From: an uncultured Candidatus Poseidoniales archaeon | Lineage (GTDB): Archaea; Thermoplasmatota; Poseidoniia; Poseidoniales; Poseidoniaceae | Direction of reading: 5' to 3' | DNA length: 64,000 nucleotides | Assembly (NCBI GenBank): GCA_905182125.1 | Contig: CAJJAV010000003.1 | Location: 62,001-126,000 of the forward strand | Shown: positions 1 to 64,000 of the stretch, in pieces | Numbering within the stretch: position 1 is the first letter of the stretch | Layout: each line of letters starts with the position of its first letter | Position numbers and translations under genes: made by a program | The notes under the pieces: generated by a model | Database searches by the model: none | Told to the model about the DNA's origin: nothing | Seen by the model: only the letters and a program-made list of their open reading frames with translations

Positions 1-786
1 AAGTGGCTTGACAAGGACGAAGAAGAACACAACTTGGTGCTCTCAAGTCGAACCGATGCTGGCGTACATGTGCGTGTCAACGGAGGTGTTGTGCGCATCA
101 AACGAGAATTGTGGGAAGTTCTGACCCCGCGTAAAATGATTCGAGCCCTCGATGATCGTCTTCCAAAAGACATCGCTTTCCTCGATGTGACTGAGGTGGA
201 TGAATCATGGAACCCACGGTTGGCTGAACATCGCGTCTACCGATACCGTTTGGAAGGAATTGAATTTTGGAACCACCCCGGTGATATTTTTAACGAATGG
301 TTACAGATATTTGTCGGAACATATGATGCTCGCAATTTCGCTCGCCTCGAAGAAGGCAAGAATCCTCTACGGACAATCCTGTCATGTGAACCATGGGTGG
401 TCGATGGCCGAGTTGTTGGCTTCGAAATCGTTGGCAAAGCCTTCCTTTGGAATCAAGTCCGTCGAACCGCAATGGCCATTCACCGGATGTGCATTGGTGA
501 AGTGAGCCCCGAAGAAGTTCAACGCGCCATCGATGCTCCAGAGATCGAAGTTGACTTCGGCGTGGCACCAGCAGACTGGTTGATTCTCTGGGGCGTTCAT
601 TGGCCGTCGATGCCTCTTGACACAGAGACCGTTGAGATTCAATGTTTTTCTAAACCCCCCGAAGGACCTGCCGTTGAGCGTACAATGCGGAAACGATGGC
701 GTGAGGCTGCTCGCCATGAGCAAAAAAGTATTCTTCACAATGAGTGGGCCCGTTTGGGCGAATTGCCAATCGTACGGCACCGTTGA
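1..786 (+). CDS. truA: tRNA pseudouridine synthase A (N-terminus outside window)
   Basis: SSRTDAGVH catalytic motif; RYRL...FVGTYDARNFA pattern; frame open at left edge. Confidence 0.9.
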   Translation, partial: KWLDKDEEEHNLVLSSRTDAGVHVRVNGGVVRIKRELWEVLTPRKMIRALDDRLPKDIAFLDVTEVDESWNPRLAEHRVYRYRLEGIEFWNHPGDIFNEWLQIFVGTYDARNFARLEEGKNPLRTILSCEPWVVDGRVVGFEIVGKAFLWNQVRRTAMAIHRMCIGEVSPEEVQRAIDAPEIEVDFGVAPADWLILWGVHWPSMPLDTETVEIQCFSKPPEGPAVERTMRKRWREAARHEQKSILHNEWARLGELPIVRHR

Positions 787-789
787 TGG

Positions 790-1257
790 TTAGTCCAATT
801 GAATTTGGACGACTGCGCCGTCTTCGAGATTGAACATTTCCCGTAGGCAAGCACCTGCAATGATTTCAACCACATCGATGTGACGGGTCAAATCTGGGAT
901 CAGCACTGCGCATGGTATCGTACCAGAATCTGTCGTGAATTGTGCTTTGTAGGCTGTTGCACCACCAAACGAGACCCCGTCGCGAAGGAACCCGCGAATC
1001 CGGTGAGCCTCAAACGATGACACATCCACATCCATGGCTGAAGAACGATCTTCATCAGATGCATCCAATGTATCGATGCCAGATTTTTTGCGCAATGCAA
1101 TGTATTCAATCAAATCAGTGCCTGACACATTCACATTCAGTGTTCCCGGCCAAGCGGTCTTTCCAAGCAATGCTCGGAATTGCTCTTGGTAATGCGGTTG
1201 TGCCATGAAGACATGGGCGCGACCGAGCCCGCTGCTGACTTCGCCGCCCAACTCCAT
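790..1257 (-). CDS. ribK: CTP-dependent archaeal riboflavin kinase (DUF120 family)
   Basis: SGLGRAHVFMAQPHYQEQFRALLGKTAWPGTLNVNV signature; ORF extends to 1362 but homology starts at the internal Met at 1257. Confidence 0.8.
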   Translation of the reverse strand: MELGGEVSSGLGRAHVFMAQPHYQEQFRALLGKTAWPGTLNVNVSGTDLIEYIALRKKSGIDTLDASDEDRSSAMDVDVSSFEAHRIRGFLRDGVSFGGATAYKAQFTTDSGTIPCAVLIPDLTRHIDVVEIIAGACLREMFNLEDGAVVQIQLD

Positions 1258-1376
1258 GGAGCGGCGACGAACGCCTCCTTTTTGAGGTGCTTGGTCAAAG
1301 ACGGTGTTCGGATGGAGAAGGAACCTCCAAAAGGAACATCTACGGGGGCGCCTTCCCGTCAAATGGAGGCGATGTT

Positions 1377-2558
1377 ATGCCCGGTGATATGTCTTGGATG
1401 AAAGCCCGTTACGATGAACTCGCAGATAAATCGCTCCTGTGGGAACCTCCTACCCTTGAGAGTCCAAACCAGCCTCGATGCAGAATGGACGGCAAGCCCA
1501 CCATCATGCTCTCGGCCAATAACTACCTCAATCTTACAACACACCCAAAGGTCAAGCAAGCCATGCTTGATGCAACGGAAAAGTACGGAGCAGGGAGCGG
1601 CAGCGTACGTGCCATCGCAGGCACCATGGACATTCACCTTGAAGCAGAGCGAAAGGTTGCTGAATTCAAAGGTGTGGAAGCAGCCCTGATTTATTCCGCT
1701 GGTTACACGGTCAATGTGGGCTTGATTCCAACCCTCGTCACAGGTCCCCAAGATGTGATCATCAGTGATTCTCTGAACCACGGCTCCATCATCGATGGTG
1801 TCCGCTTGACCAAGGCCAGCCGTGCAGTCTATGCGCACAATGACATGGGCGAGTTAGAAGCCGTTTTGAAAGCCCATGAAGGTGCAGGCCGTAAGCTGAT
1901 CATCACCGATGGTGTGTTTTCGATGGATGGCGACATTGCTCCGCTTGATGAAGTGACTGCCTTGGCCGAAGAGTATGGAGCCATGGTCTACGTCGACGAT
2001 TGTCATGGTGAAGGCGTTCTTGGTGAGAAAGGAGCAGGAATTGTGGCTCAGTTCAATCTTCAAGGAAAGGTCGACTTCGAAACCGGATCGTTTTCCAAAG
2101 CACTTGGCGTACAAGGTGGCATCCTCGCTGGAACTGAAATGACCCGAACACATGCATTGAACCATTCACGCTCCTGGTTGCTATCAGGTTCTCAACCACC
2201 TGGCGTAGCAGCAGCACAAAAAGCAGCGATTGAAGTCCTGATGGATGAGCCGCAACATCATGCCAAACTGTGGGAGAACACTGATTATTTCCGTAAAGAA
2301 TTGCAATCACTCGGATTTGACACCGGGGCTTCCGTCACGCCAATCATCCCGGTGATGTGTGGTGAGTCGAGCGTAGCAAAATCGATGACCAAGGCCCTCG
2401 GAGAGGAAGGCGTCATGGCCGGTGCAATTGTGTTCCCCATGGTTGCACAGGATAAGGCCCGAATCCGTACACAAATGTCAGCAGGTTTGTCACGCGATGA
2501 CCTCGATGAAGTGTTGCGGTTGTTCGAAAAGGTCGGACCAACACTTGGTCTGATCTGA
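1377..2558 (+). CDS. kbl: alpha-oxoamine synthase family PLP enzyme, likely glycine C-acetyltransferase (2-amino-3-ketobutyrate CoA ligase)
   Basis: SANNYLNLTTHP, YGAGSGSVRAIAGT, DDCHGEGVLG, TGSFSKALGVQGG motifs; start chosen at internal ATG 1377. Confidence 0.8.
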   Translation: MPGDMSWMKARYDELADKSLLWEPPTLESPNQPRCRMDGKPTIMLSANNYLNLTTHPKVKQAMLDATEKYGAGSGSVRAIAGTMDIHLEAERKVAEFKGVEAALIYSAGYTVNVGLIPTLVTGPQDVIISDSLNHGSIIDGVRLTKASRAVYAHNDMGELEAVLKAHEGAGRKLIITDGVFSMDGDIAPLDEVTALAEEYGAMVYVDDCHGEGVLGEKGAGIVAQFNLQGKVDFETGSFSKALGVQGGILAGTEMTRTHALNHSRSWLLSGSQPPGVAAAQKAAIEVLMDEPQHHAKLWENTDYFRKELQSLGFDTGASVTPIIPVMCGESSVAKSMTKALGEEGVMAGAIVFPMVAQDKARIRTQMSAGLSRDDLDEVLRLFEKVGPTLGLI

Positions 2559-2559
2559 A

Positions 2560-3174
2560 TTATTCTTCAGCGTATTCATCGACAACGGAGAGTAAATCTT
2601 CGTCATCACCAGCAAGAATTGCGGCATCTTCGTTTGGCTCAGCGTCCTTTGATTCCATGCCCAAAAACGGATCTGACCCGTCTTCAAGCATGCACAACAA
2701 ACGCCATCGTGGCGCCCAGGAAAGATGAACATAAAGTGGACCTGGGAGCAACAGGAGCAACCAAACAAGGCTCATCGGTGCTTCGAGCATGTCGGTTCGT
2801 GCCAGCGTGAGAAGGGCCAAGCCGACAAACGGCATTGGATAGAGAAGAAGTCGCGGAGGCGCTATTGGAAACCGCTTGGACCAGCGAATCATCAGCAGAG
2901 ACATGAATCCAAGAAGGAGGCATGCCACCATCAAAAGCGCTGCATGGAAGATCCAATTGGCCAACCAAGCGTTGTTGTCCTCGCCTGAAAAACGGTAAGG
3001 CATCAACAAAGCCAAAGAAATAAGCAAGCCATAGAAGGCTCCAATGTTGGACGGGTGAGACAGCCACAGTGGGAGAGCAGTAAAGCGTCGTGAAAGTGAA
3101 GTTCCAAGCATGGTTTCTTGCTCAGTCTGACTCAATTGCCCGAGTTGCAGCCCCCACTTTTCCGAGTTAGTCAC
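2560..3174 (-). CDS. hypothetical multi-pass membrane protein
   Basis: 204 aa ORF with several hydrophobic segments and an acidic C-terminus. Confidence 0.6.
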   Translation of the reverse strand: MTNSEKWGLQLGQLSQTEQETMLGTSLSRRFTALPLWLSHPSNIGAFYGLLISLALLMPYRFSGEDNNAWLANWIFHAALLMVACLLLGFMSLLMIRWSKRFPIAPPRLLLYPMPFVGLALLTLARTDMLEAPMSLVWLLLLLPGPLYVHLSWAPRWRLLCMLEDGSDPFLGMESKDAEPNEDAAILAGDDEDLLSVVDEYAEE

Positions 3175-3234
3175 ACCTTTGCGTCGTGCTCGGTGGTTTT
3201 GAAGATGGGGGTCGAATTTAACCCGATGCCTCGA

Positions 3235-3885
3235 TTATTCACCGCGGAATTTGCTCAGCAGGCCATCAGGTTCGATTTCGATTGCCTTTTCTTCTTCGAA
3301 CCAAGAACGATCGAGTAAACCTGTATCCATTTCTTCACGTTCACGGGCGGATTCAATGCTGTCCTCTGCTCCGTTGACCAAATCTCGAAGAGCGATTGCT
3401 TGATTCAAGATTACGACTTGCTTCTTGATGCCTTTATGCTGGAAAAGGTGAGGACTAAAATGGCCGAGGCGGGTGTAATTTTCATCGTCACGAACCAAGC
3501 AAGAACCACCGAGCAACTCGTCTTCAGCAAGACGAACTCTTCCAATGCCTAAATCAGTCCACAACCCGTCTGACATTCGAACCATAACCACGGTGTTTCC
3601 AATTGGCTCTTCGTCCATGAATGGGTGATTCATATCCACTGCTAATGGCACATGGAGCATGCTCGATGACCTGTACAAGGACCACAGGAGAAAACCTCCC
3701 AGGATGAGTGGGAAAAAACCAAGCCAAACCACACCGGTGATGGTTGCAAGAACATAACATAAGCAGAGAACAACTGTAAGAAGTACGCCAGAAGCAGCCA
3801 CAAAGCGGAGTATGAAAGGGCGTGCGAGAGGGAGCTGATTGAATCGGCGCATCCCCGATGGTAGACTTCCGACCTGCCCGACCAT
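3235..3885 (-). CDS. hypothetical membrane protein
   Basis: 216 aa ORF, two N-terminal hydrophobic helices, soluble C-terminal part. Confidence 0.6.
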   Translation of the reverse strand: MVGQVGSLPSGMRRFNQLPLARPFILRFVAASGVLLTVVLCLCYVLATITGVVWLGFFPLILGGFLLWSLYRSSSMLHVPLAVDMNHPFMDEEPIGNTVVMVRMSDGLWTDLGIGRVRLAEDELLGGSCLVRDDENYTRLGHFSPHLFQHKGIKKQVVILNQAIALRDLVNGAEDSIESAREREEMDTGLLDRSWFEEEKAIEIEPDGLLSKFRGE

Positions 3886-3903
3886 GGTTCCACCTCGATG
3901 CGG

Positions 3904-4320
3904 TCAACTTTGAACTTCACGCTCACAGCGTTGCAAGTCATAGGCCGTAGCGTCCATTGACCAAACGCCTGCATCTGAGCCAAAAAGGTTCATTGCGGCA
4001 AGGTGGTCAGCGATGTTAATACCCCACACGCAAGACCAAGATGAGAGTTTGTCATTGACCTTTACGGTCAGGTTCTTGACACCACGGGTTTTTTGGCGTT
4101 CATGGTTGAGCAACAAGGCTGCTGTTTGAATCATACCCTGAACAAACAGAACCTCGGATTGAGGAGCACCCCTCCGTTTGTGTGAATTCCACAGATCCTC
4201 CCAATCCTCATGAGCGTGCCAGTACCGTCGTGCATCGAAATCCTCGAGCCCTGCAATCCACAGATTCAATTCCTCACCGGCAAGGGGTTCAATTTCTTCA
4301 TGTGTTTCATCGCCGCCCAT
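3904..4320 (-). CDS. DUF309 family protein
   Basis: DARRYWHAHEDWEDLWNSHKRRGAPQSEVLFVQGMIQTAALL matches the DUF309 pattern. Confidence 0.75.
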   Translation of the reverse strand: MGGDETHEEIEPLAGEELNLWIAGLEDFDARRYWHAHEDWEDLWNSHKRRGAPQSEVLFVQGMIQTAALLLNHERQKTRGVKNLTVKVNDKLSSWSCVWGINIADHLAAMNLFGSDAGVWSMDATAYDLQRCEREVQS

Positions 4321-4424
4321 GATGGTCCTATGGCTTCATGCTTGAAACGGCTATGGTCGAGTGAAATCATGCGGACCCTTCAAGAACACTTCAGCAGGGT
4401 TACACCCCAAAGGGGTGTTGGAAA

Positions 4425-6377
4425 ATGGTCGAATTACCGCAGGGAGACGTCACGGAAATCCGCCGTGGCGACCGCGATGCCCTCCGGATTTTGTCCACCG
4501 ACATGGCCAAGTTATCCACCACTGGATACATCAGGACAGAAAGGAAGCCGAAAGAGTCCATGCCACGTGTCGGGCATATTTTGTTCATTGAAGGGCGCCC
4601 AACGTTAGCCATTCACGAAAGCGAGGCCGTTCTGTTTGGACTCGAAGCATTATTGGAAATTGAGAACGATGCACTCCCCATTGAAACCCTGCTTGCAATT
4701 CATGAATTGCCCATGCCTGATGCACAGCGTGTCTCGACCTTGCACCCAAATGCCTTCTTGCACCTCGAGACGGTTGAACCATCGACAGAAGAACACGAAC
4801 GCTGGTGGTCGAATGTTCAACTCCGCCCGGGAAGTTGGAGGAGAGAAGCCCGCCTACCAGAACTCGAAGTGACGGTCGAAGCACCTGAGGCTGTGCGTCA
4901 AAGAAGCCGTGCTTATCTGCAACGCCATGAGGGGATGGAGCGTATGATTCGCCCCGGTGATGCGTTTTTACTCGATGCTCAAGATCCATCAATGCTGTTC
5001 ACACTCGCAGGTCATTTAGCCAACCATGGGCGTCCAATCCTCGTCATCTCACGCCATGATGTGGATTCGCTCAGCGTTGAACATCAGTTGCCAGTCGCTG
5101 CATGCCATTGGCTTTCAACTGGAAATCACCCTCGTGCACTTGAACCGACATTGGAAAGCGTGCGAACTAAGATTGATGCCTTTCTATGGGAAAACATGCG
5201 GGCTGTCGTCCTTATCGAGGGCGTGGAATACCTTTCAGGCTTGAACGGTGATGCCCGCACGATTGATTTCCTACGGGACGTCGTGGATGGGGTCCGAATG
5301 GATGACCATGTGCTGTTGACAACTGCAGACATGAACGCCTTCGAACTGGAACCACGTCATCGGTTGAACCGATGCCTCTCTCGGCTTCAACCAAGTGAGA
5401 TTGAACACTGGCTCACCGAGCCAGAACTGATCCTCGACCATCCATTGTGCGCACCACCAACCGAAGAGGAACGCACATGGATTGAACAGCAACTTCAACG
5501 AGCAGTGGAACATTCACCAGCGCCATCAACGGCCACTTCGGAGGGCACCTCAATGACGGGTGGCCATGAAATGGCAAGTGAAGAAGACCGTTTACAAGCC
5601 ACCGAAGCCCTCGGAGAACACGTCCGAGCGTGGACGGAAGAAGAACGACAAGAACCAAGTTTGCAAACCGTTGCAGCCGAACCCCCTCAAACCGTTCTCG
5701 CTGAACAAAACGTGGATCTGACTGAACCAGCCAAACCATTCGAACACACAGTCACCGAGGTAGCCAAAGTCGTTGAGGAAGGAAGTGAAATGGTACAACA
5801 AACCGCTAAGGAACCTGTTTCCGATGCACCTCGCAAGCCTCGAGTGCCCCGTACCGCTCAACGCCTTCGGAGAAAGAAAAAGCAACCGGGACCACGGGTT
5901 GCGAACCAACACCGGATTCAAACCGCTGCTGCAGTTGCACACGCCCCGTTTGCAACACCGGCATTCCCCGAGCGAAGGCCAGTAAACAAGCCTGCTGCGA
6001 TTGCTTCATCCCTCGATTCCTTCGCCGCAAGGCAACAGACAGCGATGGAAAAGACATTCCAACCCACGACTTCATTGAAGGGTTCACTCAAAGCCGCAGC
6101 TCAACAATCCTCTGCTGGAAAGCACCATCATCTTCCTTCACTGGGAAGTGGCCCAAAACCAATTTCTGCGGTCAACAACAGGCAACCAATCGGCGCCAAA
6201 ACACCATTGACGCCGTTGTTAGCACGACCCGGAATCGATTCTGATGCAAAGCCAAAACACCTGCCACGAGAAATAGCATCAAGGGAACAAGCATCCCCTG
6301 CAATGGAAGATCAGTTGAGTTCGTGGGAACTTGAAGACCTTGAACGCCTTCGGAAAGAACGGGAGGGGGAAAAGTGA
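4425..6377 (+). CDS. DUF835-like domain protein with long low-complexity C-terminal region
   Basis: AVVLIEGVEYLSGLNGDARTIDFLRDVVDGVRMDDHVLLTTADMNAFE resembles DUF835; basic/acidic low-complexity tail. Confidence 0.65.
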   Translation: MVELPQGDVTEIRRGDRDALRILSTDMAKLSTTGYIRTERKPKESMPRVGHILFIEGRPTLAIHESEAVLFGLEALLEIENDALPIETLLAIHELPMPDAQRVSTLHPNAFLHLETVEPSTEEHERWWSNVQLRPGSWRREARLPELEVTVEAPEAVRQRSRAYLQRHEGMERMIRPGDAFLLDAQDPSMLFTLAGHLANHGRPILVISRHDVDSLSVEHQLPVAACHWLSTGNHPRALEPTLESVRTKIDAFLWENMRAVVLIEGVEYLSGLNGDARTIDFLRDVVDGVRMDDHVLLTTADMNAFELEPRHRLNRCLSRLQPSEIEHWLTEPELILDHPLCAPPTEEERTWIEQQLQRAVEHSPAPSTATSEGTSMTGGHEMASEEDRLQATEALGEHVRAWTEEERQEPSLQTVAAEPPQTVLAEQNVDLTEPAKPFEHTVTEVAKVVEEGSEMVQQTAKEPVSDAPRKPRVPRTAQRLRRKKKQPGPRVANQHRIQTAAAVAHAPFATPAFPERRPVNKPAAIASSLDSFAARQQTAMEKTFQPTTSLKGSLKAAAQQSSAGKHHHLPSLGSGPKPISAVNNRQPIGAKTPLTPLLARPGIDSDAKPKHLPREIASREQASPAMEDQLSSWELEDLERLRKEREGEK

Positions 6378-8437
6378 GTTCACGAAAAGCAAACTTAGAC
6401 CTCGCTATTGCCCAAGCAAAGCAACGGTTGTCAGATTTAGGGGCCGCAGCAAAACTGCCCGAGGAAGTCCAAGAAACCAAACAAAAAGGACTGCCGCCCA
6501 AATCCCGTTTGAACCGTTTGCTTGGAAAACAATCCGTCCCTGACACGCGAAGGGGGACGCTTTTGCAGCGTGTCGGCGTCGTTGAGCGCCCAACTTACGA
6601 CTTGGTAGCCGATGCTGTTCTTGGAAAAGAAAGCAGACTGCACCAACCCTCACTCAATCTTCACACAGACGATGGCTCCCTTGCATCGATCGTATCGAGC
6701 CGTTTGAAAAGCCTCCGTGAACGTACTGCAGAGAGCATAGAGGAACGTCAAATGCCGCTTGACAAGGATGATTTCTTTGTCGGCATGGAAACAGATGGAC
6801 GACCCGTTTGGGAAAGCGTCCTCGATCATCAGCGGGGCAGAACAATTCATGAGCTGCCCGAATCGCTGGCTCAACCGGAACCTGGGACGCTGTTCCACCA
6901 CAGTGTGATGGCCCCTGTTGATGCCCCATGGCCAGTCAAACTTCGCCCGGAATCACGGTTGAGTTTCAAACAGTGGTTCACCATCGAAGAAAACCTTCAA
7001 GCGACCCAAGCCGCCGAAGCAGTGGTTGATTCTCCTGGCATGGCACTCAACCCACTGGTGCTCATTGGACCGTCAGAAAGCGGACGTTCCCATTTGATTC
7101 ATGCCATTTCACAAGGGGTGCTTCGCAGACAGGAAGGCGAAGTCTACCTCCTTGCTGCCAGCGACCTGCTCCAATTCGAACACCTCCCTCAAGGCTGGCA
7201 AGAGGCCATGTCACAGGCACGCATGATAGCGATTGATGATACCCACCTCATGGCAGACCACCCTGTTTCATCGGCCATGCTTGGGACCATGGTTGACTAT
7301 GCCCTGAACATGGGTGTCCATGTCGTTCTTACAACAAGCATCGACCCCGAACGCTGGCCTGCCTCAAGGCTGTGGGAATTGGTTCGCAGCGCTGCAAAGG
7401 TCCGCCTCCACAAGCCTGCAGCAACCAGCATGGTCCTCTTCGCTCGACAACTTGCGCTCAAGCGTAGCCTGATGCTCGATGATGGCCAGTTGGCTAGCGT
7501 GGTCTTGCACCATGAAATTGGTTGGCGCGCTACGAAAGCCAACTTGGACATGGTTGCCCTCGCCCTTGAATCGGGACAGGAATTGCTCGACGGTGATGAT
7601 GTCACCTCTGTGCTTTCAGGAGAACCCGTGCATTCCAATCAAGTCATGCCGCAAATCGAGCGAGAAAACGTCGCCGACATTGCGACAAAGTTGATTTCAG
7701 AGGCAGTGGATGTCGTGTACAGCGACACCGCGATTGGCGGCATTGAACTTCACTCTCAATTGCCAGAGATTGGCGACGACACCTACGAGCCACCTCACTT
7801 CGATACCGAATCAATGGCCAGGAATGCTCAATCACGTCATGAGGCCTACATGAAAACGGCCCTGCATGATTTGAACCTGAAAGTTCCCTCGGTGCTGGAT
7901 TTAGATGAACGCGATGCCCATTTAGTCGCACGTTCTGGACGAATCGAAGAGCGAGATTACAGCACGGCCGCAGATATTCTCACCGACCTCGATGAAACAA
8001 TTGACCGAACACTTGGTTCCTTTGAGTCAGAAATCGCCTCTCGATCGATGCACTTGGAACAACTGGAGCAACGAATGATGGACTTGGCCCAGCAGACCTC
8101 CGAAGCAACCATCGAGGAATTGATTCAAATTGCAGATGATCTGCGTCACCTCGAAGAAGAGCTCGTGGAAATCGACCCTGAGCGAGGTCCTCTTCCTCCG
8201 TTCGAAGAAGATGTTATCGAGAGCAAAAAGCGAAGCGTCGGTCGGAGAAAGAATCCACCGAAGAACGATCCAATACCCTCGGAACTTGACAGTTTCACGC
8301 CAGAGGGTGAATGGGATGTTGATGCTGGAAGCGTCGACATGCTTGACCTCCTAGACAACACGGAAAAGAGCCAAAGAAAAATCACCCTTTCGACCATCTC
8401 AGCAGTCCAATCAAAACCCGATGGTGAAGAGGAATGA
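6374..8437 (+). CDS. DnaA/Hda-like AAA+ ATPase domain protein with degenerate Walker A
   Basis: NPLVLIGPSESGRSHLIHAISQ (Walker A-like), ARMIAIDDTHLMADH (Walker B), VHVVLTTSIDPERWP (sensor 1), lid-like helix; start overlaps the upstream stop by 4 nt. Confidence 0.65.
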   Translation: MSSRKANLDLAIAQAKQRLSDLGAAAKLPEEVQETKQKGLPPKSRLNRLLGKQSVPDTRRGTLLQRVGVVERPTYDLVADAVLGKESRLHQPSLNLHTDDGSLASIVSSRLKSLRERTAESIEERQMPLDKDDFFVGMETDGRPVWESVLDHQRGRTIHELPESLAQPEPGTLFHHSVMAPVDAPWPVKLRPESRLSFKQWFTIEENLQATQAAEAVVDSPGMALNPLVLIGPSESGRSHLIHAISQGVLRRQEGEVYLLAASDLLQFEHLPQGWQEAMSQARMIAIDDTHLMADHPVSSAMLGTMVDYALNMGVHVVLTTSIDPERWPASRLWELVRSAAKVRLHKPAATSMVLFARQLALKRSLMLDDGQLASVVLHHEIGWRATKANLDMVALALESGQELLDGDDVTSVLSGEPVHSNQVMPQIERENVADIATKLISEAVDVVYSDTAIGGIELHSQLPEIGDDTYEPPHFDTESMARNAQSRHEAYMKTALHDLNLKVPSVLDLDERDAHLVARSGRIEERDYSTAADILTDLDETIDRTLGSFESEIASRSMHLEQLEQRMMDLAQQTSEATIEELIQIADDLRHLEEELVEIDPERGPLPPFEEDVIESKKRSVGRRKNPPKNDPIPSELDSFTPEGEWDVDAGSVDMLDLLDNTEKSQRKITLSTISAVQSKPDGEEE

Positions 8438-8904
8438 AAGGCGGATGGTGGATGGGCGGTGTCCCGTTTAGTTGCCAGCCAAACTGTGGAAGGTGTTGTG
8501 ACGAGCCGGGTGGTATTGTTTACCTTTCAACCACGGATGCTGAACGCATCTCTGCTCACCACGAGTTGGAAGTTGATGTATGGCTTGAACGCGATTGCCG
8601 TCAAACGCTGGATGGACGGTATGTCCTCAAAAGTCGAGAAAGCGATGAGGTCTGTATTTTCCTTGATGGCGAAAAGCGATGTTCAATTTATGAAGTGAGA
8701 CCCCAGCAATGTGCTGCTTTCCCTTGGTGGTCTGAGAATTTGGCAACCGAACGAGCTTGGAAGGAAGTCAAGGAGACATGCCCCGGGGTTACGGCCGAGG
8801 ATGCAATTGTGGTCGAAGGTGAAACCATCAGAATACATGTCTTCGCTGATCGTGAATCTTCGAAGGGTTTCCGTACATGGCCGCCAGAGAATCGCCGAAA
8901 ATGA
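8434..8904 (+). CDS. YkgJ-family cysteine cluster protein (putative Fe-S/Zn binding)
   Basis: FSCQPNCGRCCDEPGGIVYLS...CIFLDGEKRCSIYEVRPQQCAAFPWW; overlaps upstream gene by 4 nt. Confidence 0.8.
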   Translation: MKGGWWMGGVPFSCQPNCGRCCDEPGGIVYLSTTDAERISAHHELEVDVWLERDCRQTLDGRYVLKSRESDEVCIFLDGEKRCSIYEVRPQQCAAFPWWSENLATERAWKEVKETCPGVTAEDAIVVEGETIRIHVFADRESSKGFRTWPPENRRK

Positions 8905-9018
8905 ACATTTCGAAAGGAAGCCTAGGTATCCTGCACTACACCTATTCGGGGCACCGCGTAAGGTGAAGCAACCGCCTTTATACGAGGGGCCTTGGTGGAT
9001 GAACATAATGGGGTTGAA

Positions 9019-10185
9019 ATGAGCGATAAAGAAGTCTTGCTAAAGGTGACATCAGACCACCTTAACACCGGTTTGCGAGGAGTCCCCGTGGGCACCTGTC
9101 GAACCTCATTTGTAACTCCGACAGAAGGCGTTCATTATTGCGGTTATCCAATCACTGAATTGGCCTCTTTTGCCCCCGAGGACATCATTTATCTTTTGTT
9201 CAATAAAGAACTACCAAACGCCCAGCAATCCGAAGAAATCCGTGCTGAACTATCGTCTCGGGCAACAATCCCTGGCGACATCGAAACGGTCCTCAAGACC
9301 CTCCCCCCGAACGGCCACCCAATGGATTGGCTCAGCGTAGGCATCCACACGCTGGGTATGCTGGAAACAACGAATGATTGGCGAGCAGATGCCATGAACC
9401 TCATTGCTCGCATGCCTCGACTAATGGGTCTCATCTTCCGAATCCGAGATGGACGCGACCAGAATATTCCTGCAGATGATCCATCTGCAACGCTTGTCGA
9501 TCGATTTGTCAATGCCCTCGATCTCAAGGACGTGGACAAGGCCAAAATGACCCGTGTGATTTCCACCTACCTTGTGCTTCACATGGACCACGGCGGCGGA
9601 AATCTTTCCACCTTCACAGGAAAGGCGATTGCATCAGGCCAAGCAACGGTCTATTCAGCCATGGCTGGTGCTATGAATGCCCTCTCTGGCCCTCTGCACG
9701 GCCGAGCAAACCAATCTTGCCTCGAATTCGTTCTCCGAGTTGGAACCAGTGACCCTCAGGAAGTTGAGGACTTTGTTCGAGCAGAATTGGATGCAAAGCG
9801 ACCTGTCTTCGGCTTTGGACATGCAGTCCTACGAACCGAAGACCCTCGTGCAACTGTACAATTTGCATTGGGACAGGAGATCTGCCCAGATGATGAAAAT
9901 TTCAAGATCATCCGCACCCTCCGTGAAGTGGCTCCTCGTGTCCTTGCAGAAAATCCTAAGATCAGCAATCCAAATGCCAACGTCGATATCGCAAGTGGAG
10001 CGCTGTTGCACCATATTGGTTTGACAGACCCAACCTACTACACCACTTTCTTTGGTTGGGCACGAGTCGCCGGAATCGGTGCTCAAATCGTTGATGAGCG
10101 AAGCGTGATGCGAGACGGTAAAGGCACACCAATCTACCGTCCAAAGTACATTGCTGAACAACAATCCTTACGTCACGTTGAGTGA
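9019..10185 (+). CDS. gltA: citrate synthase
   Basis: GLRGVPVGTCRTSFV...GYPITELA, HGRANQSCLEFV, GFGHAVLRTEDPRA; start set at internal ATG 9019. Confidence 0.9.
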   Translation: MSDKEVLLKVTSDHLNTGLRGVPVGTCRTSFVTPTEGVHYCGYPITELASFAPEDIIYLLFNKELPNAQQSEEIRAELSSRATIPGDIETVLKTLPPNGHPMDWLSVGIHTLGMLETTNDWRADAMNLIARMPRLMGLIFRIRDGRDQNIPADDPSATLVDRFVNALDLKDVDKAKMTRVISTYLVLHMDHGGGNLSTFTGKAIASGQATVYSAMAGAMNALSGPLHGRANQSCLEFVLRVGTSDPQEVEDFVRAELDAKRPVFGFGHAVLRTEDPRATVQFALGQEICPDDENFKIIRTLREVAPRVLAENPKISNPNANVDIASGALLHHIGLTDPTYYTTFFGWARVAGIGAQIVDERSVMRDGKGTPIYRPKYIAEQQSLRHVE

Positions 10186-10188
10186 TGT

Positions 10189-11343
10189 TCAAGGGAACAC
10201 TGGGCGCGAGGTTTTACCCGAGCCACGGTGACCAATCAATCGAACAGCTTGCCATGGCGGACTTGAGGCATCCTTGAGTGCCGGGTTGAACGCAGGACGA
10301 GCCACTTCCCGCCACGACCAGCGCTTTGACCACATGGACATCAATTCAGTCCTTCGCGCTGCGTCGCATTCAATCCACGGTGTTACATCAGATTTTAATT
10401 CAGCCAGAACATCAAGGTGATTTTCCTCAGTGGCTCCGTTCAGAAGTTCTGATTGCTTTGCATCCATTGGAAGGGTCGCAGGTCGCGTCCAACGGGCGTG
10501 GCCAGAAGGAAGCCAAGTGAAATTCGGATCGGCATGATCGGTTAATCCGGTGAGGCCTGCTGCAAGCAATTTATGTTCGATATCGGCCCTCGTAGGCCAT
10601 ACATAGACTGGAAAACCACCTTGTGCCATTTTGAGATGCTCCGCACCTTTTTCGCTCAACCCGACCTTTTTGCCAAGCGGTAGTTTGTTCATAGGGGGGA
10701 CAAAATATTCGATGGCGCAAGGGATCATCGATGCTCCAGAAGAACGATGTCGCTCAACCAATCGAGCGAAGGAGTGCGTGACAAATTGAGGCAGGGCTCT
10801 GAGACGTTTGGTCTGTCGGTTTCCAAAAGGGGGAATATAGGGCAACAATTCAGCCCACGGGCGCGAAGTCGACGAGGCTTCAATCGAGGGACGCATACCG
10901 GTGTGAAAGGCATAGTAAACGCTGTTTTCTTTTGGCACCTCGAATTCATTGAGCAAAACATCTGCAGCATCAATCAATTCAGTGACATGACGCTTATGGG
11001 CATGCCTTCCAAAAAAACCACCACCCTTGTCCGCCTTTGGGTGAGGTCGTTTCAATTCCACACAACCCATCTTGCCGTGGTCTCGCCATTGTTCCAAGAC
11101 CACGGAATCTTCCAGCAAGGAGCGAAACGAGCAGAAACCAAATGATTCAAGTTCATCGAGCGTGTAATTTTCAACCCAAGGCTTCGGGGAGGTAAGTCGC
11201 TCTTTCGCGATGGAAACATCTTCATCATGATGGATGATCACCTCACCATCCTTTGTCAATCGAAGGTCAAATTCAATACCATCGTGGAATTGAATCGCGT
11301 GCCTCAAACTTTCGAGGGTGTTTTCGGGGGCTTGTTGCCACAT
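10189..11343 (-). CDS. glycerophosphodiester phosphodiesterase family protein, apparently circularly permuted
   Basis: N-terminus starts at APENTLESLRHAIQFHDGIEFDLRLTKDGEVIIHHD; the usual N-terminal HRG segment appears at the extreme C-terminus (VRLIGHRGSGKTSRPVFP). Confidence 0.75.
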   Translation of the reverse strand: MWQQAPENTLESLRHAIQFHDGIEFDLRLTKDGEVIIHHDEDVSIAKERLTSPKPWVENYTLDELESFGFCSFRSLLEDSVVLEQWRDHGKMGCVELKRPHPKADKGGGFFGRHAHKRHVTELIDAADVLLNEFEVPKENSVYYAFHTGMRPSIEASSTSRPWAELLPYIPPFGNRQTKRLRALPQFVTHSFARLVERHRSSGASMIPCAIEYFVPPMNKLPLGKKVGLSEKGAEHLKMAQGGFPVYVWPTRADIEHKLLAAGLTGLTDHADPNFTWLPSGHARWTRPATLPMDAKQSELLNGATEENHLDVLAELKSDVTPWIECDAARRTELMSMWSKRWSWREVARPAFNPALKDASSPPWQAVRLIGHRGSGKTSRPVFP

Positions 11344-11474
11344 GGTCGTACCGTTTCAATGACAGGACCCCTCCCCTTTGACCTCTTGCTCGGTTTCTGG
11401 TGCCTTTTGGTGAACCTGTCCCCCAGCGGTTCAAAGGTCAGAACGCATAAAGCAGGAGTCGATTTCCACGGGGT

Positions 11475-12905
11475 ATGGACCCTTACGATATCATGCTGGG
11501 GCTCATTTTGATTTTGACACCTGTCATCTGTTGGTCATTCACACTTCATGACAAAGGTATGCGCACGCCATTGCGTTCTTGGGGAGAAGTCATCCATAAC
11601 CAGCGATACTATTTGCACGCAATGGGCTACATTGTCATCATTCGTTGGAAGTCGATCACTGACAACCTGAATGAGCCCATAAAAATGGAGACAGGGCACT
11701 GGACTGCTTGGGTCTATGCCCTCGAGGGCGACTTGACACTCCACATTCAGAACATGTTTGCCAACGAAGCATTAACGTCCTTCCTCAATTTCCATTACCT
11801 GTTTATTTACCTGTTTTTGATTTACGTTACAACGGTGTATTTCGCTTACTCCGGGGACAGGGACATGACGGACAAAGTGACCCTCAATTACCTGCTCATT
11901 TACGCCCTTGCCGTACCTTATTACCTCTTTTTCAACGTTGAAGTCACCTCTTCGTGGATCCCTGGAATGGAAGCTTTGCTCTATCATGAAGGATGGTACA
12001 GCGTGTTTTATGCCTCACATGACCCATTGGACAATGCTGTGCCATCGTTGCACGTCGCCATTCCTTTTGGTATTATTTTGCTAAACTGGCTTCATGTTCG
12101 TGAGCAAGGTGGCACCATGAAAAATTGGCGTCATTATCGCTACCACGTGTTTGTTTGCGTGAACACTGTTTTGTTCATGTTCACCATCCTTTACCTTGGA
12201 ATTCACTGGCTGGTTGACATCCCGCTCGGAATGCTTGTTGGTGGCATAGGCGCCTTGTTCATCCATCACTTGCAACCAAGGCTTCGCAATGATCATGGCG
12301 GTTTCTTCAAAGGGTTCACATCACAGAAAATTCGAAGGCACGTGTTCATCGAAGGCGTCGTCACACTCATTATGGTCACGATGATCTTGATGGCGGTCAA
12401 TGTCCAAACCAATTCTGTTGATGAACGGGTATCATACCAACTTGGCCCGGAGGATTCGACCTATGAAATCATTCAGAGGTTCTCCCCTGGCAGCAGCGTC
12501 GATACAACTGTCACCAACCTTCACAGCAACATCACCATCGAGGTCGTGGTCATCATTGTTGAATCTGCAACACCTGCGATGGAAAATGGAAGCATCGATT
12601 GGAGCATGATGAAATCCTTAGGAGAACATTATACCGTGGCTCCAAATTCTACTTTGACCCTCGAAATAGACGCTCCTAAGGTCTACAGTTTGGTCGTCAT
12701 GCACAACCCGAGCGAGGGAGAGGATGATGTGGTTCAGGTTCGGGTGATCAATGATTACCACGAAGATGTGATGCTGCTTGCGATCCTCCTTTCACTCCCA
12801 TCGCTTTGGATCACAGGCTTTGTGGTTCACCGTTTGCGCAGACTCAGCAAACATGGGAGGAGCCTCATCGATTCCACCCCCTCTCACCTTTGGGAAAACG
12901 AATGA
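11475..12905 (+). CDS. PAP2-superfamily/inositol phosphotransferase-like membrane protein
   Basis: DNAVPSLHVAIPFGI and GIHWLVDIPLGMLVGG PAP2 motifs among many TM helices, plus a C-terminal extracytoplasmic domain. Confidence 0.75.
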   Translation: MDPYDIMLGLILILTPVICWSFTLHDKGMRTPLRSWGEVIHNQRYYLHAMGYIVIIRWKSITDNLNEPIKMETGHWTAWVYALEGDLTLHIQNMFANEALTSFLNFHYLFIYLFLIYVTTVYFAYSGDRDMTDKVTLNYLLIYALAVPYYLFFNVEVTSSWIPGMEALLYHEGWYSVFYASHDPLDNAVPSLHVAIPFGIILLNWLHVREQGGTMKNWRHYRYHVFVCVNTVLFMFTILYLGIHWLVDIPLGMLVGGIGALFIHHLQPRLRNDHGGFFKGFTSQKIRRHVFIEGVVTLIMVTMILMAVNVQTNSVDERVSYQLGPEDSTYEIIQRFSPGSSVDTTVTNLHSNITIEVVVIIVESATPAMENGSIDWSMMKSLGEHYTVAPNSTLTLEIDAPKVYSLVVMHNPSEGEDDVVQVRVINDYHEDVMLLAILLSLPSLWITGFVVHRLRRLSKHGRSLIDSTPSHLWENE

Positions 12906-12950
12906 GTCCCACACGGTGTGTGTTATGAGGGCGTGGCACCTCCACACATC

Positions 12951-13763
12951 ATGGCCGGAGCAGAGGATGTGGCCAGCACAGTCAACGAACTGTTCGAGAG
13001 CCCCGGCGGCAGACTGCTGCTCGATATCAAGGCACATTTACGACGGAGATTGAACTTCCTCCTCGTGGTATTCGGCCTGGTTTTTGTGGCTACATTCCCC
13101 CTTGCCTCATCCGTAATTTCATGGCTCATTTTACCCGAGCGCCTGCCGGATGACGTGAACATCATCGTCATCACGCCTGTTGAGTTCATTCTGCTGCAGG
13201 TGAAACTGGCGGCGTATTGCGCCGGCTTTACAGTCTTGACAATTCTGCTCACCGAAGGCGCATGGCGAGGCAGCAAAAACCCAGCGCTCAAGCAAAGGCT
13301 GGATGAACTGAAAGCAACTGCCCCTCGTCCATCACTGGCCATGCTGGCAACCCTGATCGGCGTTCTTGTTCTTGCGAGCCTCGGGATCACCTATGCGTGG
13401 AACCTCCTCATTCCGATGCTTTTGGAATACCTCACGAACGATGCACAAAGCGTCGGTCTTTCAACAGAATGGCGCCTTTCGAGTTATGTTGGCTTTATCA
13501 CCAATTTGGCTGTTGCTTCCGCCGTTGGGTTTCAAGCTCCGGTTGCAACCCTTCTTGTTCTTCGACTCGAAGTGGTTTCACGACGGGTTGTCCGAAGTTA
13601 CCGCCGGCACATCTGGTTCACTGCTTTTGTACTCGGAGCATTGCTTTCTCCACCAGATCCGCTCTCACTTTTCTTGGTCGCTATGCCGGTCATTGTGTTG
13701 TTTGAAGCGGCACTCATGCTCGACACCATCACCCGGAAAGGCAAGGCATCAGAGGCTCAATGA
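12951..13763 (+). CDS. tatC: TatC family Sec-independent protein translocase subunit
   Basis: HLRRRLNFLLVVFGLVF, ITPVEFILLQVKLAAYCA, LLSPPDPLSLFLVAMPVIVLFEAAL. Confidence 0.75.
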   Translation: MAGAEDVASTVNELFESPGGRLLLDIKAHLRRRLNFLLVVFGLVFVATFPLASSVISWLILPERLPDDVNIIVITPVEFILLQVKLAAYCAGFTVLTILLTEGAWRGSKNPALKQRLDELKATAPRPSLAMLATLIGVLVLASLGITYAWNLLIPMLLEYLTNDAQSVGLSTEWRLSSYVGFITNLAVASAVGFQAPVATLLVLRLEVVSRRVVRSYRRHIWFTAFVLGALLSPPDPLSLFLVAMPVIVLFEAALMLDTITRKGKASEAQ

Positions 13764-14639
13764 AGGCGGCAGATCAGCAAGCGGGAGGGGCATGTTCCCG
13801 GGTGACTGCTGATATGATTGGCCATGGAAATCTGAACCACATGTGGAACTCATACCACCGTTCCGTACTGCCATAAGCAAAGCGTGACGGTAAGGATCTG
13901 GATGGCTCCGGTGAAAACATTCGATGGCGTCAACACCCGCTGATTTGCAATACGTCACCAATGGCTCGACCGGGACACCATAATAGATCGGGTGGGCCAA
14001 TGAAACAAATCCACCGCTCGCATGAACTGCAGCTGTTGCTTCTTCGATGCTCGGTTTCTTTCGAACAATCGCAAGAGGGCGACCGTCGCCTAGCCACTGG
14101 TCAAACACCTCTTGACGATCTGTTGCATAGCCTTGAGCAATCATTTCATCTGCGAGATGTGGGCGTCCGACAGAACCATCCGCTCGTGCAAGCACTGCCT
14201 TGATGTCGATGTTCAACCCATGTTGATTGGCAAGTGCTACCATCTGTTGCATGCGGGGTCCTCGACTTTCACCAAGCGGAGCAAGCCAATTGGCAAAGTC
14301 TGCTCGCTGTTGAGGTGAAAAGTTTGCACTTGGGAAATATGCGAGTAAATGCCATGATGTTGGCGCTCGATCTCGCCCCCACAAAGTCATCTCTTCCTCG
14401 ACGATTGGAAGTCCTGGCTCACATGTGATTTCAACACCGGGAATAAAATCAATTCCTGCTTCAAGTGCTGCTTTTTTCGCTTGATCCCAACCAGCGATGG
14501 TGTCGTGGTCGGTCAGCGCCCAATGCTTGACTCCAGCAGCAGCCATCAACTTGGCCACGGTGTCGACTGAATGCTCGCCGTCACTGTTGGTGGAGTGGCT
14601 GTGCAAATCGAACGCATCAGACCACATTGTTTCTACCAT
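13749..14639 (-). CDS. PHP domain metal-dependent phosphoesterase
   Basis: DLHSHSTNSDGEHS, ALTDHDTIAGWDQAK, GVEITCE, SLAHPIYYG, CGSDFHG motifs. Confidence 0.9.
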   Translation of the reverse strand: MVETMWSDAFDLHSHSTNSDGEHSVDTVAKLMAAAGVKHWALTDHDTIAGWDQAKKAALEAGIDFIPGVEITCEPGLPIVEEEMTLWGRDRAPTSWHLLAYFPSANFSPQQRADFANWLAPLGESRGPRMQQMVALANQHGLNIDIKAVLARADGSVGRPHLADEMIAQGYATDRQEVFDQWLGDGRPLAIVRKKPSIEEATAAVHASGGFVSLAHPIYYGVPVEPLVTYCKSAGVDAIECFHRSHPDPYRHALLMAVRNGGMSSTCGSDFHGQSYQQSPGNMPLPLADLPPSLSL

Positions 14640-14669
14640 GGAATCAACCCCTATTGACCTTCGCTTCTT

Positions 14670-15632
14670 TCAAAAAAGCCCATCGAGGTCCGGAAGGTCA
14701 GGTGTTGTGACGACAACAGGGACCTCTGCCGGCGTAGCAATGAGAAGATCATCGATGCTTGGAAGATCGGGTAAACCCGGGAGTGACGCTGCGGCTGGTT
14801 GAGGTTGTGCGTATGGTGAAGGCAACAAATCGCTTAAGTCTGGCATGGATGGAAGGGTGTTCGAAAGCTTTGGTTCTTGAGGATCATTGACTGGAGAACC
14901 ACCAGATGGCAGAGGTATGTTGGCGAGGGGCGTCCGTGTATCAGTTGAGGCGAGTGACCCGATGCTTTGGGTGAACTGTCTGCCTTGATCGGTATGGACG
15001 TGTGGAGGTGGGTGCAGTGCTGCCTGTTCAGCAGCAGCGGCACCGTGGACTCCAGAAGTCAGTGAAGCAAGGGCTGAGGTGATCGACTCAGAACTGGGGG
15101 CTGGTGAAGGAGTTGGAATTGGAGCAGAGGTTGGTGATGCAGCAGCCATGAGTGCGGCCGTCACATTGAGAGCAGCGAGTGAATCGAATTCAGGTGGCTG
15201 CTGAACGGCCGCTTGTGGAACCGCGGGTTGAGGCGATGTTGTGATGCTTGAGGGGGCTGCTGCCGCCGTCATGAGTGAGGCCGTCACGTTGAGGGCGGCG
15301 AGCAAATCCAGTTCAGATGGCTGATGGACAGCCGCTTGTTGTTTCACAGGTTGTGAAGCGGTGGTGGTGCTGTATGGTGTTGGCGTGGAATCAAAGGCCT
15401 CATATTGCTCTTGAACGCTCGGGTGGTTCGGTAATTCTGGAACACTGCGCTCTCGTGATGCGAAAAAGGAAACGATGAAAAGAAGACCTGCCAGAACAAG
15501 ACTCACAAATTCTTCAATGCTCCAACCGCTTGCAAAAGCCAAGTTCGACAACCCATTGATGACGGCAAAAGCGACGAATAAAGAGCCTGCAACGAGGGTT
15601 GCGCTAGAGAGACGTGGGGCTTTTTGTTCCAT
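14670..15632 (-). CDS. hypothetical membrane protein with Ala/Pro/Ser-rich cytoplasmic region
   Basis: Two N-terminal TM segments, then a duplicated LAALNVTA(S/A)LM(T/A)AA segment and a low-complexity tail. Confidence 0.55.
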   Translation of the reverse strand: MEQKAPRLSSATLVAGSLFVAFAVINGLSNLAFASGWSIEEFVSLVLAGLLFIVSFFASRERSVPELPNHPSVQEQYEAFDSTPTPYSTTTASQPVKQQAAVHQPSELDLLAALNVTASLMTAAAAPSSITTSPQPAVPQAAVQQPPEFDSLAALNVTAALMAAASPTSAPIPTPSPAPSSESITSALASLTSGVHGAAAAEQAALHPPPHVHTDQGRQFTQSIGSLASTDTRTPLANIPLPSGGSPVNDPQEPKLSNTLPSMPDLSDLLPSPYAQPQPAAASLPGLPDLPSIDDLLIATPAEVPVVVTTPDLPDLDGLF

Positions 15633-15641
15633 TCATTCACC

Positions 15642-16583
15642 TCACTGGGCCACGACGTGTTCTGCTGCTCGGACCGTGTTTTCCATCAGCATAGCGATGG
15701 TCATTGGACCGACGCCACCTGGAACAGGTGAAAGCCAAGCAGCCTTCTGTGCGACTTCGGGATGCACATCGCCGGCCAATCGCCATCCTCGTTCTCGGGA
15801 ATCATCATCAACACGGTTGATGCCGACATCAACCACCACCGCTCCAGATTTGATCCAATCTGCACGGACCATCTCTGGGCGGCCAATTGCAGCCACCACA
15901 ATGTCTGCTTGGGCACAGACTGCTTGGGCATTGTTAGTTCTTGAGTGGACGATCGTCACGGTCGCATCTGCACCTTTAGCGCCAAGCAAAAGCGCTTGTG
16001 GGTTTCCAACGATTCGAGAGCGACCAAGGACAACAGCTTGCTTGCCTGATAGATCAATTCCAGCCCACTGGAGCATGCGCATCACGCCACTCGGCGTGCA
16101 TGGAAGCATACCATCGAGACGCCCTTGGACCAACCGTCCCAAATTCTCGGGGTGGAATCCGTCAACGTCCTTGCCTGGATGAATTAAATCGGTCAACGCT
16201 TCTTCATCCATGTGGGATGGGAGAGGAGATTGAACGAGAATACCATGCAGTGAGGTATCGTCGTTGAGCCTCTGAATGACTTCACGAACTTCGCTTTCAG
16301 TGGAGTCTTCCGGCAACGAAATGTGGGTGCTCTTGATGCCAAGCCGTTCACACGCTTTGACTTTGGAATTCACATAGACATGGCTGGCAGGATCATCCCC
16401 GACAATCACGACGGACAAATGAGGTTCGACCCCTGCGGAACGGCAAGCGGAAATGCGGTCGTGAAGTTCGTCCTCCACGCTTGCAGCACAAGCTTTGCCG
16501 TCCAAGCGTTGTGCGACCATGCTTTGGCCAGCCGCTCTTCGAACTTGAGCGTTCGCTTCAGAGACCTTTGCCACCAGCGACAC
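15642..16583 (-). CDS. folD: bifunctional methylenetetrahydrofolate dehydrogenase/cyclohydrolase
   Basis: VGDDPASHVYVNSKVKACERLGI, GILVQSPLPSHMDE, PGKDVDGFHPENLGRL, VVLGRSRIVGNPQALLL, PVPGGVGPMTIAML; true start may be nearer 16520. Confidence 0.95.
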   Translation of the reverse strand: MSLVAKVSEANAQVRRAAGQSMVAQRLDGKACAASVEDELHDRISACRSAGVEPHLSVVIVGDDPASHVYVNSKVKACERLGIKSTHISLPEDSTESEVREVIQRLNDDTSLHGILVQSPLPSHMDEEALTDLIHPGKDVDGFHPENLGRLVQGRLDGMLPCTPSGVMRMLQWAGIDLSGKQAVVLGRSRIVGNPQALLLGAKGADATVTIVHSRTNNAQAVCAQADIVVAAIGRPEMVRADWIKSGAVVVDVGINRVDDDSRERGWRLAGDVHPEVAQKAAWLSPVPGGVGPMTIAMLMENTVRAAEHVVAQ

Positions 16584-16679
16584 ACTTCCCGCTATGAAGG
16601 GCTGGAAAAATAGAGATTCATCTTAGAACAGCATGTTTTGCTGGAGACAAAACAAGTTCACGGTCTTATCGTTAAAAGG

Positions 16680-16752
16680 AGCCTGCGGAGGGACTCGAAC
16701 CCCCGGCCTTCGGATTACAAATCCGATGCACTACCAGCTATGCTACACAGGC
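16680..16752 (-). tRNA. tRNA-Thr (anticodon TGT)
   Basis: Reverse complement gcctgtgtagcatagctggtagtgcatcggatttgtaatccgaaggccgggggttcgagtccctccgcaggc folds as a cloverleaf; 7-bp acceptor stem, loop TTTGTAA, T-loop TTCGAGT. Confidence 0.93.
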
Positions 16753-16776
16753 GATGGTTCGGCCAAAGGCTAACCC

Positions 16777-18135
16777 TTGATGAATGAAACGGGTGTCCAA
16801 CTTACAAAAATCAAGAGACAACTCAAAGAACACAGCCGCATTCGCCCTCTTATGGACAACGATGCTGGTGCAGGTTTGCTCAATCCCTACGCACAGACAA
16901 AAGTGGGCAGTGATGCGATTTTTGCATGGTGGGCCCGCTACAAGGAAGCCATAGCCACCGGAGCTGATGCAGTCAATGGGACCATTGGCGCGTTGCTCGA
17001 GGACGATGGATCCCTTGCCATCAACGCCGTTGTTGATGAAGCCGTCCGAAAGGCGCCACCGGTCGAAATTGCAGCCTATGCCCCGCTCAAGGGGTTGCCA
17101 GCGTTCCTCGATCTCGCCAAAACGTTGGCCCTCGGTGATCGGCGAAGTGACCTCGAAGCCATGGGCATCTCCACAACCGCCACGGCGTCTGCTGGTGGCT
17201 CTGGCGCTCTGTACCTCGCCGCTAACAATTTTGCAAACCGAGGCGATCATGTTCTCTTGCGTGACCGACATTGGGGGCCCTACAAAGGATTCCTCTCAGG
17301 ATGCGATCTCAAAACTCTGACCTATCCGCTGCTTCCAACCTATGACTCACCTCATCCATACCTCGACCTTCAAGGATTCAAAGAGCAACTTTCGGTCTTG
17401 TGCACATCCCAAGATAAAGTGATGATGTGGATCAATGATCCAGCACACAACCCAACCGGCCTGTCCCTCACCCCTGGTGGGCGAATGGCCATGTTGGAAG
17501 CCGTGATGGAAAGTGCTTCGGTGAACGAAAATGTTGGGCACACATTGCTCCTCGATGTCGCCTATCATCTGTATGCAGATGAACCTCATGGTTGGGCTGA
17601 AACATTGTATGAAGCAATGAATGAGGGGTGGCCATGGCCAGAAAACTTGCTCATCACTTTTGCTCTTTCACTCTCGAAGTCGCATACCATGTACGGTTTG
17701 CGAACCGGCGCGTTGGTCAGCCTTCATCCCGATGAAACAGTCACTGAACGCATCGATACGGTGATGGGTGTCACGGGCCGGCAGACATGGTCTGCAGCGC
17801 CACGTGTATCGCAATACACCGTCAGTGAGATGCACGCATCTGACGAAGGTGGTGCAGCATGGAGCAAAGAACGAGATCGCCTACAAGCCCTGCTTGTTGA
17901 ACGACGCAGTGCCCTCATCAAGGCGTGCGATGAACTCAATGTGCCCCTCAATCCGACACACGATGGATTCTTTGCTTGGCTTGAACATGAAAATCCATCT
18001 GCAATCGCAGAGGCTTGCGCTGAGCAACACGTCTACTTGGTCCCACTCACCGGGGGGGTACGTATTGGATTGTGTGCCGTGCCAATTGAGCAAATTCCAA
18101 AGGTCGCACAGGCGTTAGCCAACGCACTTGAATGA
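16777..18135 (+). CDS. class I/II PLP-dependent aminotransferase
   Basis: WINDPAHNPTGLSLTPGGR, LLLDVAYHLYADEP, FALSLSKSHTMYGLRTGALV (PLP lysine region). Confidence 0.85.
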   Translation: MMNETGVQLTKIKRQLKEHSRIRPLMDNDAGAGLLNPYAQTKVGSDAIFAWWARYKEAIATGADAVNGTIGALLEDDGSLAINAVVDEAVRKAPPVEIAAYAPLKGLPAFLDLAKTLALGDRRSDLEAMGISTTATASAGGSGALYLAANNFANRGDHVLLRDRHWGPYKGFLSGCDLKTLTYPLLPTYDSPHPYLDLQGFKEQLSVLCTSQDKVMMWINDPAHNPTGLSLTPGGRMAMLEAVMESASVNENVGHTLLLDVAYHLYADEPHGWAETLYEAMNEGWPWPENLLITFALSLSKSHTMYGLRTGALVSLHPDETVTERIDTVMGVTGRQTWSAAPRVSQYTVSEMHASDEGGAAWSKERDRLQALLVERRSALIKACDELNVPLNPTHDGFFAWLEHENPSAIAEACAEQHVYLVPLTGGVRIGLCAVPIEQIPKVAQALANALE

Positions 18136-18144
18136 GGGGATTCA

Positions 18145-18522
18145 ATGCTTAAAAACGGCAGAGAAAATTTCCTGATTGGCAGTCTAATCTGCCTTGTCAC
18201 TGGGGCATTTTTCACCGTTGGAGGCATTTATTCAATCGGTTCGACCATCGGTGTGTGCGGCGTTGTTCTTTTTGTCGTCGGCATGTCGATGCCTACGCAA
18301 AGGGGCATGACACCCGAAGACGTAGCAAACTGGCTCCCTACCGCTGAACAACTGCCTGATGCTGGACGCGTCATGTACCGTGTCGACGTCACCCTTGACG
18401 AACCAAAGAAATCATCCATCTTGTGTGGACCGTGCGGCACAGTGACGCTTGTGGATGGTGAGAAACCAACCACGTTTGTTTGCCCTTCGTGTGCCTCAGC
18501 GCTTTGGGATGAAGAAGAATAA
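18145..18522 (+). CDS. small membrane protein with C-terminal zinc-ribbon-like motif
   Basis: Two N-terminal TM helices, then CGPCGT...CPSCA. Confidence 0.6.
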   Translation: MLKNGRENFLIGSLICLVTGAFFTVGGIYSIGSTIGVCGVVLFVVGMSMPTQRGMTPEDVANWLPTAEQLPDAGRVMYRVDVTLDEPKKSSILCGPCGTVTLVDGEKPTTFVCPSCASALWDEEE

Positions 18523-18579
18523 GCGGATGCAGCCTCGACCTCATGAACCTGCAATATTGGGCAATGGACAGGGACAGAT

Positions 18580-20094
18580 TTGAAGGGCGTTGGGCGCCCC
18601 GAGAGAACCATGGACGCACCATCATTGCTGAACCCTGAGCGGAGAATGCTCAAAGCAATGCAAACGGATGTCGGACGAACATGGAGTTTAAACGAGGTCC
18701 TCAAAGCCTGCAACTGGACTGACCAAGCTGTTGCTGCGGCTGCCGGTCACGGCTTGACCAACCACGGGATGGTGGAAACCATGGAACATGTGGTTCGAAC
18801 GGTAAAGGCTGCATCAGAAGGCCTCAAAGCAGCGCAAGAGGGACTCCTTGAACAGCGCCTCTGGAGTTGGATTCAATCCACAGAGTCGGCATCGATGGCT
18901 GACCTTCAGTCTGCCTTTGAACGTCATGAAGCCGGCCCAGGTGTTGGTTTGCTCAAACGCCTTGGCGTTCTGTTAATCGATGGTACATTTCAATCCGATG
19001 ACCCAGAACATGTCGGACGGGAAATCGAACAGCGGGCCACCTTCATCAGGGGCTTACCGTGTTCAATCGAAACGGCAGACTCAACAATGCTGGAGCACTT
19101 CAAATCACGTCGAGGCCTTATCGAAATTGCGGAACAAACAACGCGCACTTGGTCGTTAACCGAAGCTGGTGCACACCTCGGTGGCGAACATCTTGAAGAA
19201 AAAGAGGCCGTTTCCGAAATCACCACAGAATTGCTTCAATCAGAAGCATGGAAAGATGCTGAATTCCGTTCATTCGACGTCACATTAGAGTCTGCAAGCC
19301 CACGAACGGGCCGCAGCCACCCAATGCAAGCACTGATCGAACGAGTTCGTGCGATTTTCTTAGAGATGGGATTCTCAGAACTGGTCGATGATTATGTCCA
19401 AACAGCAGGTTGGAACATGGATGCATTGTTCATACCCCAAGACCACCCTGCTCGAGAGATGCAGGATACATTCTACCTCGAAAACCCAGCCTCACTGCCT
19501 CTTCCTGCAGATTTGGTCAAGGCCTGGGGCGACATTCACGAGCATGGTGGAGTGACGGGCTCCGTCGGATGGGGTGGTGCTTTTTCCAAGGCGACTTCTG
19601 AAAAGGGCCTCCTTCGAACGCATACGACGGTCAACACCATCCAATACCTCGCAGCCCACCCAGACGAAGCTTGCCGAGTGTTTTCAGTCGACCGTGTTTT
19701 CAGAAAAGAAGCCATCGATCGAACTCACCTGCCAGAATTCCATCAGATTGAAGGCATCATTATGGAAGAGGGAGCCAACCTCCAGATGCTCGTCACGACC
19801 ATGAAGACATTCTATGCCAAGATGGGCTGTCCAGAAGTCAGGGTGCGTCCAGCCTATTTCCCATACACAGAACCAAGCCTCGAAATTGAAGTAAAATGGC
19901 GTGGTAAGTGGCTGGAATTAGGTGGGGCAGGTATCTTTCGACCTGAAGTCACCGAACCGCTTGGGATCTCAACCCCGGTGTTGGCATGGGGCATGGGACT
20001 TGAGCGATTGGCAATGCTGGTCCTCGGTCTCGATGATATCCGTCAACTCTACATCTCGGACCTCGAATGGCTACGAAATCAACCTATTCTGTGA
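18580..20094 (+). CDS. pheS: phenylalanyl-tRNA synthetase alpha subunit
   Basis: HPMQALIERVRAIFLEMGFSE, DHPAREMQDTFYL, LLRTHTTVNTIQYLA, FRKEAIDRTHLPEFHQIEGI, WLELGGAGIFRPEV, AWGMGLERLAMLVLGLDDIRQLY. Confidence 0.95.
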   Translation: MKGVGRPERTMDAPSLLNPERRMLKAMQTDVGRTWSLNEVLKACNWTDQAVAAAAGHGLTNHGMVETMEHVVRTVKAASEGLKAAQEGLLEQRLWSWIQSTESASMADLQSAFERHEAGPGVGLLKRLGVLLIDGTFQSDDPEHVGREIEQRATFIRGLPCSIETADSTMLEHFKSRRGLIEIAEQTTRTWSLTEAGAHLGGEHLEEKEAVSEITTELLQSEAWKDAEFRSFDVTLESASPRTGRSHPMQALIERVRAIFLEMGFSELVDDYVQTAGWNMDALFIPQDHPAREMQDTFYLENPASLPLPADLVKAWGDIHEHGGVTGSVGWGGAFSKATSEKGLLRTHTTVNTIQYLAAHPDEACRVFSVDRVFRKEAIDRTHLPEFHQIEGIIMEEGANLQMLVTTMKTFYAKMGCPEVRVRPAYFPYTEPSLEIEVKWRGKWLELGGAGIFRPEVTEPLGISTPVLAWGMGLERLAMLVLGLDDIRQLYISDLEWLRNQPIL

Positions 20095-20233
20095 CACGGA
20101 ACGGTGTATGGTTGACCTCAAACGGTAGAGAGCTCCAATTTAGACCAACCTTGTTTTAGGGGAGATGCCGGGACCGCGTCATGTACTGGTTGACTACAAC
20201 ATGGTGTTGTAAGCCTCCGTTCGAGGGATTTAC

Positions 20234-21580
20234 ATGACTGATTTTGAGACCTTAGGCCTTTCCAAACCGCTCCTACGGGCGATCGAAGAGCAAGGATACA
20301 CAACGCCAACACCCGTGCAGGAACAATCAATCCCCCCATTGCTGGCCGGACGTGACGTCCTAGGTGTGGCACAAACGGGAACAGGAAAAACCGCTGCTTT
20401 TGCACTGCCCGTATTGCAAATCATGAGCAGAGACCCACCAAAGAGAAACCGAAAGATTCGCACATTAGTTCTCTCACCAACCAGAGAACTAGCAGCGCAA
20501 ATCGATGAACGGTTTTCCGCTTACAGTGAACATTTGGACATCCGTCACAAAGTTATTTTTGGTGGTGTCAATCAAAATCCTCAGGTTCGGGCATTACAAA
20601 ACGGACTCGATGTCTTGGTCGCAACACCAGGCCGACTCCTCGATCTCATCAACCAAGGTCATGTCGACATTGGTCATGTGGAATTCTTTGTGCTGGATGA
20701 AGCAGACAGAATGCTCGACATGGGGTTCATCAATGACATCAAGAAAGTCTTGAAGCTGTTGCCCAAAAAGCGACAAAACCTACTGTTCAGCGCAACCATG
20801 CCCTCTTCAATCGCCAATCTTGCTGGTTCCTTCCTAAGCAACGCCGTCAAGGTTGACATCACACCAAAAGAAGTCACTGTCGACCGAATTGAGCAGAAAA
20901 TTATGTTCCTGCGTAAATCTGACAAGCGCCGGCTTCTTGTAAAGATTATCAAACAAGAACGGGTTGCTCGAGGCATTGTATTTACCCGAACCAAGCACGG
21001 TGCCAATCGCCTCGTGAAGCAACTCGATCAAAGTGGAATTTCAGCCGCCGCCATACACGGCAATAAAAGCCAAGGAGCCCGGACAAAAGCACTCGCTGGA
21101 TTCAAGAACGGAAACATTCCCATCTTGGTTGCAACCGATATTGCCAGCCGTGGAATCGATGTCGAAGGTGTGACGCACGTGTTCAATTATGATTTGCCGA
21201 ATGAGCCAGAAAGTTACGTCCATCGTATTGGCCGAACTGCGCGTGCAGGTCGAACAGGTATTGCCTATGCCTTCTGTGATGATTCCGAATCGGGCTACTT
21301 AGTGGGCATCCAACAGTTAATTGGAAAAGAAATTCCTGTCGACGACTCCCATGAATTCCATTTCATTGGTGCAATTCCAAAACCAGGCCAAAAAGCTGGG
21401 AAGATCAAGGAACCCAAGGGTTCGAAGAAAAAGCAACCTCAGAGGAACAACTCCCATTCGGGTGGCGGAAGAAGCAGTGGGAACCGATCCTCTGGTGGTC
21501 GAAACACATCCAATCAATCTCGTAACAGCCGTCCAAGTGGCCAAAGTGGCTCCCGAAACCAACGACAGCGCGAGGATTGA
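20234..21580 (+). CDS. DEAD-box ATP-dependent RNA helicase (RhlE-like) with basic/Gly/Ser-rich tail
   Basis: AQTGTGKTAAFALP, PTRELAAQI, VLDEADRMLDMGF, SATMP, HRIGRTARAGRTG. Confidence 0.95.
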   Translation: MTDFETLGLSKPLLRAIEEQGYTTPTPVQEQSIPPLLAGRDVLGVAQTGTGKTAAFALPVLQIMSRDPPKRNRKIRTLVLSPTRELAAQIDERFSAYSEHLDIRHKVIFGGVNQNPQVRALQNGLDVLVATPGRLLDLINQGHVDIGHVEFFVLDEADRMLDMGFINDIKKVLKLLPKKRQNLLFSATMPSSIANLAGSFLSNAVKVDITPKEVTVDRIEQKIMFLRKSDKRRLLVKIIKQERVARGIVFTRTKHGANRLVKQLDQSGISAAAIHGNKSQGARTKALAGFKNGNIPILVATDIASRGIDVEGVTHVFNYDLPNEPESYVHRIGRTARAGRTGIAYAFCDDSESGYLVGIQQLIGKEIPVDDSHEFHFIGAIPKPGQKAGKIKEPKGSKKKQPQRNNSHSGGGRSSGNRSSGGRNTSNQSRNSRPSGQSGSRNQRQRED

Positions 21581-21647
21581 CCAAAAATCCCCAAACATCA
21601 ATTGGTTTTTCAGTCAAATAGAAGTACCCGAGGTCTGACCTTTTCCC

Positions 21648-22163
21648 ATGGAGCCACGACCGTCATATCTGTCCCATTTCCCGTTGAAAACATCTCAACG
21701 ACCAAAAGGAATGATGGTGCCCTCAACAGCCATCAAAATTTGTATCCGAGAAAAGTACTTTGATTTCTCAAGCAGAGCATCTCGTTCTGAATTTTGGTTT
21801 TACACGGCTTTCTTTTCGATCTTCATGTCCTTGATGGGCTATTGTGTCCTTGAATTTGGTCCATTGCTTGGGACATGGACCATTCCTTTTTCCATGCTGA
21901 ACAACCCATTGTTCAAAGTTCCAGACCTGGTATTGATTTGGCCTAACCTCTTCGATTGGCTGTACCTGATTGTGAATCTGTTGCTCTCAATACCTCTTCT
22001 TTCAGCCCTAGTTCGCAGAATTCACGATGTTGGGAAATCAGGTTGGTGGCTCCTGATTGTACTGGTTCCAATTCTAGGGGCGATTTACCTACTCTACCTT
22101 TTCCAAAAAGACGGTGAAGCCGCAATCAACCGTTTCGGCGTTGTTCCAAACAACGATCGATGA
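21648..22163 (+). CDS. DUF805 family membrane protein
   Basis: YFDFSSRASRSEFWFYTAFF, ALVRRIHDVGKSGWWLLIVLVPILG, pattern of DUF805. Confidence 0.85.
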   Translation: MEPRPSYLSHFPLKTSQRPKGMMVPSTAIKICIREKYFDFSSRASRSEFWFYTAFFSIFMSLMGYCVLEFGPLLGTWTIPFSMLNNPLFKVPDLVLIWPNLFDWLYLIVNLLLSIPLLSALVRRIHDVGKSGWWLLIVLVPILGAIYLLYLFQKDGEAAINRFGVVPNNDR

Positions 22164-22204
22164 ATCTTGATTCTAAATGAACCAACCAAAAATGGTGAAT
22201 ATGC

Positions 22205-22585
22205 TTGACTTTTAATTCAGAGTATGAGCCGTTCTTTCAACCCCCTGGCTGGGTCGTCGCACCCATCTGGGCAGTTCTCTACACCTGCATGGCTTTCAGT
22301 TTTAATTCGGTAGTGAATCAGCGAGACGAGTTGGAACATTTCAAGATCATCGTCGTCTTGTTTATCCTTCAACTTGCACTGAACCTTGCTTGGCCTTCGG
22401 TGTTCAATTCCGAACGTTATCTTCTCTCGTTGGTTATGCTTTTTCTCATGATCGCATGCACGTGTATCTACGCATACCTGATTTACAGACCTCTTCCTTC
22501 AGCTTCGATGTTGGTTTGGCCTTACATCGCTTGGATGAGTTTTGCAGCAGCCATCAATGCTGCGTACTACCTCGAAGCAAATTAA
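22205..22585 (+). CDS. TspO/MBR family protein, N-terminally short (TTG start)
   Basis: FFQPPGWVVAPIWAVLYTCMAFS, LNLAWPSVFN, WMSFAAAINAAYYLEAN; the usual first TM helix is missing upstream of an in-frame TGA. Confidence 0.7.
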   Translation: MTFNSEYEPFFQPPGWVVAPIWAVLYTCMAFSFNSVVNQRDELEHFKIIVVLFILQLALNLAWPSVFNSERYLLSLVMLFLMIACTCIYAYLIYRPLPSASMLVWPYIAWMSFAAAINAAYYLEAN

Positions 22586-22810
22586 TTAGAATATTGGGCG
22601 CCGAAGCGACCTCAACCCTTGGAAGTGTAAACACCAATGAGAGTCGCACCAATTTACGAGGATAACACTCATTACCGTCTGTGCATTTAAATTTCCGACT
22701 TATTTCTCTACCGCTTTGTGTTCAAAACACAAGTTCAACAACAAACCCCTTGCAATGGACCGTTTTTAACTACGGGAATGTTGATATCCCCCCGTTGAAA
22801 CCGCCACCTT

Positions 22811-24943
22811 ATGCCCCGAATCTACACCTTGTTTCTGCTTGCTCTACTATTGTTGATGCCCTTGAGTGGTTGCATTGGTGGCGACGATGCACCACCGGCT
22901 GACGACTCCACTCCGGTGGAAACGCTCTCAGACGACTGGATGGTATACAGTGTAGAAAATAGCAGCGATTTGCCAGCATGCAACAGCGATACTCTTGGAC
23001 GTTTGTACCACATACAAGCAGATGCGGCCTTCCAAGTATGCACAACGGCAGGCTGGTCGTTCATCGACTTGATCGGACCTGTTGGTTCCGCAGGGCAAGA
23101 CGGTGCAGCAGGTGCAGCAGGTGAAGACGGTGCAGCAGGTGAAGACGGTGCAGCAGGTGAAGACGGTACAGCAGGTGAAGCCGGTGAAGACGGTGCAGCA
23201 GGTGAAGCCGGCACAGCAGGTGAAGATGGTGTCTCAGGTATGAGCGCACTCGCCAATGCCACTTCCTTTGCTGGTGCATTGCATGGCTGCGCTGAAGGTG
23301 GCGTCGTTATTGAAGTCGGCATGGATCTTAACCAGAACAGTGTACTTGACGCTAACGAAATCACCGACCAATCGGCTGTGTGCAACGGTGTTGCGACCCA
23401 AACAACACCTCGTACCGATGCATGGCTTACCAAAGTCACAGTGGAACACTTTGTGGTCATGGACCGTACACCGTACGCCACTTGCACCGAATACCGAACC
23501 ATTCAGCAAGGGTTTGACAACAGCACATTCACAGGTTTGGCAGGCAATGGAATATTGGACATTGATGAAGTGGAAGTACAGACAGAAATGTGTGTCACCG
23601 TCAATTTACAAGAAAAAGTAAATGATTGGTTTGACTCAGAAAACTATCACGTAGGTCCGCATATCCTAATGCAATCCGATACGTATGACCAAAATGGTTC
23701 GTTGTATCATTTCAACACTAAAACTGGCCTTAATACAACAATCCATTCTGCTTCGGAACAGCTTGGACCTACAATCAACGAAGGAGTGTTCTATCTCGCA
23801 GACGAGAATGGTACGAGCCAATTGATGATGTACAATCTCTCTTCCAGGCAATCCGTTTCCATCGATGGTATCAACTCTGGAGGCGACGCATTCAATGGTG
23901 ATACTACATTCGCCACAATAGGAACAAAGTTGTTTTTCAGTGCCGATGATGGCAACTACGGCGAAGAGTTGTGGATGTATGATTTGCAAATGAATATTAC
24001 AGCCCGTGTTATGGATATCAATCCGGGTACCTACTCATCCAATCCTTCCGAGTTTGGAGTGGTCAATCAGACCTTGTTCTTCTCGGCAGAAACGGTGAAT
24101 CACGGAACGGAGTTATGGTCTCACAACCCCGCAAATGCTTCCACATGGCGCGTCACCGATCTTAACCCGTTATCGGGTGACAGTTCGCCAGAGTGCCTTA
24201 ACGTGCTGGATGGACATGTATTTTTCCTTGCAGACAATGGAGTGAATGGCAGGGAATTCTGGATACACACGCCTGCAAATGGTTCGACCAACATGATTGC
24301 AGACATCAACCCGGGAGCAGGTCATGCATGGAGTGGAAATGATTGCATGTACAACAATATTCAGCGGTACCACGTCCACAAAACTGGATCGCATATTTTG
24401 TTCGCAGCCGATAACGGAACAGACGGCGGTGAATTACATGTTTACGATACCCTCACCGGCGTTTTAACCGCCTATAACCTGAATACGAACACTGCGAACT
24501 ATACAGAACAATGGGACCAGTCTGGCTGGTCTAACCCTCACAATTACCTCGAATTCGAGGGTGATGTTTATTTCGTTTCACAAACTTCGAATTACAATTC
24601 CAACTTTTACAAGTTTGATACCTCAACAAATTCTGTTTCGATAGCATTTGACGTGGAGAGTTATTGGAACTCTACTCCACTAGATATGTACAGTACGTAC
24701 GCTCAAGGTCTTTATGTTTACAACAACGAATTGGTGTTTTACCATTGGGCCGATTGCGTCCAATGCGCAGACACTTACTATGCCATGAATGTCATAAACG
24801 CAAACAATGAATTGATTGAACTTGGTTTTATCCTTGATACTTACTTCATCACTGATGCATACCACATTGACGGTCAGACGTACATTGTAACCAGCACAGG
24901 AATGTACCAGCATATCGAAACGACGCATACATTCGCTCTGTGA
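22811..24943 (+). CDS. secreted lipoprotein with collagen-like GXY repeat and ELW-type propeller-like repeats
   Basis: Lipobox LMPLSGC; GAAGEDGAAGEDG tract; repeated GEELWMYD, GTELWSHN, GREFWIHT, GGELHVYD units. Confidence 0.75.
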   Translation: MPRIYTLFLLALLLLMPLSGCIGGDDAPPADDSTPVETLSDDWMVYSVENSSDLPACNSDTLGRLYHIQADAAFQVCTTAGWSFIDLIGPVGSAGQDGAAGAAGEDGAAGEDGAAGEDGTAGEAGEDGAAGEAGTAGEDGVSGMSALANATSFAGALHGCAEGGVVIEVGMDLNQNSVLDANEITDQSAVCNGVATQTTPRTDAWLTKVTVEHFVVMDRTPYATCTEYRTIQQGFDNSTFTGLAGNGILDIDEVEVQTEMCVTVNLQEKVNDWFDSENYHVGPHILMQSDTYDQNGSLYHFNTKTGLNTTIHSASEQLGPTINEGVFYLADENGTSQLMMYNLSSRQSVSIDGINSGGDAFNGDTTFATIGTKLFFSADDGNYGEELWMYDLQMNITARVMDINPGTYSSNPSEFGVVNQTLFFSAETVNHGTELWSHNPANASTWRVTDLNPLSGDSSPECLNVLDGHVFFLADNGVNGREFWIHTPANGSTNMIADINPGAGHAWSGNDCMYNNIQRYHVHKTGSHILFAADNGTDGGELHVYDTLTGVLTAYNLNTNTANYTEQWDQSGWSNPHNYLEFEGDVYFVSQTSNYNSNFYKFDTSTNSVSIAFDVESYWNSTPLDMYSTYAQGLYVYNNELVFYHWADCVQCADTYYAMNVINANNELIELGFILDTYFITDAYHIDGQTYIVTSTGMYQHIETTHTFAL

Positions 24944-25207
24944 AACATTGATTTCAATAAGGCTGGTTCCGATTTAATCGTAATCGCCTTGAAGTGGCTG
25001 TCTGAAGACGGACAGATCATCATGGGCCAGTAGGGCTTATTATCATGAGCAAGTAGGGCTTCAAAATCGTGTATGTGGATGTTGTTGACGTGCATTTGAT
25101 AGAACCTTACAAACATCAATCTGTTGTAGTTTAGTTGGATCCTTGTGATTTTGAACGGAAATCGGATGAATCCTAGTCTTCATTTACCCCAACCCGCTGG
25201 GTAGTCT

Positions 25208-27694
25208 ATGAACAAAGTCCTAGCGCTCGTTTTGACATTTTTAATGGCAACCGTTTCTTTAGCAGGATGTATTGATTCTGGAGAGCCTGTAGAAGTGGAG
25301 GGCAAGTCCTACTACAACTACAGTAACGTTGTCATGGAGGTATCTCACGGGTCCGAACAGTATGAGTTTACAATCAAATTAAACCACTCTGCAGCACCTA
25401 TGCACGCAGACAGTTTTGAGACGCATGTAGCCGAAGGAAATTATGATGGCTCAATTTTCCATCGGATCATTTCCAATTTCATGATTCAAGGTGGAGATAT
25501 TGAATCTATGAATGGAATGGGTGGCTATGCTGCCAATTGGTATGGGATTTGTAACGGAGTAGAAACGACCATTGAAGAATGTCCGGAACAAAAAGATTGG
25601 AATATCCCTGATGAAGCCGATAACGGACTACTACACTTGCCTTGTACCATCTCAATGGCGAAAACAAGGGCGGCAAACACCGGCGGTTCACAATTCTTTA
25701 TCATACCTGAAGACAGCGAGCCAAGCCATTTGGATGGAGATCATACTGTATTTGGTGAAATTATTGATGGTTGCGAAGACGTGACTGAAATCTCCAAAAT
25801 CCTAACTCCATCGAATGACAAACCTTCCACTGATGTGGTCATTCAGTCTGCATCTGTCTCCCCTCGTTATCAAGAAGGGTTTTCGATTCCAACCGCCCCT
25901 GACCGTTGCGATATTATGTCGTATACAACTGAGTCGATGGAAAACGAAGGACGAATCTTAGATGGTAGGTATGGAGGTGGCCTGATGGATTTCTCAGATT
26001 GTGATTTTTCAAATTTTGATTTTTCATCAATGTCTTTTTATTCTGTAAACTTTGGCAACTCCACTTTCACCAATGCATCGTTTACGGATTCCGTTTTCAT
26101 GGGTGGCAACTTCGCTCAAGCGGATCTCAATGATGCGAACTTCACTCGAACATCCATCACCGATTTCCAGTTCTTTGAAGCGAATCTTATAACAGCGAAT
26201 TTTGATTATGCTTCCATTTCTGAGTCTTGGTTTGAGGGAGTATCGTTCACCGGAGCCTCGTTTACAAACACATCATTGCGAACAAGTTACGGTTGGGCAA
26301 GCGACTTCTCAGATGTTGATTTGTCAACAGTTGTGATGACCTCAGTTCAGTTCCATAGCCTCGCATCGTGCCCATCCGTACTCCCTACGGAATGGGTTTG
26401 TCTCAATCAAAACTTAATTGGGCCGGGGGCAAATCTCCGAAATGTTGACCTCTCAAATTTAGATTTTAGCGGTGTTAACCTTACTGGAGCAATCCTGGGT
26501 GGAGCGAATCTTTCAAATTCCTTGATGGCGAATGCGAACCTGACTGAAGTCTTAGGCTCGTTAATACTCTCATGTCCGCAATCGTTACCGGATGGTTGGA
26601 AATGTATCAATCGCAATTTAGTTGGTCCATCCGCAGTTTTGAAGTATGCGGACTTAAGCAATCAGGACTTGTCTTCACTCAATCTCAAGGGAATCTCAAT
26701 TGTCCTTTCCAATCTAACAGGCACCGACCTTTCAAATTCTGATTTATCAGATGCTTATTTTGGGGGTAATTTGGTGGATAATTCTAGCTTTTTAAATTCT
26801 AATTTGACCGCGTTCAAATCGCAGCAACTGTTCGATTGCCCACTGCATTTGCCAGCAGATTGGACATGCCATCCGGAAGGTAATAACCACACAGTGCAAA
26901 GTTATGGTCAACCATTCAATCGGTTTGGCGATTACGAAACTGCTGCTACAAGACTCCTTGGTCCAAATGCAACCATTTCTTACGTTGGCTATTACAATTC
27001 GCCAAATTTAGATTTTACAAACCTTAATCTTTCAGGAGCGAGCTTTGATAACAATGATTTTGAAGGTGTAAACTTCAATTTTACCAACCTTAACGATACA
27101 GTTTGGATAAATACGGTTTGTCCAAACGGGGTAAAATCAGCACACGCTGGCGACACATGCGTCAATGACCTGGAAAAGAAATGCCCTCAAGTTACCGCAC
27201 TCGCTTATGTTGAAAATGTGACGTCAAAGAATGTTTGTGCCATCGTTTTCGAGAGAGCGTTGGCATTTGATGGTGTTCGGTTCATTTACGATGATGGAAC
27301 CTATCTGAGTACGGGACGAGACACCATCAACACATCAACCAATACCGTGTATTGGGAATTACCCTTGGGGCACGCTATTTCAAGTGTAAATTACACGATA
27401 CACACACAATCTTTGTATGATGATTATGGCATAACGAGCAGTATCACTTCATTGACCATTACAACGTTTGAAATCAACGGGAATGGAACAGATGAATTCT
27501 TTACGCAGTCCGGAATGTATTCACAGTGGGATGCATATACAACACCGCACGAGTATGAAGGCGAGAGCGTCATGATCACCGGTTCATTTTCCCAGACTTC
27601 TGAAACGGATTGGTTGTATTTCTTCAAGTTTGCAGGGTCGGGCTGGGCGGACTACCAAGTTGTTGATGCTTACCATAACGAAGAGAACGTTTGA
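25208..27694 (+). CDS. secreted lipoprotein: cyclophilin-type peptidyl-prolyl isomerase domain fused to pentapeptide repeats
   Basis: Lipobox VSLAGC; YDGSIFHRIISNFMIQGGD, NTGGSQFFI, LDGDHTVFGEIIDG; then many A(N/D)LxN/F pentapeptide units such as ANFTRTSITDFQFFEANLITANF. Confidence 0.85.
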   Translation: MNKVLALVLTFLMATVSLAGCIDSGEPVEVEGKSYYNYSNVVMEVSHGSEQYEFTIKLNHSAAPMHADSFETHVAEGNYDGSIFHRIISNFMIQGGDIESMNGMGGYAANWYGICNGVETTIEECPEQKDWNIPDEADNGLLHLPCTISMAKTRAANTGGSQFFIIPEDSEPSHLDGDHTVFGEIIDGCEDVTEISKILTPSNDKPSTDVVIQSASVSPRYQEGFSIPTAPDRCDIMSYTTESMENEGRILDGRYGGGLMDFSDCDFSNFDFSSMSFYSVNFGNSTFTNASFTDSVFMGGNFAQADLNDANFTRTSITDFQFFEANLITANFDYASISESWFEGVSFTGASFTNTSLRTSYGWASDFSDVDLSTVVMTSVQFHSLASCPSVLPTEWVCLNQNLIGPGANLRNVDLSNLDFSGVNLTGAILGGANLSNSLMANANLTEVLGSLILSCPQSLPDGWKCINRNLVGPSAVLKYADLSNQDLSSLNLKGISIVLSNLTGTDLSNSDLSDAYFGGNLVDNSSFLNSNLTAFKSQQLFDCPLHLPADWTCHPEGNNHTVQSYGQPFNRFGDYETAATRLLGPNATISYVGYYNSPNLDFTNLNLSGASFDNNDFEGVNFNFTNLNDTVWINTVCPNGVKSAHAGDTCVNDLEKKCPQVTALAYVENVTSKNVCAIVFERALAFDGVRFIYDDGTYLSTGRDTINTSTNTVYWELPLGHAISSVNYTIHTQSLYDDYGITSSITSLTITTFEINGNGTDEFFTQSGMYSQWDAYTTPHEYEGESVMITGSFSQTSETDWLYFFKFAGSGWADYQVVDAYHNEENV

Positions 27695-27843
27695 GTTTGC
27701 TTGTTGATGTTAGATATCGATTTGGAATATACTGCACGGTGTGTTCTTGATTTACCTGAACCAATTTACTGCTCAGAGGATAGTCACTGCGTTAGCCCTC
27801 AGCGCAGGCTTTCAATTGACGCTTGTGCGTCAGGAACCGTTTG

Positions 27844-28179
27844 TTAGCCGAAAAATCCGAGTATATGCGCTATGGATTCAATTGGACCCATTCCAATTGC
27901 CATAAAGAACAACCATAACAAAACTAAGAATCCCAAAACTGGCACTAGAATCGATGCAATGATAAATACGAACACGAGCCACATTCCGATGCTCACGCCC
28001 AATGAAGCAGCGTCTAGAAGGGCAAGTGCGCTGGAAGGCTCATAATCATCAGGAAACGTTTGAACACCTTCTCCCGGAATATTTGTTGACTCAGTCTCTA
28101 TTGGAATCCAATTTTGACCATCTTCGCTCAGTTTCAAACCCATTGCTGTTGCTCGAGCGAGAATAGATTCACGATCCAA
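27844..28179 (-). CDS. small hypothetical membrane protein
   Basis: 111 aa ORF with two hydrophobic helices. Confidence 0.5.
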   Translation of the reverse strand: MDRESILARATAMGLKLSEDGQNWIPIETESTNIPGEGVQTFPDDYEPSSALALLDAASLGVSIGMWLVFVFIIASILVPVLGFLVLLWLFFMAIGMGPIESIAHILGFFG

Positions 28180-28311
28180 AAGCGAGTTTCTTCCCGGGAC
28201 CTTTGATGTGATTTAATCGCCTCAACGCTCAATCTGTACGATTCATCTTAGTATTGATGCCGGCAACCTTGTGCGTCCAAACCTTACGGGGTTCAGACTC
28301 TTTGACGAGGG

Positions 28312-28387
28312 TGGTGGACGTTGTGGGATTTGAACCCACGACATCTTGGTTGCAAACCAAGCACTCTTCCAACTGAGCTAAACGCCC
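28312..28387 (-). tRNA. tRNA-Ala (anticodon TGC), CCA encoded
   Basis: Reverse complement gggcgtttagctcagttggaagagtgcttggtttgcaaccaagatgtcgtgggttcaaatcccacaacgtccacca; cloverleaf with loop TTTGCAA. Confidence 0.93.
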
Positions 28388-28449
28388 CTGTAAGCCAACG
28401 GTCGTGCCACTCCTTTTTGAGTGTTCACCCCAAAAGAGGATGAAAGGAC

Positions 28450-29757
28450 TCACGCATTTGTGAGGTCAATCGTTGCATCACGGTCCGGGCCAACACCAAC
28501 ACTGGTGCAAGGCACGCCAACGAGCGCTTCGATCTTCTTGATGTACAATTGAGCAGATGAAGGGAGAGCGTTGAATCCAGTCCCCTCAGAGTTGGCCTTC
28601 TTGGCAATGGAGAGCCACTCTTCCAATGAATGGCCTGGGAAACCGGGCATGCTGATGTAAATTGGTTTGCAACGTCCAAGAGCAGTAGCACTTGCAGGCA
28701 TCTCAAGGATTTCTTTTCCATCCAATTCGTAGGCTACACAAATCTTGATTTCTTCAAGACCTCCAAGCACGTCGAGTTTGGTCAATGCTAAGCCGGTGAA
28801 TCCATTGATCCGTTGAGCGTGTCGCATGACCACAGCATCAAACCAGCCACAGCGTCGCTTCCGCCCGGTGGTGGTACCAAATTCATGGCCGACGGTTCCA
28901 AGGTGATCGCCAGCAGCATCTTCCAGTTCAGTCGGCATCGAACCGTGGCCAACACGGGTAATGTAGGCCTTGGTGATTCCAATCACTTCACCAACATGAC
29001 CAGGATGAATTCCTGCTCCGTGGCTTGCGTTTCCACGGGAGGTGACTGAAGAAGTGACGAAGGGGAACGTACCCTGGTCGATATCGAGGAGGCACCCTTG
29101 TGCTCCTTCAAGGATGACGTGTTCGCCAAGTTTGAGGGCGTTGTCGAGCATCAAACCAGTGTTGGCTATGCTGGTTGAGTAAGCGCTTCGAATCCAAGCA
29201 ATGTCTTCAGCGAGTTGTTTTTCTGTGATTCGATCTTGACTTCCTGCTGCTTCCAAGCTTGCGTTCATCCGAGCAACGGTCGATGAGGTCCAGGCTTCAT
29301 CACCGTCGATTTCAGCAAGGTCGCCAAACCTCAGACCAATCCTGTTGATTTTATCTGCGTATGTTGGACCGATGCCACGGCCAGTTGTTCCGATTTTCTT
29401 GTCCAGACCGTCCAGTAGGCAATGGTATGGAAGAATAATATGAGCACGCTCACTGATGAAGAGTCGGTCGCCTCTCGGGTCTTCTCCAGTGGTTTTGTTC
29501 CATCCGTTGAGTTCGGTATCGAGAACCCACGGATCGATGACCATGCCATCACCGAGAACCAAGTTGCATTCCTTGCGGGTGATCCCTGATGGGAGAAGAT
29601 GGAACTTCAGCACCTGTTCTCCAATGACGACTGTGTGCCCTGCATTGTTGCCACCTTGGAAGCGTGCGACCCAACTTGCCTGCTCTGCAAGACGGTCCAC
29701 CAACTTCCCTTTTCCTTCATCTCCCCATTGAGCACCAAGAATGACGGTTGCTGGCAT
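28450..29757 (-). CDS. purA: adenylosuccinate synthetase
   Basis: GAQWGDEGKGKLVDRLA, FQGGNNAGHTVV, GTTGRGIGPTYADK, EGAQGCLLDIDQGTFPFVTSS, TTGRKRRCGWFD. Confidence 0.97.
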   Translation of the reverse strand: MPATVILGAQWGDEGKGKLVDRLAEQASWVARFQGGNNAGHTVVIGEQVLKFHLLPSGITRKECNLVLGDGMVIDPWVLDTELNGWNKTTGEDPRGDRLFISERAHIILPYHCLLDGLDKKIGTTGRGIGPTYADKINRIGLRFGDLAEIDGDEAWTSSTVARMNASLEAAGSQDRITEKQLAEDIAWIRSAYSTSIANTGLMLDNALKLGEHVILEGAQGCLLDIDQGTFPFVTSSVTSRGNASHGAGIHPGHVGEVIGITKAYITRVGHGSMPTELEDAAGDHLGTVGHEFGTTTGRKRRCGWFDAVVMRHAQRINGFTGLALTKLDVLGGLEEIKICVAYELDGKEILEMPASATALGRCKPIYISMPGFPGHSLEEWLSIAKKANSEGTGFNALPSSAQLYIKKIEALVGVPCTSVGVGPDRDATIDLTNA

Positions 29758-29960
29758 ATGTTTCTCCCCGATTGGCTGGAACCGCGTACCGTCTTTGAAC
29801 CCTCCCTTGATGCGGTGTTGTTTGAAATTCTAGATTGGACATATGGAAACAACCCTTTATATCAAGTTCAGCATGATTCCTGCTTACTGAGAGAGAACCC
29901 CAAACACACCGTCTATCCTACGAGGAGTGTGGCATTATCTGCCACACATACCCATACAGG

Positions 29961-29975
29961 GTTTTATATAGAGAG
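29961..29975 (+). promoter_or_regulatory. candidate archaeal TATA box upstream of TFB
   Basis: gttttatatagagag about 40 nt upstream of ATG 30007; sequence pattern only. Confidence 0.45.
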
Positions 29976-30006
29976 GTTCTCAACTACTGAACAAGGAGTT
30001 GAGAAG

Positions 30007-31020
30007 ATGAAGCAAGACACAAAACCAGAAACCAACACACTGAACACGAGCTCCCGAGGCCCAAAAGAAGACGGCGACAACAGCCATGCCATTCGGCGTA
30101 CAGTCGAAGGCCACACCAGACCCTGCGAAGAATGCGGTGTCGTGGATTGGCAAATGGATGCAAGTCGAGGCGAAATCACCTGCAACGCATGTGGCATCGT
30201 CGTTGAAGAAAACGTCATCGACCCTGGAGCCGAGTGGACCAACAGAGACCGAAGCCAAGATCGCTCACGTGTCGGACAACCCCTCACATACACACTGGCA
30301 GACAAGGGCCTCAACACCACCATCGATGTTCGAGACCTCAACACAGGCTCTGCCGGACGCCATGGTATTTCTTCCCAAGCCCGTCGTGAATGGCGACGCC
30401 GAAGAGTTATCGATGAGCGTTCCAAAACTCGCAAGAGCCGGGAACGAAACCTCGTGCGAGCAAATCAATTCATTCGCGACAATTCGGGGCTACCCAAGCC
30501 GCTGCAAGAAGAAGCTGCCCGGCTTTACCGACGTTTGTCTGGCGAAGGCTTCGTCACCGGTCGCTCGATTGCAGGTGTCACCGCCGCTTGCACATACCTC
30601 GTTGCACGGCAAGAGAACCTTCCCCGTCAAATCCCTGACATCTCCCAGGCCTTCGATGTAACTGAAAAGGAATTGTCTCGGTTGATTCGTCAAGTATCCC
30701 GCCGGCTCAATCTCCACAAAATCTCGTCACCTGACCAGTACTTTGACAAATTCATTTCTGACCTCCACCTGCCACCCAACACCCACATTCAGGTGGGGCA
30801 CCTGTGGTCTGCGATCCAACCCCATGAAGATATTTGGCAAGGAAAGAAGCCGATGGGTGTTGCTGCAGCACTGATCTACAAGGCATCGCTCGAATCCGGT
30901 TCACCACGGACTCAATCTGAGGTCTGTGGCGTTGCCAATGTGTCTGAAGTAACCCTTAGGGGCTTGCTCCGTCTCATCGATGGTCTGCTCAGTCAACTTG
31001 GGTATGTATCAGAGCAGTGA
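30007..31020 (+). CDS. tfb: transcription initiation factor IIB (TFB)
   Basis: CEECGVVDWQMDASRGEITCNACGIVVEENVIDPGAEW zinc ribbon/B-finger and two cyclin-like repeats; start set at ATG 30007, not the overlong ORF start 29599. Confidence 0.95.
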   Translation: MKQDTKPETNTLNTSSRGPKEDGDNSHAIRRTVEGHTRPCEECGVVDWQMDASRGEITCNACGIVVEENVIDPGAEWTNRDRSQDRSRVGQPLTYTLADKGLNTTIDVRDLNTGSAGRHGISSQARREWRRRRVIDERSKTRKSRERNLVRANQFIRDNSGLPKPLQEEAARLYRRLSGEGFVTGRSIAGVTAACTYLVARQENLPRQIPDISQAFDVTEKELSRLIRQVSRRLNLHKISSPDQYFDKFISDLHLPPNTHIQVGHLWSAIQPHEDIWQGKKPMGVAAALIYKASLESGSPRTQSEVCGVANVSEVTLRGLLRLIDGLLSQLGYVSEQ

Positions 31021-31071
31021 GACAACTGTTCGGTGCCAACCTTGATGAATCGGACACCGGTCCAATGAGCC

Positions 31072-31350
31072 ATGGGCTTCAAAGCAAAGGCACAAAAGCA
31101 CAAGGCGAACTCTGGCGAAACCGTCGATAAGACCAGCAAGAAAACCACCAAAGAAGGAGAAATCCCCTGTGGTGTCAACAGCTGTGAAAATTTCGCTGAC
31201 AAGAGTTTTGGAGGCCGTTCCCTTTCAATCGACAACGCCGTCGATGTGTGGGGCGACAGTGGCTACACGCAACGAAAGGGCCGAGTCCGTGTTTGCAAGT
31301 CCTGCTACCGCAAGTGGAAGAAGGACAGCAAAGATGAAGATTCGTATTGA
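31072..31350 (+). CDS. small basic protein with putative zinc-binding cysteines
   Basis: CGVNSC...VRVCKSCYRKW in a 92 aa lysine-rich ORF. Confidence 0.6.
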   Translation: MGFKAKAQKHKANSGETVDKTSKKTTKEGEIPCGVNSCENFADKSFGGRSLSIDNAVDVWGDSGYTQRKGRVRVCKSCYRKWKKDSKDEDSY

Positions 31351-31419
31351 CGTTCACTTTCAGTTTCACCTTATGGGTGTGCGAAACGAAAGAGTACCCC
31401 CGGCTCTGCTTAGCGGTGT

Positions 31420-32037
31420 ATGAACAACAGAGTCGTTGTCCGAAGTCTTGTCACACCAGAAGGATGCCTTGTCGCAATGGACGACGGCATGATCCAATGG
31501 CGACCAACCGATGGCACCAACAAAAGAGCAAAACTCGACGCTATTGCAACAGTCATGCTCGTACTCAAAGGGCCTTCATCTCGCATTGAGATTGCGGTTG
31601 TTGGCGATTCAAATGGAGGTGTCACACTGCTCTCTCTTCCGAACTTAGAACTGGTGGATAAGTTCACCACCGAAGGAGGCATCGTACGATCCATGTGCAC
31701 CGTTTCAGCGAGTGAGACTTCGTTCCTCGCAGCAACCCAAGGTGGGCAAGTATGGATGGTCGGAGCACATGTGCCTAACCGTAGAATCAAGTTGTTCACG
31801 CACAATGGGCCAATCACGAGCATGCGCTTGAATCAAAGCATCATCCACATTCAAAGTGGCTGGGACCGTGCTAATTATTCAATGGATGGAAATCAAACCA
31901 CACGATTCGATGGCATGAAACCGTTTGAAGAGAAAGCCCAACAGAGAGCCAATAGACGTGCTAAGATTATGGAATCAGAGCAGCGACGAAGCAACAAGCC
32001 ACAGCCACTGATGCTTGATCTACCTGTGGTTGCTTAG
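31420..32037 (+). CDS. hypothetical protein, possibly beta-propeller/WD40-like
   Basis: Repeated short beta-strand-like segments (GDSNGGVTLLSLPNLELVDKF, AATQGGQVWMVG); weak. Confidence 0.5.
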   Translation: MNNRVVVRSLVTPEGCLVAMDDGMIQWRPTDGTNKRAKLDAIATVMLVLKGPSSRIEIAVVGDSNGGVTLLSLPNLELVDKFTTEGGIVRSMCTVSASETSFLAATQGGQVWMVGAHVPNRRIKLFTHNGPITSMRLNQSIIHIQSGWDRANYSMDGNQTTRFDGMKPFEEKAQQRANRRAKIMESEQRRSNKPQPLMLDLPVVA

Positions 32038-32864
32038 ACACTTTCTTTTTCTTCCAGCGGCCATGGTGGATGCGAACTGTACCAAACCGCAGTAGGCGCA
32101 GGCCGTCCCCATGAGACTGGTGCGGCTCCGTTCCGTTCTTCGCATGCTCGCAAAAACGTCACATGCCGGCTCAGAACCTCGGCCACATGATTTTTGCCAC
32201 GAATGGCTGGACCTTGCAGCGGGACGATTGCGGAAGGTTGACGGCGCTTAATCTGCTCTAAACTTTCAATCAACTCAGGTAAACACCCACCTGGTAAATC
32301 CCAACGAGCTGGCCGATCAGCGCGTGGAAGCAAACAACCCACGACCATCATGCTCTGCTCTTTGATCCAATACCCCATGCCATCCGGTGAACAACCCGGC
32401 AGGTGAACCGCTTCCACTTGTCCGTCACCCAGTGCAAATACCTCTCCATCGGTGCTCACTTCAGTTTGAAGAGGAGGCATATCAGAATCGTATCGGTTCG
32501 CCCAAGTGGTGAAAAAATCACCCGTCTCAAGGGCAGCTTGACCTTCTTCGTGAATGTGAACTGGGCAATCTCCAAACATCTCAGAAATATGCTTGGCGCC
32601 ACCCGAACACGGGTATCGCTTGCTGGTGAGTAAAATCCGATCGAGCGGTTGGTCTTCCCCAATCACCCCTTTGACACGTTCGACTTGGAGGCCCTGGTAC
32701 CATGACGTCCCGGCATTGATGAGCAAGGACCCTGCGGCGCCTGTCACCACCACCACGTTTGAATCGTGGTGAATCCCCGGGAGGCGCAACACACGCATAC
32801 CCGCTCCTAGCAGCGGAGGGCTTTGAACACTGCTCAAAGTGAAGGTCATTGGAACCGAGGTCAA
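32034..32864 (-). CDS. metallo-beta-lactamase-fold protein with degenerate metal site
   Basis: MBL framework LLINAGTS, ILLTSKRYPCSGG, VHLPGCSPDGMGYWI, VVGCLLP, PLQGPAIRG with canonical ligands replaced. Confidence 0.65.
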   Translation of the reverse strand: MTSVPMTFTLSSVQSPPLLGAGMRVLRLPGIHHDSNVVVVTGAAGSLLINAGTSWYQGLQVERVKGVIGEDQPLDRILLTSKRYPCSGGAKHISEMFGDCPVHIHEEGQAALETGDFFTTWANRYDSDMPPLQTEVSTDGEVFALGDGQVEAVHLPGCSPDGMGYWIKEQSMMVVGCLLPRADRPARWDLPGGCLPELIESLEQIKRRQPSAIVPLQGPAIRGKNHVAEVLSRHVTFLRACEERNGAAPVSWGRPAPTAVWYSSHPPWPLEEKESV

Positions 32865-32934
32865 CTAAAAGGCCGCACTGTCCCACATTGAACGGCTCGG
32901 TTGTGATTAAATAGGGGGAGTTAGTCGCTGAGGC

Positions 32935-33084
32935 ATGGCACGATTCCCGGAAGCAGAAGCTCGCTTGCTCCACCGCAAGATTTGCATGCGCTGTAACGCA
33001 CGCAACGCTGTCCGTGCCGCTCGCTGCCGAAAGTGCAGTTACAAAGGCCTCCGGGCTAAGAACATCGAGCGTAAGGGCGCTTGA
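32935..33084 (+). CDS. rpl40e: 50S ribosomal protein L40e (eL40)
   Basis: [49 protein letters not shown] translated by hand; two CxxC pairs; missing from the supplied ORF track because it is only 49 aa. Confidence 0.92.
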
Positions 33085-33116
33085 TTTTACTTCACTCTTC
33101 ACATTGCTTGGTTTGT

Positions 33117-34115
33117 TCACAAACCCAGCCATGGCATGATCAACATCATCGGATCACCAATCAATACGAGTGGTGCAATTGCTGGGAACAAGAACACCAA
33201 CAAAGGTAATTTTGAACTGACCCAAACTTGGTCAATGCCTGCATCTTCAAGGACATCCAATGAAGCCTGGAGCGCTTCTTGTGTGGGTGTTGTGCGAGGC
33301 GCTCTGGAACGATGATGTGCCCGAGTGCTGCCATCTGGCAGATCAATGAGGGTTGTCAAAAGCCATACGTGTCGGGTAAGAACTTCATCTCGGGCGATTT
33401 TCGATGCGTGCCAGGCCAATCGTAAATCTCCAACGCTCTTGACGTTCCCTGCTGATAGGTTCTTGGCCAAAAGAAGGAAGGGTATCACCAAGAAACTCAG
33501 ACCACCCCACATCAAAAGAGCAAGGCTTGGCGGTAGAGCAACGAGTGCTGAAGATGTCGCTTGTGAGAACAAAAGGGGAACAGTGGTCCAATCTGGTATC
33601 AAAATGGCTACCCACATCAAAGCCTTGGCATCAGCACCGCCATGAAGCAAGCGTAATCTCCAAGCAAGATCCACGATCAGGACCACAAACAAGACCGACA
33701 AGGTTCGCCACCAAAGAGCACCCAAGGTTGCATCACCGTTGATCATCACATCGAGTGGGCTTGTCGATTGGTATCGAATCGCCCCCATGATCAAACCCAT
33801 GGCGCTGATCATGTACCAAAAGGTCACGGTGAGGTCCATCCTTGAGCCGCGGCGAAGATCACTCCATGAAGGACGGCCAAGGACTGCTCCGCTAGCATAG
33901 GCAACAACCGCTGATGCTGTGAGATAGATTGTAAAATCTGCACCTTGGTTCATCAGATCTAGCGCCCACAGGAAAAGGGCTGGTTTCACCCACACCAGCC
34001 AATGTTCATTGCTGACTCGACGCTCTTTGTGGTCCATCCAAGCAGCCCAACCCATACCGAGGGTGAGAGCAAAGATACGCGACCATCCAAGAAGGTCCGT
34101 CTCACTGATGTCCAT
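33117..34115 (-). CDS. A24-type archaeal prepilin/preflagellin peptidase-like membrane protein
   Basis: AWMDHKERRVSNEHW and LLHGGADAKALMWVAILIP (paired aspartates, GxxD-type motif) with multiple TM helices. Confidence 0.7.
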   Translation of the reverse strand: MDISETDLLGWSRIFALTLGMGWAAWMDHKERRVSNEHWLVWVKPALFLWALDLMNQGADFTIYLTASAVVAYASGAVLGRPSWSDLRRGSRMDLTVTFWYMISAMGLIMGAIRYQSTSPLDVMINGDATLGALWWRTLSVLFVVLIVDLAWRLRLLHGGADAKALMWVAILIPDWTTVPLLFSQATSSALVALPPSLALLMWGGLSFLVIPFLLLAKNLSAGNVKSVGDLRLAWHASKIARDEVLTRHVWLLTTLIDLPDGSTRAHHRSRAPRTTPTQEALQASLDVLEDAGIDQVWVSSKLPLLVFLFPAIAPLVLIGDPMMLIMPWLGL

Positions 34116-34190
34116 GATGTGCGGGGTGCGGCAATCAACTTAAAGACGGCCTACACACAGCAACAGGTAGCGACCAAAGGGGCTGTAATT

Positions 34191-34457
34191 ATGGATATCG
34201 AATCTCGTCTTCTGCAAGTGGCCACCGTCATCAACCAACTTGATGATCCCAAAGTACCACGAAACATCCGCCGTCAAGCAAAAGAAGCCTGTGAAAACTG
34301 GTTGTTGAACAAAGCCAAGAAAATCGATGTTCGTATCGCAATGGCCCAATCAAAACTCGAAGAGTTGTACGAAGATCCAAATATTCCCCCGGAATTCGGC
34401 ACGTTGATTTTGATGATCAACACCGAGCTGGAAAAGATTCTAACTGAAGTTCTGTGA
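34191..34457 (+). CDS. UPF0147 family protein
   Basis: DDPKVPRNIRRQAKEACENWLL...RIAMAQSKLEELYEDPNIPPEFGTLI; start set at internal ATG 34191. Confidence 0.85.
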   Translation: MDIESRLLQVATVINQLDDPKVPRNIRRQAKEACENWLLNKAKKIDVRIAMAQSKLEELYEDPNIPPEFGTLILMINTELEKILTEVL

Positions 34458-35882
34458 TCACTCTTCTTCTTCAATCGCCTTCAAAAGGCGGTTTAGAAGT
34501 GGGCGAACTGATTTGTCAATCTTTCCTTGGTGAAGTGAAGTTGTTGCCTCAGCTGCAAGATTTTGGTTGTGTCGCAGTTCGTCCGCCACTCCTCCAATAA
34601 GGTCCAATTGATCGTCAGTGATTCGGTTCCGGCGAAGGACCCGCTCGATTGCAACACGACCCGATATCAATTTGATCTGGCGGTTCGAATACCCGAGAAC
34701 TTCCTGCAGTTGCGTGAGTGACTGAGTCTCAAACGAGGATAAACGGCCATCTTTCATTGCTTCGATCCACGCTTCGTCGATGGAAGGAGCACGTTCAGAA
34801 AGAAGGATTGAAATTGGGCGTGTCGCTTCAATATTCTCAAGGACGATTTTTATGATCACCGCAAAGGGCACTGCTAAAATCATGCCAAGGATCCCCCATC
34901 CGGCAAAAGAGATGGCGGTGACAAGAAGCAAAACCACAGGTGACAAATCGAGAGCCCGACCAGCCCATCGTGTTTCGATGATTTGACCCCATACTTGTTG
35001 GTTGGTCAAAAGCAAGAGAATTAGCAGCGTGAGGTACGCTGGATCAAGCAGAATCAAACCAAGAACAATCGGTGGCAAGGTTGCAATCAGTGATCCAATG
35101 TACGGGACATAATTGAGCAAGAAGGTCAACAAAGCCCAAGTAAACCACAAATCAATACCGAAGAAGAGCATGATCATTCCTGCACAGAAGGCGGTTCCGA
35201 ACCCTACACCTGTTTTCACGACGATGTAGGTGTTGACGCTTGCTTCAATCTTAGCCCGAATAATTTGGACTTTTTCGCTGGCACCGCCCGGCCATGCACG
35301 TTCGATACGACCAGGAAGCAAACTTGCTTCGAAAATGATGAAGATTAAGAAGAACATCACGGTGACGCTTGTCACAAGTACAGATCCAACTCCAGCAAGC
35401 ATTCCAACCGCTGCATCAGAAATCTTTTGATCGTTTTCAAGCACACCCCACAAGGCCAGATCTTCAACTAAGGTATTGTTTAATGCAGCATCATCTTCAA
35501 ACGCTGTCGAAACGATTGGCGTGGCTTTGATGTCATGCCAGCGGTCATCGAGCAAACCATTGTACTCTTCCATTTTTGCTTCATCCTCGACGACTTCAGC
35601 CGCTTGCTGGTAAGCGAAAAATGCTGCTGAAGAAACCACTAAAAGCGTGAACAAAACCATCGTCAGGTAGGAAAGGATGACGGGGAATCCATTCGTAGAA
35701 AGGTAGTCGGAACCAGGTTTGAGGACAAAGTAAATTGCGAGTGCAACGAAAAAGGGTTGCAGCACTCCCTTGAGAACAATCAGCCATACCACAGCCAATG
35801 TAATGATGATGAGCACATGAGCAAATGTGGAGACCCTACGGTTAAACCGGCCGGAATCCCATGCTGTGTTTGCGTGTTCCAT
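34458..35882 (-). CDS. AI-2E family transporter-like membrane protein
   Basis: GVLQPFFVALAIYFVLKPGSDYL, WALLTFLLNYVPYIGSLIATLPPIVLGL, VTAISFAGWGILGMILAVPFAVIIKIVLEN. Confidence 0.85.
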   Translation of the reverse strand: MEHANTAWDSGRFNRRVSTFAHVLIIITLAVVWLIVLKGVLQPFFVALAIYFVLKPGSDYLSTNGFPVILSYLTMVLFTLLVVSSAAFFAYQQAAEVVEDEAKMEEYNGLLDDRWHDIKATPIVSTAFEDDAALNNTLVEDLALWGVLENDQKISDAAVGMLAGVGSVLVTSVTVMFFLIFIIFEASLLPGRIERAWPGGASEKVQIIRAKIEASVNTYIVVKTGVGFGTAFCAGMIMLFFGIDLWFTWALLTFLLNYVPYIGSLIATLPPIVLGLILLDPAYLTLLILLLLTNQQVWGQIIETRWAGRALDLSPVVLLLVTAISFAGWGILGMILAVPFAVIIKIVLENIEATRPISILLSERAPSIDEAWIEAMKDGRLSSFETQSLTQLQEVLGYSNRQIKLISGRVAIERVLRRNRITDDQLDLIGGVADELRHNQNLAAEATTSLHQGKIDKSVRPLLNRLLKAIEEEE

Positions 35883-35922
35883 AGCAATGGCGCCCCTACA
35901 AACCACTTGAAGATAATCCAGT

Positions 35923-37377
35923 TTATTCGGATTCTGCAAGGTTTTGCTGCTGATTCGAATCGCTGTCGCCCGGAAGTGGGGGTAAACGAAGGGACAAAAG
36001 TGCTGCACAAATCATCAACAATCCGCACAAATGGAAGGCTGTATGGTAATCAAAGGGCCATTCCCTCGCATCTGTAAAAACCCACACGAAGCCACCGGTG
36101 AGTGGACCCATGATGCGAGCCAGTGCTCCGACTGATTCCTGCGCACCCATCACCACGCCTAACTCGTAGCCTTCTGCTTTGGCGATACGGGTCAGGAACG
36201 ACGACGAAGAGGGTTGGAACAAACCGTTCCCAATGGAGATGAGACCCCCAGCGATCAGAATGTGGATCCAACGTTGTTCAAATTGCGTGTAAGGAATCAA
36301 AACAAGTCCAACACCCGTCACTAAAATCGCCATCGGAATCAAGCGACGGGTGCCGAACCTTCGACTGAGCGGCCCAATAAGGAAACCTTGAGTCAAAATT
36401 CCTGTGATGCCAATCATGGCGAACACACGGCCATTTTCAGCCTCGGAAAACGACAATCCTCCATCTGATGGGCTCATTTGGGTGTAGAGAATAAACACGG
36501 CATGCATGATAGTGAAGCCGAATATGAACAACATCGAAACCCAAATCACGACCGATACATTACCTGACCGAAGCATGGACCCCGTGCTTTTCAAGGTACC
36601 AACCATGCCTGCAGCCCAAGATTTCTGTTCGTTTTTATTGCGGAATTCGGGAGGTAAGGATTCTGGTAGGTTGCGGATGGCCACGAGCAAGGACAGAACG
36701 GAAAGAAGGCTTGCAACTGCACAAGGGAGCAAATAGGGATTGGTGTCAAAGATGGTACCTTCGAACCAAGCCCACCTGCTAGCAGGGTCGGATAACTCTC
36801 CACCTATGAAGGGTCCAAACGTGAACCCAAGGCCAAATGCAGCCCCAATCAAGCCCATGCGAGTCGCCAATTGTTGAGGGGTGCTTACATCCCCAATGTA
36901 GGCACGGGCCACTGCTAAGTTACCATTGAACACACCAGCGAGGAAGCGGGCAAGCAGAGCTAAAACCAGCGTGTTAGCAAGCCCAAACATGGTGAAGAAC
37001 ACCGTGTTTCCGACCAATCCAACCATCAATACGGGGCGACGGCCAATGCGATCTGAAAGGGAACCCCAGAATGGGGAGAAGAGAAACTGGGCCGCTGAAT
37101 AAGAGGTCATCAAGACCCCGACCCAAATTCCAATGTTTGCCTCTTGATTGGCTGGTGTGAGATCTTCGACCAGGTAGGTCAGAAATGGGATCACAATGCC
37201 AAAACCAATCATGTCGATAACAGTGACAAGAAAGAGGACCAGAAGCGCACCTTTGCTCGCATCAACAACAGGCGCAGAGCGTTTTGTTGATGTGTCCATG
37301 CGTCTGCCAATCACGCGGCCTTCTTGTACCCAGCGGGGCATCAGCCTTCGGATATGTTCCGAATGGAAGCGATTCAA
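35923..37377 (-). CDS. MFS transporter (TetA-like drug/metabolite efflux)
   Basis: [61 protein letters not shown]; start may be internal at 37299. Confidence 0.88.
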
Positions 37378-39452
37378 GCCGACTGGATCTTGGCTGGCAG
37401 AGGGGTCAGCCGGTCGATGACGGCGCCGAGGCGCTCAACCAGACTTTCTTTGCCAGCGTGCTTGATGAGTGCGATTTCCATCACTTCATCGAGCGTGTCC
37501 ACGGGGATCACTTCAATCATTGATTCATACTTGGTATCCAGAAGAACGTCTTGCATGTTGGCACGAGGTACCACAACAACCTTGATTCCTGAACGGGCTG
37601 CTGCCTCGATTTTCGCAGTGACTCCGCCAATTGGAAGCACTTCCCCTCGTACTGAGAGCGAGCCAGTCATGGCCAGATCCTGACGGATTGGGATGCTTTC
37701 AAGCGCAGAAATAATCGCTGTTGCAATGGTGATCGAGGCGGAATCGCCATCCACACCGTGTGTATCAACAAATTGAATGTGAATGTCGTAGTCCGAGATA
37801 TCCTTGCCCGTGAGTTTTTTAATGACTGCGCTCACGTTGGTAACGCTTTCTTTTGCCAAATCGGAAAGTCCACCAGTTGCGTGGATTTTACCTCCGCCAC
37901 CCTGCGATGGGGTGACAAGTGCTTCAACTGGGAGCATGATTCCACTAAAGTCAGAGAGTCCGGAATTCGCACCGAGGACGGCTAAACCATTGACACGACC
38001 GATGCGCTCTCCGGAATTGACGATGAGGGCGTAGTCTTGGCGGCGTTCAATCATACGGTCTGCAACTTGCTGTTCCAGTGGCTTGGCGATGTTTCGAGCA
38101 CCGAGGACGTGGGCAGCGGTGGTGAGCGAAGCTCCTTCTTCCATTGCAAGGTCACCCGCAATTCTGACGAGCCCCCCGAGTTCACGAAGGCGCAGGGAAA
38201 GTTTTCCACGGCGTCCAGCACGTCGTTGTGCTTCTCGCAAAATAATAGCGACTGCACTCTTGTCAAAGTGAGGTATTTCGCGGCTTGTGCCCATGTCCCG
38301 TAGGACTTCCTGGGCGATGAACCGAATCAAGCGTCGGCGGTTTCGAGCGGTGTCTGGCATTTCAGAATTGACGTAGACTTCGTATCCATAGCCACGGATA
38401 CGGCTGCGCAATGCTGGGTGCATGCCTTGGATAGCATCGAGGTTCCCTGCTGCAATGAGGATGAAGTCACAAGGGACGGGTTCCGTCTTGGTGAGCGCAC
38501 CTGAGGATCGTTCTGAGCGTCCAGAGATAGGGAAGGCTCGCTCTTGCATTGCTGTGAGCAGAGCTTGCTGCTCTTCGAGCCTCAAGAGGTTCACTTCGTC
38601 GATGTAAAGCACGCCTTTGTGAGCGCGGTGAATTGCACCGGGCTCAACTCGGTCGTGAGCCGGTGTTTCCATGCCACCGGATTGGAAGGGGTCGTGACGG
38701 ACATCCCCTAGAAGGGAGCCTGAAAGGGTGGCTGTAGCGTCAACAAAGGGAGGTAGTTCGGAACTATCGTGCTTGACCAAAACCTTTGGAATACGACTCT
38801 CATCGCCCGAACTCAATCGACCACGGATGAACATATAACCAAACATGAGGAGGAAACCACCGAACAGAAGGGTGATGATGTCACCGGATTGAAGGGTTGC
38901 AATCAGCAGGAGGAAACCCACTGCCGCAAAAGCGATGAGAAGCATCTTCTGTGAACGTTCCCGTTGGGTGCGATTTGATTCTTTTTGCAACTTGACGATT
39001 CTGGCGCCTCGACCAGCAGGGACTGAGCGGACACGAGGTTCATTTTCATCGTCTTCGTTTGGATAGACAAGCAGGTCTTCAAGTGCGTCCTTTGGAAGCA
39101 AATCAGTCATCGAACGAGCCAGCATGGATTTGCCTGTCCCTGGGTCGCCAATCATGAGCATGTGGCGTCGTTGTTCGGCTGCTTTCCGAATGACAACGGA
39201 TCCAGCTTCTTGGCCAATCACTTGGTCAACAAGTCGGTCAGGAATTGGGACATCTTCTGTTGAGTCAAAGGAAACGGACTTGATCCAATCCTCGACGCTT
39301 TCGACCACAACGTCATCTGCTTCTGCTGAGGGCTCAGGTGACCAAACAGTCACCAACGTAGTGTCCTCTTCGGGGGCTACCTGCTCAATGGGAACAGGGC
39401 CGTCACCAGCCGCCTCGACATGTGCATCAGCGCTGTCAGTGTCTTCGGTCAC
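37374..39452 (-). CDS. lonB: archaeal Lon protease (LonB, membrane-anchored)
   Basis: [16 protein letters not shown] Walker A, TM pair inserted in AAA+ domain, [20 protein letters not shown] with catalytic Ser, [16 protein letters not shown]. Confidence 0.95.
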
Positions 39453-39527
39453 AATGTATCCTCCACGCTACTCCCCTTTATGGGTTTACAATCCACCACA
39501 TATCAAGTTGTGATGGAAGTCATTGAC

Positions 39528-42500
39528 TCAGCTTTGGTCATCAAGGTACTGTTGGCCATAGTAGACCCACTGTTCCATGGTCCATCCAGCAGGCAAACCT
39601 GTTGCAGGCAAAGGTGGACCTGCTGAGGCTTGCTGAGGGATAACTGGTGCAGGTGCCTGGAATATTTCCTGGGCCCCACCGTACATGGAATTAGCCACCA
39701 TGTCGTTTGCAGGGACGGTTCCTGTGTTCCAGTTCTCAACAACTTCTTCGTTCTTGCCACGGGTAAACAGGAGCACGACTAAGAGAGCGATGATGATGCC
39801 AACTGCAACCAAAGCAATGGTCTCAATTGGAAGGTTTTCTGTGAGTGTATCGGAGGTACCCGAGGTGCTGTCCGTTTGACAATCAGCACGTGAGTCGCTG
39901 CAAGCAAGATCAAGTTGAGTTTCCACAGCGACCAGATCGGCTTCCAGTTCTGTTGTGTCGCCAGTTGATGCGGCGATGGATTCTTCAATGGATAATTTCG
40001 TTGAGGCCAAGTCGGCAAGGTAAGTGAAGAAGGTCAGTTCATCCATCTCAGCAGGTGTTGGTGCTGTTTCAGTGATCCGCCACTTCAACTTCGTGAGCGT
40101 CTTGTAATCATCACCCTGGTCATCGGTAGCAAGAACTTCCAGTTCGTAATAATCTCGGTCACGAGATCCATCTTCACGAGCAGATTGCCCTTCAAAGACA
40201 AGGGAGGCCATGTCGAGTTCGTGGACCCATCCATCAGAGGATTTGCTGACATCGAGTTCGTAGGAAAGCAAACCGTCACAGGTACCAGTCAGGTCATTGC
40301 AAACATTCCATGTCACTGAAATGTATGTGAAGACTGGTGCGCCATTCATCAGGCTCATCGACATGATTGGAGTTTGACCGATGTAGGTGTTGCTCATGTC
40401 TGCGAAGATTTGCCCATCACCGTTGCCATCGGTTGAAAGTGTCAGGGGCAGAGCATCATAGACATTGATGGCCATTGTGTAGGTCGAGGTATCATACTTG
40501 TCCATCACTTCGAGGGTCACGGTTTGTGAACCAACTTGCTCGAATTGAAGCGTCAGGAGTCCGCTGAGGAGATTGTAACGTGCTGCTCCTGCTTCAGACG
40601 GCGTGACGGTCAAGAATGCTTCAGATGCTGGGTCATCGATGTCTGTAATTCGGCTGACAAGATCGATGACCATTTGCTCATTGCGCTTGATTTGAATCGT
40701 ATCGATGTTCTCCATATCAATTCGAGGTGCGTCATTCTCAGGATTGATTTGAACCACCATTGTCTGTTCAGAGATTTGTTCACCATCGCTTGCACGAAGG
40801 GTAACAACTGCCTGACCGTTGACATCATCATCGGTTGTCATGAACTCGAGAACATAACCTTGGAGTTTGAAGGTAATCAAATCGGTGTTGGTGCTGCCGA
40901 TCATGGAAACAGCAAGGGTGTCTGCATTCACGCTTGTTCCCGTGTCATCTGTGTCCGAAAGGAATGGAAGGAGATTGATAATATCACTTCCACCTTCCTC
41001 AATGGTTTGAGTTGGGAGGCCTTCCCAGCGTGGCTGGCCATTTTCAACGACATTGAAGAGAAGGGTTCCGTATGGAAGTTCACCGGTCTCAGAGTAGTCG
41101 CCACCGTCGTCAACACGAATTTCCATGCCTTGTTGGTTAAGCGGGCAACCGTTGAGTTCGTCCCAAGCAAAATTGACTTCAAGCTCACTCGTTGCAGGAT
41201 ACCATGCTACAAACGAAGGGCTTTCCGAAGTGATCACGAGATCGGTCAAGGGTGTTTCAGGATCTGAAACGTGGCCAGTCATGTCGACTTTGGTTGTGAT
41301 GTCGCAAAGGACTGACGGAATTGGCTCAGCAATAACCGATGGAATGCCGTTGGCGAGTTTGAATCCATCCGTACCCGCCGTGACCATCCAGCCGCTGGTT
41401 TGGCCTCGTGAATCCACGGTTTGAGAGCGGAGGTCATACCAGCCAGCAGACATGTCGACGGTTGGACTGATCACGTATTCTCGGCCTTCACTGGCCGAGC
41501 CTGGGTAGAGGATCGTTTCGCCGCCAGAAACTGCGACATTCGACCATTGATTGAGCCCAGTCGGAGAGACTTCAATGTTGAAGCTCATGGTGTCGATGGT
41601 GTCGACATTGTCATCGGAATCACCTTTCGCCAAAATGGTGAATTGAGTGCCACGAGAAATGATGTTGCCACCCTCGACTTGTGCCTTCTTAGCCAAAGGA
41701 GGTCGGTCATGGTCAAGTTCTGTCAATGCCACATTGTTAGCACTTTGAGTCTCATCGACCAAACCGGTCAAGCGAACACCAAAGGTGGTTTTCCAACCGT
41801 TGCTTGGAAGCGAGGACGTGTCAAAGGTCACTTCAGCAGTTTGAGAAGAACCCATGACGATGTTGTTCAGAGACACGGTTTGAATCGGGACTTCATTCAC
41901 GCCGTTCTTGTAAAAGAACTCAATATCTCCGCCAGCGGAGTAATCAAGGTCACCAACGTTGCTGATGATTGAATTAAGCGTGATCGTATCGCCGATTACA
42001 TAGGAAGAACTGCCTGCCGGGTTGGTTGCGGTGAGCGCACCAGGTGCAAGGTCCATCTTGGGGCCCATTGTTGAGTCAATAGCGTGGTAAACGTGTGCTG
42101 AAGAACCACCGACTGAGACACTGTTTCCAGCCATCAGAACGCCGACAACGATTGCCTTGTTGATGCCACCTGGCACCACTGAGGAAGGAACGCTCGACCA
42201 AGTAACGGATTGCGAAGAGGAAGTTGGAGTGACGCTAGCAAAGGAAGTTCCAGTGCCTGAGCCCTTGGATTTGTAGGTATCACCAGCGGTTAACCAACCC
42301 ATCCAGCAGTTGTAGCCATGTGGAATGCCCGATGAATAGGTGTAACCTGTGCAGTCCTTGTCGACAAGCGCAGCGTAAAGTTTCATGTTGCTTGCTGGAG
42401 AACCTGATCCGGAGTATCGGTAGGAGATGTCGATGTCATATGTACCACCGCTTTGAGAGATGGATGCTGACATGCCGTAGTCATTGGTTGTTGGTGCCAT

Positions 42501-42965
42501 ACCGCCACCGGAGGAAAAGAGGGAATCGTATGTGTCGTAGTTAGCAGATGCGCCGCCTTGGTTTTTGTCAGTTCGGTCACCGAAGTAGGCATCAGGTGCA
42601 CCACCAGTGGACCAAGCCCAGTTGTATGGGGAAACTGCGCCAGCTCGTGCAGTGTCGGTGTCTCCATAGGAAGCAGACATGTAGGTGACGTAGACGTATT
42701 CGTCAGGATGGTTTCCTTTGATGGCGTGGTGTGCATCAGAGCCACCACCGGTTTTGGAGCAGTGACCGCAGTTATCTGAAGAAATGTATTGTCCGAACAC
42801 GACGTGGCCCGGGCTGGTTGCTTGACTGGCCTGCTGAGTCATAGGTTCATCAGCGAGGGTATTATCATTCATTGCGGGGTTCATTTCTGAGGTAAATCCC
42901 GTCAGAACACTACCAACGAAAATTGTCACGATTATGAGGGCAAGAAGGCGAGCGGACATCTTCAT
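39528..42965 (-). CDS. large secreted/surface protein with N-terminal CxxC domain, CARDB-like repeats and C-terminal TM
   Basis: Signal-like N-terminus; SSDNCGHCSKTGGG; cadherin/CARDB-like beta repeats; TIALVAVGIIIALLVVLLF TM; tail PAGWTMEQWVYYGQQYLDDQS. Confidence 0.7.
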   Translation of the reverse strand: MKMSARLLALIIVTIFVGSVLTGFTSEMNPAMNDNTLADEPMTQQASQATSPGHVVFGQYISSDNCGHCSKTGGGSDAHHAIKGNHPDEYVYVTYMSASYGDTDTARAGAVSPYNWAWSTGGAPDAYFGDRTDKNQGGASANYDTYDSLFSSGGGMAPTTNDYGMSASISQSGGTYDIDISYRYSGSGSPASNMKLYAALVDKDCTGYTYSSGIPHGYNCWMGWLTAGDTYKSKGSGTGTSFASVTPTSSSQSVTWSSVPSSVVPGGINKAIVVGVLMAGNSVSVGGSSAHVYHAIDSTMGPKMDLAPGALTATNPAGSSSYVIGDTITLNSIISNVGDLDYSAGGDIEFFYKNGVNEVPIQTVSLNNIVMGSSQTAEVTFDTSSLPSNGWKTTFGVRLTGLVDETQSANNVALTELDHDRPPLAKKAQVEGGNIISRGTQFTILAKGDSDDNVDTIDTMSFNIEVSPTGLNQWSNVAVSGGETILYPGSASEGREYVISPTVDMSAGWYDLRSQTVDSRGQTSGWMVTAGTDGFKLANGIPSVIAEPIPSVLCDITTKVDMTGHVSDPETPLTDLVITSESPSFVAWYPATSELEVNFAWDELNGCPLNQQGMEIRVDDGGDYSETGELPYGTLLFNVVENGQPRWEGLPTQTIEEGGSDIINLLPFLSDTDDTGTSVNADTLAVSMIGSTNTDLITFKLQGYVLEFMTTDDDVNGQAVVTLRASDGEQISEQTMVVQINPENDAPRIDMENIDTIQIKRNEQMVIDLVSRITDIDDPASEAFLTVTPSEAGAARYNLLSGLLTLQFEQVGSQTVTLEVMDKYDTSTYTMAINVYDALPLTLSTDGNGDGQIFADMSNTYIGQTPIMSMSLMNGAPVFTYISVTWNVCNDLTGTCDGLLSYELDVSKSSDGWVHELDMASLVFEGQSAREDGSRDRDYYELEVLATDDQGDDYKTLTKLKWRITETAPTPAEMDELTFFTYLADLASTKLSIEESIAASTGDTTELEADLVAVETQLDLACSDSRADCQTDSTSGTSDTLTENLPIETIALVAVGIIIALLVVLLFTRGKNEEVVENWNTGTVPANDMVANSMYGGAQEIFQAPAPVIPQQASAGPPLPATGLPAGWTMEQWVYYGQQYLDDQS

Positions 42966-43151
42966 GTTTTTTCACAGAACCCCGTCGGTATTAAAACCAA
43001 CCCCTTTCAGGTTCTTCGCCGATACCTCATAATGAATGTACTGCGCTCAATTTTTAGATAAATTACGAACTCGCAATGAAATTAGTATTTGAACCCATTT
43101 TCGCCTGCGTTGGCCACGAAGGATTGAAGCCAAACATCGATTGGCCCCCCT

Positions 43152-43946
43152 ATGGAGAACGAGTCCTGGGCTGTTTTGGTTGAACCAGAGGGGAAAGTCC
43201 ACGTGGTCGAAATGACACCAGGAGTTCGTAAAATCAAGGGCCTCGGCGTCTTTGACCCTATCGAAACAATTGGCGATACACCGTATGGATCCTCGGTCGC
43301 TGTCGGCCAGAAGAACCTGACTCGAATGCCCCCTCGTCTCCCAGAATTGTCAAAAGGTATGCTTCGTCGTGCACAAACCATCAGTGCAAAGGATGCTGGG
43401 TACTTCATCGCCCGTTTGGGCATCGGCGCAGGAGATCGAATCCTTGAAGCCGGGCTCGGGAGCGCAGGCCTTTCGATGCACATTGCTCACACTCTTGGTC
43501 AAACCGGAATTCATGTGACGGTTGAACCACGCTCGGAACATGCAGAAGTGGGTTTGAAAAACATGCTGCGAGCCAAGCAAAGTTGGCCGGTGTTCCCTGA
43601 ACACCATCACATCGAAGGCGCCATCGAAGAGGTCATGGATCAAGTGGCTGAACACGTTCAAGCCTTTGATGGAATCATCCTTGATCTCCCTCAACATCCA
43701 TCCGCTATTGAAGCGGTTGCGCCGATGCTTGCAGTCGGTGGAAGAATTGCTTGTTACTGCCCGGTCACAAGCCAAGTTGAAGCAGCCTGGGAGTCTTGCG
43801 AAGCCGCTGGTCTCGAGGTCGAATGGGCTGGTGAATTGATGGAACGCCAATGGGGCAAAGCATCCAAAGGCGGTATGCGACCAGTCAACGGCCCTTTCGG
43901 CCACACGGCGTTCTTGTTAATCGCTCAACGCACTTCGGCTGAATGA
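43152..43946 (+). CDS. trmI: tRNA (adenine-N1)-methyltransferase, TrmI family
   Basis: LPELSKGMLRRAQTISAKDAGYFIARLGIGAGDRILEAGLGSAGLSMHIAHTLGQTG; GIILDLPQHP. Confidence 0.88.
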   Translation: MENESWAVLVEPEGKVHVVEMTPGVRKIKGLGVFDPIETIGDTPYGSSVAVGQKNLTRMPPRLPELSKGMLRRAQTISAKDAGYFIARLGIGAGDRILEAGLGSAGLSMHIAHTLGQTGIHVTVEPRSEHAEVGLKNMLRAKQSWPVFPEHHHIEGAIEEVMDQVAEHVQAFDGIILDLPQHPSAIEAVAPMLAVGGRIACYCPVTSQVEAAWESCEAAGLEVEWAGELMERQWGKASKGGMRPVNGPFGHTAFLLIAQRTSAE

Positions 43947-43949
43947 TGT

Positions 43950-46900
43950 TCATTCGATGACTCGAATCATCGTTTGACATTTTGGACATGTGAATCTAAA
44001 CGGCGGTTCGCTGCTTCGCGGGACGCCGAGTCGTGCCTCGCATGAAGGGCAGCTGACTTTACCGGCTTCCATCCTGCACTCATTGTATCCAAGATCGGCT
44101 TGATCGCCCTTTTCTTCCGACAACACTTCTTCGGTCGTTTCTGAATCATCTTCATCAGTTTCGGAACCAGGACGGCGCACGTACAGTACCAAAGCGAGCA
44201 AGAGTGCAAAGCCCCATCCACCAAACAGTGCATTGAGCGTTGTTGATTGATCAAGTTGGAAGCCCAGTGGGAGCGTGACGCCTTGAGGCGGTTCAGCAGG
44301 CCCAGCGATCTTCACTGCAAACGCTGGTGATTGACTTGAGGCAGTGGTCGAGGTAGCGTCGATGGTGAACGTGGCTTTGATGAAGAGGTCAGCGACTTCT
44401 TTGGCTTGAACGTCAGAGGTAAGGGTGAGTTCATACTCGACGGTGGCGAAGGGGGCCAAAACGAACGAGGTGGTGGATTCATTGTCGATGTAACGGGACC
44501 ATTGTGCAATCAACATTGCGGAGCCGTCGCCGCCGTAATCCACGACACCACTTACCTGAGTGTTGGCGAGGTTCGTCACCGTGACCACAATGGTGGTGCC
44601 ACCCGAATAAGGAACGCCATAGGATTGGGCATTTGTTGTAATTGCGAGGATATTGTCAGCGTCCCAAGAGGGTTCAACTGTGTAAATCTCGGTGTAACTT
44701 TGAACATATTCTGATCGGGCTGAACTCGTGACTCGGAACTTCAATTCACCCAGCCCTGATTGAGCATCTTCGTTGATGAGGCACGACCATGCAACTGCTG
44801 ACGATGAGGCCCCTGCCTCTAGGTTGAGCAACCCAGTAACGCCACAGTCCATGCCCACGGTGGTGAGCAAGAGTTGGTCCATACCGGTCCCAGTGTTCTG
44901 GACAACAACCGTACCACGAATACTTTCCCCTGGTTGGGCTTGATCGTCGTCTGCAATTACAGTGATTTCTGCACCAGCCACCTGTGGGCGAACCGTGATG
45001 TTGCGGTGATCTTCAACACCGCCATCGTTGCCAGATGAAGCTCGAAGCGCAATGGTTACGCCGTTTAGAGGAGCACCCGTAGCCATTTCTCGAACCGTCA
45101 AAACCACGGTGGAAGTGGCACCGGCCTCAATCGAAACAGAGGTTGTGGAAAGGCTGTAGGAAAACCAATTCATATCGCCATCGTCCACGATGTTGAATTG
45201 GATGATATCAGTCGATGTCCCGAGGTTCGTGACATCAAACATCACTGAAGCATTGTTGGAGGGACCCGCAACCACTGCATCGTTTGCGCTTGTGACAAGC
45301 ACTGAAAAGCGATCTTGAATTTGTACATCGATGCTTTGGGTTGCCGTTGCTCCCGAACCACCGAACCCGAAGGTGATTGGATGGGTTGCTGGTTGTGCAT
45401 TGTTAGCAAGGCTGAGGTTGAGATAGACCTCGGCTGAGGCGCCGACTTCCAACATCATCGATGTTTGGCTGATCTCGGCTTGCACAGAGGCAGGAAGGCC
45501 TGAAAGCGAGGCGACAACGGAAACGTTCCCAGTCCCCGTGTTGACCAATGTGAACATGGTTGAGCTCTCGCCACCAGGTTGAACCAAGATTCGACCATCC
45601 AGTGGACCAGACAGTTCGATCTTCGTGGTCGGGAGAACTTCGACATCAATCGAAGTTGTTGCCGTCACGCCACCTCTGACCACTTCGAACGATTGCGCAA
45701 AGAAGCCAACGACATCAGGCTGCGCTGTGGTTTCGAGGCTCCATATTCCGACGTCCCCAGCAGCAACAAGCACTTCGCTTTGGGAGGTGAGTTGCGTTGA
45801 AAGGTTTGAGTGTCCAAGGATTTGTAACACAAAGGTTCGTTCTTCACTGCCGTTGTTTGTCAAGTGAATTTCATAGGCTGTTGTTGTGCCAGGCGTGACC
45901 TCAATTGAGGCAACTGAACTGTCTAAATCAAACACAATGAGTTCATCCACCTGAAGGGTGAAAGTTGCACCCTCTGAGAAACGACCGAGGTTTTCGGGAG
46001 TCGAACCGCTGAGGTGGAAGTCGCATGAATCCGATGTGGTTGCTGTCGATTCAACATCGACTTGAATCGCCAAATCAATCACTGCGTTCGGGGCGAAGTC
46101 CAAAGTCGATGCACTTGGAAGGGAGAAGGTACACGGGCCGCCAACCTCCGACAAATTCCAATCATAGTCAACTTGAGCGTTTCCTGTGTTGGTCACCTGT
46201 ACGGTTGTGCTGACGGTTGTCCCTGGAATGAAATCCGCCTCTTGGGCAAGCCAGACCAGACCGAGGTTGTGCTCCTCATCGACATGAACCACAATCAGCG
46301 TGGAGGTGCTGATGTTGCCCTGGGTCGAGCCAGCAAACAAGCGGAACCCGTAGTAATCTGGAACGACATCTGCTGGAACTGTCACTTGGAGCGTCGCTTG
46401 TTGTGATGAACCAGCACCCATGTTGTCGAATTGGTCATCAACCCATTGTACATTCCAGCCAGCAGGAATTCCGCCACCGAGACCGCGGGAAGAAGAAGCG
46501 GCCGTGATGCTTGAAGACCATGGATAATCAAGTTGAGAAGTTTCGTTGAACACCGTTGCTGCGGCCGCTTGTTGCAACTGAAGTTTGATGGTGCTGTTGA
46601 GAGCCACTGTGTCGTTTGAGCCGACTGGCGAAGTTCCCGTCATTGTCGCATGCAAAACGCAAGCGGCGAGGTAGCTACCAGCCAAGGATGGGTGGCTACC
46701 ATCGCTGCCATAGAGATCGTAGAACAAGTTCCCGCTCATGGAAGCATTGACGCCACCAGCCATTACCTCATCGTGAATGTGTTTGAAAGCAAGTCCAACC
46801 GGTGCAACCCAAACCGTCGCACCAGTCGCCGTCATGTTGGATTGGTAGTCGAGGTAGCCGGAAGTCAAGCGGTCCTGCATAACGGTGAAGTTCGAGTAAA

Positions 46901-48002
46901 GCATTGGGTTCAATGGATCCCCATTACGCCGTCCCCAAGTCATGAACAGGACAGATTCTGAGCCTTCATCATCGATGGCTTGGGCGAGGTGAACTGCACC
47001 ATCTTTGCTGGCAATCCAAGATGAAGTGGTGCGATTGAAACCTGGCACTTGGCTTTGATCTTGGAGAACGACATAGTCCCAATCGATGTTGGCATCTCGA
47101 AGCGTGGTGTTGGAAACATGCCCGGAGGTGTTGACATCATCCCAATGTTGGGCAAGGCGTCGTCCACCCGGCGTGATTGCATCAGCGTTGAGCACACCCA
47201 TTGATTCAAGCAAAGCGTTGAGGCTGTTGACCGAAGTGTAACTGTTGCCATACATCATCACATTTGACAGCGAGGTTGTGTTGTTGCCGCCGGTGTTGTT
47301 GCCGCCGGTGTTGTTGCCGCCGGTGTTGTTGCCGCCAGTGTTGTTGCCGCCGGTGTTGTTGCCGCCGGTGTTGTTGCCGCCGGTGTTGTTGCCGCCAGTG
47401 TTGTTCGCACTTTGAGCGATCCACCATGCAGACAAATCAGGTTCATATTCGACATCGAGCAGCAATGTGTCGCTGACTGAACCGGCATTGGTGACGTCGA
47501 TTGTGTAGTTCTCAGTGGCCCCAGCATCCATCATGGCAAGCGAAGTGCCCATGGTGTCGAATCCAAGGAGGGGTGAATAAGAGGGCGCGACGCTAACATA
47601 CACCGTAATCATCGAAGTGATGCCTTGATCTGGCTCAGTGACATGAACATTAAATGAGCCGCTGTCTGCGGGCACGGCACCAGTGGAAAGCTGGATCACC
47701 ACAGTGGTGTTCCGACTCCACGTAGGGAAGACGTTTGAGACAACATCTTCGCTGGCGTTGACGGCCCAAACAGCGGATAAGCCGCTCGAATCGATGGAAA
47801 TGTTGTACGATTCAATCGACGAGCCATTGTTTTCAATTTCAAGGGTCACGTTTGTTGACTCTCCAGCTTGGAGGACAGCATGGTGTGTGTCTACGTCAAG
47901 CAAAATAGCGCTGTGCGCTGAAGCAGGCATTGCCAACGGAGCAAGGCTTGCCATGACCAGGATGAAGACAAAGGCCACGGCGCGAGGGGAGCGAGACGAC
48001 AT
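43950..48002 (-). CDS. giant secreted surface protein with SGNH-hydrolase-like domain, NNTGG linker, CARDB-like repeats, TM and C-terminal zinc ribbon
   Basis: Signal-like N-terminus; MMYGNSYTSVNSLNALL ... DGSHPSLAGSYLAACVL; (NNTGG)8; TM LNALFGGWGFALLLALVLYV; CPSC...CPKC C-terminus. Confidence 0.75.
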   Translation of the reverse strand: MSSRSPRAVAFVFILVMASLAPLAMPASAHSAILLDVDTHHAVLQAGESTNVTLEIENNGSSIESYNISIDSSGLSAVWAVNASEDVVSNVFPTWSRNTTVVIQLSTGAVPADSGSFNVHVTEPDQGITSMITVYVSVAPSYSPLLGFDTMGTSLAMMDAGATENYTIDVTNAGSVSDTLLLDVEYEPDLSAWWIAQSANNTGGNNTGGNNTGGNNTGGNNTGGNNTGGNNTGGNNTGGNNTTSLSNVMMYGNSYTSVNSLNALLESMGVLNADAITPGGRRLAQHWDDVNTSGHVSNTTLRDANIDWDYVVLQDQSQVPGFNRTTSSWIASKDGAVHLAQAIDDEGSESVLFMTWGRRNGDPLNPMLYSNFTVMQDRLTSGYLDYQSNMTATGATVWVAPVGLAFKHIHDEVMAGGVNASMSGNLFYDLYGSDGSHPSLAGSYLAACVLHATMTGTSPVGSNDTVALNSTIKLQLQQAAAATVFNETSQLDYPWSSSITAASSSRGLGGGIPAGWNVQWVDDQFDNMGAGSSQQATLQVTVPADVVPDYYGFRLFAGSTQGNISTSTLIVVHVDEEHNLGLVWLAQEADFIPGTTVSTTVQVTNTGNAQVDYDWNLSEVGGPCTFSLPSASTLDFAPNAVIDLAIQVDVESTATTSDSCDFHLSGSTPENLGRFSEGATFTLQVDELIVFDLDSSVASIEVTPGTTTAYEIHLTNNGSEERTFVLQILGHSNLSTQLTSQSEVLVAAGDVGIWSLETTAQPDVVGFFAQSFEVVRGGVTATTSIDVEVLPTTKIELSGPLDGRILVQPGGESSTMFTLVNTGTGNVSVVASLSGLPASVQAEISQTSMMLEVGASAEVYLNLSLANNAQPATHPITFGFGGSGATATQSIDVQIQDRFSVLVTSANDAVVAGPSNNASVMFDVTNLGTSTDIIQFNIVDDGDMNWFSYSLSTTSVSIEAGATSTVVLTVREMATGAPLNGVTIALRASSGNDGGVEDHRNITVRPQVAGAEITVIADDDQAQPGESIRGTVVVQNTGTGMDQLLLTTVGMDCGVTGLLNLEAGASSSAVAWSCLINEDAQSGLGELKFRVTSSARSEYVQSYTEIYTVEPSWDADNILAITTNAQSYGVPYSGGTTIVVTVTNLANTQVSGVVDYGGDGSAMLIAQWSRYIDNESTTSFVLAPFATVEYELTLTSDVQAKEVADLFIKATFTIDATSTTASSQSPAFAVKIAGPAEPPQGVTLPLGFQLDQSTTLNALFGGWGFALLLALVLYVRRPGSETDEDDSETTEEVLSEEKGDQADLGYNECRMEAGKVSCPSCEARLGVPRSSEPPFRFTCPKCQTMIRVIE
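47281..47400. repeat. 15-bp tandem repeat x8 (ttgttgccgccggtg) with 60-bp higher-order period
   Basis: Eight in-frame 15-bp units read directly; units 4 and 8 carry ccagtg instead of ccggtg. Confidence 0.97.
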
Positions 48003-48092
48003 AAGACCAAGTCAAGCCACCAATGCATACCACTTGAGTGAATCGGCCCTACGGGCCGTCAAAAAACGACTTTAAGGGCTAAAATTAGACCA

Positions 48093-49331
48093 TCAATTCT
48101 GGAGGAGATTCAGCCGTTGTTCATCAATAAGTTCCCAAGGAAATGTTCCGTTTACGCCTGGTGTGCGACCGAAGTGACCACCGGCAGCTGTCACCGAGTA
48201 AATGGGACGAAGTAAGTTCAAATCCTGAGCAATGGCACCGGGCCTAAAGTCAAAGGTTGAACGCACACGTTGTGTTATCTCTCGATCAGCCAATGCTGAT
48301 GTCCCAAAGGTCTCGACTCGAACACTGACAGGTTCAGCAACACCGATGACGTAAGCCAGTTGAATCTCACACCGTTCGGCGATGCCTGCAGCAACCACGT
48401 GCTTTGCAGCCCAACGAGCGGCGTATGCTGCAGAACGATCAACTTTCGAGGGGTCTTTTCCAGAGAAAGCGCCACCACCATGACGGCCCATGCCCCCATA
48501 GGTGTCAACAATGATTTTCCTTCCAGTCAAGCCTGCGTCAGAGTATGGACCTCCTGGGTCTGCGAACCGCCCTGTTCCATTAACGACAAGCGTGTAGTTC
48601 TGATCCAGCAACTCCGAAGGGATGGCGTGTTCGACAACATGTCGGCGTATTTCGCTGCGAACATGGGCGAGTTCTTCGACCTCTGAACCACCGAATTGAT
48701 CTTTGAGAGCCTTATCGTGTTGGATAGCGATGATGACGGTATGAACCCTTGACACAGCATCGCTTTCGTCATATTCCACCGTGACCTGAGATTTTCCATC
48801 CGGCCGAACCCAAGGCAGAATACCTTCTTCGCGAACTGCGGTCAAGCGGCGTGTAAGCCGTTGCGAAAGGGCTGCTGCGAGTGGAAAGTACCGGCCCTTG
48901 AGGCTCTCAAATGCTTCGGTTTCTGTGCAGGCATAGCCGAACATCAAGCCTTGATCGCCAGCACCTTGCGAGAGACCATCCTTGTTCACACCTTGAGCGA
49001 TGTTGGATGACTGAGTGGTGATGTGGACCTGAACTTCAGTCCACTTTGAGGACGCCGCATCCATACCGATGTCATGTGAATCATACCCCACTTTAAGGGC
49101 GGCTTTACGGGCCACTGCTTCATAATCAGGAGCGCTTCCATCGAGGGAAACTTCGCCAGCGAGAACAATCAATCCCATCTCTTCTTTTCCTTTCACGCAG
49201 GTTTCAACCGCAACACGAGCGTTTGCATCAACCGCCAAGCAGGCATCGACAATAGCATCGGAGATGGTGTCACACAATTTGTCAGGGTGCCCGCAGGTCA
49301 CGGATTCGGAAGAGAACAAGTCGCCTGTCAT
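48093..49331 (-). CDS. metK: S-adenosylmethionine synthetase, bacterial type
   Basis: FSSESVTCGHPDKLCDTISDAIVDA, GAGDQGLMFGYACTET, GGPYSDAGLTGRKIIVDTYGG, GGGAFSGKDPSKVDRSAAYAARW; start at internal Met. Confidence 0.95.
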   Translation of the reverse strand: MTGDLFSSESVTCGHPDKLCDTISDAIVDACLAVDANARVAVETCVKGKEEMGLIVLAGEVSLDGSAPDYEAVARKAALKVGYDSHDIGMDAASSKWTEVQVHITTQSSNIAQGVNKDGLSQGAGDQGLMFGYACTETEAFESLKGRYFPLAAALSQRLTRRLTAVREEGILPWVRPDGKSQVTVEYDESDAVSRVHTVIIAIQHDKALKDQFGGSEVEELAHVRSEIRRHVVEHAIPSELLDQNYTLVVNGTGRFADPGGPYSDAGLTGRKIIVDTYGGMGRHGGGAFSGKDPSKVDRSAAYAARWAAKHVVAAGIAERCEIQLAYVIGVAEPVSVRVETFGTSALADREITQRVRSTFDFRPGAIAQDLNLLRPIYSVTAAGGHFGRTPGVNGTFPWELIDEQRLNLLQN

Positions 49332-49489
49332 GCATCCGCGCCTCAACCGGCGGTATATGAATGCAACGCCTATTCCGCACCCCACTTATTCCTAAAGAGA
49401 ATAAAAGGAGCGTTTATACCCCATTTGGCACGAACGACGCTTGTGATTGAAACGAATGGTTGATGGCCTACACACGACGCCGTCGATGC

Positions 49490-50896
49490 ATGACCACCTG
49501 GGTTGCCACCGCATATCGAACACATACCTTGGGCCAAATTCAAGCGGAAGGGGCTGATTTGATCGGTCAAGTTGTCACCGTCGCAGGATTCATGGAGGCG
49601 AACCGTGGCAAGGGCGCCATCTGCTTTGTTGATTTGCGTGACGGAACTGGCACAACTCAAATTTTCCTTAAGGGCGACAATGTTGGTGATGAAGCACTGG
49701 ACTTGGTCCAGCGGATGACCCGTGAATCAACGCTCCAATTCACTGGAACTGTCTCACAAAAGCGCCCTCCAAAGGCCAAAGAAGGCGAACCAACCCCGCC
49801 TCCCGCCTACGAAGTTGTTGCTGCTTCTGTTGTCGTTATTGCTCGAGCTGAAGCACCCCTTCCACTCGGCGTAACCGACACCGTCCACGTAGCCCTTGAT
49901 ACACGGCTTGACAATCGATTCCTCGATTTGCGCCGTGCTCACGTCAACGCCATGTTCCGCCTGCGGGGCAAGGTGCTTCAATACGGTCGAGAGGCTTTGA
50001 TTTCGGAAGGATTTTTTGAAACCCACACGCCCAAGATCGTTGCAACAGCGACCGAAGGTGGTACGGACTTGTTTCCAATGATGTACTTCGATACTCCAGC
50101 GTTCCTAAACCAATCACCACAGTTGTTCAAGCAACTGTGCATGTCTGGTGGATTGGAAAGGGTGTTCGAAGTTGGACCCGCATTCCGAGCCGAGAAGCAC
50201 GATACATACCGGCACCTCAACGAATTCATCTCCTTTGATATTGAAACATCTTGGGCCAATGACGATGATGTGATGGGCGTGCTAGAGCGAATGATTCACC
50301 ACATCTGGAAGTCTGTTGCCACTGATGAAGCGTGCATTGCTCACATCGACACCATCAACGCATATCGCGCCAGCCAAGAGGAGGAGGCAATCGAAGTCAT
50401 CGTACCTGAACTGCCCTTCCCTCGCCTCTCGTACTGCGATGCTATTGCCACAATCAAAGCCAAAGGTGGTTCGATTGAATGGGGCGATGACATCGATGCA
50501 GAAAATTCTGATTTGCTGGCTGACGACCTGCCGCAATTCTACTTCCTTCCTCGCTGGCCAATGGAACTTAAGCCCTTTTACATCCACCATGTCGATGGGG
50601 AAATGGGAAGCACTGGAAAGCAACTTAGTCGAGGATTTGACCTCAACTTTGGTCGCGATGAACTTACTTCTGGAGGCCAACGTGAGCATCGCATCGATGT
50701 CCTGATCGAGAACCTCAAGGACATGGAGTTAGATCCAGAAGAATTCGAATTTTATGTGGCTGGTTTCCGTCATGGAGTCCCACCTCATGCAGGTTGGGGG
50801 CTCGGTGTTGAGCGGATCCTCATGAAACTCACAGGTGCAAAGAACGTGCGGGAAACAGTGTTGTTCCCACGTGATCGACGCCGAGTGAGCCCCTGA
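49490..50896 (+). CDS. aspS: archaeal-type aspartyl-tRNA synthetase (possibly non-discriminating)
   Basis: FLDLRRAHVNAMFRLRGKVLQYGREAL, SPQLFKQLCMSGGLERVFEVGPAFRAEKHDTYRHLNEF, GLGVERILMKLTG. Confidence 0.92.
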   Translation: MTTWVATAYRTHTLGQIQAEGADLIGQVVTVAGFMEANRGKGAICFVDLRDGTGTTQIFLKGDNVGDEALDLVQRMTRESTLQFTGTVSQKRPPKAKEGEPTPPPAYEVVAASVVVIARAEAPLPLGVTDTVHVALDTRLDNRFLDLRRAHVNAMFRLRGKVLQYGREALISEGFFETHTPKIVATATEGGTDLFPMMYFDTPAFLNQSPQLFKQLCMSGGLERVFEVGPAFRAEKHDTYRHLNEFISFDIETSWANDDDVMGVLERMIHHIWKSVATDEACIAHIDTINAYRASQEEEAIEVIVPELPFPRLSYCDAIATIKAKGGSIEWGDDIDAENSDLLADDLPQFYFLPRWPMELKPFYIHHVDGEMGSTGKQLSRGFDLNFGRDELTSGGQREHRIDVLIENLKDMELDPEEFEFYVAGFRHGVPPHAGWGLGVERILMKLTGAKNVRETVLFPRDRRRVSP

Positions 50897-50941
50897 TTTG
50901 AAAGGACGAGCCTTCAAGAACCTCCCCCCGATGGGCGAGAT

Positions 50942-51607
50942 ATGCACGAACTCATCTATTTCGACTCACCAGGCTACGCTGAACCAATCCGCTTTTGCTT
51001 GGAAATTTCCCAAGTACCATGGAAGAACACAACCGTCGATTGGGATGGTTACCTCGCTCTCAAGAACAGTGGCGAATTGCCTTGGGGCTTCTTGCCGATC
51101 TTGAAAACCCCTCAAGGCACACTGGCGGAATCAAACGCTTTAGTGCGCTACGCAGCAGCCGTTGCAGGCCTTGAGCCCGAGGACCTCTTTGTCCGAGGAA
51201 AAGTGGATGAACTCATCGAACTGATGAATGGATGGCGTGCTGATTTTTCCCCGACCTTCTACATCGACGACCTCGATGAGAAAATCGCTGCCCGCAAAGC
51301 CCTGTTTGCTGAAGACGGGAAAGTCCACCTCGGACTTTTGGACCTCGAAAAGATCTACACGGCTTCGGCTACTGGCTGGCTCGCTGGTACGGAGGACATG
51401 ACGCTAGCCGATGTCCAAGCTTTCATGAACGTCTTTATGATGTTCTCAGGGCAGTTTGACGGAATCGATGCCACGATGTTACAACCTTACCCTGGGTTGC
51501 TCAAGTTCCATGACTTTATGGCCAACGATGAACGGGTGAAAGCCTACTACGATTACGAAGACGAACTGCGTTGGGTGTTCAAACCCGGTGCATTCGCTAC
51601 CAAGTAA
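50942..51607 (+). CDS. glutathione S-transferase-like protein
   Basis: YFDSPGYAEPIRFCLEISQVPWKN, GFLPILKTPQGTLAESNALVRYAA, thioredoxin-fold GST N-domain then helical domain. Confidence 0.8.
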   Translation: MHELIYFDSPGYAEPIRFCLEISQVPWKNTTVDWDGYLALKNSGELPWGFLPILKTPQGTLAESNALVRYAAAVAGLEPEDLFVRGKVDELIELMNGWRADFSPTFYIDDLDEKIAARKALFAEDGKVHLGLLDLEKIYTASATGWLAGTEDMTLADVQAFMNVFMMFSGQFDGIDATMLQPYPGLLKFHDFMANDERVKAYYDYEDELRWVFKPGAFATK

Positions 51608-51609
51608 GT

Positions 51610-52065
51610 TCAAACCAAGTCTTCAGGTTCGTCCCGTGAAGTGAAGCGGGCCACATTGCCGGCTGCATCGATCACGAACTTCGCAAAGTTCCAACGAACA
51701 TCGCCCGTGTAACCACTGGCATCAGATGATGTGGAAAGGGTCTGGAAAAGCGGAGCAGCCTCATCACCTTTGACGTCAATTTTTGCCATTAGAGGGAAAT
51801 TAACGTTGAATTTGGATTCAGTGAATGAACAGATTTCTTCATGTGTGCCTGGTTCTTGAGCACCATATTGGTTGCATGGGAAGCCAACAACGGTCACTCC
51901 GTCTTGTGTCGAAAGTGTTTGCAAACCAGCGTATTGCCGAGTGAAACCACAGGCGCTTGCAACGTTTACAACGACCCAAGAAGAGGTTGTGTCATCACCA
52001 AGGTGTCGCAGGGTGGTTGCTTCGCCGTTCATGTTTAGAAATTCGATGTCGAGGGGATTGGTCAT
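51610..52065 (-). CDS. glutathione peroxidase family protein (Cys type)
   Basis: VVVNVASACGFTRQYAGLQTL, VGFPCNQYGAQEPGTHEEICSF, RWNFAKFVIDAAGNVARF; start at MTNPLDIEF. Confidence 0.9.
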   Translation of the reverse strand: MTNPLDIEFLNMNGEATTLRHLGDDTTSSWVVVNVASACGFTRQYAGLQTLSTQDGVTVVGFPCNQYGAQEPGTHEEICSFTESKFNVNFPLMAKIDVKGDEAAPLFQTLSTSSDASGYTGDVRWNFAKFVIDAAGNVARFTSRDEPEDLV

Positions 52066-52147
52066 GATGTTACGCAGATGTGCACCTCTCTTGAACTCTT
52101 GCCGGTTTGAGGCAAGGGTGATAGGCGGGGGGCGGTCAAAGCCGTTC

Positions 52148-52894
52148 ATGGGCGTCGACCGAATGCAATGGGGAGCCGAAGACTGGCAATTCGCAGACCT
52201 CCACATGCCTGACGACCCATCTCCGTTCAAGAACGCCGCAGGGACGCCATGCGTGATGCTCATCCATGGAGGATTCTGGAAGACTGAGTGGACGAGCGAC
52301 TTAATGCGACCCATTGCTGATGATTTGGCAGAAGCTGGAATCGCTGCTTGGAACATCGAGTTCAAACGATGGAGTGAGGACGATGAAGGCGTATGGATGG
52401 ACACACTTTCTGATGTGCTTCGCGCATGGGGTCAACTGGCCCTGCTCCCAGGCATCGACGTCAGACGTTCAATGATCATGGGCCATTCTGCTGGAGGTCA
52501 TCTGGCGTTGATGCTGGCTGCTAAGGCCGAGCGACGCCCATTGCTAACCATTGCTCAAGCACCCATCACAGATTTGATCGGTGCAGACAGGGCCAACCTT
52601 TCTGATGACGGGGACGCTGTACGAAAGTGGATCGGATCGACCCCTGAAGAGTCCCCTGAGTTGTGGCGTCAATTGAATCCAGTGGACAACCCCGCTGACG
52701 CAGCCATCCTCCTTGTTCATGGTAAACGGGATGTGGACGTGCCAAAGGAACAATCCGAAACCTATGCGAGGGTCATGAAAGCCAAAGGCGTTGAAGTTCA
52801 GAAACTCTGGCTCCCTGGTGACCACTATTCCATCATTGATGTGGCCAGCGATGATTGGCTGGTCCAACTGAACGCCATTCAGGATTGGCTTTGA
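52148..52894 (+). CDS. alpha/beta hydrolase, kynurenine-formamidase/BD-FAE-like
   Basis: MLIHGGFWKTEW oxyanion motif, IMGHSAGGHLALML nucleophile elbow, LLVHGKRDVDVP and GDHYSIID acid/His motifs. Confidence 0.75.
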   Translation: MGVDRMQWGAEDWQFADLHMPDDPSPFKNAAGTPCVMLIHGGFWKTEWTSDLMRPIADDLAEAGIAAWNIEFKRWSEDDEGVWMDTLSDVLRAWGQLALLPGIDVRRSMIMGHSAGGHLALMLAAKAERRPLLTIAQAPITDLIGADRANLSDDGDAVRKWIGSTPEESPELWRQLNPVDNPADAAILLVHGKRDVDVPKEQSETYARVMKAKGVEVQKLWLPGDHYSIIDVASDDWLVQLNAIQDWL

Positions 52895-52938
52895 ACGGCC
52901 ATCCCAAGACCTATGACGAAGCACCTACTGCGGTTGGT

Positions 52939-53754
52939 ATGGACCTGCTCGGAGATGACTTCCCCTACGCCGCAACGGCACTTCAAGGAAAGCACGCATT
53001 GGTATGCGGTGCGAGCAAAGGCATCGGGGAAGCCACTGCCAAAATGATGGCAAAGGCTGGAGCAAACGTCACCGTGTGCGCTCGCAACACAGAGGCACTC
53101 GCTGCTTTGTGCGCCGAACTTTCTGAACTTGGTCCGGGTGAGCACACGAGCTTACCCCTTGACCTCGAAGACAGCGATGCAATCATCGCAGCCATTCCAG
53201 TCCTTCTCGAACAAAGAGGCCCGGTTCATATATTGATCAACAATGCAGCAGGCCCACCCGGTGGTCCATTGCTTTCGAACACCCTCGATGAATTTGAAGC
53301 ACCATTCAAACGTCATCTCTATGCGGCTCACACATTGACCCAACTCCTCGCACCAGGCATGGAAGAAGTCGGCTATGGACGCATCATCCAAATCATCTCC
53401 ACCTCAGTCAAAGAGCCAATTCCAAACATTGGTTTGTCAAACACTCTTCGTGGTGCTGTGGCTTCGTGGGCCAAGACTCTGTCCCGTGAATTGGCACCGT
53501 GCATCACCATCAACAACGTGCTCCCTGGGTTCACAAACACGGGCCGGCTCGGATCTTTAGCAGCATCGATTCAAGAACGAACTGGAAAGTCGCTTGATGA
53601 AGTCCAATCTGGTTGGTTGAGTCAAGTTCCTATCGAACGCTTGATCGATCCCTTGGAAACAGCATCCGCAATTTCCTTTTTGGCACTGCCAGCATCAGGT
53701 GGCATCCGCGGGGTCAGCCTTGCAGTTGACGGTGGACGGCTCCGAAGCATCTGA
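52939..53754 (+). CDS. short-chain dehydrogenase/reductase
   Basis: ALVCGASKGIGEATAKMMA, NNAAGPPGG, IIQIISTSV...; C-terminal FLALPASGGIRGVSLAVDGG. Confidence 0.88.
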   Translation: MDLLGDDFPYAATALQGKHALVCGASKGIGEATAKMMAKAGANVTVCARNTEALAALCAELSELGPGEHTSLPLDLEDSDAIIAAIPVLLEQRGPVHILINNAAGPPGGPLLSNTLDEFEAPFKRHLYAAHTLTQLLAPGMEEVGYGRIIQIISTSVKEPIPNIGLSNTLRGAVASWAKTLSRELAPCITINNVLPGFTNTGRLGSLAASIQERTGKSLDEVQSGWLSQVPIERLIDPLETASAISFLALPASGGIRGVSLAVDGGRLRSI

Positions 53755-54843
53755 TCATCGGCGTATGTCAAACCACACCGGGTAGTGATCCGAAACACTG
53801 CTGTTGTTGAACACTTCATCGATGCCCCAAACGCCCGTGAGACGACCGCTAAGATCGCCGTTGGTTAGAATCCGGTCGTACGCACATGAGCTCTGAGCGA
53901 CGGTGGTGTCGGCATCGTTGCCAACCAGCCAAGTGTAATTCCCCCCGGCCAGTGCAGAATTGGCAAGGTCTTGTTCAGAAGCATACGAACAATCGGCGTT
54001 GAAGTCACCTAGCAAAACCAGATCTTCTTCATCCGGATGTTCAGCAAGGTAGGTTGTGGCAACCTCATTCATGGCATTGATCTCCTCCATTGCCGCTGCA
54101 GGTTTGGTGTGGACTGTAATGAGGCTCAAATCGAATGAGGTCGGCTGACCAGTGGCGTTCAGCAAAGCGAACTGGGCTTGGAATGGCTCACGCTGGAAAA
54201 GGTCTTTTTCGCTGTCGTTGAACAACGAACCATTGCCAATTGGTTCAAACACAGTGGTGTTGTAATAGAAGGCATACTGCTCTTGTGAGGTTCGATCGTC
54301 TTCTTGCTGACCTGAACGAGGGCTAAGCACCATGGCCCATTCGGCTTCACTCTCATTGTTGATGGCGTCGAGGAAATCATACGGGACGGTTTGATCGATG
54401 TCCTTGATTTCTTGAATGGCAACGAGGTCGTAACGTAAGACGGTGTCAACCAGCACAGAAATGACCTCAGGTTTGCCCATTTTGGTTTCGCCGAACACCT
54501 TGATGTTGAAGGTTGCAATCCGGGCGACTTCCGACCGATTCAACTCGGGAGAGCGAGCATCATCCTCGCCACCCGGCGATGTGGAATTCATGCTGGTGTT
54601 CTCAACTTCGACAGGAACGGCAACATAGACGACTTGAGCATCATCATGGGTGAGCATTGTTTGCAGAGCCAGCGGTGCAAGGATCAGGATTGCTGCAAAA
54701 CTGAGCCCTTGCAAGTAACCATCGTACTTACCCATAGCAGGGGCTAACGCCCCGTGCGTATGAAGGTTCATCGAAAGGAGGGCCCAAGAGATATGTTCTT
54801 GACGCGGAGGACCCGCCGTCGAACATGGACGGCGAGGTAACAC
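53755..54843 (-). CDS. membrane-anchored/secreted DNase I-like endonuclease
   Basis: ATFNIKVFGETK, VAIQEIKD, QYAFYYN, REPFQAQF, ITVHTKP, LGDFNADCSY, CAYDRIL, SDHYPVWFDI; N-terminal TM segment. Confidence 0.85.
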   Translation of the reverse strand: MLPRRPCSTAGPPRQEHISWALLSMNLHTHGALAPAMGKYDGYLQGLSFAAILILAPLALQTMLTHDDAQVVYVAVPVEVENTSMNSTSPGGEDDARSPELNRSEVARIATFNIKVFGETKMGKPEVISVLVDTVLRYDLVAIQEIKDIDQTVPYDFLDAINNESEAEWAMVLSPRSGQQEDDRTSQEQYAFYYNTTVFEPIGNGSLFNDSEKDLFQREPFQAQFALLNATGQPTSFDLSLITVHTKPAAAMEEINAMNEVATTYLAEHPDEEDLVLLGDFNADCSYASEQDLANSALAGGNYTWLVGNDADTTVAQSSCAYDRILTNGDLSGRLTGVWGIDEVFNNSSVSDHYPVWFDIRR

Positions 54844-55661
54844 CTGACCAAGCTCGGCGGATTTTGGACATGCTCACCGAGGGTGGGGCGATGGAAGACA
54901 TCAACACGTCACTCGCACTTCGACTCATTCCGCTCGCCGTTGAATTGGAAGACCAAGCGCTTGCTGACCGCTTGCTCGAGCATGCAAAAACCAATGCCAC
55001 CGACAGCGTCGAAGAAGGCTGGGCTGCGTTTGAACAACTGAAAATGGAAGACGCTACCATCGATGCGTTATCAGAACTCTCCGCCCAATCAGAAACCATC
55101 GATTCAGGCGAAGCACTGGCCGCTGCAGTTTCCCATCACGTCGCTTTGATTCACATGGCCAACGAATCCTATGAAGAAGCACAAATGTTCGCCAACCGTT
55201 CACTGCGTCTGCGAGAGATGGTGAAGGACAACAGTGGCCTTGTGTATGGTTTGGCTTTGGTTGAGGCTCTCGCTAAGAAGCAGCACAACCACGAAACAGC
55301 GCTCGTTCACGGGTCAAGGCGCATTGAATTGCTGATTGATTTGAAAGACGAGGAAGGGCAGATGGAAGCCATGGCCGACATGGGTCACAGTCAAGCAACC
55401 CTCGGGCAGTTTGATGCCGCCAAAGATTTGTACGGTCAATCCCTTGATTTGGCACTCGTCCTCGAAGATCTCTCCGGCCAACTGGTTGCTCGTTGGGGAC
55501 TGGCAGACATAGCAGAAATCGAAGAAGATTACGAAACTGCAATGCTCCAACTCTCCGATTGCCTTCACGCCTTCATCAACGCTGGCCTTCCGACGCCCCT
55601 CGCTGTGCGTGAACGAATAGAAGCCCTCACGAGTTTCAAGCCCCCGGCCAGGAAAGAGTGA
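54825..55661 (+). CDS. TPR-like helical repeat protein
   Basis: Repeated amphipathic helix pairs, e.g. ALIHMANESYEEAQMFANRSLRLREMV, MGHSQATLGQFDAAKDLYGQSLDLAL. Confidence 0.7.
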   Translation: MDGEVTPDQARRILDMLTEGGAMEDINTSLALRLIPLAVELEDQALADRLLEHAKTNATDSVEEGWAAFEQLKMEDATIDALSELSAQSETIDSGEALAAAVSHHVALIHMANESYEEAQMFANRSLRLREMVKDNSGLVYGLALVEALAKKQHNHETALVHGSRRIELLIDLKDEEGQMEAMADMGHSQATLGQFDAAKDLYGQSLDLALVLEDLSGQLVARWGLADIAEIEEDYETAMLQLSDCLHAFINAGLPTPLAVRERIEALTSFKPPARKE

Positions 55662-55729
55662 AACTTTGACCCCTTGGTTCAACCAATTCCGCCACACTCG
55701 TTATGATGTGGCTTCGACTGGAATGACTG

Positions 55730-56986
55730 GTGCCACCTATGGACCACGACATCTTCTTCTCCATCAGCCAGACCCCGGATGCTGCGGGTCAAGTGCCTTC
55801 AGAGAACGAAATGTTCACCCACTATTTCCAACAGCTGGAGTGTGCAGATCGCCTTGGCTTTGGCGTCGGATGGATTGCTCAGGCCCACCTCTCCACTGAG
55901 ACACAAAAGAGCAATTCCCGCCCAGTAGTACCTCATTGGCAAGGTGAGGTCGGCCTCTGTACGGATTTCCCACAACTGGCCATGGAATCGTTCCGAAGAA
56001 CACGTTCGATTGAAATCGGTAGCGCTGTTGTGTCGATATTAGCCTCAGGCGGACCGATTGCTCAGGCAGAACGAATTGCCAACACACTCCAACTGCACGG
56101 CTTGGATCCAAATGAAACTCGTAAACTCCACATTGGATTCTCTGCTGGTCGTTTCGAGTTCATGGCCCGTCCTTATGGGATTGTACCAAGGAACGCCATC
56201 GAAGAAGCTGCATGGCCGGCATTACGTGGTCAAATATTCATGGAAGCAGGTGACATTTTCCTCCGACTTCTACGCGGTGATGTTCTCAATTCTGAACAGA
56301 CCTATGAGACCGTCCTCACCCGAAGCAACTTTCGATCCGATGAGGATTGGGTGAATGTCCAAAATGCCGCCATCGAATTCGAAGGGCTGGATTCTGCTCC
56401 TGAACGAGTTCATATCCCAAAGCGCTACGTCTTTGAAGACCTAAAAATCATCCCGAAAAACTTCCGCAGAGAACTCTTGGAGTTGGTCGCGGGAACGCAT
56501 GACTCAACGGCTCAAACCTTCCTCAACACCGTGTTGCCAGTGAAGGTATTCAACCTCTCGATCACCAAACCAGAAGTCATTGAAGCAACCCACCAACGAA
56601 TGTCCGAAGTGTTCCATCCATCGGGAGGTGCATGGCAACGCCGAGACATGCCACGAACTTCTTTTGTCTTCTTGAACGCCGAAGCGGCGTTGTCGCCAGA
56701 GGAGCAAAGTGCGGCTGCACATGCCGAAGCAGATGCAGCACTTGGAGCGTACTGGAACGCACTGGAAGGGACCATCGATCCGAGCAAAGTCAGCAATGCA
56801 GCGAACAATGCTCTCATTGGCAACGCAGAAGAAATTGCACAACAAATCATCGAACGGTTTCATCCCGAGGACAGGATCATGGCTTGGTTTGACTTTTTCA
56901 ATCATGATTCAGACCGTGTGTGCCGGAACATGACCGCTTACATGGAGCAAGTTGTCCCGCTTGTCGAGTCAATGTTGAACAAGTGA
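55730..56986 (+). CDS. LLM-class (luciferase-like) flavin-dependent oxidoreductase
   Basis: HYFQQLECADRLGFGVGWIAQAHLS, SIEIGSAVVSILASGGPIAQAERIANTLQLHG, LHIGFSAGRFEF. Confidence 0.82.
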   Translation: MPPMDHDIFFSISQTPDAAGQVPSENEMFTHYFQQLECADRLGFGVGWIAQAHLSTETQKSNSRPVVPHWQGEVGLCTDFPQLAMESFRRTRSIEIGSAVVSILASGGPIAQAERIANTLQLHGLDPNETRKLHIGFSAGRFEFMARPYGIVPRNAIEEAAWPALRGQIFMEAGDIFLRLLRGDVLNSEQTYETVLTRSNFRSDEDWVNVQNAAIEFEGLDSAPERVHIPKRYVFEDLKIIPKNFRRELLELVAGTHDSTAQTFLNTVLPVKVFNLSITKPEVIEATHQRMSEVFHPSGGAWQRRDMPRTSFVFLNAEAALSPEEQSAAAHAEADAALGAYWNALEGTIDPSKVSNAANNALIGNAEEIAQQIIERFHPEDRIMAWFDFFNHDSDRVCRNMTAYMEQVVPLVESMLNK

Positions 56987-56995
56987 GGTGATGCA

Positions 56996-58111
56996 ATGGC
57001 GATTGAACATGACACTCCATCCGCAGTTGAACCGGGCCGGCCTGGCAGTGCATTGTACCCAGATAGCCCTCTTGGTGAAAAGGTCGAAGGAATCCCAACC
57101 GGGCGCGATGTTGCTTGGGAACCCCTCGTCGATTACCGACGAAACGGTGTGTCGGAAACCACGATTCATGGCGCCGTCGCTTGGGCACACGGCGATGAGG
57201 TGATCCACTCTTTTGGAGGAAACGTTCTGTGTTATGGCCGGTCGATGATGAAGCCGTTCATGCTCAAGGCTTTCACCGAAGAATTGGCTGACGCATCTTG
57301 GGAACAAAAAGCAATTTCCGTGGCATCACACAACGGCGACACCGAACACGTCGCAGCAGCTCAATCACTGCTCGTCGAGGAAGAATGGCCACTGATGCTC
57401 ACGCCACTCGATGTCCCTCTGATTCAATTTGGCCGTCAAGTACGTCGTCCACGCCGATGGTTCCACACCTGCTCCGGTGAGCATGCTGCGATCCTTCATG
57501 GCTGCCGCAAGAAAGGGTGGAACCGAGCGGGCTACACGCTGCCAACCCACGAAGTCTTCCATGCCTATATGGCGGAAATACGCTCCTACCTCGGACCGGA
57601 TTGGAAACCCCTGCGCGTTGCCAAAGATGGCTGCGGACTGCCAACAGTTTCCAACACCGTTTCTGAACTGGCGCAAATCTATGCAGGCTTGGTTCGCGAC
57701 AAAGACAAGGATTGGATTTGGGAAGCCATGGTTCGCCATCCAGATCTCGTCGGTGGATTCAATCGACTTGATTCCACTGTCCTCAAAGCAGGTGAAGGCA
57801 AGGTCATCGCCAAGGAAGGGGCTGATGGTTTGCTGGGTTTAGCAATCGAGCATCCAGATTATCCCAAAGGCCTAGGGATTGTCGTCAAAATCGCTCACGG
57901 CTGGAACTCCCAAGCAACATGGTATGTCGCACGGGCGTTGCTCGGAGTGTTAGGGATCAACCTCCGGAACCCCTATCCACTTCACAGGCAGAAAGCCTTC
58001 ATTGTCCCTGGGATTGTACCCGAACGCTACCTTGAGCGGCTTGAAACCCTCCCCACATGGGATGAATGGGACCCTGACCAAGACCGATGGTTGTACGATG
58101 TGGAGGTTTGA
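56996..58111 (+). CDS. asparaginase II family protein
   Basis: GRSMMKPFMLKAF, AISVASHNGDTEHV, HTCSGEHAAILHGCRKKGW, KDGCGLPTVSNTVSELA. Confidence 0.8.
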   Translation: MAIEHDTPSAVEPGRPGSALYPDSPLGEKVEGIPTGRDVAWEPLVDYRRNGVSETTIHGAVAWAHGDEVIHSFGGNVLCYGRSMMKPFMLKAFTEELADASWEQKAISVASHNGDTEHVAAAQSLLVEEEWPLMLTPLDVPLIQFGRQVRRPRRWFHTCSGEHAAILHGCRKKGWNRAGYTLPTHEVFHAYMAEIRSYLGPDWKPLRVAKDGCGLPTVSNTVSELAQIYAGLVRDKDKDWIWEAMVRHPDLVGGFNRLDSTVLKAGEGKVIAKEGADGLLGLAIEHPDYPKGLGIVVKIAHGWNSQATWYVARALLGVLGINLRNPYPLHRQKAFIVPGIVPERYLERLETLPTWDEWDPDQDRWLYDVEV

Positions 58112-58113
58112 AG

Positions 58114-59565
58114 ATGCAAGAGGTGTTCAACTACATCGATGGTCTATTTTCTCCATCTGTCGATGGTGGACACCTCGAAAACCTCAATCCCGCAACGGGT
58201 GAAGTCATTTCGACCATCCCCCGTTCGCTTCAAGCAGATGTGGAACACGCAGCGAGTGCAGCACTCAGGGCCCAACCAGCATGGAACGCACTGAGCCTTG
58301 AACAACGGGCATTGTGGCTTGATCGCATTGCGGATGCCCTCGAGGAAAAGCATGAGCACATTGCCCAATCTGAATCCCTAGACACTGGAAAACCAATCGC
58401 TCTTGCTCGACGCGTTGATGCTGCCCGTTCGGTGGATAATTTCCGATTCTTTGCAGAATTTGCAAGGGAACAAACGGAAATGACCTTCAAAATGGACGAT
58501 GCTATGAACTATGTTCATCGAAATGGACTCGGGGTGGTTGGATTGATCACGCCGTGGAACCTTCCGCTTTATTTGCTCTCATGGAAGGTCGCCCCCGCCT
58601 TGTTGATGGGCAACACCGTTGTTGCCAAACCAAGCGAACTGACGCCGCTCACCGCCAATATTTTGGCAGAAACTCTGCATGAACTCAACCTACCAAAGGG
58701 GGTGTTCAACCTGGTCCATGGACTTGGGCCTGAAGTTGGTCAAGCTATCCTCGAGCACCCTGGAATCAAGGGTATTTCCTTCACCGGCGGTACCGCTACA
58801 GGGCGAATTGTTGCCGCCACAGCCGCACCCATGTTCAAGAAACTCTCACTGGAACTCGGCGGAAAGAATGCCACCATCATCTTGGACGATGCTGATCTGG
58901 ACATTGCTGTCAAAGGCGCAGTCCGTGCGGCGTTTACAAACTCTGGACAAGTGTGTTTGTGCGGCTCACGTTTGCTTGTTCAATCATCCATTGCCGATGC
59001 CTTCCTACCCGCCTTCATCGCAGAAGTTGAAGCCATGAACATCGGGGCGCCGAGCGATGAGACTTCTCAAATCAGCTCAATCATTTCGAGGGAACATCTC
59101 CACAAAGTCGAGTCATACATCGAACTCGCACTCCAGGAAGGTGGCGACATCTTAACGGGAGGAACACGGGCAATGACTGGACCAGTTGGACCTGATGCTC
59201 ACGGTGCGTACTTGGCACCCACCGTCATCGGTGGACTGAGTCATCTGTCCCGGTGTGCGACCGAGGAAATTTTTGGTCCAGTGGTCACCGTTCACATTTT
59301 TGACACTCTTGAACAAGCCACAGAAATGGCGAACGCTACTGAATATGGTTTGGCGGGTTCAATCTGGACAAAGGATGTTGCACAAGGCCGAGCTCTTGCT
59401 CAAACCATCGACACCGGCATCGTATGGATCAACACATGGCTGCATCGAGACTTACGCACGCCCTTTGGTGGAGTGAAGAACTCTGGCGTGGGTCGTGAAG
59501 GCGGGCAGTGGTCTCTTGGATTCTTTTCTGAGACCACCAACATCTGTGTTATCGACCCTAAATGA
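58114..59565 (+). CDS. aldehyde dehydrogenase, 2-aminomuconate/2-hydroxymuconate semialdehyde dehydrogenase-like
   Basis: LITPWNLPLYLLSWKVAPALLMGNTVVAKPSELTP, FTGGTATGRIV, LELGGKNATIILDDADLD, NSGQVCLCGSRLLVQ; close to the muconic semialdehyde DH branch by eye. Confidence 0.85.
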   Translation: MQEVFNYIDGLFSPSVDGGHLENLNPATGEVISTIPRSLQADVEHAASAALRAQPAWNALSLEQRALWLDRIADALEEKHEHIAQSESLDTGKPIALARRVDAARSVDNFRFFAEFAREQTEMTFKMDDAMNYVHRNGLGVVGLITPWNLPLYLLSWKVAPALLMGNTVVAKPSELTPLTANILAETLHELNLPKGVFNLVHGLGPEVGQAILEHPGIKGISFTGGTATGRIVAATAAPMFKKLSLELGGKNATIILDDADLDIAVKGAVRAAFTNSGQVCLCGSRLLVQSSIADAFLPAFIAEVEAMNIGAPSDETSQISSIISREHLHKVESYIELALQEGGDILTGGTRAMTGPVGPDAHGAYLAPTVIGGLSHLSRCATEEIFGPVVTVHIFDTLEQATEMANATEYGLAGSIWTKDVAQGRALAQTIDTGIVWINTWLHRDLRTPFGGVKNSGVGREGGQWSLGFFSETTNICVIDPK

Positions 59566-59615
59566 TTCGATGCCGATGAACACATCTTCAAAAGCACATC
59601 GTCGCTAATGATGTC

Positions 59616-60347
59616 ATGACCAGCCAAGCCACCCTCCCATTGTTTGTCTTGCCCATGGTGTTGATGCCAGGGGAAGTACAGGAACTCAGGGTGTTCGAAC
59701 CCCGTTATCGACAGATGCTCGATGATTGTGTCCTCGACAACAAAAACTTCGGGCTGGTCATGAACGATCCGTTTGAACTCACGAACCATTGGGATGGACC
59801 AAGAAGCCACGGTTGCGAAGCAGAAATCTTAGAACACGACACCAAAGGAAGCAATCACTTTCTCTCCATCATTGGTCGACGTCGCTTTGTCGTCGAGGAT
59901 GTCATTGCCCCCGCTCTTCCACCTTTTGAACACCCTTCGATGGAAGCGTTGAACGAAGATGACGGGTTATATCCAGATCTTCAAACGTTGCTCAGCCACG
60001 TGCCGGAAGCATCAACCCATGAGAAGTTGTACATCGCAGCAAAGGTGCGCTACTATGAGGATGAAGCACCCACCAGTGATGAACATCAAACCATGTTGCG
60101 TGAGATTCTTGATGGCGTCTTGAAGCGAATTGGAGCCATCCTTCGCATCGATGACATCACCCTCGATTCGTGGGTCTCAGAGCGCGTTGACCACGTTATT
60201 GATGAAAGCCCAACCTCGGTGTTCACGGTCGCTGCTCTCGTCCTCAACGGCCTTGAAGCGAAGCAACAAGTTCTCGCAAGTGCTGATGCTGAGGAGGCAT
60301 TGGCTGAATTAAATCACCAATTGTCTTCATTCTATGAGGAAGAATGA
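59616..60347 (+). CDS. stand-alone Lon N-terminal (LON substrate-binding) domain protein
   Basis: [42 protein letters not shown]; no ATPase or protease domain. Confidence 0.8.
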
Positions 60348-60399
60348 GCCTACAATCTGCCGGCGAGGGTTTCAAATCACCCCCAACCGTGGGAGAACC

Positions 60400-61221
60400 A
60401 TGTCCGTACATCGCAATGCGCGTAAAGTAACGACACACACACTTCTGGAAATGAAGCGTGCTGAGGAAAAAATCACCATGCTCACCGCATACGATTATTC
60501 CCTAGCGAAGTTGGTTGACCAAGCAGGCGTCGATGTGATCCTCGTTGGAGACTCTGCCTCCAACGTTATGGCAGGACAAGTCACAACTGTACCAATGACC
60601 TTGGATCACATGATCTATCACGCACAATGTGTCCAACGGGCCGTTGACCGAGCGTTGATTGTCGTCGATATGCCATTTGGAACCTATCAAGGAAACTCTG
60701 CCATCGCCCTTGAATCGGCCATCCGCATCATGAAGGAAGCTGAAGGCCACGCTGTGAAACTTGAGGGTGGTTCTGAAATCATCCAATCCGTCGAGCGTAT
60801 TTTAACCGCTGGAATACCAGTGATGGGGCACCTCGGCCTCACCCCGCAATCCATCTACAAGTTTGGCACATACACCGTTCGCGCCAAAGAGGAAGAAGAA
60901 GCTGAAAAATTGATTTCGGATGCGAAATTGCTTGAGGCGACAGGCTGCTTTGCTATTGTCCTTGAGAAAATACCTCGAGAATTGGCGAAGCGGGTTCAAG
61001 AATCAATCTCTATCCCTACCATCGGTATTGGGGCAGGTCCTGACTGCGATGGACAAGTTTTGGTGCTTCACGACTTGCTTGGCATCACCATGGACTTTTC
61101 ACCTCGGTTCCTGCGTCGTTACCTCAACCTTGCAGAAGACATCAACTCAGCAATCACCAACTATTGCGAAGATGTACGGTCCGGAGACTTCCCGAATGAT
61201 TCGGAAAGTTACACCTCGTGA
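60400..61221 (+). CDS. panB: 3-methyl-2-oxobutanoate hydroxymethyltransferase
   Basis: [79 protein letters not shown]. Confidence 0.95.
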
Positions 61222-61806
61222 TCAGAAGATGTTGTACAGCACAACAGCGCCTGCGAAGGCACCTAAATCGATGCCCATGGCATGCCATATGCCGTACGTA
61301 AACGGAGGCAACTGACGGCGTCCCCACATCATTGAAACGGTAACCCAGGCCAAGAAGATGGCGTACATGCCACAAAACAAAGCACCCCAGCCAGACAACC
61401 AAACCACGCACAATGGAAGAGCGAGAGCGGCGAATCCTAAACTGTATTCAAAGCAGCGCTTGAACGAAGTGTGAACCAGGAGACGGTAGGTCAACGGAGA
61501 GAAAAACAAGGCCAAGAGCAAACCGAATTGGACCGGATTTGGCAGGTAGATTGAATCAAAATTCGATGAGTAGTTTTCCCAAGCACTTCCAAGCACTGAA
61601 CCAAACAAGGCAGGGGCAAGGATGTGCTTCAGACCGGTCTTCAGGTCATCTTTGGTGGACAGCACTCTTTGCTCATCCACGATGATGCTCACCCCGTCCT
61701 CCATGACCTGTCGAAATCGCCGCCTTGTTTGAGCCTTGGGTCCAACATGTTTGCAGGGGTGAAACGCCGATGTCGATATATCCCCCAAGCGCGTGGCTCT
61801 GTCCAT
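61222..61806 (-). CDS. hypothetical multi-pass membrane protein
   Basis: Four or more hydrophobic helices; start probably internal near 61704 because of overlap with the next gene. Confidence 0.55.
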   Translation of the reverse strand: MDRATRLGDISTSAFHPCKHVGPKAQTRRRFRQVMEDGVSIIVDEQRVLSTKDDLKTGLKHILAPALFGSVLGSAWENYSSNFDSIYLPNPVQFGLLLALFFSPLTYRLLVHTSFKRCFEYSLGFAALALPLCVVWLSGWGALFCGMYAIFLAWVTVSMMWGRRQLPPFTYGIWHAMGIDLGAFAGAVVLYNIF

Positions 61807-62707
61807 GACGCAAGGTGAAATCGTAGCGGGTTGTTTGGCACCCCATCCTCCTCATCTGGTCTATGCCGAGAACCCACCTCAAAACGAACCTGTTGCAGAA
61901 GGCGGTTGGGAACAACTTCGATGGGGCTATGAACGCTTGAGAGATTCCCTCAAAGATGTGGAATATGATGCGATTGTGTTGCTATCACCCCATTGGCAAA
62001 CCTACGTCGGAACCCATTTCCTCGGTCTTCCGAATTTCAAGAGCCTCTCCGTCGACCCTGTGTTTCCAAACCTGTTCCGCTACCACTATGATCTCAACAT
62101 CGACGTGGACTTGACTTCAAAGATTCATGACAAAGCCGCAGAAGCAGGCTTGGCTGTGAAAATGATGGAAAATCCAGACTTCCGCGTGGACTATGGCACC
62201 ATCACCACCGGCCACATGTTTAATCCAGCATGGGACAAGCCGCTCGTGGTCATCTCGAGCAACCGTTCAAGGGATTACTATTCGGTTGAAGTCATGCAAG
62301 AAATGATGATTGAACTCGGCAAAGTGACCCGCGAAGCTATTTTGGAAAGTGGCAAGAAGGTAGTCGTTATTGCGAGCAACTCCCTTTCACACCGCCACTT
62401 TACCACTGAGTCGGCCATTCCAGAAGACATGAGCAAAGAGCACATTACGAGCCATGCCATGCATCTGTGGGACATGCGCATGATCAACTACTTCCGCACA
62501 GGCCAGGCGCAACGAATCCTCGACGAAATGCCTGAGTTCACTGAGCAAGCCATTGCCGAAAGCGATGGTGGAGGCTTGTCGTGGCTCCTTTCAACCCTTG
62601 ACACGCCAAGTTACCCTGCAACACTGCACGGGTATGGAACGATCATCGGGACTGGAAACGCCATTGTCGAATGGCCGGAACGAGACCACAAGGAGGCGAA
62701 ACAATGA
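61805..62707 (+). CDS. class III extradiol ring-cleavage dioxygenase, catalytic (2-aminophenol 1,6-dioxygenase beta-like) subunit
   Basis: LAPHPPHLVYAENPPQNEPVAEGGWEQLRWGYERLRD, LLSPHWQTY, SNSLSHRHF, TGNAIVEWPERD. Confidence 0.82.
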   Translation: MTQGEIVAGCLAPHPPHLVYAENPPQNEPVAEGGWEQLRWGYERLRDSLKDVEYDAIVLLSPHWQTYVGTHFLGLPNFKSLSVDPVFPNLFRYHYDLNIDVDLTSKIHDKAAEAGLAVKMMENPDFRVDYGTITTGHMFNPAWDKPLVVISSNRSRDYYSVEVMQEMMIELGKVTREAILESGKKVVVIASNSLSHRHFTTESAIPEDMSKEHITSHAMHLWDMRMINYFRTGQAQRILDEMPEFTEQAIAESDGGGLSWLLSTLDTPSYPATLHGYGTIIGTGNAIVEWPERDHKEAKQ

Positions 62708-64000
62708 CCGAAGGTTCAATCGTTGGTTCGTTCATTGTCCCGGTCCACCCTCACACAGTGTTAGCCCCTGAACAAAATGAGGGCTGGCAACGTTTGCGAG
62801 ATGCTTTTGATGAAGCGGCTCAACGAATCAAGGACGCTGATGCAGATTTGCTGATCATCTATTCGACGACATGGCCGAGCATCATTGGCCACCAGATCCA
62901 AGCCGATCCGAATCCAGAATGGGTGATGGTGGACAATGACTTCCACGATCTCGGCTCGATTCCCTATTCATTCAACATCGATGCTGATTTTGCCCATGCC
63001 TGGAACGAAGCAAATGAGAAGCGTGGTTTGAAATCGCGAACCGTGAACTACACGGGTTTCCCCATCGATGTGGGTTCCGTCGTGGCCCTCAAATTACTGA
63101 ATCCTGACAACGCAATCCCAGCAGTCATTGTGTCCTCCAACGTCTATGCCAACCGCTCGGAAACCACGGTTCTTGCCAAATCATGCCTCGATGTGATCAA
63201 GGCCACCGGGCGTAAAGCGGTTGCAATTACTGCCATGTCCCTATCGAACAGAATGTTTACCGCCCCAATTGATCCGAAAGATGACCGGATTCATTCCTTG
63301 AAAGACGACGAATGGAATCGGAAGATCCTCGAGTTCCTCGGCGAGGGCCGTATGGAAGATGTTGGTCAACTCTCAAGAACCATTCACAAGCAAATCCGAG
63401 TCCAGAAAGTCGTTGCATTCAAACCGATGTGGTGGCTTTCAGGCATGAACGATAATCGCAACAACCTCAGTGGTGAAGTCCTCGCTTACGAAGCAATTCA
63501 CGGTGCTGGCGGGGCTGTGGTTCATCTTGATCCGACACCTTCAGGTGCAGGTGACAAAGAATACGATGAAGATGATGTCGAATTTTACAGTGGTGAGCGA
63601 AACGTGCTCGATGCTGAAGAAGAGCAGGAACTCATCGAGGAAGCAAAAAAACCAACCTCAGGCGGCCCTGAACTTTGGGAGCCGACAACTGGAGAGCACT
63701 CGGTCAACAGTGAAGCCGCACCAAAACCAGTGGGCATGTACCCCCACGCCCGAAAGGTCGGTGATTTGCTGTACCTGTCTGGAGTCGGACCACGGCAACC
63801 CGGAACAAACGCCATCCCCGGTGGACCAATCTGTGATGAGAACGGCAAGGCACTCGACTACGACATAAAAGCACAGACAAAAGCAGTTGTTGACAACATC
63901 ACACGGATTTTAGAAGAAGCCGGAGGATCCATCGAAGATGTCCTCGATGTGACCTCGTTCCTCGTCGATATGGATCGAGATTTCAGTGGTTACAATGAGG
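62704..64000 (+). CDS. extradiol dioxygenase alpha-like domain fused to RidA/2-aminomuconate deaminase-like domain (partial, runs off window)
   Basis: Hand-translated open frame MTEGSIVGSFIVPVHPHTVLAPEQNEGWQRLRDAF...IIYSTTWPSIIGHQ...AMSLSNRMF... then VGMYPHARKVGDLLYLSGVGPRQPGTNAIPGGP...; 4-nt overlap with upstream gene; absent from ORF track because it has no stop in the window. Confidence 0.82.
   Translation, partial: MTEGSIVGSFIVPVHPHTVLAPEQNEGWQRLRDAFDEAAQRIKDADADLLIIYSTTWPSIIGHQIQADPNPEWVMVDNDFHDLGSIPYSFNIDADFAHAWNEANEKRGLKSRTVNYTGFPIDVGSVVALKLLNPDNAIPAVIVSSNVYANRSETTVLAKSCLDVIKATGRKAVAITAMSLSNRMFTAPIDPKDDRIHSLKDDEWNRKILEFLGEGRMEDVGQLSRTIHKQIRVQKVVAFKPMWWLSGMNDNRNNLSGEVLAYEAIHGAGGAVVHLDPTPSGAGDKEYDEDDVEFYSGERNVLDAEEEQELIEEAKKPTSGGPELWEPTTGEHSVNSEAAPKPVGMYPHARKVGDLLYLSGVGPRQPGTNAIPGGPICDENGKALDYDIKAQTKAVVDNITRILEEAGGSIEDVLDVTSFLVDMDRDFSGYNE

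Follow-up and report, generated by a model that had tools for sequence, protein, structure and literature searches.

A Proposed Route from Tryptophan to 2-Aminophenol in a Conserved Gene Cluster of Marine Group II Archaea

Proposed Pathway and Gene Cluster

The window, the whole analysed stretch of 64,000 nucleotides from a Poseidoniales archaeon, quite likely carries the core genes for degrading tryptophan, with 2-aminophenol formed by a non-textbook route. With slightly less assurance, the cluster is taken to represent a so far undescribed pathway, core to Marine Groups II and III and present in many bacterial phyla, in which a new FMN-dependent luciferase-family enzyme oxidizes kynurenine in Baeyer-Villiger fashion and a class 3 asparaginase, put to a new use, then frees 2-aminophenol together with aspartate. 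Marine Group II (Poseidoniales), which lives in the surface ocean, is among the most abundant uncultured plankton and is thought to use proteins and amino acids. The cluster is organized as follows:

52148-52894, + strand: ABH, alpha/beta hydrolase (HGGFW; BD-FAE/Abhydrolase families), candidate N-formylkynurenine deformylase (kynurenine formamidase role)
52855-53754, + strand: SDR, short-chain dehydrogenase/reductase (adh_short), kept upstream of LLM; true start probably 52939
54825-55661, + strand: TPR-like protein, by synteny a conserved neighbour mainly in one Poseidoniales family
55730-56986 (ATG at 55739), + strand: LLM, luciferase-like flavin monooxygenase (Bac_luciferase, fold), proposed kynurenine Baeyer-Villiger monooxygenase
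56996-58111, + strand: Asn2, class-3 (ReAV-type) asparaginase-like hydrolase (PF06089), proposed to cleave a beta-aspartyl ester or anilide of 2-aminophenol
58114-59565, + strand: ALDH, 2-aminomuconate 6-semialdehyde dehydrogenase-like (Aldedh, PDB relatives)
59616-60347, + strand: Lon substrate-binding-domain protein (profile), between pathway genes and missing from this slot in most loci; probably unrelated to the pathway
60334-61221, + strand: PanB ketopantoate hydroxymethyltransferase (382 bits), between pathway genes, its position varying in relatives; probably unrelated to the pathway
61805-62707, + strand: AmnB, catalytic beta subunit of a 2-aminophenol 1,6-dioxygenase-type extradiol dioxygenase (LigB, PDB, residues, tree)
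62704-64000, past the edge, + strand: AmnA (non-catalytic alpha subunit) fused to a RidA 2-aminomuconate-deaminase-like domain (PDB matches)

The last open reading frame runs to about 64119, past the window edge (L003:6705-8120), its RidA part starting at about 63712. The three features flagged in a preliminary description (ALDH, dioxygenase and fused subunit) are confirmed as real at these coordinates, far beyond chance. That description left the LLM and Asn2 reading frames unconnected to the interval it had flagged. The SDR is present in the cluster in both Poseidoniales families and, by synteny, at 43 of 55 other loci.

In the proposed pathway, tryptophan 2,3-dioxygenase (TDO) would convert tryptophan to N-formylkynurenine, from which a deformylase (ABH in the window, an FMT-like protein or KynB in relatives) would produce kynurenine. 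LLM would carry out a Baeyer-Villiger reaction, in which oxygen enters between the ketone of kynurenine and its aryl ring. The product would be L-aspartate beta-(2-aminophenyl) ester, with a possible rearrangement to the anilide N4-(2-hydroxyphenyl)-L-asparagine. Removal of the beta-aspartyl group by Asn2 would yield 2-aminophenol and L-aspartate. AmnAB would then open the ring to 2-aminomuconate 6-semialdehyde, ALDH would oxidize this to 2-aminomuconate, and the RidA domain would deaminate the latter to 4-oxalocrotonate. The analysis establishes what the genes are, how they are conserved and arranged in operons, which active-site residues they keep and that kynureninase and 3-HAO are missing; we infer the substrates of LLM, Asn2 and ABH, as well as the place of deformylation in this order. 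The chemistry is self-consistent: asparaginases act on exactly the beta-aspartyl group that would form the acyl half of the ester, and the other product is the substrate of AmnAB. No such junction between kynurenine and 2-aminophenol was found in the open-access literature.

Ring-Cleavage Genes

The product of 61805-62707, described earlier as a class III extradiol dioxygenase with His/His/Glu motifs, matches LigB and conserves the ligand positions. It scores 360 bits against 8ihg_A, the beta subunit of 2-aminophenol 1,6-dioxygenase, is about 53% identical to Comamonas CnbCb and keeps the equivalents of CnbCb His13, His62, His195 and Glu251; in the CnbCb-type enzyme, the His/His/Glu set presumably binds the metal, with His195 as the catalytic residue. 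In the tree, the window dioxygenase groups with AmnB, away from MEMO1 and the remaining LigB proteins, while classical proteobacterial AmnB forms a separate clade (99/90), outside of which the window AmnB falls. The in-frame TGA seen within some AmnB matches is a natural stop codon.

The coupled alpha-like subunit and its RidA fusion were also recovered: from 62704, the protein matches AmnA N-terminally and carries a RidA domain C-terminally. The AmnA half (137 bits to 3vsg_A) lacks the metal ligands, as in the non-catalytic alpha subunit. For the C-terminal domain, the top hit among RidA-family PDB entries is the 2-aminomuconate deaminase 6izh (92-96 bits), with other RidA proteins scoring nearly as high, at least for an unfused relative. 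Outside Poseidoniales, the two domains are fused at 13 of the 21 loci that hold both.

For the ALDH, the muconic-semialdehyde type proposed beforehand is borne out by an Aldedh match of 540 bits and by its nearest PDB relatives: seven of the eight best are 2-aminomuconate 6-semialdehyde dehydrogenases (AMSDHs; 456 bits to 4u3w). It scores below the curated cut-off of the 2-hydroxymuconic semialdehyde dehydrogenase equivalog TIGR03216 (532 vs. 693 bits). The reading of the interval as 2-aminophenol/2-aminomuconate meta-cleavage is supported by the AmnB clade, by an ALDH nearest to AMSDH and by a RidA domain whose top PDB hit is a 2-aminomuconate deaminase.

Conservation and Operons Elsewhere

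AmnB was found in 219 of 244 Poseidoniales genomes, in 35/35 of the best ones and in all 22 genera. The same genes occur as independent operons in several other phyla. The order TDO-SDR-LLM-Asn2-ALDH-AmnB-AmnA/RidA-KynB is seen in an uncultured bacterium (L125), in Planctomycetota (L131, L117, L157), in a proteobacterial MAG (L107) and in Acidobacteriota (L106), and Marine Group III has TDO-SDR-LLM-Asn2-ALDH-AmnB-AmnA-RidA-FMT (L149, L152, L171, L174, L179). In the complete operons, no PLP enzyme recurs, and no further unnamed gene family was present in more than eight loci.

The resemblance of the components to characterised AmnA, AmnB, ALDH and RidA would also suit an ordinary bacterial amn operon for 2-aminophenol or nitrobenzene, acquired by the archaeon and with no tie to tryptophan. 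This origin is very improbable: the cluster is near-universal in Poseidoniales, across all genera, and the classical AmnB clade is a separate one. Furthermore, the window proteins are closer to those of the LLM operons (AmnB 54-70% identity, AmnA 50-63%, ALDH 46-65%) than to those of amn operons (51-54%, 29-33% and 43-45%, respectively), and neither LLM nor Asn2 was present in the plasmid amn operons examined (Burkholderia, Novosphingobium, Ensifer, Comamonas). Scanning viral contigs with LLM and AmnB gave no match.

The Tryptophan End

There is strong support for the tryptophan origin that had previously been put forward tentatively: TDO, encoded outside the window cluster, is near-universal in Poseidoniales (229/244 genomes), and TDO and arylformamidase share the bacterial operon. 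The candidate deformylases alternate in the same slot. Among 60 Poseidoniales genomes, 26 have ABH and 33 have FMT, a formyltransferase-like gene unrelated to ABH; none has both and one has neither. ABH gives a weak profile match to the kynurenine formamidase 4e11, among other esterases. A KynB-type arylformamidase is present at 16 of 55 loci outside the FMT-flagged Poseidoniales, four of them scoring 188-208 bits to TIGR03035 (cut-off 223); KynB was assigned with this model and TDO with TIGR03036, both below the curated cut-offs.

Kynureninase exceeded its cut-off in only one of 40 Poseidoniales genomes (G013) and in none of 30 genomes with LLM loci elsewhere; matches of 18-56 bits to its model were taken as other class V PLP enzymes. 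The same genome, G013, was the only one of 33 with 3-hydroxyanthranilate 3,4-dioxygenase (3-HAO, PF06052) over the cut-off, and a quinolinate/NAD-biosynthesis reading was dropped given the absence of this enzyme from nearly all genomes tested. Because kynureninase and 3-HAO are missing, the source of 2-aminophenol is probably not 3-hydroxyanthranilate; a monooxygenase and an asparaginase-like hydrolase seem to replace the two enzymes.

TDO, the formamidase, the extradiol dioxygenase, the AMSDH-like ALDH and RidA would equally suit a route through 3-hydroxykynurenine and 3-hydroxyanthranilate. LLM would then hydroxylate kynurenine at position 3, the kynureninase step would fall to an enzyme that is diverged or has escaped recognition, and AmnAB would cleave 3-hydroxyanthranilate, with decarboxylation to 2-aminomuconate semialdehyde ahead of ALDH and RidA. 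Such a route is unlikely in view of the kynureninase counts and of the operons, where no PLP enzyme recurs; moreover, Asn2 is of the beta-aspartyl type, from which the PLP-dependent cleavage of kynureninase is not expected.

LLM and Asn2

Within the cluster, the two reading frames directly upstream of ALDH are the most telling. LLM is found in 59 of 60 Poseidoniales genomes and Asn2 in all 60, adjoining LLM. Bac_luciferase (PF00296) matches 13 of 15 LLM family members (best E 5.8e-12); the window LLM alone gave no significant Pfam match. Its AlphaFold model (pLDDT 92.7) hits LLM structures in Foldseek with E 7.5e-14 and 4uwm with 1.3e-10, the matches including bacterial luciferase, the type II Baeyer-Villiger monooxygenase (BVMO) 3,6-diketocamphane monooxygenase and, among others, RutA and SsuD. 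As modelled, LLM has the TIM-barrel fold of luciferases and type II BVMOs. The FMNH2-dependent type II BVMOs include both luciferases and diketocamphane monooxygenases (PMC8706424).

Asn2 scores 161 bits to PF06089, and its predicted model matches the ReAV/ReAIV structures. Compared with ReAV, whose residue roles are taken from PMC12292245, it keeps Arg47, Ser48, Lys51, Ser80 and Lys263, hence both Ser-Lys tandems, in 22 of 22 sequences. The Zn site is altered: Lys138 is replaced by Glu or Gln and the neighbouring Cys249 by Asp in 22/22, while Cys135 and Cys189 are kept in 19/22.

Against the Baeyer-Villiger reading, LLM-fold proteins also carry out hydroxylations, desulfonations and F420 redox chemistry, and no flavin reductase was recognised in the cluster. 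LLM and Asn2 might act on another substrate, such as a different amide or a nitrogen heterocycle, and be clustered here since nitrogenous aromatics are degraded together. The many substrates of LLM enzymes, RutA and SsuD being among the fold matches, point that way, as does the fact that Asn2, taken by itself, would be annotated as an asparaginase. Actinobacterial LLM homologs (L104, L105, L146), 45-48% identical to the window LLM, likewise occur without the rest of the cluster, except for a TDO near the Amycolatopsis one. Another substrate is nevertheless doubtful: the two genes are adjacent across Poseidoniales and at 35 of 55 other loci, and no other gene links kynurenine to 2-aminophenol. 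At seven loci (L114, L120, L134, L142, L148, L156, L159), LLM lies with ALDH and no Asn2 nearby, as judged from the locus only. A Streptomyces clavuligerus plasmid LLM (49% identity), with no partner genes nearby, served solely as a search seed.

Lower Pathway

The expected decarboxylase, hydratase and aldolase set was not found next to the cluster, and 4-hydroxy-2-oxovalerate aldolase (TIGR03217) exceeded the cut-off in none of the 12 Poseidoniales genomes tested. In comparison, four of 17 other LLM-bearing genomes have this aldolase, and a full dmp-type set adjoins LLM in L148. A single-domain FAH protein, present in 37 of 40 Poseidoniales genomes, was not put forward as the oxalocrotonate decarboxylase: it has a FahD1-like size and is located among informational genes.

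Significance and Comparison with Known Systems

If the proposed pathway is correct, tryptophan ring cleavage is a near-universal, defined part of the carbon and nitrogen economy of Marine Group II. The junction would add two new enzyme activities, Baeyer-Villiger oxygenation of kynurenine and hydrolysis of an aspartyl-aryl ester, and would account for the completion of tryptophan breakdown in many bacteria with TDO and without kynureninase. Hundreds of proteins labelled as LLM oxidoreductase, asparaginase or RidA would need re-annotation.

LLM resembles 3,6-diketocamphane monooxygenase and LuxAB in its predicted fold and a weak profile match, but at 12-15% identity it belongs to a new subfamily, and its proposed substrate is an aryl ketone. 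Asn2 shares the fold and both Ser-Lys tandems with the class 3 L-asparaginases ReAIV and ReAV of Rhizobium etli, although at about 23% identity and with Lys138 and Cys249 replaced; its proposed leaving group is 2-aminophenol, instead of ammonia.

As in the aerobic kynurenine pathways (anthranilate and 3-hydroxyanthranilate branches), TDO and a formylkynurenine deformylase are present, and the aminomuconate steps are common to the proposed route and the 3-hydroxyanthranilate branch. Unlike in those pathways, there is no kynureninase or 3-HAO (one genome, G013, excepted), and the side chain is proposed to be lost as aspartate, not alanine. With the amn/cnb pathway of Pseudomonas and Comamonas, exemplified by pCNB of Comamonas testosteroni CNB-1, the cluster shares AmnA/AmnB, ALDH and a RidA-type deaminase, grouped together. 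By the aldolase test, Poseidoniales lack the dmp-type lower set of that pathway. Their AmnB lies outside the classical clade, AmnA and RidA are often fused, and 2-aminophenol would derive from tryptophan by way of LLM and Asn2.

Conservation of the Gene Cluster in Poseidoniales

The three features flagged in the preliminary description are all real: the aldehyde dehydrogenase (ALDH), the extradiol dioxygenase (AmnB, the catalytic subunit) and the alpha-like subunit fused to a 2-aminomuconate-deaminase-like domain (AmnA-RidA). The window belongs to a draft genome of 1.85 Mb, and extending the contig rightwards places the end of the AmnA-RidA reading frame at about window position 64119. The lower-pathway genes expected further right do not follow AmnA-RidA on the extended contig; a permease is found there instead.

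L003:8231-9913 (just beyond the window's right edge), amino-acid permease of the APC family with an EF-hand pair at the C-terminus

The fusion is unusual. The protein adjoins AmnA-RidA in most of the order and is a candidate for the transport of tryptophan or kynurenine.

AmnB is present in 219 of the 244 order genomes and in every one of the 22 genera; among genomes with a completeness of 90% or more, the count is 35/35. Two blocks recur (20 regions across the order and further ones). The first comprises an alpha/beta hydrolase (ABH) or a formyltransferase-like gene (FMT-like), a short-chain dehydrogenase/reductase (SDR), LLM, Asn2 and ALDH, and the second AmnB, AmnA, RidA and the permease.

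55730-56986, plus strand, LLM, luciferase-like flavin monooxygenase
56996-58111, plus strand, Asn2, class-3 asparaginase-like hydrolase

The latter two genes are neighbours, LLM occurring in 59/60 and Asn2 in 60/60 order genomes. In the window's family, the two blocks lie side by side, and the genes between them include PanB. In the second family, where RidA is often encoded on its own, they are usually separate (together in loci L048, L052, L053 and L092).

Probable Link to Tryptophan

The possible tryptophan origin of the substrate, raised in the preliminary description, is strongly supported by tryptophan 2,3-dioxygenase (TDO), present in 229 of the 244 order genomes, and by the occurrence of TDO and arylformamidase (KynB) inside bacterial operons. 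Kynureninase (TIGR01814) is over the cut-off in just one of 40 order genomes. The slot beside SDR is taken by either of two unrelated genes, ABH (26/60 genomes) or FMT-like (33/60); they never occur together (0/60), and a single genome has neither. The FMT-like protein carries an INSHPGLLP...DTGD motif.

L040:2182-2907, FMT-like, formyltransferase fold (PF00551) with a catalytic Asn-x-His...Asp motif; takes the place of ABH in every second-family locus (L086-L097)

A concatenated LLM-Asn2-ALDH tree implies at least two changes of state for this slot. The simplest reading is that both genes share one job, formyl removal from N-formylkynurenine; with the FMT-like protein, the formyl group may go back to tetrahydrofolate rather than out as formate.

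The second-family genome G013 is the sole tested one with kynureninase or 3-hydroxyanthranilate dioxygenase (3-HAO) over the cut-off. It has both and also keeps LLM and Asn2.

L067 (G013:C29:6106-7323), kynureninase, 426 bits
L198 (G013:C44:106547-106987), 3-HAO, 162 bits

G013 may have acquired a route to quinolinate; for the short contig C29, contamination is the other possibility.

A Putative Junction Formed by LLM and Asn2

None of the operon genes other than LLM and Asn2 joins kynurenine to 2-aminophenol. Kynurenine is an aryl ketone, and its ortho-amino ring is electron-rich; aryl migration is therefore favourable in a Baeyer-Villiger reaction. From established organic chemistry, such an oxidation by LLM would yield the beta-aspartyl ester of 2-aminophenol, whose hydrolysis at the beta-carbonyl would release aspartate and 2-aminophenol, the substrate of AmnAB. 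Deformylation could also come after the Baeyer-Villiger step, the gene order being compatible with either sequence. Searches of the open-access literature brought up neither an LLM-Asn2 tryptophan pathway nor a Baeyer-Villiger oxidation of kynurenine; within that scope, the novelty of the pathway is provisional.

The AlphaFold model of LLM, built from window and genome-contig sequences (pLDDT 92.7), finds its closest PDB folds among luciferase-like monooxygenases, including bacterial luciferase and the type II Baeyer-Villiger monooxygenase 4uwm. In type II enzymes and luciferases, FMNH2 drives Baeyer-Villiger chemistry (PMC8706424). For Asn2, the model is moderately confident (pLDDT 78.5) and matches the Rhizobium etli class 3 asparaginases ReAV and ReAIV. 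Alanine mutation of ReAV Arg47, Ser48, Lys51, Ser80 or Lys263 abolishes activity (PMC12292245). Placed on Asn2 via pairwise alignment, the equivalents of these residues are identical in 22/22 sequences, and all 22 have other residues in place of Lys138, at the zinc site, and of Cys249 close to it. A preserved nucleophile combined with an altered recognition site would be expected if the enzyme still acts on a beta-aspartyl acyl group but with a leaving group other than ammonia.

Operons outside Poseidoniales

A search of genome contigs with LLM gave 414 relatives, of which 80 were kept. Neighbours were counted over 55 loci, leaving out 25 Poseidoniales loci flagged by the FMT-like gene and including at least one truncated Poseidoniales contig and about six from Marine Group III. 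Near LLM, SDR is found in 43 loci, ALDH in 40, Asn2 in 38 (immediately downstream in 35), AmnB in 25, TDO in 23 and KynB in 16. TDO and KynB were assigned by NCBIfam models with scores below the curated cut-offs. In L107, L125 and L131, TDO-SDR-LLM-Asn2-ALDH-AmnB-AmnA/RidA-KynB are consecutive on one strand. Kynureninase is over the cut-off in 0/30 LLM-locus genomes outside the order, and 3-HAO in only 1/33 genomes.

Some LLM loci have no Asn2. Near one of them lies a PLP enzyme, with relatives near LLM in L120 and L124.

L114:2281-3699, class V PLP enzyme (PF00266), divergently transcribed

It does not match the NCBIfam kynureninase and could be an alternative partner of LLM where Asn2 is missing. 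L120 (CAMCWU010000257.1), a 5.3 kb contig labelled as a Klebsiella pneumoniae MAG and carrying SDR-LLM-ALDH of the LLM-cluster family, is probably a mislabelled or contaminated bin. LLM homologs without Asn2 or AmnAB nearby also occur in cultured actinobacteria (Paractinoplanes, Amycolatopsis) and a Pseudonocardia MAG (L104, L105, L146); in Amycolatopsis antarctica, TDO lies ~1 kb upstream.

Lower Pathway

A lower-pathway set lies directly upstream of SDR-LLM-ALDH in a myxobacterial MAG, linking LLM to the meta-cleavage of an aromatic compound; Asn2 and AmnAB were not found in the stretch covered around this LLM.

L148:5709-12660, consecutive 2-oxopent-4-enoate hydratase/decarboxylase, acetaldehyde dehydrogenase, aldolase, SDR, LLM and ALDH

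SDR, nearly always in the cluster, could supply reduced flavin or catalyze a step after RidA, but L148 combines it with a complete lower set. The aldolase that had been predicted is over the cut-off in none of 12 Poseidoniales genomes, so 4-oxalocrotonate must take another way there; speculatively, it is perhaps reduced to 2-oxoadipate.

Origin of the Gene Set and Comparison with Classical amn Operons

The AmnA-RidA fusion is common to Poseidoniales and bacteria (fused in 13 of the 21 non-Poseidoniales loci having both domains). The genes appear to have been transferred together as a single unit, in one direction or the other. AmnB phylogeny groups the classical amn sequences in a clade of their own (99/90) that excludes every LLM-operon and archaeal sequence. 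The Poseidoniales proteins share 54-70% (AmnB) and 50-63% (AmnA) identity with those of LLM operons, whereas identity with amn-operon proteins is lower, 51-54% for AmnB and 29-33% for AmnA.
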